DNA of 64,000 nucleotides, taken from the NCBI GenBank assembly GCA_016795105.1, contig JAEUIH010000012.1, forward strand, positions 1-64,000, read 5' to 3'. The stretch comes from Planctomyces sp. GTDB lineage: Bacteria; Planctomycetota; Planctomycetia; Planctomycetales; Planctomycetaceae. The notes below the pieces were generated by a model that did not search any database, was not told the origin of the DNA, and saw only the letters and a program-made list of their open reading frames with translations. Both the position numbers and the translations under genes were made by a program. Each line of letters begins with the position of its first letter. Within the stretch, counting starts at the first letter, position 1. Shown in pieces: positions 1 through 64,000 of the stretch.

Positions 1-20
1 TAAAGGTCGTGACATCCCCG

Positions 21-55
21 CATCCGATCGGATCGCTTCGCGATCCGATCGGATG
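21..55. repeat. Perfect 16-bp stem-loop at the edge of a direct repeat
   Basis: The left arm at 21-36 and the right arm at 40-55 are exact reverse complements around a 3-nt TTC loop. The right arm overlaps the start of the 92-bp direct repeat that begins at 45. There is a T-rich stretch further on, around 68-81, but it is not directly adjacent, so a terminator role is uncertain. It could equally be the end of a mobile or dispersed repeat. The second repeat copy near 1358 keeps only the right-arm part. Confidence 0.75.
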
Positions 56-136
56 CGAGGATGAAAGTGTTTTTGTTTTTCTCGTTCTAGTTGCCAAACC
101 GATTCACCTCTGGCACAGGGCCAGAAGGGTCTGCAG
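45..136 (+). repeat. 92-bp direct repeat, left copy (pairs with 1358-1449)
   Basis: This segment reappears at 1358-1449 with only a few substitutions, mainly a 5-base block after the shared CCGATCGGATG and one change near the 3' end. The two copies bracket the HigBA toxin-antitoxin pair. The repeat has an open reading frame that could extend the toxin gene upstream, but that translation is low complexity and is probably not protein coding. Confidence 0.8.
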
Positions 137-396
137 CGGTCCCCAAAACTGCGATCCTTGTTCTCTCTACTGCAGCGGTCTCCCATTATTTTTGCCCACC
201 CATCTTTTTGCCCACCCCCAAACGCCCCTCAGCGACCAACAAGCCGCTGCCACCAGAAACCAACTCCAAACTCGGTTTTGCGGTGGCGGGGCAGGCGCAA
301 ATTTGCCTTGGAGATTCGCTGCTGGATGTCGACCGTCGGCTGGCTCGCCTGGAACAGTTCTGGGAAGACATCGAGAAGTTTCGACGTTTCCGGGCT

Positions 397-443
397 GTTC
401 GCTTTCTGCGAACTTTCGACTTGTGGGTTCGTTTTTCACGAAC
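397..443. promoter_or_regulatory. Paired inverted-repeat operators upstream of higBA (candidate)
   Basis: Two inverted repeats of one architecture, GTTCGY-N5-RCGAAC, lie at 397-413 and 427-443. Their centres are 30 bp apart, close to three helical turns, and the downstream one ends 40 bp before the toxin start codon. HigA-type antitoxins are helix-turn-helix autorepressors that bind palindromes in their own promoter, so these are good operator candidates. The arms and spacing are seen directly; the binding is inferred. Confidence 0.55.
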
Positions 444-483
444 TAACATGCATGAAAGTGCCGATAGCAGGAGCAAAGATCGG

Positions 484-879
484 ATGCGGGTCATTTCCAA
501 AACACGACTGCGAGCATTCTGGGAGACTCCCGGATTCGCTGATGCAGAGGGCCCGTTGCGAGCATGGCACACTCATGTCAGTGACAAGAGCGTGGCTTGG
601 TACTCATGGGCAGACGTGAAGGCCGAGTTCGGATCGGCGAGCCTCGTCGGGAACTGCGTAGTCTTCAACATTGGGGGAAACAAATACCGACTGGCAACTC
701 GCATCCTGTATCCCAGCCAGAAGGTCTTTATTCTGAAGTGCATGACGCACGTTGAATACGACGAAGACAAGTGGAAGGCGGATTGCGGCTGCTACGAGCC
801 TCCTCCCAATCCCAGCAAGACAGTCAAAGCGGCTACCCAGGAAGCCAAAACGACGAGGCGAAAGAAACGAGGAACCTGA
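484..879 (+). CDS. higB: HigB-type toxin, mRNA interferase of a type II toxin-antitoxin system
   Basis: Predicted ribosome-dependent mRNA endonuclease that arrests translation when its antitoxin is lost. The 131-residue product begins MRVISKTRLRAFWE and continues with a RAWH...AWYSWADVK core and an NKYRLATRI segment, the pattern of the HigB_toxin family (PF09907). Family members are usually near 100 residues; this one carries an extra basic C-terminal tail ending KTTRRKKRGT. The frame is open upstream to 91, but the conserved N-terminus and an AGGAG at 469-473 support ATG 484. The antitoxin start lies 2 bases after the stop, so the two are cotranscribed in toxin-first order, as is typical for HigBA. 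Confidence 0.85.
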   Translation: MRVISKTRLRAFWETPGFADAEGPLRAWHTHVSDKSVAWYSWADVKAEFGSASLVGNCVVFNIGGNKYRLATRILYPSQKVFILKCMTHVEYDEDKWKADCGCYEPPPNPSKTVKAATQEAKTTRRKKRGT

Positions 880-881
880 CC

Positions 882-1328
882 GTGACAGCCAAAACCGTGA
901 CATCCAGGACTCAATTCCGTTTGAAGGGAAAGTGCCGTGACTCCTACTTGGAGCTTGTGCTCGATTTTCCCTTGGCGTCGATTAAGTCCGTTGAGCATCT
1001 TGCTGAAGCACAGCGGGTGATAGATGGCCTGCTTTCCCGTGGCACGCTGGACGCAGGCGAAGAGACCTATCTCGACGCTCTGAGTGACCTCGTGGGTTCC
1101 TATGAAGATGAACATCATTCCATTGAACCTGCCTCCGACGCCGACATGCTGCGGCATCTGATGGAAGCCAAGGGGGTGTCTCAGATGCAATTGAGCCGGG
1201 ATACGGGTCTGCCAAAGTCCACGATTTCAGAAGTGCTCGCCGGAAAGAAGCCGTTCAGTCGCAAATTGATTCACGTCTTGTCGAACTACTTCCATGTCGA
1301 TGTGGGTGTCCTGGCAGCGAACTTCTGA
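882..1328 (+). CDS. higA: HigA-type antitoxin with XRE helix-turn-helix domain
   Basis: Predicted antitoxin that neutralises the adjacent HigB and represses the operon. The GTG start at 882 is chosen because it sits 2 bases after the toxin stop and 8 bases after AGGA at 870-873; it gives 148 residues. The N-terminal half (SYLELVLDFPLASIKS, then a helical YLDALSDLVGSYEDE segment) matches the HigA family. The C-terminal third is an XRE-type helix-turn-helix with GVSQMQLSRDTGLPKSTISE and a GKKPFSRK turn. A longer frame begins at 771 inside the toxin gene, but its extra residues are toxin-shadow sequence. Confidence 0.85.
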   Translation: MTAKTVTSRTQFRLKGKCRDSYLELVLDFPLASIKSVEHLAEAQRVIDGLLSRGTLDAGEETYLDALSDLVGSYEDEHHSIEPASDADMLRHLMEAKGVSQMQLSRDTGLPKSTISEVLAGKKPFSRKLIHVLSNYFHVDVGVLAANF

Positions 1329-1357
1329 GATCGTGATGAACCCTTTCAGTTGCTCAA

Positions 1358-1449
1358 CCGATCGGATGAGGGGATGAAAGTGTTTTTGTTTTTCTCGTTC
1401 TAGTTGCCAAACCGATTCACCTCTGGCACAGGGCCAGAGGGGTCTGCAG
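1358..1449 (+). repeat. 92-bp direct repeat, right copy (pairs with 45-136)
   Basis: Near-identical to 45-136 and placed 30 bases after the HigA stop codon. Together the two copies delimit a ~1.3-kb unit holding only the toxin-antitoxin pair. Recombination between them would delete the cassette precisely. The same sequence may be a dispersed genomic repeat, which this window cannot show. Confidence 0.8.
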
Positions 1450-1595
1450 GGCCGAAGGGGGTCCGCCGGGCCAGGGGGGCTGTTGGTGCAACTGATGAGA
1501 GCGCGAAATCAGAATGCGGAAATTTATCCAGCACTGGGGATGTTCAATACTCAAAGCAGAGAATAGTGCCACCAGTTTGTCACGCAAGGATGCGA

Positions 1596-2046
1596 AGAAT
1601 TCAGACGCTCCAATTCTGTCTTCTCTGCGTCCTTGCGCCTCTGCGTCTCTGCGTTCTCTTTCACGACAACCTGTGACGTCGTGTCGTGGTTGTGAATTTC
1701 ATCTTCATCCGGTGGCTGGGTGAGTCCGTGCGATGGGGAGCTGACGCCTGCGGCTTGCCGCTAAACTTGCGCAGACGCCTGAGGCTCGCCGATAAACTGT
1801 AGTCTGGGGCATGGTGGCTGGCAGGGGCAAAATTTGACGCAGAGGCGCAGAGAATTCAGACGCTCCTTCTCTGCGTCCTTGCGCCTCTGCGTCTCTGCGT
1901 TCTCTTTCACGACAACCTGTGACGTCATGTCGTGGTTGTGAAATGTTTCTTCATCCGGCGGCTGGTTGAGTCCGTGCGATGGGGAGCTGACGCCTGCGGC
2001 TTGCCGCTAAACTTGCGCAGACGCCTGCGGCTCGCCGTTAAACTGG
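1596..2046 (+). repeat. Duplicated ~200-bp non-coding segment (1596-1800 and 1851-2046)
   Basis: Two direct copies differ by scattered substitutions and short indels. Each holds a block rich in CTCTGCGT-type words followed by a GACGCCTGCGGCTTGCCGC block. The sequence AGAATTCAGACGCTC begins each copy, and each ends near CTCGCCG(A/T)TAAACTG. Short inverted matches such as GCGCAGAG and CTCTGCG can fold. No coding sequence is supported between 1450 and 2195; the short reading frames here are repeat derived. Confidence 0.75.
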
Positions 2047-2195
2047 GTTGGGGGCAATTTCTCTTTCTGGGCGTGTTCCTCTACTGAACGGTTGAATCGC
2101 AGGCGAAGTTCGTCCATCCTTGCACCTGAGCGAGTCAATACGTGACTTTGCGGGCGGGGAATTACCGTCTGCGATTGTCTCAGCAAGGAGCTGTT

Positions 2196-4778
2196 ATGAA
2201 GCAAATCAGCATGGTCGTCATTCTCCTCATGATGGGTGTGGTATCGCCTGCTGTGGCGGATGAAACTCAGCCATTGCCGGAAGAACAGATCAGCTTCTTC
2301 GAGACAAAGATTCGTCCGGTGCTGGTGGAGCATTGTTACAAGTGTCACTCTGCTGAGTCGAAGATTGTTCAGGGCGGACTGAAACTTGACCATCGGGACG
2401 GTCTACTCAAAGGTGGCGACAGTGGCGCGGCGATTACGCCGGAGAATGCGGCTCAGAGTCTGCTTCTGAAAGCCATCAAGTACGAAGGTTTGGAAATGCC
2501 GCCGTCCGGAAGGCTGCCGGATTCGGTGATTAGAGATTTTGAAACATGGATCTCAATGGGCGCCCCGGATCCTCGTGTGACAGCACCGAAGTCGTCACAT
2601 CACAAGACCGTTTCGGACATTGGCCGTGACCACTGGGCGTTCCAGCCGGTCAGTAATCCTCCCCGCCCCTCGGTAAACGACCGTGAGTGGTCGATTGATC
2701 CGCTGGATGACTTTGTCCTTGCGAGGCTCAATGCAGCGGGGCTGAAACCAGTCACCGATGCTGACCGTTATACATGGCTGCGACGGGTGACCTTCGATCT
2801 GACGGGTTTGCCGCCAACGCCGGGCGAGATTGATTCGTTCATACGAGACGATTCACCTGAGGCGTATAGCACCGTCGTTGATCGCCTGTTGTCCTCGCGT
2901 GCATTTGGTGAACGCTGGGCGCGGCACTGGCTCGATCTCACCGGGTATGCCGACATGATGGGAACCTCAAACAATGTCTTTGCGGAACATGCATGGCGTT
3001 ATCGAGATTATTTGATTGAGGCATACAACAAAGATAAGCCGTATGATCGCTTTGTACGGGAACAGATTGCCGGGGATTTGCTCCCGGCCGAATCGCCGAC
3101 AGAGCAGGCCGAAAATATTGTGGCCACAGGTTTTCTGATGGTCGGTGATGTTGAGATCGTGGAGCCCGACAAGGCCAAGCTGGAAGCGGACCATATCGAT
3201 ACACAGGTGAGCAAAATCGGGATCACGTTTCTGGGAATGACGCTCGGTTGCGTGCGTTGCCATGATCACAAGTTCGATCCTTTGGTGCTGTCAGACTATT
3301 ACGGGATCGCAGGAATGCTTCGAAGTTCGCCTTCGACACATAAAATCCCGTTCGGTGTCTGGAGTCTGCTCAACTCCACGGTTCTTCCCGAGACGCCCGA
3401 ACAGCTTGCAGTCCGGCAAAAGCTGGAAGCCGATCATGAGGCGAACCTCGCTCAACTGAAAGCTCGTCGGGATCAACTTGAAAACGACCGAAAGGCCGTC
3501 ATTGCAGAACTCGAGCAACTGACTCTGGCCGAACAGACGACTTCTGCGCTCGTGGCCGGCACGGCTGGCGAATCCGAGACGCGGCCCGCCGTCGACGCGG
3601 CTGCTCTTGCGATGAAGAAGGAAACACTCACGAAACGGCGTGATGAACTTTCGGCCCAACTTCAGCCACTCGGACCTGCCATTCAACATGCGGAGTTCTT
3701 CCGTTCCAAAGCACCTCGCGCGTTTGCGATGAGCGATGGCAAGGAACCATCGAACATGCCCATTTATATCCGAGGAAACCCATATGCGCCTGGATCGGTG
3801 GTTCCTCGAGGAGTAATCCGGATCGCGTCCTGGGAAGAAGAGTCCCCGGCGATTCCGACTGGACAGAGCGGACGTCTGCAGCTCGCAGACTGGCTTGCGG
3901 ATCGCCGGAATCCGCTCACCGCGCGAGTCATTGTCAACCGGATTTGGCAGAAGCTGTTTGGCGAGGGACTGGTTCGCAGCGTCGACTACTTCGGTTCCCG
4001 AGGAGAGCTTCCGACGCATCCTGAGATGCTCGATCATCTGGCGATCCGACTTATGGATCAGGGGTGGTCACAGAAGCAATTGATTCGCTCGATCGTACTC
4101 AGCCGTACGTATCGACTCAGCAGTACAAATGACGCATCTGCGATGCAGATTGATCCCGACAACCGTCTCCTGTGGCGAATGAATCGACAGCGACTCGACG
4201 CCGAAGCGATTCGCGATGGATTGCTGGCAGTCAGTGGTGAACTGATCACGAGTATCGGGGGGCCGGCGTTGGTGCTTGAGTTTCCTGAAAATTGTGGTGA
4301 CCTGGTTCAGCAGGGGGTCAATCCGCCGAATTATGGCCACCGAAAATCGCGTCCAGGCCAGGAGTTTCAGCGATCGATCTATTTGCCCGTTATGCGGACG
4401 ACAACGACCAGCCTTGACCGAATTCGCGGTGACTTCGACTTCATCAATCCTGCTCAGATTTCCGGTCAGCGATCCCAGACAATCGTTCCTACACAATCAC
4501 TGTTTGTCATGAACAACGAGCTATTCCGCAAAAGGGCCAGCGTTCTGGCCGATCGGCTGATTGCGGAAAACAAAAGTATCGATTCACGACTGGAACAACT
4601 CTGGTTAAAAGTCTTCAATCGCCCGATCACATCTGATGAAAAACAAAATGCGATCACGTTTCTGCAGGAGCTGGAAACCGTTCTGGTCGACCAGCCGGAA
4701 TCTGCGAGAGAAGCTTTGCAGTGGCAGGAGTTATGTCACAGCTTGCTGGCCTCCAATGAGTTCATTTTTCGAATCTGA
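2196..4778 (+). CDS. PSCyt1-DUF1549-DUF1553 planctomycete cytochrome-type protein
   Basis: Secreted multidomain protein of a family greatly expanded in Planctomycetes; its biochemical role is not established, though family members sit beside DUF1501 genes and are suspected in polymer or redox metabolism. The ATG at 2196 follows AAGGAG at 2185-2190 and gives 860 residues. Residues 1-21 form a signal peptide ending AVA. A single c-type haem motif CYKCH lies at about 47-51 (PSCyt1). DUF1549 spans roughly 170-370 and contains CVRCHDHKFDP near 351. A charged coiled-coil stretch lies near 410-450, and DUF1553 fills about 560-850. The DUF1501 gene starts 15 bases downstream. Confidence 0.92.
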   Translation: MKQISMVVILLMMGVVSPAVADETQPLPEEQISFFETKIRPVLVEHCYKCHSAESKIVQGGLKLDHRDGLLKGGDSGAAITPENAAQSLLLKAIKYEGLEMPPSGRLPDSVIRDFETWISMGAPDPRVTAPKSSHHKTVSDIGRDHWAFQPVSNPPRPSVNDREWSIDPLDDFVLARLNAAGLKPVTDADRYTWLRRVTFDLTGLPPTPGEIDSFIRDDSPEAYSTVVDRLLSSRAFGERWARHWLDLTGYADMMGTSNNVFAEHAWRYRDYLIEAYNKDKPYDRFVREQIAGDLLPAESPTEQAENIVATGFLMVGDVEIVEPDKAKLEADHIDTQVSKIGITFLGMTLGCVRCHDHKFDPLVLSDYYGIAGMLRSSPSTHKIPFGVWSLLNSTVLPETPEQLAVRQKLEADHEANLAQLKARRDQLENDRKAVIAELEQLTLAEQTTSALVAGTAGESETRPAVDAAALAMKKETLTKRRDELSAQLQPLGPAIQHAEFFRSKAPRAFAMSDGKEPSNMPIYIRGNPYAPGSVVPRGVIRIASWEEESPAIPTGQSGRLQLADWLADRRNPLTARVIVNRIWQKLFGEGLVRSVDYFGSRGELPTHPEMLDHLAIRLMDQGWSQKQLIRSIVLSRTYRLSSTNDASAMQIDPDNRLLWRMNRQRLDAEAIRDGLLAVSGELITSIGGPALVLEFPENCGDLVQQGVNPPNYGHRKSRPGQEFQRSIYLPVMRTTTTSLDRIRGDFDFINPAQISGQRSQTIVPTQSLFVMNNELFRKRASVLADRLIAENKSIDSRLEQLWLKVFNRPITSDEKQNAITFLQELETVLVDQPESAREALQWQELCHSLLASNEFIFRI

Positions 4779-4793
4779 CGAAAGGCATCGCTG

Positions 4794-6197
4794 ATGTTGA
4801 ATGGTACTTTCTTCAGTCGCCGCCAGATGCTGCAAAGCACAGCCTGCGGTTTTGGTGGATTGGCACTTGCTGAACTCGTTCATGCGGCGGCTAATCCTGA
4901 AGCGATCCGGCTTCCGGGGATGATCCCAAAAGCGAAACGTGTGATTTTCTTGTTTATGGCGGGAGGGCCGTCGCAGCTGGATTTGTTCGATCCCAAAGAG
5001 TTTATCCGTGAAAAACACGGCCAAACGATCGATTCTCCACTTCGACCCGAGGTGATTCAAATTGGGACGGAGAAGTATCTTGCACTGGGAGCAATGGCAC
5101 CGGTGCGACCGCGAGGAGACTCCGGTTTAATGATTTCCGACCTTATGCCACACTTATCAAGTATCGCCGATGACATCTGTCTATTGCGGGGCATGACCGC
5201 CGACAATCCGCAGCATGCCAGTGCGACGAATCAGTTCCATACGGGAGTCTTTACTGAAGTCCGGCCATCCATGGGGGCATGGATCAGCTATGGCCTTGGG
5301 ACAGAGAATCAGGACTTGCCGAGCTTTATCAGTATCCATGCGCCAGGAGTGCGGACCTATGGATCAGGATTTCTCCCTGCGGCTCATCAGGGAACACCAT
5401 TGACAGTCCCGCTGAACGACCAGACGCTGCCAATCGACAACCTGCGAAACGTCTCGCCCAGCGAAGTGATTCAACGACGGCGACTTGATATGACTCGGAG
5501 ACTTAATCAACGATTGATTGACGATCTGCATGGCGACCGAAACATGGAAGGCATGATTGAAAATATGGAGCTGGCCTTTCGGATGCAGACAACCACACCG
5601 CAACTTGTTGATCTCTCCAAAGAAACCCAGGATACGCTCGACCTTTACGGCGTCGGAAGTGGCAGAGCGAGTGATAAACATGGTCGCGCCTGCCTGCTGG
5701 CTCGAAAGCTGAGCGAGTCGGGGGTCCGCTTTGTTCAGGTGACAATGGATGGTTGGGACCATCATGGGGATATTCGAGGAAACCTACCCAGACTCTGCGA
5801 TCAAACGGATCAGCCAGTTGCAGGTTTGATCAAGGATCTTAAGCGGCGAGGGCTGCTCGATGATACCCTGGTGTTGTGGTCCGGCGAGTTTGGGCGTACG
5901 CCCTGGAGCCAGGACCTCAGTGGTACCGCACCGATCGATACTCATGGCCGCGAACATCAGCCTGAGAGTTTCTGTGCGTGGATGGCAGGTGGCGGTGTTA
6001 AATCCGGCTTCACATGGGGTGAAACGGACCACATGGGATATAACGTCATCGCAGGTCGAGTCCACATCCACGACCTTCACGCGACGATGCTGCACCTGCT
6101 TGGCATCGATCATACTCAACTCACATGGCCTCATCTCGGTCGGGATTTCCGACTGACCGACGTTCATGGCTCGGTGATTAACGAAATACTCGCGTGA
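4794..6197 (+). CDS. DUF1501 family protein with Tat-like leader
   Basis: A 467-residue exported protein of the DUF1501 family, a sulfatase-like (alkaline-phosphatase-fold) group nearly always encoded next to DUF1549/DUF1553 genes in planctomycetes. The N-terminus has SRRQMLQSTACGFGGLALAE, a twin-arginine-like signal. Family landmarks include FMAGGPSQLDLFDPK near residue 55 and GEFGRTPW with a DTHGREHQPESF segment in the last third, whose Asp and His residues are plausible metal ligands. AAAGG precedes the ATG by 8 bases. It forms an operon with the upstream cytochrome gene. Confidence 0.92.
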   Translation: MLNGTFFSRRQMLQSTACGFGGLALAELVHAAANPEAIRLPGMIPKAKRVIFLFMAGGPSQLDLFDPKEFIREKHGQTIDSPLRPEVIQIGTEKYLALGAMAPVRPRGDSGLMISDLMPHLSSIADDICLLRGMTADNPQHASATNQFHTGVFTEVRPSMGAWISYGLGTENQDLPSFISIHAPGVRTYGSGFLPAAHQGTPLTVPLNDQTLPIDNLRNVSPSEVIQRRRLDMTRRLNQRLIDDLHGDRNMEGMIENMELAFRMQTTTPQLVDLSKETQDTLDLYGVGSGRASDKHGRACLLARKLSESGVRFVQVTMDGWDHHGDIRGNLPRLCDQTDQPVAGLIKDLKRRGLLDDTLVLWSGEFGRTPWSQDLSGTAPIDTHGREHQPESFCAWMAGGGVKSGFTWGETDHMGYNVIAGRVHIHDLHATMLHLLGIDHTQLTWPHLGRDFRLTDVHGSVINEILA

Positions 6198-6241
6198 GTT
6201 TTACTGCTGAGTATGCACCTCTTATTGCGATGGGACAACAC

Positions 6242-7954
6242 ATGATGCGACTGACCTTTCCAGTGATTGCCGCTCTCGTGCTGCTGGCGCCACTGAACGC
6301 CTGCGGCGACGTGCAGGTCGAGACATACAACATACCGATGCGCGACGGTATCAGGCTGGCGACAGATGTGTATCGTGATGTGGCTGTAACCAGGGCGCCC
6401 GTGATTCTGATGCGTACGCCGTATGATCGCATACCGCAGAAGGCAAACGCTGAACGCTATGCAGCCGCCGGCTACGTTGTCGTCATCCAGGATTGCCGAG
6501 GTACTCGTGCATCGGAGGGTGTTCTGGCACCTTACAACAACGAGGGTCAGGACGGATATGACACGATCGAGTGGATTACTCAGCAGGCCTGGTGCAGCGG
6601 TCGAGTAGGAATGATGGGCGGTTCGTATGTCGGCGCTGTGCAATGGCAGGCAGCGGCCGAAAGTCCTCCGGGCCTTGTTGCGATCGCTCCGCAGGCAACA
6701 TGGAGCAGCTTCTATCGAAACCTCTACCTGTCTGGTGCCGTACGGCTGTCACTCATAGCCGGCTGGATCGCCGGCAATACGAAACGGCCCGATGGGGTAA
6801 TTCCTGCAGACATGGATGAAGCTTTGATGCGGCTTCCTCTGAGTGACGTCGATAGTGCGATTGGGTGGCCAATGCCATGGCTCGACGCATACCTGACTCA
6901 TCCTGAGCCCAACGGTTTCTGGACGCGTCTTGATCTCACGTCTCGACTGCCGGAACTTCAGATTCCGGCGCTGCATGTCGTTGGCTACTATGATTTCTTC
7001 TCCCGTGAGTCCGTCGATACGTTCGTAATCATGCAGCAGCAGGCACACGATCCGCAGACTCGTCAGCAGCAACGATTGGTCCTGGGTCCATGGGATCATT
7101 GTACAATTGGTAAGCCGAAGGTCGCCGAACTCGACTTTGGCTCCGCCGCAGAGCTCGATCTGATGTCGCTCCAGCTGGACTGGTTTGACCGACATTTAAA
7201 ACAGGACGCTGCGGCGATTGCCAAATCAAATGCGGCGGTGCGATATTTTTCAATGGGCGACAATGTGTGGCATGAGTCCGACAGCTGGCCACCAGCCGGG
7301 TTTCGCCCAACGTCTTTCTTTCTGCACTCGGGCGGTCATGCCAATAGTCGCCGAGGCGATGGTCGGATCACTCTCGATGCCCCAAACTTGGCTGAGCCGG
7401 GCGATTCGTTTCGTGCTGATCCGTCAAATCCAGTGCCCGCGTGTCCGGTGACGGAAGCGAGACCAGTCAAGGCGGCTGTCTGGGGTCCCGTTGATCAGAC
7501 GCCGCTTGAAGATCGCGATGATGTGCTTGTCTACAGCACCGATCCACTCGAAGAACCGCTGACGTTCGCCGGAACCGTGACTGCTCAACTTTCTGTCAGC
7601 ACAGACACACCGGATGCCGACTGGGTTGTCAAGCTCGTCGATGTCCATCCCGATGGCCGTGCATTCAACCTTGCAACCGGTATCCTTCGCGGTCGTTATC
7701 GCAATTCACTGACAAAGCCGGAAATGATGAACCCCGGCGAAGTCTACGCAGTCACCGTCGATCTCGGCCCCTGTGCCGCCACGATCGCGAAGGGCCATCA
7801 ATTGCGAGTCGACATCTGTGGTTCACTGTTCCCGCTGTATGATCGGAACCCGAATACTCGCGAGGGTATCTTCGGAAGTCAATCGGCAGTCGCAACCGAA
7901 CAAGTGCACCACCGCCCCGGCGCGTTATCAAGTCTCATACTGCCGTTGAAGTGA
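6242..7954 (+). CDS. CocE/NonD (X-Pro dipeptidyl-peptidase-like) serine hydrolase, secreted
   Basis: Alpha/beta-hydrolase of the CocE/NonD family, cleaving acyl-ester or acyl-amide substrates that cannot be predicted here. Starting at ATG 6242 the product has 570 residues with a hydrophobic leader ending near LLAPLNACG, so it is exported and possibly a lipoprotein. The nucleophile lies in GGSYVG (Ser128), with Asp251 in GYYDFF and His286 in GPWDHC completing a triad. The C-terminal part (LTFAGTVTAQLSV onward) is the PepX_C jelly-roll. A GTG at 6194 would overlap the preceding stop in a GTGA junction, so translational coupling with a 16-residue longer leader is possible. Confidence 0.85.
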   Translation: MMRLTFPVIAALVLLAPLNACGDVQVETYNIPMRDGIRLATDVYRDVAVTRAPVILMRTPYDRIPQKANAERYAAAGYVVVIQDCRGTRASEGVLAPYNNEGQDGYDTIEWITQQAWCSGRVGMMGGSYVGAVQWQAAAESPPGLVAIAPQATWSSFYRNLYLSGAVRLSLIAGWIAGNTKRPDGVIPADMDEALMRLPLSDVDSAIGWPMPWLDAYLTHPEPNGFWTRLDLTSRLPELQIPALHVVGYYDFFSRESVDTFVIMQQQAHDPQTRQQQRLVLGPWDHCTIGKPKVAELDFGSAAELDLMSLQLDWFDRHLKQDAAAIAKSNAAVRYFSMGDNVWHESDSWPPAGFRPTSFFLHSGGHANSRRGDGRITLDAPNLAEPGDSFRADPSNPVPACPVTEARPVKAAVWGPVDQTPLEDRDDVLVYSTDPLEEPLTFAGTVTAQLSVSTDTPDADWVVKLVDVHPDGRAFNLATGILRGRYRNSLTKPEMMNPGEVYAVTVDLGPCAATIAKGHQLRVDICGSLFPLYDRNPNTREGIFGSQSAVATEQVHHRPGALSSLILPLK

Positions 7955-8057
7955 GGGTACGGGCAGCAGGGATTTACACCACGCAGCGAGTTGATTCCGA
8001 CTGCATCCAGCGCGTAGCCAGCGTGATTGGTAACCACGAAATACGGAATCGCTGGCA

Positions 8058-8352
8058 GCGCGATTGGTAACCACGAACCTCACGAACCACACGAAACAAC
8101 ACAATCGGGTACTTGTGCGATTCTTCCGTCTATTCCGCGTCTTCCGTGGTCAAAAAGCCAGCCCTGTCTGCGACTTGAATTCAAAGCCACAAAATCTGTC
8201 TTGGAGTCTTCTCAATTGGCAAGAGAATGAGGGCAAAAGAATGCCGGACTCTCTCATTCTCCTGCCCCCATTCTTCTGCGATTTCCCGAACTCTTGATCC
8301 CCTGCGATTCTTTCGCGTGGTTCGTGTCTTTCGTGGTTGAATTACCAACGAC
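8058..8352. repeat. MITE-like element with imperfect inverted ends
   Basis: The left end (TTGGTAACCACGAACC and onward, from about 8063) and the right end near 8309-8350 (reverse complement TTGGTAATTCAACCACGA) form imperfect terminal inverted repeats rich in CCACGAA words. A direct duplication of GATTGGTAACCACGAA occurs at 8025-8040 and 8062-8077. No supported gene lies between 7955 and 8378. The size, non-coding interior and inverted ends suggest a small non-autonomous mobile element, but target-site duplication was not established. Confidence 0.45.
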
Positions 8353-8378
8353 CTTAACTCCGGAGGCTTAGTTCTGAA

Positions 8379-9101
8379 ATGTCGGACAACTCATGCGATG
8401 ATCTCAATGCTGCAGCATCGGCTGCGATCTCACGATTAGCTTTGCTCACATTCCAGCAAAAGCAGATGGTTGCATCTGGCCAACTCCTCCCGGTCCTTGA
8501 CGAAGTAATTCGGAAGCGCCGTCTTCTCACGGTCATCATTACGTTGGCATGTACCTGGCTTCTATTTCAGTCTGCAAAATCTGTGTTGGTTCAAAATCCG
8601 AGTTTGTTCTCGATTTGCCTCTTTGCGATCGCTGCCTACTGGCTCTATCGTCGTCTTTGCGTACAGCGCCAAGTGGCAGCAACCGTACGACAGTATCAAA
8701 GTTCACTTCCGGATGGTGATTTGACTCCCTCGTCCCTCGCGGCGTATCTAAAGCTGAACTATCGGCTAACGTACGATCAGCATCAATCATTGAAACTCGG
8801 AAATGCGGTCAAGGTTGGCATTGAGCTCGCTGCTGCGCGACGAAAAAATGCCAATTCAATAATATTGGGTGCATTGGCGTCTTCACTTGTCATTTTCATA
8901 GTAGATTTCGTTCTCCGTGACAATTCAAACCGAAGCGACGCTCTCATGGTTCAAGATGTTGTTGCTCAACTGGCAGCCTGTGGCATAATTGTGATCTGCG
9001 CATGCGCAATCTCTGTCCGAGAGCGTATTGGCGCGCACAGGCTGGATCAGCAAATTGCTCTTGAAAGCGCAGCACCAGGCCATGCAGCGGAAAGGCGGTA
9101 G
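8379..9101 (+). CDS. Hypothetical membrane protein with four predicted helices
   Basis: I do not recognise the family. The 240-residue product has hydrophobic segments near residues 49-66, 74-90, 161-180 and 196-214, giving two hairpins separated by a soluble stretch of about 70 residues (VAATVRQYQSSLPDGD and following). The N-terminal 45 residues are hydrophilic. GGAGG lies 12 bases before the ATG, which is a long spacing. The neighbour at 9126 is equally unrecognised and follows after 24 bases, so they may be cotranscribed. The region is bounded by a MITE-like element and a palindromic repeat array, which suggests accessory DNA. Confidence 0.65.
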   Translation: MSDNSCDDLNAAASAAISRLALLTFQQKQMVASGQLLPVLDEVIRKRRLLTVIITLACTWLLFQSAKSVLVQNPSLFSICLFAIAAYWLYRRLCVQRQVAATVRQYQSSLPDGDLTPSSLAAYLKLNYRLTYDQHQSLKLGNAVKVGIELAAARRKNANSIILGALASSLVIFIVDFVLRDNSNRSDALMVQDVVAQLAACGIIVICACAISVRERIGAHRLDQQIALESAAPGHAAERR

Positions 9102-9125
9102 TTATGCGGCTCGTTCACACGCAAC

Positions 9126-9749
9126 ATGTTTGACATCGCGAAATCACACGATGCGGTAGTTGCTGTACTCGCATCGGACGCTTCCGTCGCAGACGGGATG
9201 GCACAACTCCTCGACTTCTGCGCCGATCAGGAGTCCTGGCGCGGCTGGTCGGCGTTACGCAAACTCGATTTCGCGGCAGACGAAAAACGACTCAAACGAT
9301 GGCTCCACGGCGTGCTCACGAAAGAGCCGCCACAGAAAAGCATCAAAGCGTTTTGGTTTGGTCTATTCCATCCAATTGTCGAAGACAAAGCTACGTGCGG
9401 TATGTATCTGGCTGGCTCCAGAAATTTCGATGCTGCGGACGAAACATTTGAATGGGCATGCGGCCCGGACTATTTTCCGAACGGCCGGTACGCCAAATCA
9501 CAGGTACTTGACGAAATCTATCGAAAGGTCGACAAGGCAAAGGGATCCGTTTCTGAGTACGGTGAATACGTCCTTTGTCTCGGCTTCGGCGGTTTGATCA
9601 TCAACACATTAGCCGATAGCATTGGTCCTGAGACATGGCTTGGCAATTCCAGGGCGAGGGCTGTTGCAATAGGCTTTGATTCGGGCGATGGCATTCTTCT
9701 TGGTTCAATCACGAAGACTGGGTGGCGTCAAAGTTCTCGTAATGAATGA
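9126..9749 (+). CDS. Hypothetical cytoplasmic protein, family not recognised
   Basis: A 207-residue product with no signal peptide and no clear membrane helix. It is Trp-rich in the first half (ESWRGWSALRKLD, KRWLHGVL, KAFWFGLFHP) and has a moderately hydrophobic CLGFGGLIINTLADSI stretch near 150-165. No catalytic motif is evident. It follows the four-helix membrane protein by 24 bases on the same strand and ends immediately before the first unit of the transposase-associated repeat array. The Shine-Dalgarno sequence is weak, so the exact start is uncertain. Confidence 0.55.
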   Translation: MFDIAKSHDAVVAVLASDASVADGMAQLLDFCADQESWRGWSALRKLDFAADEKRLKRWLHGVLTKEPPQKSIKAFWFGLFHPIVEDKATCGMYLAGSRNFDAADETFEWACGPDYFPNGRYAKSQVLDEIYRKVDKAKGSVSEYGEYVLCLGFGGLIINTLADSIGPETWLGNSRARAVAIGFDSGDGILLGSITKTGWRQSSRNE

Positions 9750-9761
9750 CGAGGTCCGGAG

Positions 9762-10260
9762 CCAGGGCAACGCCCTGGGAAATCACGTTAAGACCGACAT
9801 CACAGCCCTGAAGGGGCGAACTCACGCGGCGTTGAATCGCCCCTTCAGGGCTGGCGACGCGTCAGGGGGCCGGACCCAGGGCGTTGCCCTGGGCTGTCTT
9901 GGGTTGCCCCTTTGGGGCGGTTGGATTGGATTTTGCGCGAACGTGGTTGATGGATCGCGGTTTGATTGATGCACGGTCTCGCATGCATTGCCATTCCCGA
10001 TTGCCCTGAAGGGGCTTACTAAGGCAGCCCAGGGCAACGCCCTGGGAAATCACGTTAAGACCGACATCACAGCCCTGAAGGGGCGGACTCATGCGGTGGT
10101 GAATCGCCCCTTCAGGGCTGGCGACCCGTGAGGCGGTCTGAACCCAGGGCGTTGCCTTGGGCTGCCTTGGGCTGCCCCTTTGGGGCGATTGAATCGGATT
10201 GCCCCTTTGGGGCGATCGGATTGGATTTTGTGCGAACGTGGTTGATGGATCGCGGTTTGA
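9762..10260 (+). repeat. Palindromic ~267-bp repeat array, left block (two units)
   Basis: Units start at CCAGGGCAACGCCCTGG at 9762 and 10029, a period of 267 bp. Each unit contains a 7-bp hairpin (CCAGGGC/GCCCTGG), then a long inverted repeat with arms AGCCCTGAAGGGGCG and CGCCCCTTCAGGGCT; in unit one these lie at 9804-9818 and 9838-9852 around a 19-nt loop. A second CCCAGGGC/GCCCTGGG hairpin and GCCCCTTTGGGGC follow. Matching units lie at 11005-11825, beyond the transposase gene. Short reading frames within are repeat artefacts. Confidence 0.9.
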
Positions 10261-10301
10261 GTGATTCCCATTAGGGTACCACGAGCACGGATGGAGGATT
10301 G

Positions 10302-10754
10302 TCAGTCCCACACATAGCGTTCGTCATACGATATATGGTGACGTTCCAGGAATTGTCGATATTCTTCCTGAAACGTTTTGGTGCGGTGGTGTTCGCGTTG
10401 GTTGGCAATGTACGTCTTGACCGATTCGACCTCCGACTCAGAAACGGCAAAGGCTCCGTAGCCAGATTGCCAACTGAAGGCTGCAAACTCGTTCCCTTGC
10501 GTCTTGATCCACTTTGATGATGTCTTCTTGACATCTTCCACTGCCTGACTGACAGATACCGTGCGAGCAAGGTCGAAGAGAATGTGTGCGTGGTCTTCAA
10601 CAGAATTGATGAGGTTTGGAACGCATTTCAGATTTTGAAGAACTGTAGCCATGTATGCATGCAAAGAATCTCGAATCGTATCCACGATAAACGGCTGGCG
10701 GTTCTTCGTGCTGAAAACAAGGTGTACATGAAGACGAGCCAGGGACTGAGGCAT
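10302..10754 (-). CDS. IS200-like Y1 transposase (REP-associated tyrosine transposase type)
   Basis: Single-strand DNA transposase or nickase of the Y1_Tnp (IS200/IS605 TnpA, COG1943) family. From ATG 10754 it has 150 residues, the usual length; a GTG at 10766 would add four. The N-terminus MPQSLARLHVHLVFSTKNR is characteristic. The HUH metal-binding motif is HAH in EDHAHILFDL, and the Tyr of VKTYIANQ is the likely nucleophile. WQSGYGAFAVS is another family landmark. No TnpB partner or IS200-style ends are visible. Instead, the gene sits inside an array of palindromic units, the arrangement expected of a REP-associated enzyme. The frame is intact. Confidence 0.85.
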   Translation of the reverse strand: MPQSLARLHVHLVFSTKNRQPFIVDTIRDSLHAYMATVLQNLKCVPNLINSVEDHAHILFDLARTVSVSQAVEDVKKTSSKWIKTQGNEFAAFSWQSGYGAFAVSESEVESVKTYIANQREHHRTKTFQEEYRQFLERHHISYDERYVWD

Positions 10755-10766
10755 GCGTTGTCTCAC

Positions 10767-11004
10767 ATTCTCATGAATTTGTGCGGAGTCATCTCAAGAT
10801 TCAGTTCGTGAATCATGATTACATTTGAGCGAAAACACAAGCGGCGTATGGTGCACTACGCCCTACGTGCGTAAGGGCATATATTATCGCGGGAGGGGGT
10901 GTATGCAATCGACTCGAAACACTGGATTTCGAATCATGTGAAATATCGCTCTCTCGAACCCTGCTACCACTGAAGTTGACGAAGACAAGAATTGTGGAGA
11001 CTCC
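10767..11004. other. Spacer between the transposase and the right repeat block
   Basis: This holds the transposase promoter side. An imperfect hairpin, GCCCTACGTGCGTAAGGGC, lies at about 10860-10878. It does not match the main palindromic unit, and no gene is supported here. Confidence 0.4.
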
Positions 11005-11825
11005 CGGGAAACGCTCTGGGAAGTTGCGGCAAGAGCGGAATTACTTCCCTGAAGGTGCAAATTTATGCGGCGTTGAATCGCCTCTTCAGGGCTGGCGACG
11101 CATCAGGGGGGACGGACCCAGGGCGTTGCCATGCGCTGTCTTGGGTTCCCCCTTTGGGGCGATCGGAGCGGATCTTGTGCGATGTGGTTGATGGATCGCC
11201 GTTTGAGTAATGCACGTCATCGCATGCATCGCCATTCCCAATTGCCCTGAAGGGGCTTACTAAGGCAGCCCAGGGCAACGCCCTGGGAAATCACGTTAAG
11301 ACCGGCATCACAGCCCTGAAGGGGCGAACTTATGCGGCGTTGAATCGCCCCTTCAGGGCTGGCGACGCGTCAGGGGGGACGGACCCAGGGCGTTGCCATG
11401 GGCTGCCTTAGGTTGCCCCTTTGGGGCGATCGGATCGGATTTTGTGCGTACGTGGTTGATGGATCAACGTTTGATTGATGCACGTTCTCGCATGCATCCC
11501 CATTCCCAATTGCCCTGAAGGGGCTTACTAAGGCAGCCCAGGGCAACGCCCTGGGGAATCACGTTAAGACCGACATCACAGCCCTGAAGGGGCGAACTCA
11601 CGCGGCGTTGAATCGCCCATTCAGGGCTGGCGACGCGTTCGGGGGGGACGGACCCAGGGCGTTGCCCTGGGAAATCATGTTAAGAATGACATCACAGCCC
11701 TGAAGGGGCGAACTCACGCGGTGTTGAATCGCCCCTTCAGGGCTGGCGACGCGTGAGGTGGTGCGGACCCGGGGCGTTGCCCCGGGCTGTCTTGGGTTGC
11801 CCCTTTGGGGCGATGGGAGCGGAGA
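11005..11825 (+). repeat. Palindromic ~267-bp repeat array, right block (about four units)
   Basis: A degenerate unit starts near 11005. Full units begin with CCAGGGCAACGCCCTGG at 11270 and 11538 (period 268), and a truncated unit begins at 11654. All keep the CGCCCCTTCAGGGCT-type arm or a close variant, and the GCCCCTTTGGGGC hairpin closes most of them. They run in the same orientation as the left block at 9762-10260. The last unit has compensating changes in one hairpin (CCCGGGGC with GCCCCGGG), which argues that the fold is under selection or exchange. From about 11830 to 12056 I see nothing identifiable. Confidence 0.9.
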
Positions 11826-12056
11826 CGGTAGGTGGATGAGCGAGCCCGTGGACATGATCAGGCTGGTCGCCCAATCATCCTGATTGGGCGCGAACATTCC
11901 ACAACAGATCACATGGAGATTCGAAAACAATCCGTTCCAGCCACCTTCATCCCCCATCGCTCGTGCTCAGTCGCGCAGCGATGCTGCTCGTAATCGGGAC
12001 CAGCCCTCGTAAAGCAGTATCCATTGCAAACTCTGGTGCCTATGGTCGATTCCGAG

Positions 12057-15000
12057 TTAACGTTCGATGGTCACCGCCATTACGATTGGTGCTGACGGAT
12101 CGGGACCTTTGACGAGTTCGATCGAGTTTATCAGTCCTGCTGTCTTTGGCTTGACTGACAACCTGCGAATCTGCTGACCGCCAAGTGCGAAAGCAAACTC
12201 AGATTCCGGCACGTCGACTCGACGAATGTAGTCGGCGAAGTGAACCCCGTTGATGAGTTCATGATCTTCGGTCGTCCCGTCTGCATAGTGAAGCCGCACA
12301 ATCATAGAGACTGTTTTGTTCTGGCTGAACGGGAAACTCCAGCCACCAACTCCGCTCAGCAAATGAATTGCTTTAGCAGCGGTATTGCATGGCAACATGA
12401 CCGACTTCGGCATTTTGGGCGGCAGGCTTCCCTGAGGACCATTCAGCAGAATGATGTTGGGTACTGTCTTTCCGCGAGGATCTGTCAGGATGAATGGGAT
12501 TCCACCGGAGGTCTTCGGATTCCAGTCACGGAACATCATGCGATCCGCGCCATCATCACCATCGTGGAACAAGCCTTTGGTGCTGATCGCAGTGGCATAG
12601 CGATCAAGAGAAATCGGCAGGAACTGACCTTTATCAGTCAGGAACTCCAGCAGATTCGTGATCTCATCTTTATTCATCTGCTTTTCAAATCCCTCAGGCA
12701 TCAGGGACTTTCTGGACGCAACAAGTTCTTCAATGTCTTCTCGGGGTACAACGTTTTCCTTGGCCTCGGTGTCGATCAAAGTGATGGAGGTTCTGGATTC
12801 AGTGGTCATCATGCCGCTCAGGACACGGCCATCGGTCTTGACGACTGTGTAGATCCGGAAGTTGCCTTCCACACTTCGACTTGGATCAATGATATGTGTC
12901 AGCAGCTCATGCTTCGGATGAACAGCCATCCCTGTAAGATTGGGTCCGATGGTCTTTCCTTCTGTACCGTGCATATGGCACCGTGAACAATGCTTTACAA
13001 ACATTGCTTTGCCATTTGTCTTGTCGCCTTCAACTTCACAGATCTCCAACAGAGATTTCAGGACTTTATCGCGGTCCGCATCCGGCAATCCTCCGCCAGC
13101 CGCCATTATTGTCTCGGCCTGCTTACGAATTTCAGCATCGGGATGATTTCGCAAAGCCTGTTTCTGATCAAGAGTCAGATCACCGAGCTCAAATTGACGA
13201 CCTTCAATTGCTTTCAGCAAAGCAGATGTTGTCACAGGACGTGCCAGCATTGCTCGAATCAAGGTTGCCTTCATCTGTGGGGTTAGCCCGGCTCCACGTT
13301 CGAGCAGTGCTTCGGAGACGCCCTCAGCACTGCTGGATCCGGCCGCTTCAATCAATGCGAACGCAAGTTCAGGAGGTGTTTGAGCAGTCAGTTGCTCTAG
13401 TACTCCCGCAAGCACATCAGTGCTGTTCGGTTGAAAACTAACGGCTTCACGAGCAGCAGCCGACCGGTCTTCTGTTGACTTCTCAGTGTCCGCCAGAACG
13501 GCCAGTAGATCATTGACAATTTCTTTGGCATGAGCATCCAGGGCTTTCGTTCCGCAAACCGATGCCAACTGGAGAAGCTTGCCTTTCGAGCCGGAAGGAA
13601 TTCGTTCGAGCAATTTCAGGAGCGCCGCTTCAATCTGCGGGCTTGATTTTCCCTGATAGTCTCGCGGCCAACCGGACGTTAATCCTCGGACGACCACTTC
13701 GATCAATTCCGGCTGAGCAGTCTCCAGTCCGGTCAACAGGATTTCAATCTCTTCGGTCCCCGGACGACCTCGTGCGATATGCTCGGCAACGATTTCAGAC
13801 GTCCGAAGTGAGACTCCGTTGAGCGGCTGATCGGAAGCTGTACTCAGCGCTTTGAAGAAGAATGCACCATGCGCAGCCGCTGCCGCAGTACCGGCTTCGC
13901 TTTCCCAGCGATCGGGATTTCGAGTACTGATGAATCCGGCAATCAGTGATCCGGCCTGTTCTCCGGCAGGCATATCTGCCAGACACAGAATCCCCTGAAG
14001 ACGTACCTGAGCATCCTTGTCCGACAACAGCGAACCATGAGCCAACAGTTGTTTCTGCCCTTCGGCAGACGTCGACAAAATCGCAGCGGCATTGCGTCGC
14101 ACACCTGGTGAGGCGTGTGTCAGTGCTTTGGCAGCAGCTTCAACAACAACCGAATGCATCGACGAGTTCTGTTCTTCGAGTCCGGCAAGGACCCAAAGAG
14201 CATGCATTGCACCGACATTGAGTCCCAGAGAATCCAGTTCCGGATTCGCAACAAGTGCGAGGAGGTCGGAGGCCGCATCGACAGCATTTCTTTCGATCAG
14301 GAGTCGCTGAGCGTGAAGTCGCCAGACCATTGACGGGTGACTGAGAACATCAACAAGTTCACTGGTCGAAGCAGCCAGCAGGCTTGAATACGCATGATTC
14401 ACATCCCCCTCAGCGCCTGTGGGTACGACTCGATAGATACGACCATGCTTCTTATCACGCAGATCGCTTTCATAGGCATTTCCCTTGCCGGTCTCAAACC
14501 CCTGAGGAGTCGGGTTGTGCTGGACAATGTAGTTGTACCAGTCCAGAACCCAGACAGCCCCGTCAGGACCAACCTCAGCCATAATCGGAGCAGACCACTC
14601 ATCATGGCTCGCAATCAGATTCGTCGGGCTGGTTGACGCGTAACCGGAACCATCTCGCGTCAGCACAAACGTACCGACCAGATGTCCGGTCGGTTCACAG
14701 ACAAACGCTGTTTTGTTCCACCATTGAGACGGAAACGTGCGGGCTGTATAGAGTGCATGTCCTGCACCAGCGGTATATCCACCGAACTGGTCAACCTGCC
14801 GGACTTTTTCTGTGACTGCTTTGAAAAGATGTGAGTCGGCGATTGTCCCGATGTCCGAAGGAGCCCAGCCTCGTACCTTTTCGTAGTATCGATTGGCAAT
14901 TGGCATGAAGACGCTTGGATTGTGATTGGCGGTGGAACCAAAAATCAGTCCTTCTTCGCTGATTCCAAGTCCCCAGGTGTTATTGTTCGTTGAACGGACA

Positions 15001-16442
15001 AATTCGAGGTCAGTCACAACCGGCGGATCCTGTTGAGACAACTTGAATCGCCAGAATCCCATTCGAAACGACTGAGCCTTCTTCCCGTTGTATTCGGGCT
15101 CACTGTTGTTGTATCCCTGCATCGCCCAAATCCAGTTATCCATGCCATAGCGGAAGTTGCTAACGCCGCCATGTGTATCACCCATTGCCCAGCCGGTGAT
15201 CAGCACTGTCTTCTGATCCGCCTGATCGTCGCCATTGAGGTCACGAAGATAGACGGTTTCAGTGCCATCCTGCACAACAGCACCGCCCCGATAGATGACA
15301 ATTGCTGTTGGAATACTGAGCTTTTCAGCAAACACTGTGAACTTGTCAGCCTTGCCGTCGCCGTCGGTATCTTCACAGATACGGATACGGTCACGGCCAT
15401 TTCCTGGTTCCTGAAGTTCGTTTGGGTAATCCAGAGTTTCGCAAATCCACAGCCGACCGCGTTCATCCCAGGAAAAAGCGATGGGCTTCGCATTGAAGTT
15501 TCGTTCATCCGCGTAAGGACGGACAGCCATGCCTACAGGTGTCACAAAGTGCCGAATGGATTCTTCCGGCGAGAGTGGCTTTTGCATGAGTGACTGAGCT
15601 TCCCCCTGAACTCCCCAGCGGGTGCCTGGTGTGTAATTGGGAATTTTCGGCCCGACATCCACGTATTCAAACGCCGGAAGCTCAGCTTCTCGTTCGGTCA
15701 TCACTGGCGCGTCGAATCGACTTGTATCAACGAACTCACCCGCAGCGGCAGGGTCTTTACCACACGCCCACAGGATGCCTCGTTCCACAAGATTTACAAA
15801 ACCCGGATTTGTCCAGGTTCGCTGATCATGTCCCCATGCGGTGTAAAAGACGCGTCCCTTGCCATGCGTTCGAACCCATGTCCATGGTTCTCGATCGCGT
15901 CCTTCGGCCTGTTCACCCTGAACACGAAGCTCCAGCACGGTTCGATTTTCTTCATTGTGCAGTGTATGAATGTAGGTCTCGTCCCAGCTGGAGAATCCTC
16001 CAAACCCCTTCATGATGGGATGTGCTGGCTGAGCGGATTCCACAGAAAACACCTGCCCGCCATGTCGCTGAAACTGTCCGCCCATCAAAGCCACTATGTC
16101 TTTGTTATTTCTCCAGCAGAAGGTTGCACAGTGGAGAGGGACGAACGCTTTTCCGGACGCCACATAATCGAGTACTGCTTTGGCCTGAGCGTCTTCAATG
16201 CGGTCGATGTTTGCATACAACACCAACCCATCAAACTGACTCAGCGTCTCCGGATTCAAATCTTCCATTGAATCGGTGTACTTCAACTCAATCCCTCGAG
16301 CCTCCATTGCCGGAGCCAGTTCATGGAATCGGTCTGTCGGACGATGATGTCCGTTATCACCCATGAACATCAGTTTCAATTCTGCCGCTGATGCCGTTGC
16401 AGAAATGATTCCAATCAGCAGTGCGATTATGTAGCGACGCAT
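12057..16442 (-). CDS. ThuA / PVC-type dehydrogenase / HEAT / cytochrome c fusion protein
   Basis: A very large exported protein of 1461 residues from ATG 16442; a GTG at 16451 is possible. Residues 1-22 are a signal peptide ending ASAAE. Residues about 22-240 are a ThuA (trehalose-utilisation-type, class I amidotransferase-like) domain. A PVC-type beta-propeller dehydrogenase domain follows from near 305 (FVTPVGMAVRPYADERNF), with Asp-rich EDTDGDGKAD loops. Helical HEAT-like repeats occupy about 650-1080. A single haem motif CSRCH lies near 1153 (HCSRCHMHGTEG), with a downstream Met as possible axial ligand. The C-terminal ~200 residues look like a beta-sandwich. Family members are thought to oxidise sugars in the periplasm; the substrate is unknown. 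Confidence 0.88.
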   Translation of the reverse strand: MRRYIIALLIGIISATASAAELKLMFMGDNGHHRPTDRFHELAPAMEARGIELKYTDSMEDLNPETLSQFDGLVLYANIDRIEDAQAKAVLDYVASGKAFVPLHCATFCWRNNKDIVALMGGQFQRHGGQVFSVESAQPAHPIMKGFGGFSSWDETYIHTLHNEENRTVLELRVQGEQAEGRDREPWTWVRTHGKGRVFYTAWGHDQRTWTNPGFVNLVERGILWACGKDPAAAGEFVDTSRFDAPVMTEREAELPAFEYVDVGPKIPNYTPGTRWGVQGEAQSLMQKPLSPEESIRHFVTPVGMAVRPYADERNFNAKPIAFSWDERGRLWICETLDYPNELQEPGNGRDRIRICEDTDGDGKADKFTVFAEKLSIPTAIVIYRGGAVVQDGTETVYLRDLNGDDQADQKTVLITGWAMGDTHGGVSNFRYGMDNWIWAMQGYNNSEPEYNGKKAQSFRMGFWRFKLSQQDPPVVTDLEFVRSTNNNTWGLGISEEGLIFGSTANHNPSVFMPIANRYYEKVRGWAPSDIGTIADSHLFKAVTEKVRQVDQFGGYTAGAGHALYTARTFPSQWWNKTAFVCEPTGHLVGTFVLTRDGSGYASTSPTNLIASHDEWSAPIMAEVGPDGAVWVLDWYNYIVQHNPTPQGFETGKGNAYESDLRDKKHGRIYRVVPTGAEGDVNHAYSSLLAASTSELVDVLSHPSMVWRLHAQRLLIERNAVDAASDLLALVANPELDSLGLNVGAMHALWVLAGLEEQNSSMHSVVVEAAAKALTHASPGVRRNAAAILSTSAEGQKQLLAHGSLLSDKDAQVRLQGILCLADMPAGEQAGSLIAGFISTRNPDRWESEAGTAAAAAHGAFFFKALSTASDQPLNGVSLRTSEIVAEHIARGRPGTEEIEILLTGLETAQPELIEVVVRGLTSGWPRDYQGKSSPQIEAALLKLLERIPSGSKGKLLQLASVCGTKALDAHAKEIVNDLLAVLADTEKSTEDRSAAAREAVSFQPNSTDVLAGVLEQLTAQTPPELAFALIEAAGSSSAEGVSEALLERGAGLTPQMKATLIRAMLARPVTTSALLKAIEGRQFELGDLTLDQKQALRNHPDAEIRKQAETIMAAGGGLPDADRDKVLKSLLEICEVEGDKTNGKAMFVKHCSRCHMHGTEGKTIGPNLTGMAVHPKHELLTHIIDPSRSVEGNFRIYTVVKTDGRVLSGMMTTESRTSITLIDTEAKENVVPREDIEELVASRKSLMPEGFEKQMNKDEITNLLEFLTDKGQFLPISLDRYATAISTKGLFHDGDDGADRMMFRDWNPKTSGGIPFILTDPRGKTVPNIILLNGPQGSLPPKMPKSVMLPCNTAAKAIHLLSGVGGWSFPFSQNKTVSMIVRLHYADGTTEDHELINGVHFADYIRRVDVPESEFAFALGGQQIRRLSVKPKTAGLINSIELVKGPDPSAPIVMAVTIER

Positions 16443-16499
16443 CCTGAGCACTCACATTGAAGTTAAATAGAGAAACATAGAACCTTATTCGCGCAAGAA

Positions 16500-16523
16500 C
16501 CGGCCAGAGACGACTCTGGCCGG
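16500..16523 (-). terminator. Stem-loop between two minus-strand genes
   Basis: Perfect 10-bp GC-rich stem CCGGCCAGAG / CTCTGGCCGG with an ACGA loop. On the minus strand it follows the oxidoreductase stop at 16559 and precedes the ThuA/PVC gene. The tail after the stem is only TTCTTG, so it may be a weak terminator or attenuator that reduces read-through into the next gene. Confidence 0.5.
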
Positions 16524-16558
16524 ATTTGCGTGAATGCTGCAGTTCGAATGGGTAAGCT

Positions 16559-17677
16559 TTATCCGAGAGTAAATTCCGGAAGACGAACAATCTCACCACC
16601 CTTCATTGCGGACTGGTGAGCACAGATTCCAACACACGTCCAGTTTGCACTGGTCACAGCGTTTGGCCACGGATCACGGTCTTCGACCAGTGCGGAGACG
16701 AATTCATGAACCAGGTGCGGATGAGACCCACCATGTCCGCCCCCCTGAATGAACGAGAGATGTTCGGTGTCATGAATTTCCGCAGGCTGTGTGAATCGAC
16801 GAATCGATTCCGGCAACAGGTGTGCAAAGTCAGGGACTGAAATCTTCTCGGGAATCTCCGGCTCCGGCTTCTTGGCCGTATGAATCACGTGTGGCTCGTG
16901 CTCCACAAGTGTCCATTCAAAGCTTCGCTTCGTACCATAAACGTCAAAGCTTTCCCGATACTGACGTGCGACGTCATAGAGGAATCGCCAGATATGAGCC
17001 GTCAGGTCCGTATCCTTGATCTTGATATGGCAGGTCTCAACAGCAAACTTGTTGCCGGACTTCTGAGCAATATCATCTCGGACAGTGCCGGAACCGAAAC
17101 AGCTGACATATTCAGCAAGGCCGTTGACGAGACCGAGGCACGGGCTGACCACATGAGTCGCATAGTGCATCGGAATCATCTTTTCCCAATAGCTCGGCCA
17201 GCCATCCATGTCCTGCGGGTGGGATGCGGCGAGGTGCTGAATCTTGCCGAGCTCCCCTTTTTCATACATCTGCTTGATGAACAGGAACTCGCGGCTGTAC
17301 ACGACAGTCTCTGCCATCATGTACTTCAGGCCGGTCTTCTTAACCTTTTCAACAATCTGCTGGCATTCTTCGATGGTTGTAGCCATCGGCACGGTGCACA
17401 TCACGTGCTTACCGGCATCAAGAGCCTTCAGTGACATCCACGCATGGTCCGGAATTGGACTGTTGATGTGAACGAAGTCAATGCTCTTGTCTTTCAGAAC
17501 ATCGTCATAGCTTGTGTATCGTTTCTCAATACCAAACTGATTCCCGACTTTGTTCATTTCATCGACATTGCGGCGGCAGACTGCGGTCACTTTCGCATTC
17601 GGATGAGCCTGGTAAATTGGAATGAACTCGGCGCCGAATCCGAGACCCACCATTGCGACATTGACCTGACGACCCAT
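16559..17677 (-). CDS. Gfo/Idh/MocA family NAD(P)-dependent oxidoreductase
   Basis: Predicted cytoplasmic sugar or polyol dehydrogenase of the Gfo/Idh/MocA family, 372 residues. The N-terminal Rossmann motif is VGLGFGAEF (GxGxxG). The family's usual EKP motif before the second half is replaced by CTVPMATT, so the lysine normally used in catalysis is not at the standard site. An HYATHVVSP segment carries candidate catalytic His residues. The start at ATG 17677 is supported by GGAGGAG at 17685-17691 with a 7-base spacer; a GTG at 17683 is too close. It lies upstream of the ThuA/PVC protein, another frequent partner in planctomycete sugar catabolism. Confidence 0.88.
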   Translation of the reverse strand: MGRQVNVAMVGLGFGAEFIPIYQAHPNAKVTAVCRRNVDEMNKVGNQFGIEKRYTSYDDVLKDKSIDFVHINSPIPDHAWMSLKALDAGKHVMCTVPMATTIEECQQIVEKVKKTGLKYMMAETVVYSREFLFIKQMYEKGELGKIQHLAASHPQDMDGWPSYWEKMIPMHYATHVVSPCLGLVNGLAEYVSCFGSGTVRDDIAQKSGNKFAVETCHIKIKDTDLTAHIWRFLYDVARQYRESFDVYGTKRSFEWTLVEHEPHVIHTAKKPEPEIPEKISVPDFAHLLPESIRRFTQPAEIHDTEHLSFIQGGGHGGSHPHLVHEFVSALVEDRDPWPNAVTSANWTCVGICAHQSAMKGGEIVRLPEFTLG

Positions 17678-17988
17678 ATTCACGCTCCTCCGGACTGCGC
17701 AGAGTTTCTCTGCAAACTGTCAAAACAGGGATTCTGATGACCACGCAACATACACAATTTGTTGCCAGAAACGATCTCCGGAGGCTCATGGACATCCCAT
17801 GAACAGCCGGAAAACACAAACTTTTCGTCGGATTTTACCGATTTCGGTGTCCCCACTTCACGTAGTAAGCCTCAACTTCTGACGTAAATGCAAAGAACAC
17901 CGAAAATCGCACGACAATTTTGTCACTCTGGACGTTTTCTGTCGCCTTCGTCAGGCCAAATATCCAGTCCGATTGATTCGCGAAAGAC
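17678..17988. other. Intergenic region with no identifiable feature
   Basis: This 311-bp stretch lies between the oxidoreductase start and the sialate O-acetylesterase stop. It must contain the oxidoreductase promoter unless the two genes are cotranscribed. I see no convincing -35/-10 pair, hairpin or gene. Confidence 0.4.
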
Positions 17989-19590
17989 TCAATTCGTGCT
18001 GAACGAACAGGCTGGCAGGCCGTCTTTGTCCATCAGATTCGGCATTGAAAGTTTGCTCCAGCCAAACCGGGTATGGCGCGGCGCCGGGACATCGGGACAA
18101 CTGACCACGACGCTGTTGCCGTCAATTTCGGCAACGGCCTTATGGAATTTCCCATCTTCGCCCGCCACTTCAAAGTCCGACAGAGGTTTTCCGTCTCGTG
18201 ATGCGAGTCCTGATTCAGCGTTTGAGAATCGAACACGAATTTGATTTCCGTCCACCGAATGTTCGGCATAGAGCGGTCCGGAAGGATCGATGTCTTTGAA
18301 TCCATAATCGTTAGCAAGTGCCCAGAGCGCAAGTCGTCGAGCCACTTCCTTCTTGTGAGCCGGATGGATATCGGGGATCTCCGCGATATCTGTAATCACT
18401 GCCATACCGGTTTGAGGAAGCTTCATACACTCGCGCTGAGCGACCCAAAAGCGGGCCAGAACTTCCGGATCTTCGTTGCCATACTGAAACGGAGCGATCT
18501 GCACGAAATAGAAGGGAAGTTCAGGAAGCTGAAATGCTTTTCGCCACGACTGTAGCAGTGCGTGCTTGCGTTCTACATAGTGCATTCCTTCTCCATGATT
18601 CGATTCACCCTGGTACCAGATGGCTCCGCGAATCCCGAAAGGAACGAGCGGATGAATCATGGCGTTGTACAATGCAGTCGGGGTTCCGGCACCTGCCTGA
18701 AGAGTCTCGGGCTGGCCGGGATGAGGTGGTACAGGACTCTTCTTCTCCAGTGCCTCGCGAGCAGCCTTCGCCCACGCTTCGGCTGCGTCAATGTACTGCA
18801 GCTGAGCATCTCGGTATTGATCGGTTCCTGGCATCCTTGCTCTGATCGAAGCTGCTTCGGCCGCAAGTGCTGGTACAGCGTCATAACCTTCCAGCGTTGT
18901 CCATGGCTCGATCCGCGTCCCTCCCCAGGCACTCTGAATGATGCCAATCGGAACTTTCACTTCTTCTTTGAGACGAAGTCCAAAGTAGTAACCAACTGCT
19001 GAAAAGCTGGTGACAGACTCTGGCGTACAGCGTTCCCATTTCGCGTTCGTATCGGCCTGAGGTGTCATTGATGCGGTCAATGGTACTGCATAAAGGCGAA
19101 TATCAGGATGATTGGCGGCCGGTATGTCGGCTTTCGAATCTTCCTTCATCTGCATTTCCCACTCCATATTGGACTGCCCCGATGCCAACCAGATTTCCCC
19201 AACGACGACATCCTGAAGCTCAAGGCCGCGGCCAGGCTTTGCTGCAGAAACTTTCAATGTTCGTGATTCGCTGCTGGCTGTTAATGGCGCCAGTCGCACC
19301 AGCCACTTTCCTGTCGCATCCGCCGTGCCTTTTACGGACTGACCAGCAAATTCTACGGTGATGGCTTCTCCTGGGTCCGCTGTTCCCCACACTGCCACCG
19401 CCTGATTTCGCTGCAGGATCATGTGATCAGAAAAAACGTTCGCCACACGCAGCTCAGCGGCAATCACCACTTCCCCGGAGCCTATCCCAATGCTCAATGC
19501 TGCCAACACGCAGAGGCCTGTCAGAGCCTTCAGGCAAACTGCCTTCCAGTCGATCAACAGGGATCCTGCTCCAGATCTCTTTTCAATCAT
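17989..19590 (-). CDS. Sialate O-acetylesterase family SGNH esterase, exported (copy 1)
   Basis: Predicted carbohydrate O-acetyl esterase that removes acetyl groups from sialic acids or other polysaccharides. From ATG 19590, preceded by AAAGGTGG, it has 533 residues with an N-terminal hydrophobic segment (CLKALTGLCVLAALSIGIGS). Family landmarks are VFSDHMILQRNQAVAVWG, the nucleophile block GQSNMEWE near residue 140, the GIRGAIWYQGESN block, and the DIHP motif that carries the catalytic Asp and His. A frame extending to 19797 overlaps repeat DNA and lacks support. A paralogue lies at 26438-27958. Confidence 0.9.
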   Translation of the reverse strand: MIEKRSGAGSLLIDWKAVCLKALTGLCVLAALSIGIGSGEVVIAAELRVANVFSDHMILQRNQAVAVWGTADPGEAITVEFAGQSVKGTADATGKWLVRLAPLTASSESRTLKVSAAKPGRGLELQDVVVGEIWLASGQSNMEWEMQMKEDSKADIPAANHPDIRLYAVPLTASMTPQADTNAKWERCTPESVTSFSAVGYYFGLRLKEEVKVPIGIIQSAWGGTRIEPWTTLEGYDAVPALAAEAASIRARMPGTDQYRDAQLQYIDAAEAWAKAAREALEKKSPVPPHPGQPETLQAGAGTPTALYNAMIHPLVPFGIRGAIWYQGESNHGEGMHYVERKHALLQSWRKAFQLPELPFYFVQIAPFQYGNEDPEVLARFWVAQRECMKLPQTGMAVITDIAEIPDIHPAHKKEVARRLALWALANDYGFKDIDPSGPLYAEHSVDGNQIRVRFSNAESGLASRDGKPLSDFEVAGEDGKFHKAVAEIDGNSVVVSCPDVPAPRHTRFGWSKLSMPNLMDKDGLPACSFSTN

Positions 19591-19778
19591 CTGATCCACC
19601 TTTCGCGTATCGCTCAACGGATGGTTGTCTGAACGTTCGTCACTCTCCCCAGGCAGAACCGGGCGTTCAGAGCCTGAACACCCACCAGGGAGCTCAAGTC
19701 TCACCTGCGAGTGTACTCGTGTTCTAAACCGCAGCCGCCAGACTGGCAAACGATGATCAAGAAGTTTTGTCGTCCCCA

Positions 19779-19939
19779 CCAAATGTAGGATGGGCATTCC
19801 TGCCCGTCCAGCCCCCCCGCCGCGATCGTGACTGGCTCAAGGGCAGCAACAGCAGCAGCAGCCGCACCTGCAGCGGCTCGGGCAGGAATGCCCAAGCTAC
19901 ATTTGGTGACGGGCAGGAATGCCCATCCTACATTTTTGG
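19779..19939. repeat. Inverted copies of a GGGCAGGAATGCCC-type repeat
   Basis: One copy (CCAAATGTAGGATGGGCATT from 19779) faces two opposite copies at about 19880-19939 that end in ACATTTGG or ACATTTTTGG. Each contains the small hairpin GGGC-AGGAAT-GCCC. The same family forms the tandem array at 28091-28460. It lies in the 470-bp region between the divergent esterase and MFS genes, which otherwise shows no gene. Confidence 0.8.
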
Positions 19940-20060
19940 TTCGAAAGTGAGAAGATGGGGAATGGTCTTGCTTTTCGGGGTCAGATGATCTGGAATCCGT
20001 GCTGTGCTTTCCGAGTTCCGGTCATAACCGTGGGTCGTTCCTGGGTGAACTCGCTGCATT

Positions 20061-21347
20061 GTGCACCTGAGTATTCGATTGACGCCCACCTCCCCACACG
20101 CTTCCACTCCTGCCAAAACTGTTCCGCCTGCAACCGCAGAAGTGCCGGGTGAAGTGCAGTCAGAGAGTGGTTACGACCGAGTCTTCTGGTTGGGTTACCT
20201 GTCCAATGGTCTGACGACGATCGCCAACGGGATGATGGTTCGTTACTCCGACGTTGTGACTTCACTGGGAGGCGACGAACAGCAGCTTGGACTGATCGTT
20301 GGGTGTGGGATGGTTGGCAGTATTGCAATCCGGCTCTTTCAGGGAGACGCGGTCGATCGGTACGGCGCGGGTCGAATCTGGCGTTGGTCGCTGACCCTGT
20401 ATTCGATCAGTCTGCTGATGCATCTGTTGCTTACCACCGCGTACAGCCCTGCGATTTTCCTTGCTCGCATGATGATGCAGGCAAGTCTCGCCGGAGTCTT
20501 CGGTTCTTCAATTACGTTTGTTTCGCTTCGAGTTCGTCCGCAAAAAATGGCTGAGATCATTGGAACGCTGGGGACGTCCGGGTTCATGGGATTAATGCTC
20601 GGTCCATTGATCAGTGACTGGCTGGCTTCGTTAAATTCAGACCCCGCGCAGCTGGTTCATCGAATGCTGACCATTGCCGCCGCCTTTGCAGTGATCTCGG
20701 TGGCTGCAACCTGGTTTGCCACGCAAAACTCATTCGTGCCGCCACGTCACGACCGGCCATCTCTCTGGAACGTGGTTACGAGTTATCACCCGCTGATGAT
20801 TTCACTGACCGCCATCGCGATGGGGGCCGGTTTTGCCATTCCGATGACGTTCCTTCGTCCGTTCTCCGCGGAGAAGGGCCTTGACGGAGTTGGAACGTTT
20901 TTCGCCGTTTACGCGTTCACGGGGCTTGTTGCTCGACTCGCGTCACGATCCCTGTTTGAACGGTTTGGTAATCGCCCATGGATTATCGTGGGGATGATTC
21001 TGCTGACGATCAGCTATGCATGCTATCTGCCAATTACGCGAACTCTGCACCTGATTTATCCCGCAATGATCGCAGGCGTTGCACATGCACTCCTGTTTCC
21101 ATCCGTGATGTCGGCCGGCACGTCGGTGTTTCCTCGAAGGTATCTGGGGATTGCAACGTCTCTGATCCTCACGATGTTTGATGTCGGCACGTTTCTGTCC
21201 GCACCGCTCGTGGGAATCTTCCTCAGCACGGCGAAACCGATCACTCCCAACGCTTACGGCTGGATGTTTGCCGCCGTGGCAGTGACTTTCGCGGTGATTA
21301 CTGTGACGTTCTCATTGACTCCGCCCGGAAGACGGGCGGACCCGTAG
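20061..21347 (+). CDS. Major facilitator superfamily transporter
   Basis: A 428-residue polytopic membrane protein with about 12 hydrophobic segments after a hydrophilic N-terminal tail of some 40 residues. It has an MFS-like loop FQGDAVDRYGAGRIWR between helices 2 and 3 and a second-half repeat around SLFERFGNRPWI. The substrate cannot be predicted. The first in-frame Met is internal (GMMVRYSD), so a GTG or similar start is needed; GTG 20061 is the longest choice but lacks a clear Shine-Dalgarno, and later GTG codons near 20140-20155 are possible. Its stop codon lies inside the first unit of the 80-bp repeat array. Confidence 0.8.
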   Translation: MHLSIRLTPTSPHASTPAKTVPPATAEVPGEVQSESGYDRVFWLGYLSNGLTTIANGMMVRYSDVVTSLGGDEQQLGLIVGCGMVGSIAIRLFQGDAVDRYGAGRIWRWSLTLYSISLLMHLLLTTAYSPAIFLARMMMQASLAGVFGSSITFVSLRVRPQKMAEIIGTLGTSGFMGLMLGPLISDWLASLNSDPAQLVHRMLTIAAAFAVISVAATWFATQNSFVPPRHDRPSLWNVVTSYHPLMISLTAIAMGAGFAIPMTFLRPFSAEKGLDGVGTFFAVYAFTGLVARLASRSLFERFGNRPWIIVGMILLTISYACYLPITRTLHLIYPAMIAGVAHALLFPSVMSAGTSVFPRRYLGIATSLILTMFDVGTFLSAPLVGIFLSTAKPITPNAYGWMFAAVAVTFAVITVTFSLTPPGRRADP

Positions 21348-21665
21348 CAGGCAGACTCCGTCTGCCGTCCGCTCAACGTGCTGGCAGCGCGGCGCGGACG
21401 GCACTCGGAGAGTGCCTGCTACCGTTGCAGGCAGACTCCGTCTGCCGTCCGCCCAACGTGCTGGCAACGCGGCGCGGACGGCACTCGGAGAGTGCCTGCT
21501 ACCGTAGCAGGCAGACTCCGTCTGCCGTCCGCTCAACGTGCAGCCAGCGCAGCGCGGACGGCACTCGGAGAGTGCCTGCTACCGTAGCAGGCAGACTCCG
21601 TCTGCCGTCCGCCCAACGTGCAGCCAGCGCGGCGCGGACGGCACATGGAATGTGCCTGCTACGGT
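21345..21665. repeat. Four-unit tandem array of an 80-bp palindromic repeat between convergent genes
   Basis: Units begin at GCAGGCAGACTCC at 21347, 21427, 21507 and 21587, an exact 80-bp period. Each unit is a large imperfect inverted repeat: GCAGGCAGACTCCGTCTGCC pairs with GGCACTCGGAGAGTGCCTGC around a central CGTCCGC/GCGGACG match and a ~19-nt loop. The array fills the gap between the MFS transporter (+) and the sulfatase (-). The outer edge of the first unit provides the MFS TAG (21345-21347), and the outer edge of the last unit provides the sulfatase TAG. It probably works as a bidirectional terminator or mRNA 3'-end stabiliser. Confidence 0.9.
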
Positions 21666-23035
21666 TGTCGCGTTTTGCGGATGGCGTCCAGACTTGAGCG
21701 GAGTTGAGCAACTTCGCTGGGGTGCTGATCGGCGAGGTTCGTAGTTTCATCGGGGTCGGCAATGATATCGAAAAGTTGGGGAGGGGCCTGATGCACTTTC
21801 TTGACTTCTCCGTAACGTCCCGCTTCTCCGTCATAGGACAGAATCAGCTTCCACCGACCCTGAATGCACCAGCGGAACCAAAGTGCCTTGTCGGGGTCAG
21901 AGAGATCCGGCACATCATGTCCATAACTCTCTCCGTAAAGGAACTCACGTTCGATCGGCTTCTGATCTCTAATGGATTCGAACAGATTCTGACCCGGCAA
22001 ATCTGCTGGCGCCTCCGCGCTGGCAGCGGCCAGAATGGTCGGCATCAGGTCAATTGTACTGATGGGTTCGGAGCGATCCGATGGCGGAATCACACCAGGC
22101 CAACTGAACATGATCGGAGTACGAACGCCGCCATCGTAGGGCGACTGCTTGGATCGCGGAGCAAACCCGTTCTTCCATGTTTCCGGTAATCCGGATTCGG
22201 GTGTCGCCTGAACCCACCCGTTGTCACAGCAATAGACAATGAGAGTATTCTCTGTGAGTCCCTCCGCATCGAGATAGTTGATGAGTTCTCCACAGGTTTC
22301 ATCGAACCATTCCACCATCGCGAAGTACTTCGCAAGCTCAACAGGTCGCCCTGCCATTTGATACTTCATCAACAGTTGTTCCGGCGGATTGTGAGGTGCA
22401 TGCGGCAGGAATGGCGCATACCACACAAAGAACGGCTTCTCAGCAGTCTTTGCCTCGCTGATAAAGTCCAGAACCGGCTTCATGCCCTTTCGACCGATCG
22501 TCAAACCATCATCTCCATGACGACCATCTTTTTCCGGAAACCCTCGAGTCATCCCATGAGTGAAGCCGCCGTTACGAAAACTGCCTTCCCACCATTTGCC
22601 ACTCTGATGACTGAGATACCCTTTACCCTGAAGGACACTAGGAATTGTTGGGGAATTGCTGATTCGGTCGATCATCGCCTGTTTCAGCGCGTTGTATTGT
22701 TCGGCAGTCAATGTCTTTGAAGGCGATGGATCGTTTCCGGTGATTCCATGTTGATGAGGATACCGCCCGGTAATCATGGTCATTAGTGACGGCCGACAGA
22801 GTGCCATCGGGACGTATCCTCGACGGAACACCGCGCTTCGAGATGCGAGTCGGTCCAGATGAGGCGTCCGGATCGACGGATGCCCCATGAAACCATAGTC
22901 GCTCCACCGATGATCATCCGAAATGATCATCACGACATTTGGCGGCCTGTCGGCAGACTGAACCGGAAGGCGGGGCATCCATACGAACGCCAATGCCTGA
23001 ATCGTGATGAACACTCGAATTGAGAGAAACTTCAT
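21659..23035 (-). CDS. Sulfatase (type I formylglycine-dependent family), exported
   Basis: Predicted periplasmic sulfatase acting on sulfated polysaccharides, 458 residues from ATG 23035. That start has GGAG ten bases upstream; ATG 23044 sits too close to it. A signal peptide precedes RPPNVVMIISDDHRWSDYG, whose paired Asp residues bind calcium. The active-site motif is CRPSLMTMITGRYPHQHG: Cys is the formylglycine precursor, but the canonical CxPSR arginine is Leu. This is a variant I associate with some planctomycete subfamilies. TPHLDRLA and the FVWYAPFLPHAPHNPP block are also typical. It is last in a minus-strand operon, 31 bases after the ActP-like gene. Confidence 0.9.
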   Translation of the reverse strand: MKFLSIRVFITIQALAFVWMPRLPVQSADRPPNVVMIISDDHRWSDYGFMGHPSIRTPHLDRLASRSAVFRRGYVPMALCRPSLMTMITGRYPHQHGITGNDPSPSKTLTAEQYNALKQAMIDRISNSPTIPSVLQGKGYLSHQSGKWWEGSFRNGGFTHGMTRGFPEKDGRHGDDGLTIGRKGMKPVLDFISEAKTAEKPFFVWYAPFLPHAPHNPPEQLLMKYQMAGRPVELAKYFAMVEWFDETCGELINYLDAEGLTENTLIVYCCDNGWVQATPESGLPETWKNGFAPRSKQSPYDGGVRTPIMFSWPGVIPPSDRSEPISTIDLMPTILAAASAEAPADLPGQNLFESIRDQKPIEREFLYGESYGHDVPDLSDPDKALWFRWCIQGRWKLILSYDGEAGRYGEVKKVHQAPPQLFDIIADPDETTNLADQHPSEVAQLRSSLDAIRKTRQP

Positions 23036-23066
23036 ATCAGCCATTCTCCGCAAACCTGAATGGACA

Positions 23067-25028
23067 TCACGTTCGATCGGTCGCCTTTCGTGATGTCAGC
23101 AGGGACACCACAATCAGCGTCAGAAAACCCAGTGGGATCGTGATCACACCAGGCTGACTGAACGGCAGCATTGAATCGCCTGCTTTCAGGCCATACACCT
23201 TGCTGTATGTTTCGCCGCTCATCAACACCCATGTGAGTGACGACACCATTCCCACGATGATTGCTGAGATGACGCCTTCCCGAGTCACTCGTTTCCAGAA
23301 CAAAATCAGAATCAGGGACGGCAGGTTAGCGGAGGCCGCGACACTGAAGGCCCAGCCCACAAGAAAGCTGACGTTCATATTGCGAAACAGAATACCGAGA
23401 GCGATGGCAATGGCGCCAATCACAACCGAACTGATCTTCGCAATGCGGACCTTTTCCACATCATTCATCTGAATGCCCAGCCCACTGCTCAGCAGGTCAT
23501 GCGTCACGGCACCGGCTGAAGCAAGAATTAAACCGCTGACGGTTCCGAGTACCGTCGTGAATGCAATGGCTGAAATGGCTGCAAACAGCCAGGTGTTCAT
23601 ACTCTTTGCCAATAGAGGTGCCGCCATGTTGTTGTCGGTGACATCCAGCGTTCCGCTGGTCATTGCTCCGAGTCCCATATACAGCGTCAACACATAAAAG
23701 AACCCGATGCTCGCGATTCCGACGATTGTACTGCGACGGGCACTGGCTTCATCCTTGACTGTATAATAACGAATCAGGATATGGGGCAGAGAAGCGGTCC
23801 CGCAGAAGAGTGCCAACATCAGCGAAACAAATTCAACTCGATCTGCCATGCGGTCGCTGCGAATTCCCTGGAAGATCGGATGCTCGCCAGGTCGCAGAAT
23901 TTCACGTCCCGGCGTGGGCTTCTGGAAGTACAGAGTCGTTGCACTACCGTCTGTTTCCGGAATCTTGATTTCTCTCCAGAGCACAACAGTACTGTTCTGC
24001 AGAGTACTGAAGAAAGATGTCAGACTCAGTGGGCCAGTCTCCGTCTGGTTGTCCGGAAGCTGACTCACAAATCCGACCGGATGCAGCTCGGGCTCGCCTT
24101 TTTTCGTTCCTCGAGCCTTTCCATTCACAACCACCGAACCATTCTTCGGCCGATTCATCATTTGTCCTTCCCGAAGGATGACGTCTGTCTGACCTTCGGT
24201 CCGGATCACGTGCCACGGTGCCTGAGTATCGGATTCAAGATGTCGCAGGAGGACAAATTCCTTCTTTGCTGCTTCAAGCGGCTGTTTCCAGGTCTCCGGC
24301 AGTGCTTCTCGCTGATAACCCTGAACCAGCACAGCGTCCGGCTGATCGAGCAGTTCGGATGCGATTCGATGTTCGGAAAACTCATGACCATCTTTGCCGC
24401 CCTTCTGAACAGAGAATCCGCGTTCAAGGATCATCCAGGTGAGCAGGGCACTGAAGATGACCAGCAGGGACCCTTTCAAAAACTGAACCCAGGTCGTGGA
24501 GACCATCCCTGCGGTGACCACAATCATGATGACCACGGCACCAACCAGAACCACACCCACCCAGTGTTCCAGCCCAAGCAGCGGCTGTACGAGTACGCCA
24601 GCGCCAACCATCTGCGGGATCAGATAGAAAACACTAACCGCGAGCGTACTGATTCCGGCGGCGATCTTGATTCCACGAGACTGAAATTTCGCATCCAGCG
24701 CATCTGCAAAGGTGAATCTGCCAAGCCTCTTCATGGGTTCGGCAACGACGAATAATGCCACGATCCAGCCGGCAAGATAACCAATTGAATACAGAAAACC
24801 GTCGTATCCATAGAATGCTATCATTCCACAGATCCCGAGAAATGATGCGGCCGAAAGATAGTCGCCGGCGAATGCGATGCCATTTACAAACCATGGTATC
24901 TGTCCATGAGCTGCAAAGTATCCTTCGGAGGACTTCGCCTTTCGCCCCAGCCAGAAACTCAGACCAAGAGTAAACCCAACGAATGCACAGAAGATAATCA
25001 GAGCTTCCCAGGATCGTTCGTAGATCAT
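23067..25028 (-). CDS. ActP-like sodium:solute symporter with a large hydrophilic insertion
   Basis: Sodium-coupled monocarboxylate (acetate-type) symporter of the SSS family, 653 residues with about 13 predicted helices. FAGDYLSAASFLGI near residues 53-66 is the ActP-type signature. E. coli ActP has 549 residues; the extra length is a hydrophilic stretch from about 203 to 399 between hydrophobic segments, with no recognised domain. Its ATG overlaps the stop of the DUF485 gene by 4 bases. DUF485-ActP pairs are the standard arrangement (yjcH-actP in E. coli), which supports the assignment. The sulfatase gene follows after 31 bases. Confidence 0.88.
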   Translation of the reverse strand: MIYERSWEALIIFCAFVGFTLGLSFWLGRKAKSSEGYFAAHGQIPWFVNGIAFAGDYLSAASFLGICGMIAFYGYDGFLYSIGYLAGWIVALFVVAEPMKRLGRFTFADALDAKFQSRGIKIAAGISTLAVSVFYLIPQMVGAGVLVQPLLGLEHWVGVVLVGAVVIMIVVTAGMVSTTWVQFLKGSLLVIFSALLTWMILERGFSVQKGGKDGHEFSEHRIASELLDQPDAVLVQGYQREALPETWKQPLEAAKKEFVLLRHLESDTQAPWHVIRTEGQTDVILREGQMMNRPKNGSVVVNGKARGTKKGEPELHPVGFVSQLPDNQTETGPLSLTSFFSTLQNSTVVLWREIKIPETDGSATTLYFQKPTPGREILRPGEHPIFQGIRSDRMADRVEFVSLMLALFCGTASLPHILIRYYTVKDEASARRSTIVGIASIGFFYVLTLYMGLGAMTSGTLDVTDNNMAAPLLAKSMNTWLFAAISAIAFTTVLGTVSGLILASAGAVTHDLLSSGLGIQMNDVEKVRIAKISSVVIGAIAIALGILFRNMNVSFLVGWAFSVAASANLPSLILILFWKRVTREGVISAIIVGMVSSLTWVLMSGETYSKVYGLKAGDSMLPFSQPGVITIPLGFLTLIVVSLLTSRKATDRT

Positions 25029-25285
25029 TGGTTCGACTCCTTCTTCGGAGTGTCAGTCGTGCGACCGGCTGTGTCTGTGTTGTGACACAGGACTCCGTAG
25101 ATCAGTGACAGAACAAGCGCACCAATGATCAGACCGAATCCGTAAAGGATCGCAAGATTCAGTCCCGCAACAGGAGTTGACTCCATCTTCTCGGGAGCGA
25201 ATGCGTTCAATCCCACAAACCCCGAGTATAGAACAAGATAGACTGTAAACAGCTGAAGACCCAGCCGGGCATTACGGCTTTGCAT
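25025..25285 (-). CDS. DUF485 (YjcH-like) small membrane protein
   Basis: An 86-residue membrane protein with two hydrophobic segments (LQLFTVYLVLYSGFVGLNAF and LNLAILYGFGLIIGALVLSL), the DUF485 layout. Members accompany ActP-type symporters and probably assist their assembly or function. ATG 25285 follows AAAGG by five bases; a GTG at 25291 is less likely. The start overlaps the 3' end of the upstream hydrolase gene by 14 bases, and its stop overlaps the symporter start by 4, so three genes are translationally linked. Confidence 0.85.
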   Translation of the reverse strand: MQSRNARLGLQLFTVYLVLYSGFVGLNAFAPEKMESTPVAGLNLAILYGFGLIIGALVLSLIYGVLCHNTDTAGRTTDTPKKESNQ

Positions 25286-26294
25286 AAACACCTTTCACCG
25301 GACGCTGAAATTGTTGAAGCCATCGAACGGCTGAATCCGGCAGGCTTTCGTGCCCACCCTGAAAGATTGTAACGGTCGAAGGCCCGGCGTGTCGCCGCAG
25401 TAGTATGTCCCGGTCCCCAAGTTTTGCAGACTCGACGTCTGACGGCCCGGGTTTCAACAGTCGTTTTTCGACCCAAAGCTGTTGCATCTCTTCTTCTGTG
25501 ACTTGCGGCTGCTGATGAGCAAGAGCGATCTGGTTAAAGGCTTCCAGAGAATGACGGACCGGGACAGAGCCAGAGTGCCCGTCTTCGACACCCGCATAGA
25601 TGTGAATCGGGAGATCTCCGGATTTCCTGATGTGGAAGATGGGCGACCGATCTCGATATTCGGCATCAATCATTTCCGAAGTGCCGGGCGGACCACCCAG
25701 CGATGCTACAATCATCTCCGCGTAGCGGTCCGGTTGTCCGTCTTTCACATGAAATCGATGCCACTCGGACAGGTCGCTGATCCCAACCCAGGCCGATACG
25801 GCCGTAAAGTGTTCAGGATGGTGGCCAGCCATCAACATGGCCATATGCCCGCCACCAGAAACTCCCGCGAGATAGACTCGGTTGGCGTCAACATTAAACT
25901 CTTTCGATGCCCATGCGATGGCGTCCAGAATATCCCGCCTCGCAAAGCGCGACCCACAGGCCTTCGGTGAATTGTTGATGCCTCGAAAGTTCGGATGCAG
26001 AAAGATCCAGCCTTGTTCCACAGCAAGTCGCAGCCATCTGCTGTTATCCTGAGTGTAGTCCCCGCTCCATGAATGCAGGAACACGAACAGTGGAGTTGCC
26101 TGGGTTGCAGCAGTCTCCGGAGCCCAGTAACGAACAGGCTGTTGCTCGCCGTCCAGTGAACTCTGCGTCGCCGTCTCCTGGAGCTCCGGGATGCCCGGCT
26201 GCGGCTCGACTGATTGAGCCGCTGCTGAACCAGCAGAACATAATAACAGGATCAGCAGTGCGGTAACCCGCCGTGACACACATCTACTGTTCAT
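25272..26294 (-). CDS. Alpha/beta hydrolase, esterase/depolymerase-like, exported
   Basis: A 340-residue secreted serine hydrolase resembling polyhydroxybutyrate depolymerase-type and prolyl-oligopeptidase-type esterases. The start MNSRCVSRRVTALLILLLCS at 26294 gives a clean signal peptide; the frame is open further upstream without support. The oxyanion region is FVFLHSWSGDY, the nucleophile lies in GVSGGGH, and the catalytic His is probably that of FQGGHES near the end, with Asp in the AGVEDGHSG segment. It is first in a minus-strand operon with DUF485, ActP and sulfatase genes, suggesting that ester or sulfate removal from a polymer is coupled to uptake of a released organic acid. Confidence 0.8.
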   Translation of the reverse strand: MNSRCVSRRVTALLILLLCSAGSAAAQSVEPQPGIPELQETATQSSLDGEQQPVRYWAPETAATQATPLFVFLHSWSGDYTQDNSRWLRLAVEQGWIFLHPNFRGINNSPKACGSRFARRDILDAIAWASKEFNVDANRVYLAGVSGGGHMAMLMAGHHPEHFTAVSAWVGISDLSEWHRFHVKDGQPDRYAEMIVASLGGPPGTSEMIDAEYRDRSPIFHIRKSGDLPIHIYAGVEDGHSGSVPVRHSLEAFNQIALAHQQPQVTEEEMQQLWVEKRLLKPGPSDVESAKLGDRDILLRRHAGPSTVTIFQGGHESLPDSAVRWLQQFQRPVKGVYAKP

Positions 26295-26380
26295 TGGAAG
26301 AGGTCTCCATTGGTGCCACAACTCCATAAGGAATCGATCATGGTGCTGGCATCCTGCGTGGAAAGTGCAAGAGCAGGATA

Positions 26381-26411
26381 AGTCGCAGATGATCATTCAC
26401 CATCTGCGACT
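26381..26411 (-). terminator. Stem-loop after the second sialate O-acetylesterase
   Basis: Perfect 11-bp stem AGTCGCAGATG / CATCTGCGACT with a 9-nt loop, 27 bases beyond the esterase stop codon on the minus strand. The following minus-strand tail is TTATCCTGCTCTTG, only moderately T-rich. It also lies upstream of the hydrolase operon, so it probably separates the two transcripts. Confidence 0.6.
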
Positions 26412-26437
26412 GAAGACATTGTCACTAAGATGATCGT

Positions 26438-27958
26438 TCAACGTGCGTCCGCGGTCACACCCTTCCAATCATCTGTGCGAAACGGGTTGGCCGGAAGTCC
26501 GTTGCGGCTGTAGAGATTGCAGACCGGGTTGTTGCTCCACGCATATCGAACAGCGACCGGGCTGGATACGGATTCTGCCGATACTTCGACGGTATCGTTG
26601 CCAGTAATCTTTCCCCTGGCCCAGACGAACTTCTGATCTTCTCCGGCAATCTGAAAGCCCACAACTTCGTCCTTATCAAAGGAGTAGAGTGTCGGTCCGG
26701 CATGGTCAAACTTCACCACGATCTTGTTGCCTTCAACCGTGTGCGACTTATAGGTTGGGCTTTGAAACGGAACGCTGATTCCGTATTCGTTCGCGAGTGC
26801 CCATCGAGCCAGCCGCTTTGCGACATCCTGTTTGTTTCGCGGATGAATGTCTCGACCCTCACCGATATCAATAATGACGGCTTCACCCGTTTTCGGAAGT
26901 CGAGACATCGTCATCGTCTGAGCTTCTCGAAGTTCAGCCCAGTTGCTTCCAGTCGGCTCGACGTCTTCTGCTGTAAAGTCTGCAAGCTGCACCCAGTAAA
27001 ACGGAAAATCGCCTTGCTTCCAGTCATCACGCCAGTTCTGAATCATCAACGGAAACATCTCACGGTACTGATAGGCACGTGATGCATTGGATTCGCCCTG
27101 ATACCAGATCGCACCTCGAATTGTATAACCAAGGATCGGTTGAATCATGCCGTTATAGAGGTTGCCAGGGCGGTGCTGATTCTTCAGCTGATTCTGTGGT
27201 GGGTTCGGGCGGTTTCCCTGTTTTGTTTTTTCCCATTCAGCGCGAGCAGCCTCGTACTTTTTCATTTCCGCTTCGTAGTCGTAGGTTGCTTCTGTCTGCT
27301 TCCAGCGTTCCATCAGCGGCTGATAGATCTCAGGTCCCTCCATCAACTCCCGACGGATCCACGCTTCACAGGACGAACCGCCCCAGGCATTGTCAATCAA
27401 TCCTACGGGCACGTTCAGTGTCTGATGAAGCTGTCTTCCAAAGAAGTACCCAACTGCCGAAAAGTCTTTGACAGTCTCCGGAGTACATGTTGTCCACGCT
27501 CCGTTAAATGTTGTCTGGGTTTCCTGAGTACCGACCTGCGGCAATGAGACAAGACGAATCTGTGGATAGTTGGCTGTCAGAGCTTCAAGATCCGGATCGT
27601 CCGACTGCTGGACGGCCCACTGCATATTTGATTGCCCCGAACACACCCAGACTTCTCCGACGAGCACATCAGTGAACTCTTTGGTCTCGTCAGCAATCAC
27701 CTTCAAGGTAAACGGCCCTCCTGCATCGTGGGCGGGCAGAACAATGTCGAATCGTCCGTCGGCTCCGGCTCGATCAGTCGTCTTGATGCCATCAAACTCA
27801 ATCGTGATCTCTTGCCCCCCAGCCGTCCATCCCCAGACATGAATGGGGGCCTTCTGCTGCAGAACCATATGGTCACTGAAAATCGCCGACATCCGCAGTT
27901 CAGCGATGCTCGTCGATGTCACACAAATCAGAGCAATCAGACTCATCACAATTTTCAT
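26438..27958 (-). CDS. Sialate O-acetylesterase family SGNH esterase, exported (copy 2)
   Basis: Paralogue of the gene at 17989-19590, 506 residues from ATG 27958, which has GGAGG five bases upstream. A signal peptide (MKIVMSLIALICVTSTSIAE) precedes IFSDHMVLQQKAPIHVWGW. The nucleophile block is SGQSNMQW, followed by WGGSSCEAWI, the GAIWYQGESNASRAY block, and GRDIHPRNK with the catalytic Asp-His. The product should remove O-acetyl groups from carbohydrate in the periplasm. The gene appears monocistronic, with a hairpin after its stop and the 58-bp repeat array upstream. Confidence 0.9.
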   Translation of the reverse strand: MKIVMSLIALICVTSTSIAELRMSAIFSDHMVLQQKAPIHVWGWTAGGQEITIEFDGIKTTDRAGADGRFDIVLPAHDAGGPFTLKVIADETKEFTDVLVGEVWVCSGQSNMQWAVQQSDDPDLEALTANYPQIRLVSLPQVGTQETQTTFNGAWTTCTPETVKDFSAVGYFFGRQLHQTLNVPVGLIDNAWGGSSCEAWIRRELMEGPEIYQPLMERWKQTEATYDYEAEMKKYEAARAEWEKTKQGNRPNPPQNQLKNQHRPGNLYNGMIQPILGYTIRGAIWYQGESNASRAYQYREMFPLMIQNWRDDWKQGDFPFYWVQLADFTAEDVEPTGSNWAELREAQTMTMSRLPKTGEAVIIDIGEGRDIHPRNKQDVAKRLARWALANEYGISVPFQSPTYKSHTVEGNKIVVKFDHAGPTLYSFDKDEVVGFQIAGEDQKFVWARGKITGNDTVEVSAESVSSPVAVRYAWSNNPVCNLYSRNGLPANPFRTDDWKGVTADAR

Positions 27959-28090
27959 GCTCACCTCCAGGGACTGCAGTTTTCAAATATCAGATGACAG
28001 TTGGAGAGATTAGAGCAGATGTCCACCCGACTTTCATCTGTCCCATCCCTAGTTGTAACTTGGGGATTCTTCCCCGAGCACATCCCTGCG

Positions 28091-28460
28091 CCAAATGTAG
28101 CTTGGGCATTCCTGCCCGAGCCGCCCCTGCGCCAAATGTAGCTTGGGCATTCCTGCCCGAGCCGCCCCTGCGCCGCGGCAGTGAGCGAGGCAGGGTGGGG
28201 ACGGGCAGGAATGCCCATCCTATATTTGCGCCGCGGCGGTGATCGAGGCAGGGTGGGGACGGGCTGGAATGCCCATCCTACATTTGCGCCGCGGCAGTGA
28301 GCGAACCAGTGCGTGGACGGGCAGGAATGCCCATCCTACATTTGCGCCGCGGCAGTGAGCGAGGCAGGGTGGGGACGGGCAGGAATGCTCATCCTACATT
28401 TGCGCCGTGGCGGTGAGCGAGGCAGGGTGGGGACGGGCTGGAATGCCCATCCTGCATTTG
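28091..28460. repeat. Tandem 58-bp repeat array with opposed 41-bp units
   Basis: Two units of 41 bp begin with CCAAATGTAGCTTGGGCATT at 28091 and 28132. Five units of 58 bp follow in the opposite sense, with CGCCGCGG or CGCCGTGG at 28171, 28229, 28287, 28345 and 28403. Each contains GGGCAGGAATGCCC or a variant, which forms a small hairpin, and ATCCTACATTTG. The array is the same family as 19779-19939. It lies in the 725-bp leader region between the esterase (-) and the HDOD gene (+). Variable spacers are absent, so it is not a CRISPR. Reading frames across it are artefacts. Confidence 0.88.
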
Positions 28461-28683
28461 GGGGTGGGGGGATTACTAAGGTATTGGGGATTAATCGTGG
28501 AAAAGTGGGGATGTGCGGAAGAAAACGAATGATGAAACCCCGCACCTGAATGGGAAAGCTGAATTCATCTCATTTACTTTCTCGATGAAGTAGCAGAATT
28601 ACTTAGTTAAATGCCGTACCTCCATCGGTGGGCGGTGAATCGGCTTGAGGTCCGTTAGCAGCACGAGCGCCGAAGTAGACTCT

Positions 28684-29583
28684 ATGACGATTGCCGTTTC
28701 ACAGAACCCTACGATTCCGACCACAGTCGAGGAGGCATCCAGGCTGCGGCTGAAGGATTTTAATGCTCTGCCGGCAGTCGCGCTTCAGGCGATTGAAGTC
28801 GCAAAAGATCCCAACTGTTCGCTTCAGGACTTCACTGCCATGGTCGAACGCGATGTAAAGATCGCATCTGACCTGCTGGCAACTGCCAATTCCGCCATGT
28901 TTTCAGGGGGTCGGGCGATATCGACTCTGCAGCAGGCGGTCGTGCGACTGGGACTCAGGCCGTGCCGTAACTTGCTGCTTACATCCAGCATGAATGCACT
29001 CGCGAAGAAACTGCCACTTCATGAGGAATGGGTTCGTGAGTGTCTGACTCGTCATGGATTTCTGACCGCCATACTGGCACTGCATGTCAATCGAGTGTGT
29101 GCGATCGGATTTCAGGGCGAAGAATTTGCAGGTGCGTTGGTTCACGACTTTGGTCGAAGCCTGTTCTCAGCCGTTTTTCCGGAACGGTTTGCCGAAATTG
29201 ATCCGATGGAATTTGATGAGTCTCCAGAAACGCTCGTGCATGAGGATCAGAGTTGCGGGACCAATCACTGTGAATTCGGGGCCTGGTTTGCGACGCAGCA
29301 AAAGTTCCCGGACGAACTCATAAGCGTGATTCGCTTTCACCACGATCCAACGTTGGCAGCAGCAAAGTACAGACGCCTCGTTGCACTCGTCGCATCCTGT
29401 GATCACATGGCGAATTATCTTCAGCGGTTTGAATTCGCTGAAGGCTACGATCTCGCCGCAAATACAGCAATTCAGATCCTCGACTCGTGCCTGACAAAAC
29501 ACACTCTACACCGACTCTCAGAATCTCTGACGGATGTCATGCAAATGTCAATGAGGGATGCGATGGAGATGATGGCGAACTAG
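28684..29583 (+). CDS. HDOD domain protein
   Basis: Predicted cytoplasmic signalling protein of the HDOD family, 299 residues from ATG 28684. The HDOD domain covers roughly residues 25-225: FNALPAVALQAIEVAKDPN at its start, the ANSAMFSGG and QQAVVRLGLRPCRNLLL helices, then GALVHDFGRSLF, which retains an HD pair. Later HHDP and SCDHM segments are also typical. HDOD proteins lack proven phosphodiesterase activity and usually act in stress or motility signalling. The gene is single on + and convergent with the fmdB-like gene. The frame extends to 28645, but only the 28684 start gives a clean N-terminus; no strong Shine-Dalgarno is visible. Confidence 0.88.
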   Translation: MTIAVSQNPTIPTTVEEASRLRLKDFNALPAVALQAIEVAKDPNCSLQDFTAMVERDVKIASDLLATANSAMFSGGRAISTLQQAVVRLGLRPCRNLLLTSSMNALAKKLPLHEEWVRECLTRHGFLTAILALHVNRVCAIGFQGEEFAGALVHDFGRSLFSAVFPERFAEIDPMEFDESPETLVHEDQSCGTNHCEFGAWFATQQKFPDELISVIRFHHDPTLAAAKYRRLVALVASCDHMANYLQRFEFAEGYDLAANTAIQILDSCLTKHTLHRLSESLTDVMQMSMRDAMEMMAN

Positions 29584-29622
29584 TCGACAGCGTATCGCCA
29601 CCAGATTCGATCTGATCCGAAA

Positions 29623-29916
29623 CTATTCTGAAGACTTCTTCTCAGATGACTTGCTGGAACCGGCGTCGCCGGACGAACCAGAAGAGGATTCCGATGACTT
29701 CTTCGCAGCATCGGCCCCCTTCTTGTAGGACTCACTGCGATAGTCCGTCTGATAGAAGCCGGACCCCTTGAAGATAATTCCTCCACCCGCGCTGATAATT
29801 CGCTCTGCTTTTTGTTTTCCGCATGAAGGGCACTTCTTCGTTGGCTTGGATGTGATCGGCTGGAACTCATCCCACGTATGCTGACACGCATTACATTTGT
29901 ATTCGTACGTTGGCAT
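29623..29916 (-). CDS. FmdB-type zinc-ribbon protein
   Basis: A 97-residue small protein. MPTYEYKCNACQHTW followed by KKCPSCGKQ gives two CxxC pairs, the putative regulatory FmdB zinc ribbon. GGGIIFKGSGFYQTDY is the family's conserved second half. The C-terminal ~35 residues are Ser/Lys-rich low complexity. It follows grpE after 47 bases on the minus strand and is probably the last gene of the dnaJ-grpE transcript. Function is unknown for most family members; a role in transcription or metal handling is only inferred. Confidence 0.9.
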   Translation of the reverse strand: MPTYEYKCNACQHTWDEFQPITSKPTKKCPSCGKQKAERIISAGGGIIFKGSGFYQTDYRSESYKKGADAAKKSSESSSGSSGDAGSSKSSEKKSSE

Positions 29917-29963
29917 GGTATGGACCTGAAGAAGAAATCGCAGTGGTTAGGTTCGTGGAAGAA

Positions 29964-30524
29964 TCAGTTCTGGGGCGCACAGGAAACAATCACACGAGCA
30001 GGTCGAACGATTCGATCATGCAAACGATAGCCCGTCTCGACAACCTGCAGAACGGTCATTGGTTCATGATCGGCAGATGGCACCTGTGTGAGAGCTTCGT
30101 GTTCATTGGGATTGAAGGGTTTGCCAACAGCATCGATCGGTTCGGCGGAATGTCCCTTCAGAATATCCCTGAACTGCATTGCGACCATGCGAATACCATC
30201 CAGCAATGCGGCTGAATCACCCGTTTGCTCCGCAGACTGAATTGCTCTCTGGAGTCCGTCAAAGCCGGGCAGCAGATCTCGCACAAGTCGCAGGGACTCG
30301 TAGCGTCGCTGGTCGTCAGCCTCACGCTGCATGCGTCGCCGAAAGTTTTCAAGTTCCGCATGGCTGCGCAGAAGCTTATCAGTCAAATCTGCGCACTTCT
30401 TTTCCAGTTGCTGAATCACCATCTCCTGCGACACGGCTTCATCTTTTCCGGCACCAGTGGTTCCTGACTGCTGGCTGGACTGTGCATCCGTTGCTGAACT
30501 TTGTGTTTCGTGTGGATCACTCAT
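29964..30524 (-). CDS. grpE: GrpE, nucleotide exchange factor of DnaK
   Basis: Cochaperone that releases ADP from DnaK, 186 residues. A disordered Gln/Ser-rich N-terminus leads to a long coiled-coil helix (about 34-80) with AELENFRRRMQREADD. The beta-rich head has PFNPNEHEALTQV and GYRLHDRIVRPARVIVS, all classic GrpE. GGAGGG precedes the ATG. It lies 44 bases after dnaJ in the same direction. dnaK itself is not in this window, so the chaperone set is split in this genome. Confidence 0.96.
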   Translation of the reverse strand: MSDPHETQSSATDAQSSQQSGTTGAGKDEAVSQEMVIQQLEKKCADLTDKLLRSHAELENFRRRMQREADDQRRYESLRLVRDLLPGFDGLQRAIQSAEQTGDSAALLDGIRMVAMQFRDILKGHSAEPIDAVGKPFNPNEHEALTQVPSADHEPMTVLQVVETGYRLHDRIVRPARVIVSCAPQN

Positions 30525-30568
30525 GGCTGCATCCCTCCGGATGTCTTTCTAAAACTGTTGAAGGTGAC

Positions 30569-31720
30569 CTAAGTCTCTTCAGATGAATCACCGCCGGCAA
30601 AGAATTCTTTCACCTGTTCAAACCACGACTTACGGTGCGGCATGACATCCTTCTGATCAAGTTCAGCGAGTTGCCTTAACAGCGTCTCCTGATCGGAACT
30701 CAGTTTGCGAGGAACCTCAACCTGAATCTCAACAAGCAGATCGCCGATCCGACCTTTCTGTCGAGGGTCAGGCATTCCTCGTCCCCTCAACCGAGTTACA
30801 TCGCCTGGCTGTGTTCCTGGCTTGACTGTTAAAGTCTCGCGTCCGGCAAGCGTCGGGATTTCGATATCAGCTCCCAGCGCCGCCTGAGCAAATGTCACGG
30901 GGACACGACACATGATATCGTTTCCGTCCCGGGCAAACAGATTATGGTCCCGTACTTCAATCTCAACATACAGATCACCGCGTGGGCCACCACCCTGACC
31001 GGCTTCTCCTTCGCCACGCAGACAAAGCTGCATTCCTGTGTCGACGCCGGAAGGGATCGTGACTTCACGAACCACTTCCTTCATAATTCGTCCACTGCCT
31101 GTACATCGACCGCACGGGTCTTTGATCGTGGTTCCACGACCTCGGCAGGCAGGACATGTGGTCTGCACACGGAAGAACCCCTGGGACTGAATGACCTTTC
31201 CATGACCGGCACAAGTTGAGCAACGAACCGGAGACGATCCGGCCTTTGCCCCTGTGCCATGACATTCGTCACATGTCTCATGGCGCGAAATATGAAGCTC
31301 GCGACGACATCCTGCATACGCTTCCGGCAAGTCAATAACAACGCGGGCCTGTAAGGAGGCTCCCTGTGCACCAGCACGACCTCCTGAGCGACCGCCACCT
31401 CCCTGGAAGTTGAATCCAAATCCCTCAAACAGATCGCCAAAAGCCCCAAAGATATCGTTGATATCCTGAAAACCGGCTCCGCCTCCCGCACCTTTTACGC
31501 CCGCATGACCATACCGATCGTAGCGCGCACGCTTCTCGGTATCGCTGAGCACATCGAATGCTTCCGAAGCCTCTTTGAAACTGGAAATGGCATCCGGATT
31601 ATCGGGATTTCGATCCGGATGATATTTCAGAGCCAGCTTCTTATAAGCCTTCTTGATTTCCTCGGCAGACGCATCGCGTGACACGCCGAGTACTTCGTAA
31701 TAGTCACGCTGCCCGCTCAT
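30569..31720 (-). CDS. dnaJ: DnaJ, Hsp40 cochaperone
   Basis: Stimulates DnaK ATPase and delivers unfolded substrates. The 383-residue protein has the full type I layout: J domain with HPD in LKYHPDRN, a Gly/Phe-rich linker ([20 protein letters not shown]), four CxxCxGxG zinc motifs ([32 protein letters not shown]), and the C-terminal substrate-binding region. The upstream in-frame stop limits the start to ATG 31720, which has only a weak Shine-Dalgarno. An intrinsic terminator hairpin ends 20 bases before the start, so expression depends either on read-through from groEL1 or on a promoter overlapping that hairpin. Confidence 0.96.
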
Positions 31721-31739
31721 CCTGTTCGGCCATCATAGT

Positions 31740-31769
31740 AAAAAACGGGACACCATTTCTGGTGCCCCG
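31740..31769 (-). terminator. Intrinsic terminator between groEL1 and dnaJ
   Basis: On the minus strand, CGGGGCACCA and TGGTGTCCCG pair in 10 bp (one G-U wobble) around a GAAA tetraloop, followed at once by six T residues. This is a textbook Rho-independent terminator. It lies about 70 bases after the groEL1 stop and about 20 bases before the dnaJ ATG. On the plus strand the wobble becomes an A-C mismatch and there is no T tract, so it is directional. Confidence 0.85.
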
Positions 31770-31839
31770 TGTCAGGCTGAATTTATGTAAGCCAGCCAGC
31801 AAAGCAAATGCTTCACGTCAGCGAGCTCACCCGATCTTC

Positions 31840-33456
<1,617 letters not shown>

Positions 33457-33516
33457 CTTATAGGCTCCTTCAGCGAACAGTCGCTGCCACAAATGGATGA
33501 ATCAACCAGATCAGGC

Positions 33517-33804
33517 TTAGACCAGCTTCGCCAGAATGTCACTCTCACGGAGAATCTTCACGTCTTCACCATCGACTTCGATTTCTGTCCCGCCGTATTT
33601 GCCGAACAGAACCTGATCGCCAACCTGCACACTCACAGGTGCTCGCTCACCACTGTCCAGCAATCGACCTGGACCAACCGCCACGACCGTGCCGCGCTGC
33701 TGCTTTTCCTTGGCAGCATCGGGAAGCACAATCCCTCCAGCAGTCTTCTCTTCAGCCTCGTTTGGGCGAACTACAACGCGATCATCAAGCGGATTAATCT
33801 TCAT
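33517..33804 (-). CDS. groES: GroES co-chaperonin
   Basis: 10-kDa heptameric lid of GroEL, 95 residues. Family landmarks are [20 protein letters not shown], the mobile-loop [29 protein letters not shown] and DILAKL near the end. GGGAG lies about a dozen bases before the ATG. It sits between two groEL genes, an order groEL2-groES-groEL1 on the minus strand. The 109-bp gap upstream of it could hold its own promoter. I found no CIRCE-like inverted repeat there or upstream of groEL2. Confidence 0.96.
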
Positions 33805-33913
33805 TGGACCACTTTCTCCCTATAACTTTCGAGATGTTCTCGATGACGTTTTCTTAAATAAAATTCAGTCTGACGAAGTTCGTACGTTCCGGCTCAGCTC
33901 ATGACTCAGCAGA

Positions 33914-35947
<2,034 letters not shown>

Positions 35948-36646
35948 TCAAGCCAGATCAAAGAACATGATCTCGGCACCAGAGTTCGACTCGATCTGCA
36001 GATGTTCAGTTTCACTAATCGCAGCGCCGTCGCTTGCACCAAGGCTCAACCCGTTCAGAACCACCGATCCCTTCAACACCTGCAGCCAGCCATAGCGGTT
36101 CGGGGACAGGATAAAATTCAAAGATGTGCCTGGAGTCAAATCGGCAAGATAGACAGACGCATCAGTGTGGATCTTCAGCGACCCCGATTCCCCGGTTCGA
36201 GACGCCACCAGCTGCATTGCGTTGCGACGACCGTCGGCGGAAAACGCCTTCTGTTCATATGAAGGCTCAATCCCCTTACGTTCCGGAAACAACCAAATCT
36301 GATAGAGGTGCACAGGGTGTGACTCCGATGGGTTGAATTCACTGTGAGTAATCCCCGTTCCAGCAGACATGCGCTGAAACTCACCCGGACGCAGAATTTC
36401 TCCGTTCCCCATCGAATCCTTGTGCTCAAGAGCACCGCTTAGAACGTAAGTCACGATTTCCATATCGTGGTGCGGATGAGTCCCAAATCCCATACCCGCA
36501 GCAATTCGATCTTCGTTCATGACTCGCAGTGATCGAAATCGAACCTGTGCCGGATCATAGTAATCCGCGAACGAAAATGTGTGCCATGTATCGAGCCATC
36601 CATGAGAGGCATGGCCGCGTTCGGCAGCTGGACGGACAGAGATCAT
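35948..36646 (-). CDS. Pirin family protein (YhhW-like bicupin)
   Basis: A 232-residue cytoplasmic bicupin. The first cupin has the pirin metal site: THPHHDMEIVTYVLSG supplies His residues, and GTGITHSEFN supplies the remaining His and Glu. LEHKDSMGN and ILRPGEFQRMSAG are also conserved. Some members (E. coli YhhW) have quercetinase activity in vitro, but the physiological role is unclear. It stands alone on the minus strand between groEL2 and clpX. A 14-bp perfect palindrome lies 83 bp upstream and may be an operator. Confidence 0.92.
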   Translation of the reverse strand: MISVRPAAERGHASHGWLDTWHTFSFADYYDPAQVRFRSLRVMNEDRIAAGMGFGTHPHHDMEIVTYVLSGALEHKDSMGNGEILRPGEFQRMSAGTGITHSEFNPSESHPVHLYQIWLFPERKGIEPSYEQKAFSADGRRNAMQLVASRTGESGSLKIHTDASVYLADLTPGTSLNFILSPNRYGWLQVLKGSVVLNGLSLGASDGAAISETEHLQIESNSGAEIMFFDLA

Positions 36647-36728
36647 TGGATTCCCTTTCTATTGGAATCTGAGTTGATTCGACTCGAAGTGTCTTCACTG
36701 CCCATCATGACGCTGAACCGCTCAAATA

Positions 36729-36742
36729 CATTACATGTAATG
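36729..36742. promoter_or_regulatory. 14-bp perfect palindrome upstream of the pirin gene
   Basis: CATTACATGTAATG is fully self-complementary and lies about 83 bp upstream of the pirin start codon, in otherwise unassigned DNA. Size and symmetry fit a dimeric repressor site. The regulator is unknown and no second copy was noticed. Confidence 0.35.
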
Positions 36743-36880
36743 CATCCCCGCTAAATTGCAGAAAGCGAGTTTCCCCAAAGTCGTTGATCGCTCCGCGATC
36801 CAACGATCCAACGCACGCAGATGTCTGCCAGTCAAACAGGCCACGGCGCAGGGTGCCCTCTCACCGGAGACACCCCCAAC

Positions 36881-36920
36881 AAAAAAACCGCTTTTGGTCG
36901 GAGGGTGACCAAAAGCGGTT
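36881..36920 (-). terminator. Intrinsic terminator downstream of clpX
   Basis: Perfect 14-bp stem AACCGCTTTTGGTC / GACCAAAAGCGGTT with a 7-nt loop at 36900-36906. On the minus strand it is followed by a run of T residues, seven if the two that pair at the base of the stem are included. It lies 34 bases beyond the clpX stop codon, so it ends the clpX transcript. The T run sits only on the minus-strand exit side. Confidence 0.92.
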
Positions 36921-36953
36921 CTGAAAGTCATCAGGTTGAGATCAGTAACCGAA

Positions 36954-38240
36954 TCAGGCGGCCGCTGAATCGCTCTTCTTGGGAAGCAGAGTTCGTTCGC
37001 CTCGGACCATTTCTTCTGTGACGACGAACTTCTGACCTCGTTCGAGTTCCGGCAGTTCGTACATCAGATCGAACATCACTTCTTCCACGATGCTTCGAAG
37101 CCCTCGAGCACCCGTTTCCCGGGCTCGGGCCAGTCGAGCAATTTCCCGGAGAGCACCATCAGTGAACTCCAGCTGACACTCTTCCATTTCGAACAGTTTC
37201 TTGTACTGTCGAGTCAGAGCGTTTCGAGGTTCGGTCAGAACCTGAACGAGAGCCTGTTCGTCGAGAGGTGCAAGTGTACCAAGAACCGGAAGACGCCCGA
37301 TCAGTTCGGGAATCAGTCCGTATTCCATCACGTCTTCCACGGTCGCCTGAGAAAGCAACTGCTCTCGGGCCGCCTCTTCGCTGGTAGGAGCACTGTTTCC
37401 AAAGCCAATCACCTTCTTGCCAAGGCGGCGAGCGATGATGTCCTGGAGTCCAACAAAGGTCCCACCACAGATGAACAGGATATTGGTGGTGTCGATTTGA
37501 ATATACTGCTGTTCCGGGTGCTTGCGTCCTCCCTGAGGAGGAACGTTGGCAACAGTGCCTTCCAGCATTTTCAGCAGAGCCTGCTGGACACCTTCTCCGG
37601 AGACGTCGCGAGTAATGCTGACGTTTTGGCTGGTCTTGCCAATCTTGTCAATTTCGTCGATGAAGATGATCCCTCGCTGAGCAGCCTCGATATCAAAATC
37701 CGCCGCGTGCAGCAGCTTGAGAAGGAGATTCTCGACGTCTTCACCAACATACCCGGCTTCTGTGAGAGTCGTGGCATCGCCAATGGCAAACGGCACCTGC
37801 AGAGACTTCGCGAGAGTCTTTGCCAGCAGTGTTTTTCCTGACCCGGTCGGCCCGATCAGCAGGATATTGGACTTCTCAATTTCAACTTCTTCTTTGCCAA
37901 CTTCGAGGTTATGCATCAGTCGCTTGTAGTGACTATGCACGGCAACAGACAGCAGCTTCTTTGAGCGAGTCTGACCGATCACATACTGATCAAGATCACT
38001 GACGATTTCCCGCGGGGTGGGAACGCGATTAAACAGCTTCTTTGAAGATCCTCGGCGACGACGTTCCTGGTCCAGAATCGACTGGCACAGTTCAATGCAT
38101 TCGCCGCAGATGTAAACATCCTCCGGACCCTCAACCAGCGGACCAACTTCGCGATAGTTCTTTCTGCAGAAAGAACAGTTCGCATTGCGTTTCCCCTGCT
38201 GGGAGGTTTTCCCTGTTCCAAAGTCCTTACCTGATGGCAT
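36954..38240 (-). CDS. clpX: ClpX, ATP-dependent unfoldase subunit of ClpXP protease
   Basis: AAA+ unfoldase that feeds substrates to ClpP, 428 residues. The N-terminal zinc-binding domain has NCSFCRKN and [10 protein letters not shown]. Walker A is GPTGSGKT, Walker B FIDEID, the pore loop GYVGED, and the RKH loop GGRKHPEQQ; sensor-2 region [13 protein letters not shown] is intact. AAAGGG precedes the ATG. No clpP gene is adjacent, although clpP-clpX pairing is common in bacteria. It ends in a strong intrinsic terminator. Confidence 0.97.
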
Positions 38241-38436
38241 TGTTTTCCCTTTAGTGGTCAGTCGCAGTTTCTGAGATGTTTTTCATGACTCGGGAGGAAC
38301 GAGTCCGGCACAACATTTCAGAACACTGTTAGCGGTCTGCAGGTGATGGTGGCTCCAAAACCGTCGGCATCCCTGCCAACCGTATCAATGTGACCGGAAG
38401 AATCCGGCTATCTCAATCCTCAATCGTATCCGTCGT

Positions 38437-38832
38437 TCAGTTCAATTCAGTGTCGTCATCCGTCGGTTCGTCGTCATCCGTTTCCGGCTGCTTCAGTTTC
38501 GCCTGATCGGCTGATTTGGCCGAGGCAGGTTTCGCCGCTTTTCGACTGTCTTCGGGACTGCTGTCTTCGCTTGTTAGTCGCACAACGATTTGACTTTTGA
38601 TGGATCGGAATTCCTCGTTGTCAAGGTCACCCTCACGGTGTAATTCATGGATTGCCATGAGCATCTGACGATCGGCTTCGGCAGGATCCATATCTTCATT
38701 CACCCGCGCAACCAGGCGAATAATCCACCAAATCAATGCGACCAGCAGTGTCAATGCAATCAGCAGTCCCCACCATGACTTAACCGGCAATTGCAGCAGT
38801 TCATTCCAGCCAAATGTCTTAAGCAGCCACAC
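38437..38832 (-). CDS. Small membrane protein with a SHOCT-like helical segment
   Basis: A 131-residue protein with one clear transmembrane helix near residues 19-43 (WWGLLIALTLLVALIWWIIRL). The following MLMAIHELHREGDLDNEEFRSIKSQ segment resembles the SHOCT short C-terminal helical motif. The last ~45 residues are acidic and disordered. The GTG start at 38832 is supported by GAGGGG about eight bases upstream. It precedes clpX by about 200 bases on the same strand. The function is unknown. Confidence 0.7.
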   Translation of the reverse strand: MWLLKTFGWNELLQLPVKSWWGLLIALTLLVALIWWIIRLVARVNEDMDPAEADRQMLMAIHELHREGDLDNEEFRSIKSQIVVRLTSEDSSPEDSRKAAKPASAKSADQAKLKQPETDDDEPTDDDTELN

Positions 38833-39309
38833 GCTTCAATACCCCTCAATTCCTGATTCTCACCACTCATCTGGTGATGTCACTTGAATGAGTTTGATCG
38901 AAGTGACAGTGAATAGTAGCAATCGGGATGCCATTCCTCCATAAATTCCTTTCAGTCTGTTTTTGAGTTCCAAATCGGTACGGTTTGACCGTTTTCTGCC
39001 GAGTTTCGGCAAACTTCGGTCTCCAGGCGTTGCGGATTGGACTCTTCGTTCACTTTCGTGCCGGGTGACAAATTGAAATTCTTTCAAAGTCTGCCACAGC
39101 AAACTCCACAATTACAAATTCCGAGCGAACCGGGTTTCCTGCCTGTTGAACTTCAGAGGCAAGGTGCTCACACTGCAAAAATCACCTGTCCCAGTCCGTT
39201 CGGACTCTGTTCACAGCTCAAACAGTCTCACAGCTCAAGTATTCAAGTCTTCGGTCAATTCTGACTGAGTTACATCAACCGCAGCACTCGGTTCCGGAGT
39301 CGTCGGTTT
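38833..39309. other. Divergent intergenic region, no gene
   Basis: This 477-bp stretch separates the SHOCT-like gene (-) from the second DUF1549 gene (+) and must contain promoters for both. Short CGGT/ACCG-rich words cluster around 38975-39025 (GGTACGGTTTGACCG, GAGTTTCGGCAAACTTCGG) but form no clean palindrome. No supported reading frame is present. Confidence 0.4.
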
Positions 39310-41259
39310 ATGCTGAAGTTTTCCTGCATTCTCGTCTTAGCGTTTGCGGCCACAGTCTGCGGCAATGCCTGTAATGCGTTCATACAGCCGCCGCCCACTG
39401 GAACTGGCAGCAACCAGCAGAAAGCTCAGGGACCGATTCCTCGTGGTGACGGCCGGATTTCTGGCCCCCCCGTAAAACCAGTGGATGCAGCTCGACTCGC
39501 GGCCGTTCTAACCACCTCAAAACAGATCGATGATCTGCTTGATGCCCTGCACCAGCGTACTGCGACGACTCCCAACGCCGCACTTTCGGATTCACTGTTT
39601 TGTCGCAGAGCATATCTTCAGATTGCCGGCAGAATCCCAAAGCTGCAGGAGGTCGGGGAATTTGTTCAGTCTAAAGACTCCGCAAAACGCAGCAAACTCA
39701 TCGATCGGCTGCTGTCGAGTCATGACCATGTCAGCCACATGTTCAATTACTGGGGAAACATCCTTCGTCTGCAGGATCATCCGATCAATAACAATCAGAT
39801 CGCCCAGCCATTTCACGAGTGGATAAAGAAGAGTGTTGCAGAGAACAAGTCATGGGACGCGTTCGTCTATGAGATGCTGACAGCGGAGGGTCAAATCTGG
39901 GAAAATCCAGCTGTTGGCTATGCCATGCGGGATACCGGTATGGATCTGGACTATGTCGACAACACGGTTCAGGTCTTTCTTGGAACCCAGATCGGCTGTG
40001 CCCAATGCCACGATCATCCCTTTGACCGCTGGACTCAACAGGATTTCTATCAAATGGCGGCATTCACATATGGAATCCAGACGCGTGCCCCGGCAGGAGA
40101 TAAGAATCGCTTCACAAACGGGAATCCTCTGAATCGCCTCCGGGATGAAATGAAGAAGCAGGATCCAAACTACAACGTTAACGGCACTTTCAGCCGAGTC
40201 ATCAATGCCAACCTGTTTGAAGTCTGGGAGAACCGCGGCAGAAAGCTCAAGCTGCCACATGACTATCAATATGATAACGGAAAGCCAAATGATCCTGTGA
40301 CAGCCCGCCCGATCTTTGGAGAACCGATTCCAATTGCGAAGGACCAGTCGCCCCGAGTCGTCATGGCAAAATGGCTGACATCACCGGAGAATCCTCGGTT
40401 TACGAAGAACATCGTCAACCGTCTCTGGAAACATGCGTTTGGTGCAGGTCTGATCGAACCGGTTAACGATATCCGTGATGACAGTGTCTGCGCGGACGCT
40501 GCAGTGATGGATTTCCTGTGTGCGGAGCTGGTTCGGCTGAAATACGACACTCGAGAGCTCCAGAGAATCATCTACAACACAAAGACCTGGCAGCGACAAG
40601 CCACGAATCATGATGTCGATCTGTCTCAGCCGTACTACTTTCCCGGCCCGCTGCTGAGGCGGATGACAGCTGAGCAACTCTGGGATTCTCTGCTGACTCT
40701 TGCCGTCTATAACTTTGAATCCTTCACACGGCCGTCCGTTGCCGACATGAAACAAGTCGTGGACCTGAATCTCGATCAGGCAACACCTGCCGATGCGCGT
40801 CGAGCAGCCGATGAGTTTGAAGCAAGGTTCAGCAGTAATGCTCAGCGGAAAATCACGCAGGAGCGGAATACATATAGAGGACGGCTGACCCTGGCACGCG
40901 CGTCCGAACTACCACTGCCACTTCCCCCGGACCATTTCCTGAGACAATTCGGTCAGGGAGATCGTGAGCTGATCGAAGCCTCAACAACTGACGGCAGTGT
41001 GAGCCAGATCCTCACCATGTTTAACGGCGAGATTACTCACATGATGCTGAATGCAGGCTCTGTCATCTACGACAACGTTCAGAAAGTAGCTCCGGTTGGC
41101 GACCGAATCGATGTCATTTTTTACAGCATCCTGACGAGGCCACCGCAAAAGGAAGAAGAAGAACTGGCCCGCGATGAGATTCGTAACAGCGGTGCAGCGG
41201 GCTACGGGAATGTGATCTGGGCTCTGATTAATACCAAAGAGTTTCTGTTCATCCAGTAA
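39310..41259 (+). CDS. DUF1549/DUF1553 protein without the PSCyt1 haem domain
   Basis: A 649-residue exported protein. The signal peptide MLKFSCILVLAFAATVCGNA is followed by a Pro-rich linker, then DUF1549 from about residue 70 (IDDLLDALHQRTATTPN, and CAQCHDHPFDRW near 235) and DUF1553 from about 340 (SPENPRFTKNIVNRLWKHAFG). Unlike the gene at 2196 it has no N-terminal PSCyt1 haem motif. GGAG lies ten bases before the ATG. It is followed after 35 bases by a DUF1501 gene, the usual pair. The role is unknown; the two families are thought to act together outside the cytoplasm. Confidence 0.92.
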   Translation: MLKFSCILVLAFAATVCGNACNAFIQPPPTGTGSNQQKAQGPIPRGDGRISGPPVKPVDAARLAAVLTTSKQIDDLLDALHQRTATTPNAALSDSLFCRRAYLQIAGRIPKLQEVGEFVQSKDSAKRSKLIDRLLSSHDHVSHMFNYWGNILRLQDHPINNNQIAQPFHEWIKKSVAENKSWDAFVYEMLTAEGQIWENPAVGYAMRDTGMDLDYVDNTVQVFLGTQIGCAQCHDHPFDRWTQQDFYQMAAFTYGIQTRAPAGDKNRFTNGNPLNRLRDEMKKQDPNYNVNGTFSRVINANLFEVWENRGRKLKLPHDYQYDNGKPNDPVTARPIFGEPIPIAKDQSPRVVMAKWLTSPENPRFTKNIVNRLWKHAFGAGLIEPVNDIRDDSVCADAAVMDFLCAELVRLKYDTRELQRIIYNTKTWQRQATNHDVDLSQPYYFPGPLLRRMTAEQLWDSLLTLAVYNFESFTRPSVADMKQVVDLNLDQATPADARRAADEFEARFSSNAQRKITQERNTYRGRLTLARASELPLPLPPDHFLRQFGQGDRELIEASTTDGSVSQILTMFNGEITHMMLNAGSVIYDNVQKVAPVGDRIDVIFYSILTRPPQKEEEELARDEIRNSGAAGYGNVIWALINTKEFLFIQ

Positions 41260-41294
41260 GTTTCGATTCCAGCAGGCAAAAAGGGCTGTGCAGC

Positions 41295-42638
41295 ATGCTT
41301 CAGGCACTTCGTCGTCAAAGTTCGGAATCTCGCCGACAATTCATCGAATCCCTTGCCAGAATGGCGTTTGGAGTCGCGATTGTCCCAGGTACCAGTTTCT
41401 TCAGTCGTATTCCTGCTGCCGCGTCGGAACCGACCCTGACGGCCTCTGCGGCTGCCGGATCTGCCGCACTCGGTGTTGCAGCCGCCGGGACAGCTGATCA
41501 CGCGATCTATATTTTCCTAAGCGGTGCGATGAGCCACATCGACACGTTTGATCCTAAACCTGGACAGGCGTCGGGAGGCGATACAAAGGCGATCCAGACA
41601 TCAGTACCGGGTGTCTCGATCGGCCATCATCTCCCGCTGATGGCAAAGCAGTTTCAGGATTTGGCCGTAATTCGTTCGATGACAACAGAGACTGGCGCTC
41701 ACGAAGAGGGCGTATATCTGATGCGAACGAGCTACAAGGAGATTGGTTCGATCCGGCATCCGTTTCTTGGAGCCTGGATGACTCATGTCCACGGAAAACT
41801 GAACAAAAATCTTCCGGGCAGCGTGATTGCAGGAAATGCGAATCGACATCCCGGACAGGGCTATCTTCCGGCAGATGTTGCCCCGGCACCTGTGGGAGAC
41901 CCGAAGGCCGGGCTTCAAAACACCAAACCACCAAAGTACCTTGATGACAAGAACTTTCAGGTACGTCAGCGACTTATGGGACGGTTTGAATCCGCCTTCA
42001 AAGCAAAGTACCCCCTGACCGAAGTTGAGGCGTACTCTGACTACTACCGGGAAGCTGTGCGGTTATTGAAGAGTCCGGACCTGGAAGCATTTGACATCAA
42101 TAAAGAAGACCAGAAGGTTCGCGACGCCTACGGGGCTCATCGAGCAGGGCAGGGGCTGTTGCTGGCGCGCCGACTGATTGAAAAGAAGGTCCGCTTTGTT
42201 GAAGTAGAAATCGGTGGATGGGACAACCACAATGACATTTACTCCGAGAACAACCTCGTTCGCAACGCCGCACAGCTCGACCAGGCCGTAACCACACTGC
42301 TTCAGGACCTCAAACAACGAGGTTTGCTGCAGAAGACTCTGATTATCCTTGCAACGGAGTTCGGCCGTACACCACAAATCAATCAAAATGCCGGTCGCGA
42401 CCATCATCCCGCCGCATTTTCCTGCGTCCTTGCCGGGGCAGGCATTCGAGGCGGTCAGGTGATTGGAGCCACAGACACTGAAGGACGTACAGTTGCGGAT
42501 TCCCCGTGGTTACCGCGAGACTTCAACGCAACGATCGCTGCGGCATGCGGACTGCCCATTGAAAAAGAGTTTACATCTCCGTCGGGACGCCCATTCCGAA
42601 TTGCAGAAAGCGGAAAGCCTATTCCGGGACTTCTGTAA
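41295..42638 (+). CDS. DUF1501 family protein
   Basis: A 447-residue exported protein paired with the upstream DUF1549/DUF1553 gene. The N-terminus has ESRRQFIESLARMAFGVAIV, a Tat-like leader, then an Ala-rich region (AAAGSAALGVAAAG). FLSGAMSHIDTFDPKPGQ and the EFGRTPQINQNAGRDHHPAAF block match the family; the latter carries candidate metal-binding Asp and His residues. Its last 20 bases overlap the 3' end of the convergent DUF4159 gene, so the two transcripts are antisense to one another at their ends. Confidence 0.92.
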   Translation: MLQALRRQSSESRRQFIESLARMAFGVAIVPGTSFFSRIPAAASEPTLTASAAAGSAALGVAAAGTADHAIYIFLSGAMSHIDTFDPKPGQASGGDTKAIQTSVPGVSIGHHLPLMAKQFQDLAVIRSMTTETGAHEEGVYLMRTSYKEIGSIRHPFLGAWMTHVHGKLNKNLPGSVIAGNANRHPGQGYLPADVAPAPVGDPKAGLQNTKPPKYLDDKNFQVRQRLMGRFESAFKAKYPLTEVEAYSDYYREAVRLLKSPDLEAFDINKEDQKVRDAYGAHRAGQGLLLARRLIEKKVRFVEVEIGGWDNHNDIYSENNLVRNAAQLDQAVTTLLQDLKQRGLLQKTLIILATEFGRTPQINQNAGRDHHPAAFSCVLAGAGIRGGQVIGATDTEGRTVADSPWLPRDFNATIAAACGLPIEKEFTSPSGRPFRIAESGKPIPGLL

Positions 42639-45129
42639 TCATGTTTCTCCAGCGAATATCCTGAAGCATGGAATAGAGGATCACGTTTACGGCAATCTTT
42701 GCAGCGTCTTCCTCTAGATAACCATCACAGGCAAGCGATGCCTGATGTTCAAGCGCACAACTGATGTCAAAGCGGCTATAGATAATCGCCATTCGTCCAT
42801 CCACTTCAACCCCTTCCAGTAAGGGCTTTCCGGTCTCTTTGACAACTTTAAGGCTTGAACTCTGAGCCCCTGTCGTGACTCGACGTCGAGTTGCCTGTGG
42901 AATAGCGTGACCGATGCGTTCCGAGAAAATTTCATGTTCTGCGGGAATCTCGGTCAATTCCTGATCCGGATAAATCTGCTTGACAAGGACTCGGAAGTCC
43001 CGATCAAAACTTGTCGAACCACAACAGGCATCTGCAAACAGGACTCCTCCTCGATTCAGATAATCCCGAAGAGCATCCACCTGAGCTTTCTGAAGTGCAA
43101 ACCGATTTCGACCATGCATATAGACAATCGGAAACCGGGAAAGTTCGTCAAGCGTCACAGGTATCGCGTAGCTGCGAGTTGACGCTGCCACACCCACTGT
43201 TTCATTAAGCGCGGTCAGCAGATTTCCAAGTGCTCGAGGCGCGGTATCCCAGCCGCCGTTATGCCTGAGCTTTCCGATCTGCAATAGTCCGCGTTCGATC
43301 GAATCCGCATTGTTTTTTCGCGCCACCATGGCTTCGTTGAGTTTTTCCGGTGGTTCACGGTTTGTCGCATATGCAATCACATTGATTCCAATCTGCGTGC
43401 TCCTCAGGATTCTCTGTTTCAGGTCAAGCGATCGATTGGGAGGATCGTGACGTTTCCATTTCTGCCAAAGACAGGCAATATCCTCGGGGCAGTACATGAT
43501 GGATGTGCGGCAACCAAAATCGACTCCCCAAATCTCGGTACTGTCCGCGTTCAGCAGGTATTCGCTCCGAAATACCGGGTGATCACTTTTCAGCCGCTGG
43601 AGAGACGCTTCCCCCTCAGGGAACATCTTCCTGATGATTGCTCTGAAGCCCTGATCGAAGTTCTTGCCATCGCAGTTGGCCACGGCAAATATGAAACCAC
43701 CATCATCCACATAGTCTCGCAGCCAGCCAATGTGCTCATCCGTCAATTGGGGAGCATCTCGACCTGACAGAAACAAAACAGGCGACTGATTCAGATCCAG
43801 AACAGCGGTTTCAGGACGCAGGCGGCTGAGTGTCACGACCTGGCTGGTGAGCCGAGGTGCCCAGCCGGGAAGTGTATCGATCAGGTCTACCAGGCTAATG
43901 ACGTCCATCGGATGCCGATTCCATTCTCCCTGGTCATTTGTCTGACCGTTCGGAGAATTGTAATCCAGCTTGTTGACTACAACTCGCGACAGTCCCTTTG
44001 ACAGGAACATCAGGGCCATTGCTGTATTCAGACTTGCATCTCGCTCCGGCGTGTTTCGTGAAAGCCATTTTCCGGAACCTTCCTGTTCCGAGACAAAGAA
44101 GCGTGCACCCTGGCGATACCAGTCCTTTTGTCCAAAGAACCGAACATTGCTCATACGCCCAGCACGTTCCACACCATAGAGATAGTAGTAGTGCCAGTTT
44201 CCGGTGGATTCTCTGGGATTTGCCAGCACCGTGAACTCCCGCCCCATCCATGCGAGTCCTTTTTGCATGACAGTGTCCGGTTCTGGTGGTCGGCAACAGT
44301 CGGGGCGTCCCTGAGCGTCGACATCACCGTCGTCTTCCAGCATTCTTCGAGTAATGGCGATCGTCGAAAGCCCTGCCGAGGTCATACTGCCGGTCGAACT
44401 ATTATCATCGTTCGGCTTGTAGCCCCAGCCACCATCGGGATTCTGTCCCTGCACCCAGTGGTCGTGTGTGCGTTTCCATGTTGTCTGAGAAACTTCCACA
44501 CCCGCGTAGGCAGCTTCGCGGAGTGCCAGAGCGGCAAATTGCCCGTTGCTTCGATCCGGCGAATTTCGCCCGGCAAGTCCCTTGATATCGTACCCCCACA
44601 AACCACTGCTGTAGCCACTAACTTCCTGAGTCTCTTCCAGCCTTTGTGCCAGCAGTCGCAGTTGAGGCAGATCTTTGTCGTACTGCTCCGCAGCTGCAAG
44701 TGCCATGATGACCAGTGATGTTTCATAGACAGATGTGGGTGATCGGGGCGGAAGATTTCGCAGGTAATTCAGTCCATTCTGCACGGATGGCGAATTTACA
44801 TCCACATCACAATTAATGAGTGCCATGACAGAAAATGCCGTCAGCCCAATCGTCCAGTCATCAAGCCCCACACGGTCCGTGCGTTTCCAGGAACCATTTG
44901 GTTCCTGGGATCTCTGAAGAGACTGAACACCGTCTTCAATTGCGCGCTTGACCTCATCCCGGAGTTCGATATCCGTCATTTCCGGTTGCTGTGCAATCGC
45001 GGCCGTATTCACGAAACAGAACTTGATTAGCACGACACAAACGACAAGTGTCTGTAAACGCCAGAGCCCGAACCAGGGCACTTCCCTTCGGGCTGCAGGC
45101 AGGAGAGTCATATTGTGGCGATCCTTCAT
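42619..45129 (-). CDS. Exported protein with terpene-cyclase-like repeats and two DUF4159 domains
   Basis: An 836-residue protein with a hydrophobic leader (LQTLVVCVVLIKFCFVNTAA). Residues about 55-390 contain prenyltransferase/squalene-cyclase-like alpha-toroid repeats (GSWKRTDRVGLDDWTIG, DGGWGYKPNDDNSS). Two DUF4159 domains follow, near 440-630 and 640-830: each has a fold with LFLSGRDAP or IVYMHGRNRF and a conserved GG(F/V)(I/L)FA(V/D)A strand. DUF4159 proteins are membrane-associated and poorly understood; the architecture suggests carbohydrate or ligand binding rather than catalysis. Its ATG overlaps the stop of the upstream zinc-ribbon gene in an ATGA junction. Confidence 0.85.
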   Translation of the reverse strand: MKDRHNMTLLPAARREVPWFGLWRLQTLVVCVVLIKFCFVNTAAIAQQPEMTDIELRDEVKRAIEDGVQSLQRSQEPNGSWKRTDRVGLDDWTIGLTAFSVMALINCDVDVNSPSVQNGLNYLRNLPPRSPTSVYETSLVIMALAAAEQYDKDLPQLRLLAQRLEETQEVSGYSSGLWGYDIKGLAGRNSPDRSNGQFAALALREAAYAGVEVSQTTWKRTHDHWVQGQNPDGGWGYKPNDDNSSTGSMTSAGLSTIAITRRMLEDDGDVDAQGRPDCCRPPEPDTVMQKGLAWMGREFTVLANPRESTGNWHYYYLYGVERAGRMSNVRFFGQKDWYRQGARFFVSEQEGSGKWLSRNTPERDASLNTAMALMFLSKGLSRVVVNKLDYNSPNGQTNDQGEWNRHPMDVISLVDLIDTLPGWAPRLTSQVVTLSRLRPETAVLDLNQSPVLFLSGRDAPQLTDEHIGWLRDYVDDGGFIFAVANCDGKNFDQGFRAIIRKMFPEGEASLQRLKSDHPVFRSEYLLNADSTEIWGVDFGCRTSIMYCPEDIACLWQKWKRHDPPNRSLDLKQRILRSTQIGINVIAYATNREPPEKLNEAMVARKNNADSIERGLLQIGKLRHNGGWDTAPRALGNLLTALNETVGVAASTRSYAIPVTLDELSRFPIVYMHGRNRFALQKAQVDALRDYLNRGGVLFADACCGSTSFDRDFRVLVKQIYPDQELTEIPAEHEIFSERIGHAIPQATRRRVTTGAQSSSLKVVKETGKPLLEGVEVDGRMAIIYSRFDISCALEHQASLACDGYLEEDAAKIAVNVILYSMLQDIRWRNMITEVPE

Positions 45130-47138
45130 GGTGTTGCTCCAGTCGAGCCAGTTGGATAGATGGCAAGACCATCCGCTTCAGCTTTGGATTTGGTGCTGAC
45201 GATGATCTTCTTTCCGGCTTCATCCACCACGATGACCAGCGGATCACGTTCCCTGGCATACTTTGCAAGAATGGTGTCGAACGCAGACAGGGCGGGAACG
45301 GATCCAAGGTTGTAGGTCTGTGACATATTCTGAGTAAATCCGGCTGCCTTGAGTGCATCGCCATCAATCACCACGGTCGTTTTGATTTCTTCACCAATGA
45401 ACTCCACGGCCTCCTGCAGAGGTGTATTTCGGAAGTCGACCAGGACCGGAAGTTTCAGACGCTCTGCAATGGTATTCGGCATAGCCGACCCGGTCTGGGG
45501 CTGAGCAACGGCAACAGTCTGTTCCTTTGAAAAGTCTGTGAGAGCAGATCGGCTCCATGTCATGATCGAACCTGCCGCCAGGTTCGACGCGGCCTTATCC
45601 GGAAGCAGCGTTGTCAGTCGCACATATCGAGCCCCCACATCAACGGTTGTGGCAGACTCAAAAGCCTTCATCATCGCTGGAAATCTGCCTACGATCTTTC
45701 GTTCACCAAGCGTCTCCGGCTGCATATAGCCAGTCAACGTGACCATTTCTTCCGGAAGCCCGCTAAGCTTACCCTGCATGAACCTCTGCACCTTCAGAAC
45801 CGAGCTGTCGTTCGTCTGGTGGAGCAGTGTCTCCATAAAAAAGTGCGGCTTCAGGTGAAAGCTCCAGGAAACAGTTTCAATATCTTTGCCCATCCAGACA
45901 ACGAACTGGTCTGCCGCCTTTTGAAGCTCATTGATGAAAATCGTCTCTTTGTGCACATCAATCGATTTGATATCGAACAGGAGAGTGAAGTGCCGGGTTC
46001 GGTCGGATTCCTGAAGAAGTGGATCAAGATCCGGGGGTGCCAGCGCTGGATAGCTCTTCGCCGCCGCCAGTGAATCACTCATTGACGATGGTCCAACAGC
46101 AAAGGTCTGTTCATCGAGCAGCATGTAACTGAACCTGTCAGTTTCGTAGATATCAGCATCGAGATCCGTACGAATCCTTCGTCCAAAGTGCTCACCAAAC
46201 TCCGACGTCAGATGACGCTCTCTCAGACGAACAACCGCAGCGATTTCCGGTTCTGTCGTCCGAGGTCCAAAGTTGAGCGCGATGGTGAGTTCTTCGATGT
46301 CCTGCGGTTCGAACGTAGTGATCTCAAGAATCTGCCCTTTGAGCCAAAGACTCAACGGTCCAAGACAGGCATGAAATTCCTGAAGCAGTGGCTCCTTCTG
46401 CCACAACTCTGCCGGCCGAATATGGCAGACGAGATGAGGAGTGAACGGCAGGTAATTCAGAGGAATCGGGTCGCCGGCCGTCGGGCTGACAGCGGCAGCC
46501 TGAGTATTCGATTCGGCCATGTCCAGCTTTTGCTGTTCCCATGCCGGGTTGACTTCGGGGGCCGCGTTGCCGGCGGCGACAGAATCAGAGTTCTTTCGTG
46601 CAATAAGAACCCCGGCAATGATGCCTCCAAGAACCACTGCTGAAATTGTGCCCATCAGCATCAATCCCGATGGACCTCGGCGACGCCGGCGTGATCGAGT
46701 CCGATTCAGGATACTGTCGTCCGCACCGGGATTCGGTGAAGCCGTTGCCGCAACCGGTTGCCCGGAGATCGGCCCCGATGATTTTGGACCTTGCTTTCCA
46801 GCGCCGGCCTTTGAACTACCTGGTAACGAACTGCCAGCAGGCAAACTCGGTTCCGGGGACTCTGCGCCTCCTGCGAGATTTGAGAAGTCGAACGGATTCG
46901 AAGATGCTGGCTGGTCATCCGGCACCCAGCGGGCCGATGTTCCGACCATCGGCGGCGGAGACCCAGGTGCACTTAGCGGCAGTGTCGGTTCCGCAAGTTC
47001 CAGAGGAACTTCATCCGGTTCAGTCAGGGCAAAGCGGTGTGAGCACTTTGGGCAGCGTCCTGTGCGACCGAGCATAGAACGATCCGGAAGGCGAAGAGCC
47101 GCCTGGCACTTTGGGCAATAGACCGTGACCGATGTCAT
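45126..47138 (-). CDS. MJ0042-type zinc-ribbon, single-pass membrane protein with STN-like C-terminus
   Basis: A 670-residue protein. The N-terminal ribbon has VYCPKCQAALRLP and GRCPKCSHRFAL (two CxxC pairs, MJ0042-type). A Pro/Ser-rich linker and an Arg-rich stretch (RRRRRG) precede one transmembrane helix near residues 160-185 (GLMLMGTISAVVLGGIIAGV). The extracytoplasmic part has no recognised enzyme domain, but the last ~110 residues (PLQEAVEFIGEEIKTTVVID ... DEAGKKIIVSTK) resemble the secretin/TonB short N-terminal fold. It is translationally coupled to the DUF4159 gene, so the two probably form an envelope unit. Function unknown. Confidence 0.75.
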   Translation of the reverse strand: MTSVTVYCPKCQAALRLPDRSMLGRTGRCPKCSHRFALTEPDEVPLELAEPTLPLSAPGSPPPMVGTSARWVPDDQPASSNPFDFSNLAGGAESPEPSLPAGSSLPGSSKAGAGKQGPKSSGPISGQPVAATASPNPGADDSILNRTRSRRRRRGPSGLMLMGTISAVVLGGIIAGVLIARKNSDSVAAGNAAPEVNPAWEQQKLDMAESNTQAAAVSPTAGDPIPLNYLPFTPHLVCHIRPAELWQKEPLLQEFHACLGPLSLWLKGQILEITTFEPQDIEELTIALNFGPRTTEPEIAAVVRLRERHLTSEFGEHFGRRIRTDLDADIYETDRFSYMLLDEQTFAVGPSSMSDSLAAAKSYPALAPPDLDPLLQESDRTRHFTLLFDIKSIDVHKETIFINELQKAADQFVVWMGKDIETVSWSFHLKPHFFMETLLHQTNDSSVLKVQRFMQGKLSGLPEEMVTLTGYMQPETLGERKIVGRFPAMMKAFESATTVDVGARYVRLTTLLPDKAASNLAAGSIMTWSRSALTDFSKEQTVAVAQPQTGSAMPNTIAERLKLPVLVDFRNTPLQEAVEFIGEEIKTTVVIDGDALKAAGFTQNMSQTYNLGSVPALSAFDTILAKYARERDPLVIVVDEAGKKIIVSTKSKAEADGLAIYPTGSTGATP

Positions 47139-47175
47139 GTAATCACCATAAGGAAATCACTGGAACGGAGTCGAC

Positions 47176-47916
47176 TTAGAGGAATCTCTCGTCAGCGAAT
47201 GGATGAAGATTCTTCAGTCCATCAGATTTAGGAGTCGCATTGATAAACTGTTCGGCCATTCGAAAATCTTCGGCTGTTGTAATTTTGATGTTCATGGGCC
47301 AGCCATCAACAACGTGGACCTTCTGACCTGCAAGTTCCAGGATGGACGACTCATCGGTCATTCGCCCGAGATTGCGACAGGCTGCAAACGCCTTCTCGAG
47401 AATAGATCGGCGACAGACCTGCGGAGTCTGGGCAAGCACAAGACTGGTGCGATCGACGGTGGATTCGACCGTTCCATCGCCGGACACCTTTTTCACGGTG
47501 CTGCTGACCGGAAGTCCGGGAATTGCAGCGCCATGTTTCACAGCAGCGGCGAAGACTTCGTCGATCCATTTGGGCACGAGTACCGGACGAGCAGCATCAT
47601 GGACCGCAATGTAGTCGGCGTCGGTGTTGATCGCCGTAATCCCGTTACGAACACTTTCTGCCCGACTTGCTCCACCAGAGACGACCGTGATGTCCATAAA
47701 TGCCAGATTCGCCTGAAACTGTTCACGGAACCAATCCAGATCGTCGGGAGCAACCACAAGGATCGTCTGACAGACATCCGGACGATGTACAAAATGGTCC
47801 GCGGTGCGCACCCAGACAGGTCGGCCCTTCAGTTCAACAAAAGGTTTCTTTCTGCGAAAGCCGGCAAATCGGGAACTTTGTCCGGCCGCCGGGAGGATCA
47901 CAGCAAACTTAGCCAC
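47176..47916 (-). CDS. ispD: IspD, 2-C-methyl-D-erythritol 4-phosphate cytidylyltransferase
   Basis: Third enzyme of the non-mevalonate isoprenoid pathway, joining MEP to CTP. The 246-residue product starts at a GTG with GGAGAG upstream. The nucleotide site is LPAAGQSSRFAGFRRKKPF, and VHDAARP and LAQTPQV are diagnostic; NIKITTAEDF marks the C-terminal region. It lies in a minus-strand run with an RraA-like gene upstream and the zinc-ribbon gene downstream, without an evident pathway link. Confidence 0.95.
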   Translation of the reverse strand: MAKFAVILPAAGQSSRFAGFRRKKPFVELKGRPVWVRTADHFVHRPDVCQTILVVAPDDLDWFREQFQANLAFMDITVVSGGASRAESVRNGITAINTDADYIAVHDAARPVLVPKWIDEVFAAAVKHGAAIPGLPVSSTVKKVSGDGTVESTVDRTSLVLAQTPQVCRRSILEKAFAACRNLGRMTDESSILELAGQKVHVVDGWPMNIKITTAEDFRMAEQFINATPKSDGLKNLHPFADERFL

Positions 47917-47976
47917 AACAACTCTCCGCGTACTTCAGTTTTGGATACTCAGGAACCTTAAACACCCGTCCTCATT

Positions 47977-48708
47977 TTAATGAGTTCTCCGAACTCGAGC
48001 ACGAATCTTTTCAAAACCGGCCGCCATCGCTGCACGCGCCTGACCAAATCCGGCAGGAGTTTTGTCCGCCGATCGAACATAGTCCAGCACGATTTTCTCC
48101 GCATCCATCAGCTCACGACAGACATCAGGAATCTCTGAAGCAATCTCGATCGGAATTGTCGTGACTCCGTTGCAATCACCATGAATCAATTCCCCGTGGG
48201 ACACGGTTACTCCACCGACCGAGACAGGGCAACCGACTTCGAGGATATGGCAGTAACCGTGAGCACAACAGGTTCCAGAGGTGAAGGCCGGAAATCTGAG
48301 GGAACGAACCTGATCGAGATCTCTGCCTGCACCGGATGTGATCAGTCCAGCAGCGCCAAACTGCTGATAAGTGGTACACATCACTTCGCCAAATGTTGCG
48401 GCAGCGGAGGGCGTGTCGAGATCCTGAAAGACGACCACCGGAGGTCCGCCCAGGCTGTCAAACACCGCCAATTGCCCCTCCATCCCGGCATACGACGACC
48501 CCGATCGGGGAGGAGCATGAGATCGGAATGTGGACGTCAATGCGAATCCGACCATCGGAGGAAGTTCAGGAAAACAGGCTCGAATCGTTGAATTCATATA
48601 GCCCTGATTGCGAGCACGAATCTCAAACAACTCGATGGCATTGCAGATTGTAGGTGTATCCCATTTCGCCAGCGATTTGAGTACGTCAGAGGAAACAACT
48701 CGCTTCAT
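47977..48708 (-). CDS. RraA family protein (aldolase/regulator-like)
   Basis: A 243-residue member of the RraA/HMG aldolase-like fold. Landmarks are LAKWDTPTICNAIE at the N-terminus, and FGAAGLITSGAGRDLDQVR, whose Arg-Asp pair is the family's active-site signature, with VSHGELIHGDCNGV later. Such proteins in planctomycetes are more likely 4-hydroxy-4-methyl-2-oxoglutarate aldolase-type or demethylmenaquinone methyltransferase-like annotations than RNase E inhibitors. It lies between the VOC and ispD genes, same direction. Confidence 0.82.
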   Translation of the reverse strand: MKRVVSSDVLKSLAKWDTPTICNAIELFEIRARNQGYMNSTIRACFPELPPMVGFALTSTFRSHAPPRSGSSYAGMEGQLAVFDSLGGPPVVVFQDLDTPSAAATFGEVMCTTYQQFGAAGLITSGAGRDLDQVRSLRFPAFTSGTCCAHGYCHILEVGCPVSVGGVTVSHGELIHGDCNGVTTIPIEIASEIPDVCRELMDAEKIVLDYVRSADKTPAGFGQARAAMAAGFEKIRARVRRTH

Positions 48709-48743
48709 TGCAGGATCTTTCGATCGGATGACAGTTGCAGAGT

Positions 48744-49130
48744 CTAGCGGGACGGTGAGTCACTGGCAGCTTCATTAAAGCGAATCCGATTCCCAAACGG
48801 ATCGGTGACCTCAACACATCGACTTCCGTAACTCGTGTTTTCGAGTGCCGGTCGCATGTAGCCGTAGCCACGTGAAGTGATGTTTTGATGGAAGTCTTCA
48901 ATCCCTTCCATCCAGACAAACACAGTTGACCCTGGACAACAGTCACCATGGTGTTCGGTCAGATGCAGGGTGAGTCCATCGCGGCTGACCTGCAGATAGC
49001 CGGGTGAAGATTCATCGAAACGATGCTCCCAGTCCACCTGAAATCCCAGGAAATTGCAGTAGAAATCTCGAGCTTTGGAGACGTCAAAAATCCGCATCAG
49101 CGGTATAGAAGCCAGAAAACGAGGGCTCAT
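48744..49130 (-). CDS. VOC family protein (glyoxalase/bleomycin-resistance type)
   Basis: A 128-residue single-domain VOC-fold protein. IPLMRIFDVSKARDFYCNFLGF is the typical first strand-helix, LTLHLTEHHGD holds candidate metal ligands, and VEVTDPFGNRIRF is the usual closing motif. Such proteins may be metal-dependent isomerases, dioxygenases or antibiotic-binding proteins, and this one cannot be placed further. It heads the RraA-ispD minus-strand run with a 35-base gap to the next gene. Confidence 0.85.
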   Translation of the reverse strand: MSPRFLASIPLMRIFDVSKARDFYCNFLGFQVDWEHRFDESSPGYLQVSRDGLTLHLTEHHGDCCPGSTVFVWMEGIEDFHQNITSRGYGYMRPALENTSYGSRCVEVTDPFGNRIRFNEAASDSPSR

Positions 49131-49192
49131 GAGTCCGTCCCTGACGATTTAATGAGAACACCAGAAATCACAACAACACATTTCGCGGGAAC

Positions 49193-50569
49193 TCAAAACA
49201 GTTCATGAATTTCCCGGTAGCCGAAGTCAACGAGAGGAAACGGTCGGCCGGCGGGTCCGGGAAGATGGGAATCCAGTTTGAGACCGAGACTGTGAAAGAT
49301 TGTGGCGATGGCATCACCAGGCATCACGGGTCGATCGGCCGGAACGCCACCCACAGGATCACTGGCGCCGATGACTCGACCTCCCTGAACACCTCCGCCC
49401 GCAAAGTAGATTGTGAAGCACTGGGGCCAGTGATCGCGGCCTCCTGCGGGGTTGACTTTGGGCGTTCTGCCAAATTCAGCCAGATTGCAGACCATGGTGG
49501 TATCCAGCATTCCTCGCTGAGCCAGATCCTGAATGAGAGCCGAGTATCCCTGATCGTACATCGGGGCCACAATGTCCCGCATACCTTCGATGGAAGTGAA
49601 CGGTTTCGAACCATGGATGTCCCAGGTGATTTCATCGAACACGGTCAGGAAGGTGTTAATCGTGACGAAGCGAACACCGGCTTCGATGAGTCTGCGCGAC
49701 AGGAGACAGCATTGACCAAACCGGTTCATGCCGTAACGTTCGCGAACGTCGATAGGTTCTTTTGAGAGATCAAATGCATCTCGTGCCTGCGTACTGGTCA
49801 TCAGTCGCCATGCGGCTTCGAAATTGCTGTCGAGCAATTGAGCGTTTTCTGTGGTTTCGAAATCACGAACAGTGCTGTCCACAAGATCCCGCAGTCGGCG
49901 ACGGCGCTGCATCCTCACTTCGCCGATCGTTTGCGGCGGAAGCATGTCGGGGACTTTGAAGTTTGGCTGAGACGGATCGGCCATCAGAGCAAAAGGGTCA
50001 TGGCCCTTTCCGAGGAAACCGCCAGCCTGACCGTTGGGAAGATTGCCACCACCGCGGCCCATGGTTTCGGGCAGAACAACAAATGGCGGCAGGTCGGAAC
50101 GGCGGCCTTTGAGGAAACTGAGAACGGCGCCGGCATGAGGGGAATCGACACCACCAGTAAATTGCCGCCCCGTCTGCATCATCTGCCAGCCAGCATCATG
50201 AACCGCAGCGCCTGTATGATGACAACTGCGGACGAGGGAGAAATGTTCGGCTATGTCGGCGTGACGTGGAAGGATCTCTGAAATCTGTATTTGAGGACTT
50301 CTGGTGCTGATGGGCCGAAACGGTCCGCGGACCTCAGCAGGCGCATCCGGCTTCATGTCAAAGGTGTCAAGCTGACTTGGAGCCCCCAGATTAAAAATCA
50401 TGATGCAGGACTTGTCTTCGCTGCCGGACTGGACCAGTCCCTTGTCTTTTGCATGCAGAAAGTTGCTGAGCGTCAGACCTGCCGCGCCGAGCGATCCGAC
50501 CTGAAGGAAGTCACGTCGAGTCGCCCCGTTACAGGTTTGTGCAGTGCCTTGACCAGTCAGGTTCAGCAT
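49193..50569 (-). CDS. DUF1501 family protein, not adjacent to a DUF1549 gene
   Basis: A 458-residue exported protein. The leader ATRRDFLQVGSLGAAGLTLS is a canonical twin-arginine signal. FNLGAPSQLDTFDMKPDAPA, EFGRTPKVNPAGGRDHWPQ and YFAGGGVQGGRVIGASD are family landmarks. GAGGAG and GAGGA precede the ATG. Unlike the copies at 4794 and 41295 it has no DUF1549/DUF1553 neighbour in this window; the gene before it in transcription order is the convergent-terminated YTV protein. It may be an orphan or part of a locus rearranged away from its partner. Confidence 0.9.
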   Translation of the reverse strand: MLNLTGQGTAQTCNGATRRDFLQVGSLGAAGLTLSNFLHAKDKGLVQSGSEDKSCIMIFNLGAPSQLDTFDMKPDAPAEVRGPFRPISTRSPQIQISEILPRHADIAEHFSLVRSCHHTGAAVHDAGWQMMQTGRQFTGGVDSPHAGAVLSFLKGRRSDLPPFVVLPETMGRGGGNLPNGQAGGFLGKGHDPFALMADPSQPNFKVPDMLPPQTIGEVRMQRRRRLRDLVDSTVRDFETTENAQLLDSNFEAAWRLMTSTQARDAFDLSKEPIDVRERYGMNRFGQCCLLSRRLIEAGVRFVTINTFLTVFDEITWDIHGSKPFTSIEGMRDIVAPMYDQGYSALIQDLAQRGMLDTTMVCNLAEFGRTPKVNPAGGRDHWPQCFTIYFAGGGVQGGRVIGASDPVGGVPADRPVMPGDAIATIFHSLGLKLDSHLPGPAGRPFPLVDFGYREIHELF

Positions 50570-50706
50570 TCCTCAGTCTCCTCGTGAGAATTCCGTTTTG
50601 GCAGGTGTCGAACAGAAAAAGGTCCGCCAGACGATCATTCATCCCTGGATTATGGAGATTTTTGGGTTCGCTGACAATTGAGAGTCCCCGCGAGGCCGGA
50701 AAACAG

Positions 50707-50740
50707 AAAAGCACCTCGAAGTGACTTCGAGGTGCTTTTT
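50707..50740 (-). terminator. Strong intrinsic terminator after the YTV-repeat gene
   Basis: A 16-bp perfect inverted repeat, AAAAGCACCTCGAAGT / ACTTCGAGGTGCTTTT, around a single base. It lies about 70 bases past the stop codon of the minus-strand YTV gene. On the minus strand the exit side is TTTTCTGTTTTCC. It would also work on + because TTTTT follows there. Confidence 0.9.
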
Positions 50741-50808
50741 GAGGATCAGAACGGCTGATTCAGTCCCGCCGGAGAATCAGCACGATTCAGATTCAGATCA
50801 GACTCAGA

Positions 50809-52305
50809 TTAGTGGCCACAACCACAAGCTGGAGCTGCTGAAGCACAGCCGCCGCATGCTGGAGCTGATGCACAGCCACCGCAAGCTGGAGCTGGTGCTG
50901 AAGCACAACCGCCACAAGCTGGCTTGTAAACCTGCTGTGAAACGACCTGCTCAACCATCTTGCAAACCTGAACTTCAACTTCCTTCTGTTCCTGCTTGCA
51001 GACAGTGACGTGGTAGGTGTAAGGCTGCTCTTCAGAAACCTGCTTTGCAACCTTCACGGTGCAGGTACGAACTTCGTCCTTGCAGCTCGTGACATGGTAT
51101 GTGTAAGCCTGCTCTTCAGAAACCTGCTTTGCAACCTTTACGGTGCAGGTGCGAACTTCCGGCTTGCAGACAGTCACGTTGTACGTGTAAGCCTGCTGCT
51201 CAGTCACGTGCTTGCAAACCTTGACTGTTCGGGTACGAACTTCTGGCTTGCAGACGGTGACGTTGTAGGTGTAAGGCTGAGCTTCTGTAACCTGCTTGCA
51301 GACCTTAACGGTTCGCTGACGAGCTTCCGGCTTGCAGACGGTAACGTTGTACTTGTACTCTTCCTGAGCAGACTGAGTTTCGTAGCAGGTGTATTCAACT
51401 TCCTTCTGAACGACGTTTGGTACCCAGACCTTGCAGGTCTGAGTGCAGCCACCGCAGCTGGAAGCAACAGCACCGCAGGCGCTTGCAACGCCGCAGCCAC
51501 CGCATGCACTTGCACATGCTGAAACACAACCACCGCATGAGTGAGCTGACTGGCAGCCACCACATGAAGATGTTGCACAGCCACCGCAAGCTGACTCAAC
51601 AGCTCGCTCTTCCCAATGACCCTGATCTTCGCAAACGGTTCGAGTCTTTGTGACTGGGACTCGGTGACAAACAGTGCGAGTTCCGGTTCGCTCTTCTGTG
51701 TGAGGAACCATCACAGTGTAATCCTGTGTCTGATCTTCCCAGACAGTCTTGCAAACGTTACGAACGCCTTCCTTGGTTTCCGTGTGGGGAACCATCACAG
51801 TGTATTCCTGTGTCTGATCTTCCCAAACAGTCTTGCAAACGTCGCGAACGCCTTCCTTGGTTTCTGTGTGAGGAACCATGACAGTGTATTCCTTGGTCTG
51901 GTCTTCCCAAACGGTCTTGCAAACCGTTCGAGTGCCCTGACGCTCTTCCGTCACAGGAACCTTCACTGTGTATTCTTTGGTCTGATCTTCCCAAACAGTC
52001 TTGCAAACCGTTCGAGTGCCCTGACGCTCTTCAGTGACAGGAACATTGACAGTCACCATTCGCTTTTCGGTGACGTAGGTTGGGACGAGAACGGTTCGTT
52101 CTACAGTTTCCCATGTACCACAGGCAGCGGTAGTTCCGCAAGATCCTGCTGTACCACACCCTGAATCGCATGAGCTGGCACCGCATGGGCTGCAGCTGGA
52201 TGCACATGGTGCAGAACAACAAGAACTTACCTTGCTGCCCCAGCAGCCGGCTTGGGCAGATACCGTCATTGCGACGGCGGCTGCCAGTGACAAAAACAAA
52301 CGCAT
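50809..52305 (-). CDS. YTV-repeat, cysteine-rich planctomycete envelope protein
   Basis: Secreted structural protein of the YTV family described from Rhodopirellula, associated with the proteinaceous planctomycete cell wall. From ATG 52305 (GGAGGAG nine bases upstream) it has 498 residues; the longer frame to 52368 is leader. The signal peptide ends VSAQA. After a Cys/Gly/Ser-rich segment come about four units of 28 residues (YTVMVPHTETKEGVRDVC and variants with VWEDQT). A second CGGC-rich linker leads to five further 28-residue units beginning Y-x-YNVTVCKPE, and a Cys-rich tail ends ACGCGH. Regular Cys pairs suggest disulphide cross-linking into a wall polymer. Strong terminator downstream, no operon partner. 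Confidence 0.92.
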   Translation of the reverse strand: MRLFLSLAAAVAMTVSAQAGCWGSKVSSCCSAPCASSCSPCGASSCDSGCGTAGSCGTTAACGTWETVERTVLVPTYVTEKRMVTVNVPVTEERQGTRTVCKTVWEDQTKEYTVKVPVTEERQGTRTVCKTVWEDQTKEYTVMVPHTETKEGVRDVCKTVWEDQTQEYTVMVPHTETKEGVRNVCKTVWEDQTQDYTVMVPHTEERTGTRTVCHRVPVTKTRTVCEDQGHWEERAVESACGGCATSSCGGCQSAHSCGGCVSACASACGGCGVASACGAVASSCGGCTQTCKVWVPNVVQKEVEYTCYETQSAQEEYKYNVTVCKPEARQRTVKVCKQVTEAQPYTYNVTVCKPEVRTRTVKVCKHVTEQQAYTYNVTVCKPEVRTCTVKVAKQVSEEQAYTYHVTSCKDEVRTCTVKVAKQVSEEQPYTYHVTVCKQEQKEVEVQVCKMVEQVVSQQVYKPACGGCASAPAPACGGCASAPACGGCASAAPACGCGH

Positions 52306-52832
52306 GAGTAACAACTCCTCCAAAGTCTTCCAGGGCCAAACAAAAACACGAAGATCCAAGCCCGACACGCCTCAGGCTATTCCTTGAGAATCATCCGACA
52401 AGCCCCCCAGGTCAAACGCCATCAGTGTATTACACGCATTTAACCCAAACAACCTATTATGCGCACGCTGCGTGGCTATTCGTCCATTTTCAAAAACAAA
52501 TCATGGATAAAATGGATGCTCTCAGCAGACGTTGCTTTTTGTAAACACTGGCGCAAATACGTTGATTGGGGGAAAATTTCCGATTACGCATAGCATGAAT
52601 GCAGATGCACAGCAAAAAAAGGATTCGATGGGGGTATACCCGCTTTTTCCTAAAAATATCGTTCCGGTTTTCCGATACGCGGGCGGACGTTTGCCGAAGG
52701 TACAAAGGCCTCCCGGCAAGTTGCCTGAAATCCATCCACAGCTCCGTCCGCGGTTTGTGGATTCACCCGTGTTTCTGTACACTCTGGCGGTTTGCGACGC
52801 CGGTGTTTCAGCGTTTCAGAGGTTCCATCCCA
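52306..52832. other. Divergent leader between YTV gene and lipid locus
   Basis: A 527-bp region that must hold the YTV promoter on the minus strand and the promoter of the dehydratase gene on +. It is locally AT-rich between 52430 and 52640. The frame upstream of the dehydratase start is open to 52599, but its translation is Arg/Cys-rich and unlike the family. No clear hairpin or operator was found. Confidence 0.4.
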
Positions 52833-53309
52833 ATGAAGTTTTGCCTTGTTGATCGAATTGTCGAGCTTGTTCCTGGAACCAGCATCCGAACTCTCAAAAA
52901 TGTGTCTTTGGCCGAAGAGTATCTCCAGGACCATTTTCCCGGGTTTTCGGTACTGCCAGGGGTGATGATGGTGGAAGCCATGGTTCAGTCCTGCGCGTGG
53001 CTGACTCGGGTCACCGACGATTTTCAGCATAGCGTGATATTGTTGAAGCAGGCTCGAGCCGTGAAGTTCAACAGTTTTCTGAAGCCCGGACAGACACTCG
53101 ATGTAACCGCCACACTGAAAAAGCAGAACGGCGATGAAGTTGAGTTTCAGGCCGCAGGTACGGTGAATGGTGAGTCAGCTGTCAGTGCCAAACTGACACT
53201 TTCGAGAACTAATCTGGCATCCGTGAATCCGGGACTGGTTGAGAACGACCGTCGAGTGATTGCATCGATGCGGGAGCTTTATCATCAAATTTGCTGCCTG
53301 AATCCATGA
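52833..53309 (+). CDS. FabZ/FabA-like 3-hydroxyacyl-ACP dehydratase (first copy)
   Basis: Predicted hot-dog-fold dehydratase that removes water from 3-hydroxyacyl-ACP, 158 residues from ATG 52833, with AGAGG ten bases upstream. DHFPGFSVLPGVMMVEAM carries the catalytic His34 and Glu48 at canonical spacing. The PGV following is intact. It opens a + strand cluster with FabG, an ACP, a second dehydratase and FabF. The second dehydratase shares KNVSLAEE and DHFPGF at the same positions, so they are paralogues. Confidence 0.9.
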   Translation: MKFCLVDRIVELVPGTSIRTLKNVSLAEEYLQDHFPGFSVLPGVMMVEAMVQSCAWLTRVTDDFQHSVILLKQARAVKFNSFLKPGQTLDVTATLKKQNGDEVEFQAAGTVNGESAVSAKLTLSRTNLASVNPGLVENDRRVIASMRELYHQICCLNP

Positions 53310-53415
53310 AGCAGTGCCGGGACAAATTCAGGTTTGCAGGGCATCGAGGATATTCGATCAGCAGTCAGTGTTTACGCATATTTTCAGTAATTTCAGGTTC
53401 AGAACGGGGAATTTC

Positions 53416-54171
53416 ATGACAGTTCAGGGGCGAATCGCGCTGGTGACTGGTGGCAGTCGGGGCATTGGGCGAGCGATTGTGGAGACATTGGCAGCAAACG
53501 GTGCAAAAGTCGCCTTTGTTTATAATTCCAACTCAGCAGCAGCAGAAGCCGTGGTCGCGGAACTTCAAGCGAAGGGCCAGGAAGTCTGGGCAATTCAGGC
53601 GGATGTACGATCGAAAACAGCAGCGGACGAAGTGGTCGCCGCAGTCGTCGAGAAGTGGGGCAAACTGGAAATTCTGGTGAACAATGCTGGAATTATTCGC
53701 GACGGGCTCCTCGCCACGATGGATGCTCAGCAATGGCAGGACGTCATCGACACGAACCTGACGAGCGTGTTCAATTTCTGTCAGGCTGTTTCCCGTCAGA
53801 TGATGTCTCAGCGATACGGCCGCATTATTAATATGTCGAGTGTTGCAGCGGATGTGTCAAATCCGGGACAAGCCAACTACGCGGCATCGAAAGGTGGAGT
53901 GGAAGGATTTACGCGTTGCATCGCCACCGAACTTGCTCGCCGAAATATCACTGCCAACGCGGTTGCGCCTGGATTTATTGAGACCGACATGACGGAAGCG
54001 GTCGTCAATGCTGCTGGAGCTGAGATCAAGAAAAAGATTCCGGTCCGGAGACTGGGCCTGCCGTCCGATATTTCCAATGCGGTGCTGTTCTTTGCAGCAG
54101 ATGAATCTTCCTATGTTACAGGACAGATTCTGAAAGTTGACGGCGGATTGACACTGGGTGGATTGGGCTAA
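53416..54171 (+). CDS. fabG: FabG-like 3-oxoacyl-ACP reductase
   Basis: NADPH-dependent short-chain dehydrogenase that reduces 3-oxoacyl-ACP, 251 residues from ATG 53416, with GGGGA six bases upstream. The cofactor motif is TGGSRGIGRA, NNAG is present, and the catalytic residues are Ser142, Tyr155 and Lys159 (YAASK). PGFIETDMT and the C-terminal GQILKVDGG are FabG-type. It lies 106 bases after the first dehydratase. Given its neighbours it is more likely a lipid-locus reductase than a general alcohol dehydrogenase. Confidence 0.92.
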   Translation: MTVQGRIALVTGGSRGIGRAIVETLAANGAKVAFVYNSNSAAAEAVVAELQAKGQEVWAIQADVRSKTAADEVVAAVVEKWGKLEILVNNAGIIRDGLLATMDAQQWQDVIDTNLTSVFNFCQAVSRQMMSQRYGRIINMSSVAADVSNPGQANYAASKGGVEGFTRCIATELARRNITANAVAPGFIETDMTEAVVNAAGAEIKKKIPVRRLGLPSDISNAVLFFAADESSYVTGQILKVDGGLTLGGLG

Positions 54172-54480
54172 TCGGACGGCGCAACGCCTGCGTTCTCAGG
54201 TTTAAGACCGAAAAACGTGGGAAGAAAGGCAATTCCAGAGGACTCACGGTTCGATTTCCTCATTTTTTGGGGAGTCGACCGGGAAGCCGATAGAGTGCTG
54301 GACGTTTCCCGCCGGTTTCATCAGAATATTGCTTGTCAGCCATCCGTGAGGAACTGGGTCCGAGCGGTGTGGCAAAACATGGGTTGCTGGTTCAGGCCTG
54401 GTCGCCTGTCTGAAACAGCGAGCTGAAATCTGGCGACTGCTGGTCCGGTGCTTCTGCAGTGGATCTGGGAGAAATTGTGA
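54172..54480. other. Gap inside the lipid locus, no gene assigned
   Basis: A 309-bp gap separates FabG from the carrier protein. One short + frame (54217-54426) has no family resemblance. I see no hairpin or promoter that I would defend, although the gap is unusually long for a cotranscribed locus. Confidence 0.35.
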
Positions 54481-54867
54481 ATGCCTTCATCTGAAGAGAT
54501 TTTTCAAAAGGTCCAGGGAACTCTGTTTGATGCGCTGGGAGTTGACGAAGACGAAGTAACTCCAACTGCGACACTGATTGGTGACCTTGGTGCGGAATCG
54601 ATTGACTTTCTGGACATCGTTTTCCGGCTCGAAAAGAACTTTGACATCAAGATTCCTCGCGGAGAGCTGTTCCCTGAGAACATCGCCTCCTCTGATTCGG
54701 GATTCGTCGTTGATGGCAAAGTCACGCCAGAAGGCATTGCTCAGCTGCGAGAAAAAATGCCGCATGCCGACATTGATTCATTCGCAAAAGACCCACAGGT
54801 CAGTCGAATTCAGGATTTGTTCACGGTCGATATGATCTGTAAATTCATCAGTGCACGAGTACGCTGA
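54481..54867 (+). CDS. Acyl carrier protein, unusually long
   Basis: Carrier that holds acyl chains on a phosphopantetheine arm. The attachment Ser40 lies in LGAESIDFLDIVFRLEK, where the family's DSL is ESI. The helical core (VDEDEVTPTATLIGDLGAES, NFDIKIPRGELFPEN) is clear. At 128 residues it exceeds the usual ~78; the extra ~45 residues after the core include SDSGFVVDGKVTPEGIAQLR, then a helical end. GGGAG lies upstream of the ATG. It lies between the FabG and second-dehydratase genes. It may be specialised rather than the housekeeping AcpP. Confidence 0.88.
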   Translation: MPSSEEIFQKVQGTLFDALGVDEDEVTPTATLIGDLGAESIDFLDIVFRLEKNFDIKIPRGELFPENIASSDSGFVVDGKVTPEGIAQLREKMPHADIDSFAKDPQVSRIQDLFTVDMICKFISARVR

Positions 54868-54917
54868 TCGACTGGATGTTCTGCAGCGACCGTTGTGTGT
54901 TCTGCTGCAATCTGATG

Positions 54918-54950
54918 CATCTCCGCGGGCTTTTTCGGTCCGCGGAGATG
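54918..54950 (+). repeat. Hairpin between the carrier-protein and second dehydratase genes
   Basis: An 11-bp perfect stem CATCTCCGCGG / CCGCGGAGATG with an 11-nt loop that contains TTTTT. The T tract is in the loop, not after the stem, and the sequence after is ATTTCATA. It lies 50 bases past the ACP stop and 68 bases before the next start, so it may be an attenuator, an RNA stability element or a weak terminator. Confidence 0.6.
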
Positions 54951-55017
54951 ATTTCATATAGGGTACTCGGCAGACCACCTTTTCCCATTTCTGCTCCTGG
55001 ACATTGGGTCTCTTGCC

Positions 55018-55521
55018 ATGCGCTGGTACTGGGTTGACAAGTTCATTGAATTCGAAAGTGGTCACCGAGCCCGTTCCGTAAAGAACGTTTCGCTGGCTGA
55101 AGAACACCTGCACGATCATTTTCCCGGGTTCCCTGTGATGCCCGCGTCGCTGATGATCGAAGGGATGGCTCAGACAGGTGGAATTCTGCTGGGCGAAAAA
55201 TACGAGTTTCAGTACAACGTGATTCTCGCCAAAGTCCCCAAAGTGACGTTTCACAGCTGGGCCTGTCCGGGAGATCAGCTGATCTATACGGCATTGCTGG
55301 AAAATGCCGGCAAGGAAGGTGGCAGCGTCAGCGTCACTGCCACCGTCGGTGATCGACTCGTCGCTGAAGCGGAAATTGTCTTCGCACATTTGACCTCTGA
55401 AGACCCTCAGCTCAGTCGAATTGATCAGAAGAATTTCGTGTTTCGTATGAACCTGCTCGATATTCTGACAGTTGGTAAAGCAGGCTCCGGTGCTGCCGAT
55501 TCAGATGCGGGAAGCAACTGA
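55018..55521 (+). CDS. FabZ/FabA-like 3-hydroxyacyl-ACP dehydratase (second copy)
   Basis: Hot-dog-fold dehydratase of 167 residues. DHFPGFPVMPASLMIEGM carries His34 and Glu48 at the same positions as the copy at 52833, but the usual PGV is PAS. That change sits beside the active-site tunnel and could alter chain-length or double-bond preference. KVPKVTFHSWACPGDQL is the second conserved strand. The C-terminus after 140 is extended. Shine-Dalgarno is weak (GGGTCTC). It lies 150 bases after the carrier protein and 74 before FabF. Confidence 0.88.
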   Translation: MRWYWVDKFIEFESGHRARSVKNVSLAEEHLHDHFPGFPVMPASLMIEGMAQTGGILLGEKYEFQYNVILAKVPKVTFHSWACPGDQLIYTALLENAGKEGGSVSVTATVGDRLVAEAEIVFAHLTSEDPQLSRIDQKNFVFRMNLLDILTVGKAGSGAADSDAGSN

Positions 55522-55595
55522 ATTTACGCAGTTGATGAGTTCAGATCGATAATTCGGTGGATACCGGGGTGAGAAGAACTGTTTGGAGTGTTTTC

Positions 55596-56885
55596 ATGAG
55601 ACGGCGGGTTGTTGTAACGGGGATTGGTTGTATTACACCAATCGGAAATGACGTCAATTCCATGTGGGCAGCGTTGCAGGAAGGCCGCAACGGAGTGGGG
55701 TTAATCACTCATTTTGATGCATCACGTTTCCCCACAAAATTTGCAGCCGAAGTGCGTGGATTTGAATTTGATTCGCTGGTCGATGATCCCGCCCGATTTA
55801 CAGACGCCGGGCGAAATATTCGGTTTGCGATTGGTGCAGCGAAACAGGCGGTGTCGGACTCCGGTATTCAGGACAGCAGGGGACTCAATCCGGCACGATT
55901 CGGCGTCTACCTGGGTGCAGGCGAAGGACAGCAGGACTTTCAACAGTTCATGACTCTGGTTGCCAACTCTCAGCGGGACGGATCGAGCGTCGATCTGGAA
56001 CAATTCACTCGCGAATTCCTGATTTCAATGAATCCTCGCTTTGAGCTGGAACTGGAACCGAACATGCCAGCCGCTCATTTGTCGAGTCTTTTTAATGCAC
56101 AGGGACCAAATCTCAACTGTCTGACAGCCTGTGCAGCATCCAGTCAGGCGATTGGCGAAGCGGCCGAGATCATTCGTAGAAATGACGCGGACGTGATGTT
56201 GTCCGGCGGTGCGCACAGCATGATCCATCCATTCGGAGTCACTGGATTTAACCTCTTAACCGCACTCTCAGAACGCAACGATTCTCCAAAAACGGCCTCT
56301 CGACCGTTTGACCTGAATCGCGACGGTTTTGTCCTGGGAGAAGGCGCTGGAATGCTGATCCTCGAAGAACTTGAGCACGCGAAGGCTCGGGGTGCAAAAA
56401 TCTATGGAGAAATCCGCGGATACGGGTCCACGGCTGATGCCTACCGGATAACCGACATTCACCCTGAGGGACGTGGCGCCATTAGCTGCATTAAGATGGC
56501 TCTGGAAGATGCAGCGATTAATGCGGAAGAAATCGGTTATGTCAATGCGCACGGGACCAGCACAAAGGTGAATGACCAGGTTGAAACGATGGCGATTAAG
56601 GGAGGGCTGGGACAGCATGCCTGGAAGACTCCTGTTTCGAGCATCAAAAGCATGATGGGGCATCTGATTGCAGCGGCCGGAAGTGTTGAAGCGATTACCT
56701 GCCTGCTGGCAATTCGAGATGGGGTACTTCCTCCAACAATTAACTACGAAACACCCGATCCTGAGTGTGATCTGGACTATATTCCAAATGTCGCCCGTCA
56801 GTCAAAAATCCGGGCGGCTTTGTCCAACAGCTTTGGATTTGGCGGTCAGAACGTGTCACTGATTGTGTCCGAATTTAAGGGTTAA
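55596..56885 (+). CDS. fabF: FabF-like 3-oxoacyl-ACP synthase (ketosynthase II)
   Basis: Condensing enzyme that extends acyl-ACP with malonyl-ACP, 429 residues from ATG 55596; TGGAG seven bases upstream. The frame is open to 55557 but the RRRVVVTGIGCITPIG N-terminus sets the start. The catalytic triad is Cys179 (NCLTACAASS), His319 (VNAHGTST) and His356 (SMMGHLIAAAGS). SNSFGFGGQN closes the thiolase fold. It completes a set of elongation, reduction and dehydration enzymes around a local carrier protein. No enoyl reductase, FabD or FabH is in the window. Confidence 0.94.
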   Translation: MRRRVVVTGIGCITPIGNDVNSMWAALQEGRNGVGLITHFDASRFPTKFAAEVRGFEFDSLVDDPARFTDAGRNIRFAIGAAKQAVSDSGIQDSRGLNPARFGVYLGAGEGQQDFQQFMTLVANSQRDGSSVDLEQFTREFLISMNPRFELELEPNMPAAHLSSLFNAQGPNLNCLTACAASSQAIGEAAEIIRRNDADVMLSGGAHSMIHPFGVTGFNLLTALSERNDSPKTASRPFDLNRDGFVLGEGAGMLILEELEHAKARGAKIYGEIRGYGSTADAYRITDIHPEGRGAISCIKMALEDAAINAEEIGYVNAHGTSTKVNDQVETMAIKGGLGQHAWKTPVSSIKSMMGHLIAAAGSVEAITCLLAIRDGVLPPTINYETPDPECDLDYIPNVARQSKIRAALSNSFGFGGQNVSLIVSEFKG

Positions 56886-56922
56886 TCGTCACTCGTCGCC
56901 GTCAGGTTGCAGGAGTCGGCAG

Positions 56923-57966
56923 GTGGTCTTCGTCTGGATCATTACAGGACTTGTACTGTTCTTCTTCGTAGCGGACTACGCGCTGCGAAGTTATGCGAAG
57001 TACAAGATTGCCGACCTGTTTGAGAACGTGCCTCCTTTCAACGTTGTGGCTGAAGCCGAAATTCCCGAATGTCGGCCGCTGACAATCACCACATCGGACG
57101 GACTGCGACTTTCGGGCGGCCTGCATTTGCCTGAACGCGACCATCCCCTGGGCCTGGTGATCTTTTTCCCTGAACTCAGCGGTAACCACCTGATGGCACG
57201 TCGCTATTGCGATGCGCTCTTAACCGCTGGTTACGCAATTCTGGGATTTGACTTTCGAAATCAGGGACGAAGCGAGCACCAGGCCGGTTATCAACCGATT
57301 CACTGGGTAACTGAATTTGAAATGCGCGATGTCGCCGCGGTCCTGGAATATATCGAAGCAGACTCGGACCTCGACAGCCTTCCGTTGATTGCGTTTGGCG
57401 TCAGCCGGGGAGGTGTGGCCGCCATTTTGTCCGGATGCCGTTATCCTCGAATTCAGGCTGTCATCGCGGATAGTTCCTTTGGAACAATGTCGATGGCGTT
57501 GAATTTTGTTGATCGGTTTGTGCGATACGTGATCCCAGGATGGCTCTACGAACTTCTTCCGGACTGGCACATTCGCCTTGCACTTCGTCAGGGAATCGCC
57601 ATTAGCCAGCACCGAAGAAACTGCACCTATCAGCATATTGAAGATGAATCTGCCGGGATTTCTCAGACGCCAGTTCTGTTGATCTCCGGAAAACGCGATT
57701 CATATGTGACTTCTCATGTCGCCCAGGATCTTCAGGCCGTGATTGGCCCAAATGCTCAACTGTGGATGGTTGATCACGCTAAGCACAATATGGCGAGAGC
57801 AACCGCGACGGCTGAATACGACCGTCGAATCGTGTCGCACTGTGCACAGGCTCTGGGAGTGCCCGAACCTCCAGCAGCTGGAAAGATCGCTCCCCCGGCT
57901 CCTGAATCATCCTCGAATTCTCAGCATGCAGCGAAAACCGAGATTGCAGCAAACTCGGTCCACTGA
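56923..57966 (+). CDS. Membrane-anchored alpha/beta hydrolase
   Basis: A 347-residue hydrolase with an N-terminal signal-anchor (VVFVWIITGLVLFFFVADYA). GTG 56923 is chosen because AGGAG at 56911-56915 has an ideal 7-base spacer; a GTG at 56863 would overlap fabF but lacks one. The nucleophile lies in FGVSRGGVA, an oxyanion region in FFPELSGNH, and the catalytic His is probably in VDHAKHNM; an Asp in SGKRDSYV completes the set. The C-terminus is Pro/Ala/Ser-rich and disordered. It follows fabF by 37 bases and may act on a lipid or an acylated product of the locus. Confidence 0.82.
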   Translation: MVFVWIITGLVLFFFVADYALRSYAKYKIADLFENVPPFNVVAEAEIPECRPLTITTSDGLRLSGGLHLPERDHPLGLVIFFPELSGNHLMARRYCDALLTAGYAILGFDFRNQGRSEHQAGYQPIHWVTEFEMRDVAAVLEYIEADSDLDSLPLIAFGVSRGGVAAILSGCRYPRIQAVIADSSFGTMSMALNFVDRFVRYVIPGWLYELLPDWHIRLALRQGIAISQHRRNCTYQHIEDESAGISQTPVLLISGKRDSYVTSHVAQDLQAVIGPNAQLWMVDHAKHNMARATATAEYDRRIVSHCAQALGVPEPPAAGKIAPPAPESSSNSQHAAKTEIAANSVH

Positions 57967-58116
57967 ATTCCAGCGACACTGCTGATCGATTCCGGCCAAA
58001 CGCCTGAGGGCGTCTCCGCTCAGATGCGGCAATCGTGTTCAATTTCACTTTGTCTGCTATTCTGCGTTCAGTCACTGGTTTCTGAACTGTCACTGACTGG
58101 ACGAAGGAGACGAACA

Positions 58117-62191
<4,075 letters not shown>

Positions 62192-62208
<17 letters not shown>

Positions 62209-62836
62209 TTCGCAGCATTTCTTCAACGACCTGAGGGATCGTCATGGGAGACGTATCAATCAGGACCGCATCAGCTGCCGGTTTCAGAGGAGCAACGGCA
62301 CGAGTTTCGTCTCGGTAGTCGCGATCACGAATTTCTTCTCGCACTTGTTCCAATGGAACATCTCCACCTCTTGACAGCAATTCTGCCTGGCGGCGATGTG
62401 CACGAGCATCGAGGTCTGCAGTCAGAAAAAACTTAAATTCAGCATTCGGAAAGACAACCGACCCCTGATCACGACCTTCCGTTACCAGACTTCCCTGCTG
62501 ACCAATCGCTTTTTGAAGCTCCACGAGCCTGTTCCTGACCGCAGGTTGAGACGCAACGACAGATGAAACGGCTGATACTTCCGGAGAGCGAATTGCCTGT
62601 GACACGTCTTCTCCATTCATCAGCAGACAGTGATCACGAAACTCCAGTTCGACGCTCGAAGCAATCCGGGCGACGCTGACTTCGTGATCCGGAGCAACAT
62701 TGGCTCGAAGCACGGCGAGTGTCACTGCACGGTACATCGCGCCGGTGTCGAGAAACCGGACCCCAAGGCGTTCTGCCAGCAGTCTGGAAACTGTACTTTT
62801 TCCGGATCCCGCCGGACCGTCAATCGTCACGATCAT
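62192..62836 (-). CDS. cmk: Cytidylate kinase
   Basis: Phosphorylates CMP and dCMP with ATP, 214 residues. The P-loop is DGPAGSGKSTVSRLL; RFLDTGAMYRAVTLAVL, VTEGRDQGSVVFPNAEFKFFLTA (core GRDQGSVVFP) and the lid RDYRDETRAVAPL are diagnostic. It overlaps the histidine kinase gene 3' end by 17 bases and starts 6 bases after the stop of the partial glycosidase gene upstream, so those two minus-strand genes are probably cotranscribed. Confidence 0.95.
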
Positions 62837-62842
62837 GTTGCT

Positions 62843-64000
62843 TCAGGGGCTTTTTGGAAAGCGGAGACAAACAACTTTCAGTTCAAACCGATCCATCTTC
62901 ACTGTAACACCCTGGTCGTCAACAGGCAGCTCCCGAATTGAGCGGTTTTCTCCATTTACAAGCCCTGCTGATTCCGGCCGACGCGCAGTTCTGATCATGC
63001 AGTCGGTCGATAATCCTTCTGTCTCGAGCAGCCAAAATCTGACCAGCAGAGCTGTGTTGTCTTCAGAATCGGTGGATTCGGTCCGAGCGATGATGACATT
63101 TCGAGCAGTGATTCCGAGCAGCCATGCAGATGAAACTTTTTCCGGAAATCGTCCAGGAACCTCACAGACGACAGGCTGAGAACGTGCGTCAAGAACTGTC
63201 CGCATGGGAAATTCCTGATCCAGATCAACCACAAATCTGAAACTCCGCTGTGTTTCGTTTTCGACGATCAGCAGACTGTCCATCATTCGCGGACCAGACA
63301 GTCGGTGCCACGGTCTTCCATACGGAACAATCAGGAGACGAGATGCATCGTCCGAGACTTCCAGATAATCGGCCGACTCACATCGCTCCCCCGTGAACCC
63401 CGCTGCCTGGCCAAGCACGCTGCGAGTCACGGCTGCACTCTCGTTTTCCCATGCAAAGCGGCAGCCATAATATGTGAGCCATGGATTTCCTCGCGGTAGT
63501 TCAATGACTTCATCGAAGAACAGTTCAATTTGAATTAATGGACGAAGCCGATCGATCGAAACGACCTGTCGACACGTGGCAATGACTTTCTGATCCGACG
63601 GAGAAATCAGATCAATGACGGTCTCAACCGCTCCTGTCATCAGCCCGTTATCCACGACACGGAACTTCTGGAGTTGAGGAACAGCGTAATGAGTTTTCTC
63701 GGCGGGCTGACCATCGCTAAAGATGACCTGTTCACGCTCATATCGGAACGTCACCATCTGGCTGAATCGATTTGCTCGAGTGTTTTTCAGACTAACAGAC
63801 GCGATGCCGCCGGTTCGTTCATTGAATGAAATCGTCAGGAAGTGATTTTGAAGCACAAAGTCCTGAGCGATTGGCAGGTCACGTCGTGACTTCTGTAAGA
63901 CAGAGTGGGGCGAATTCCCTGTGTTTGACTCTCGCAGCCACGTAAAGCCCCCGGGGGGGAGCTTGACCAGAGCCTGAGTTCGCCCGTGTTCGGCCGCCAG
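62843..64000 (-). CDS. Probable GH38-like glycosidase, C-terminal part, runs off the window
   Basis: The minus-strand frame stays open to the window edge, so only the last ~385 residues are present; a GTG at 63856 is not the true start. The visible part is beta-rich and resembles the C-terminal domains of GH38 alpha-mannosidases: VKLPPGGFTWLRES near the edge, then LTISFNERTGGIASVSL, VVSIDRLRPLIQIELFFDE and YYGCRFAWENE. The catalytic N-terminal domain, with its Asp nucleophile and zinc site, would be beyond position 64000, so the family call is tentative. It may be another carbohydrate-active protein with the same beta-sandwich. Confidence 0.55.
   Translation of the reverse strand: MAAEHGRTQALVKLPPGGFTWLRESNTGNSPHSVLQKSRRDLPIAQDFVLQNHFLTISFNERTGGIASVSLKNTRANRFSQMVTFRYEREQVIFSDGQPAEKTHYAVPQLQKFRVVDNGLMTGAVETVIDLISPSDQKVIATCRQVVSIDRLRPLIQIELFFDEVIELPRGNPWLTYYGCRFAWENESAAVTRSVLGQAAGFTGERCESADYLEVSDDASRLLIVPYGRPWHRLSGPRMMDSLLIVENETQRSFRFVVDLDQEFPMRTVLDARSQPVVCEVPGRFPEKVSSAWLLGITARNVIIARTESTDSEDNTALLVRFWLLETEGLSTDCMIRTARRPESAGLVNGENRSIRELPVDDQGVTVKMDRFELKVVCLRFPKSP

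Follow-up and report, generated by a model that had tools for sequence, protein, structure and literature searches.

A planctomycete YTV protein whose two repeat arrays probably pair as the arms of one giant antiparallel beta-hairpin

The gene described here lies in a 64,000-nucleotide window of planctomycete DNA and encodes P0001, a Pfam YTV protein of a Fuerstiella-like planctomycete. We consider it very likely that P0001 is a secreted wall protein whose N-terminal and C-terminal repeat arrays form the paired arms of a single giant antiparallel beta-hairpin. The hairpin is a predicted structure; the cross-links and the function as a wall fibre are what we infer for it. The two types of repeat unit are most likely the opposed strands of this one hairpin. 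The gene and its flanking signals are as follows.

50809..52305, minus strand: YTV protein gene P0001, an open reading frame of 498 aa with a match to Pfam PF07639 (E 6e-20)
52315..52321, minus strand: GGAGGAG, probable ribosome binding site ahead of the ATG at 52305, recognised by eye
52249..52305, minus strand: probable signal peptide, aa 1-19, from a signal-like start recognised by eye
52117..52248, minus strand: N-terminal Cys-rich stretch, aa 20-63, with pLDDT <50 over most of its length
51601..52116, minus strand: predicted hairpin strand 1, aa 64-235 (DSSP E64-227 and E230-235), from AlphaFold2; contains the five N units, aa 84-223
51439..51600, minus strand: Cys-rich linker, aa 236-289, with five CGGC motifs, the putative hairpin loop; from the sequence, and free of strand in the AlphaFold2 model
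50923..51438, minus strand: predicted hairpin strand 2, aa 290-461 (DSSP E290-295 and E298-461), from AlphaFold2, charge covariation and pair counts; contains the five C units, aa 317-456
50812..50922, minus strand: C-terminal Cys-rich tail, aa 462-498, with three CGGC motifs, from the sequence
50707..50739, minus strand: terminator-like hairpin of 15 pairs with a T-rich tail, 3' of the YTV gene and between it and a DUF1501 gene

The PF07639 (YTV) profile scores 71.5 bits against P0001 (cut-off 21), and at E 0.001 the N array is the sole region that it matches. The protein is also Cys-rich, as YTV proteins are (48 of 498 residues); no NCBIfam profile scored above its family cut-off. The nearest named relative is from a Fuerstiella MAG (L045), with 75% identity by tblastn and 79% in the alignment designated A2, of which PF07639 matches 38 of the 39 members. 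Across the phylum the profile finds matches in 42 of 392 sampled genomes, 40 of the 42 being in the same class (own genome included), and in none of 14 control genomes. All relatives compared below are from planctomycetes. There are two terminator-like sites in the region against 2.7 expected by chance, a count that is not significant, although the stem at 50707-50739 is long.

As the preliminary description had claimed, P0001 carries two repeat families that share a period of 28 residues, five units in each array, and identity at lag 28 exceeds that of shuffled sequences (z 20.5 for the N region, 16.4 for the C region). With the Tyr of YTV (N) or YNV (C) as unit position 1, the V-C-K reported near positions 17-21 of both unit types is present as V17-C18-K19 in four of the five N units (the remaining one has VCH) and in three of the five C units, but two C units have VAK. 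All five C units have a Cys at position 6. The arrays were also said to be separated by CGGC-rich linkers; there is such a linker, but it is a single one, accompanied by Cys-rich ends, and counts by eye give five CGGC motifs in the linker, three in the tail and none in the N-terminal Cys-rich stretch. The antisense of the N array (positions 51635-52132 of the window, plus strand), read across ten stops, resembles the N array itself (37% identity, E 2e-11), as it does in some relatives; Thr-Val codons are their own reverse complement in one frame, which probably accounts for this likeness.

Profiles of 28 columns were built from 278 N units and 347 C units. Of 77 non-redundant relatives, 66 have a recognisable linker motif, and 65 of these supplied each set of units. 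The consensus of the N unit is YTVMVPhTETRTGTRTVCKPVpEtVTrT and that of the C unit YtVTVCKPEtRTrTVtVCkmVpEEvpYt. The two profiles match best at rotation 0 with 36.2 bits; the reversed profile scores 14.6, and the best of 20,000 column shuffles 16.8. Because the strands of a hairpin run in opposite directions, this forward similarity is not due to pairing and therefore favours descent. The suggestion that both arrays descend from one ancestral unit is thus supported by the profiles, and the predicted folds of the two unit types are not unrelated, since AlphaFold2 draws both as long strand. The unit itself likely arose as 2 x 14 residues, judging from comparisons of half-units: the N halves match each other at offset 14 (equalled in 1 of 5,000 shuffles), and a period of 14 is the leading one in some relatives, such as L032, L075, L083 and L086. 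Among the C halves, however, offset 12 gives a better match than 14 or any other, and the match between the first N half and the second C half is weak, with 19 of 5,000 shuffles as good.

AlphaFold2 was run on P0001 with 39 sequences and on a distant short relative, L102, with 20; these inputs included relatives that also enter the comparative tests below, and the two lines of evidence are thus partly shared. In the P0001 model each array is one unbroken strand of 164 residues (64-227 and 298-461), continued by 230-235 and 290-295. Every mirrored pair of strand limits sums to 525, the confidence profile is mirrored too, and the mirror register is i+j=525, which places G229 opposite P296 and W231 opposite W294 beside the linker. 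Confidence is modest (mean pLDDT 57.7, pTM 0.23), with strand parts below 50 near residues 125-142 and 386-406. For L102 the mean pLDDT is 75.4, with strand blocks mostly at 81-91, and the pTM is 0.26; its strands (E54-160 and E163-171 versus E186-194 and E197-303) have limits that all sum to 357, and the breaks at 161-162 and 195-196 are the sites of the counterparts of G229 and P296. Pairing between the N and C arrays was read in both models from the strand limits and the mirrored confidence profile, without coordinates, and on that basis the two arrays are predicted to form a single giant antiparallel hairpin, with the Cys-rich linker closing it. A beta-strand extends 0.33 nm per residue, and at that value an arm of ∼164 residues would be roughly 54 nm long.

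Residue-by-residue pairing requires arms of matched length. From 109 related proteins, reduced to 77 by k-mer overlap, we measured each arm from cap to cap (TVxVP to DxGHW in the N array, VWVPN to VQVCKMV in the C array). Regular expressions placed the caps in 42 of the 77 proteins, with a constant length relation in 31, and most of the misses looked like misplaced anchors; they were replaced by position weight matrices, which are blind to length. With the matrices, 69 of 77 proteins had all four caps above threshold, and the relation held with a constant of -4 in 61 of the 69. The eight misfits were L093, L072, L032, L080, L049, L068, L054 and L034. In L093 and L032 the first cap had been misplaced and was re-placed by hand; L072 and L049, which are cut by contig ends, and L054, which looks frameshifted, were dropped from the length counts. 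Three proteins under threshold (L040, L041 and L112) were added by hand, the automatic positions of L041 and L112 already fitting. Five caps in all were thus set by hand with the expected value known, and L093 and L112 fit the length rule when aligned on a conserved motif. Eight of the 77 proteins were dropped as fragments or frameshifted (L072, L049, L054, L017, L110, L018, L023 and L098), and the sets of 69 before and after hand placement differ in membership.

The final count is 66 of 69 orthologues that obey the rule with the same constant. There are 14 length classes (102 to 298 residues), and the linker, measured between the inner caps, ranges from 12 to 100 residues. When partners were shuffled 20,000 times, a mean of 9.3 and a maximum of 23 proteins matched. 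Each of the three misfits deviates by whole units (L068 -28, L080 -56, L034 +56), the former two being from MAGs and L034 from a single-contig genome. L034 is the clearest exception; its C array, which by eye is made of near-identical 56-residue double units, is two 28-residue units longer than its N array. Also by eye, the C array of L054 ends in an unrelated, frameshift-like short tail.

The rule extends to a second kind of YTV protein with 16-residue units. Two such paralogues are present in the same genome, C233 (L001) and C10 (L002, L124), and both obey it; in their family, lengths match in 30 of the 30 proteins placed, with a constant of -5 (a partial sequence, L148, was left unplaced). 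Twenty-six of these 30 share one length, and the informative ones are L001, L151, L153 and L150.

The direction of pairing is indicated by a two-residue insertion. Arm lengths that leave 18 mod 28 are those with the insertion: 52 of 52 such proteins show its signal on both arms, and 10 of 10 whose lengths leave 16 show it on neither. Among the other four of the 66 proteins, L111 has it on both arms, L119 on neither, and L032 and L035 on one arm only; the insertion is therefore on both arms or neither in 64 of 66, with L032 and L035 as the exceptions. Its position is mirrored in every one of the 23 proteins whose length is >=150 and whose breaks are clear on both arms, at 31-53 residues from the open end in the N arm and 26-54 in the C arm. 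Phase labels agree with this orientation, the mirror sums taking a single value mod 14 at 8,080 of 9,408 positions. We also considered a parallel arrangement of the arrays and rejected it, as the phase differences split in two (3,976 and 4,825 of 9,408) and the insertion is mirrored rather than parallel.

Tests of phase, residue parity and charge used the 61 rule-keeping proteins with automatic caps (57 in the charge permutation) and are conditional on the length rule; the permutation exchanges partners within length classes, and relatedness remains. All 1,011 Pro residues are on one face of the ribbon (516:0 by parity in the N arrays, 495:0 in the C arrays). Thr (1704:130 and 1207:91) and Cys (268:69 and 617:105) mostly share that face, and Val mostly takes the other (134:1661 and 124:1708), giving one face mainly of Val, Tyr and charged residues and another mainly of Thr, Pro and Cys. 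After removal of phase means, charges of the two arms covary negatively, with z -9.9 at i+j=525, -7.9 at 527 and -6.6 at 523; the remaining 22 registers scanned have |z| <=3.4, the largest positive values being 3.4 at 521 and 3.3 at 534. The peak is at the AlphaFold register, where there are 53 like-charged pairs against 158 expected and 472 opposite-charged pairs against 377 expected.

Beside the linker, the position of W231 and W294 (the Trp of GHW and that of VWVP) is an aromatic pair in 66 of 66 proteins (WW 61, YY 2, YW 2, WY 1), and at the position of G229 and P296 the pair is Gly with Pro in 58 of the 66, with Ser occurring there in 6 and Ala in 2. No directly opposed Cys pairs occur at register 525 against 25.2 expected (sd 4.2), and one occurs at 523 against 30.4 expected; the diagonal at 527 is not avoided (16 against 14.2). 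Directly opposed Cys are thus avoided and the disulphides are therefore probably intermolecular, linking molecules rather than closing within one. A fibre with regular disulphide spacing, as had been proposed, is consequently not supported in the form of an intramolecular ladder, but links between molecules are compatible with the counts.

The length, insertion and charge evidence would fit equally well if the N array of one molecule ran antiparallel to the C array of another, in a swapped dimer or an endless polymer with lengths matching between molecules, and the longer linkers, up to 100 residues between caps, would permit this. We regard such pairing as improbable. Where the linker is shortest, at 12 residues between caps (L065 and the fragment L072), 8 residues remain inside the Trp pair, which is enough for a tight turn, and on this sequence feature pairing within one molecule is favoured; AlphaFold gave the intramolecular form as well, though a single chain allowed it no alternative.

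Less probable still, in our view, is that the unit of 14-16 residues is the strand-turn element of a compact repeat fold, such as a beta-solenoid or a triple beta-spiral, with the long strands of AlphaFold an artefact. The periods of 14, 16 and 28, the fixed positions of Pro and Gly in them and the modest confidence for P0001 would suit such a fold. It gives no reason, however, to expect arrays of equal length, insertions in mirrored positions or charges that covary at a single mirror register, the restriction of every Pro to one parity suggests an unbroken two-residue alternation over whole arrays, and AlphaFold gives continuous strands for both P0001 and L102. The homology of the N and C units raises the further idea of two independent tandem arrays that are equal in length only by descent from one duplicated half protein. 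We find this hardly credible: on a tree built from the 94 columns of the caps, which is weakly resolved, parsimony counts 32 changes of N length and 34 of C length but 3 of their mismatch, and the two-residue insertion sits in mirrored rather than parallel positions.

In the intramolecular hairpin that we prefer, the Cys-rich linker would be the loop, and arm lengths would stay matched since any residue gained by one arm needs a partner on the opposite one. The even pairing sum of a two-stranded ribbon would put all Pro in the same kind of pair, presumably with the amide position outward, and outward Pro at both edges would hinder endless growth of a sheet. Cys residues of the arms, not being paired straight across the ribbon and having no partner inside the molecule, would be left for neighbours; along with the Cys of the loop, the tail and the N-terminal stretch, they probably serve to cross-link one ribbon to the next in an SDS-resistant wall. 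Somewhat better than an even chance, we suggest, attaches to the broader proposal that YTV wall proteins in general have the form of giant mirrored beta-hairpins, with ∼100-300 residues per arm (∼35-100 nm), in which the number of units is a molecular ruler, outward Pro guard the edges and Cys bolt the ribbons together. If true, the material of the planctomycete protein wall would be a structural fibre of a new class.

With P0001 as query, matches occur in 45 of 59 genomes, and with the C10 protein, a paralogue with 16-residue units, in 58 of 59 (own genome included in both counts), where a match may be to either kind. Upstream of the YTV gene and divergent from it (positions 52599-56885 of the window, plus strand) are genes with FabA-like, short-chain dehydrogenase, carrier-protein, FabA-like and ketoacyl-synthase domains. 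The first two genes of this set (FabA-like and short-chain dehydrogenase) adjoin the YTV gene in 12 of 79 fetched loci, uncorrected for contig ends, and a lipid pathway linked to the YTV wall protein is possible. Elsewhere in the window, an 836-aa open reading frame (42619-45129, minus strand) has, by eye, two similar internal stretches.

It has been suggested since the 1980s that the planctomycete wall is mainly protein, with YTV proteins among its main components (PMC8567305, PMC5287468), and peptidoglycan has also been reported in some planctomycete species (PMC5287468). YTV proteins are described as major constituents of SDS-boiled walls of Gemmata obscuriglobus (PMC5287468), YTV relatives scored highest in a wall preparation of Tuwongella immobilis (PMC8567305), and one YTV protein is in the essential gene set of Planctopirus limnophila (PMC10632474); these published proteins may be of either kind, with 28- or with 16-residue units. 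P0001 shares with YTV proteins the PF07639 match over the N array, the Cys-richness and a planctomycete host, and by analogy with the proteomics of these relatives its location in the wall is plausible. In contrast, the C array, its shared origin with the N array and the mirrored hairpin are absent from the passages on YTV proteins in these three papers. A literature search found no structural model of YTV proteins among the matches listed.

Among known structures, much of the Foldseek list consists of pore-forming beta-hairpins (lysenin, aerolysin, complement proteins and others), but in the best 50 of 121 matches prob is <=0.57 and TM <=0.17, and the likeness appears to be local rather than one of membership. 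The top match is a phage phi29 collar entry (E 1.7e-4, prob 0.57, TM 0.12). VIA-align gives Z <=2.4 over 47-52 residues and the best match in a sequence search of the PDB has E 0.42, and the absence of a close structure match is evidence of neither novelty nor difference. The hairpins of pore-forming proteins are much shorter than the arms of P0001. Triple beta-spiral and beta-solenoid fibres are built from short strand repeats of similar length in structural fibres; they are trimeric or coiled, and would leave the matched, mirrored arrays of P0001 unexplained. The hairpin offers a concrete, testable structural model for a bacterial wall of protein and, for long beta fibres with a fixed length, a design taken from nature. 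Two arrays far apart in one chain that have kept in step, residue for residue, through ∼30 inferred length changes would be unusual as well.
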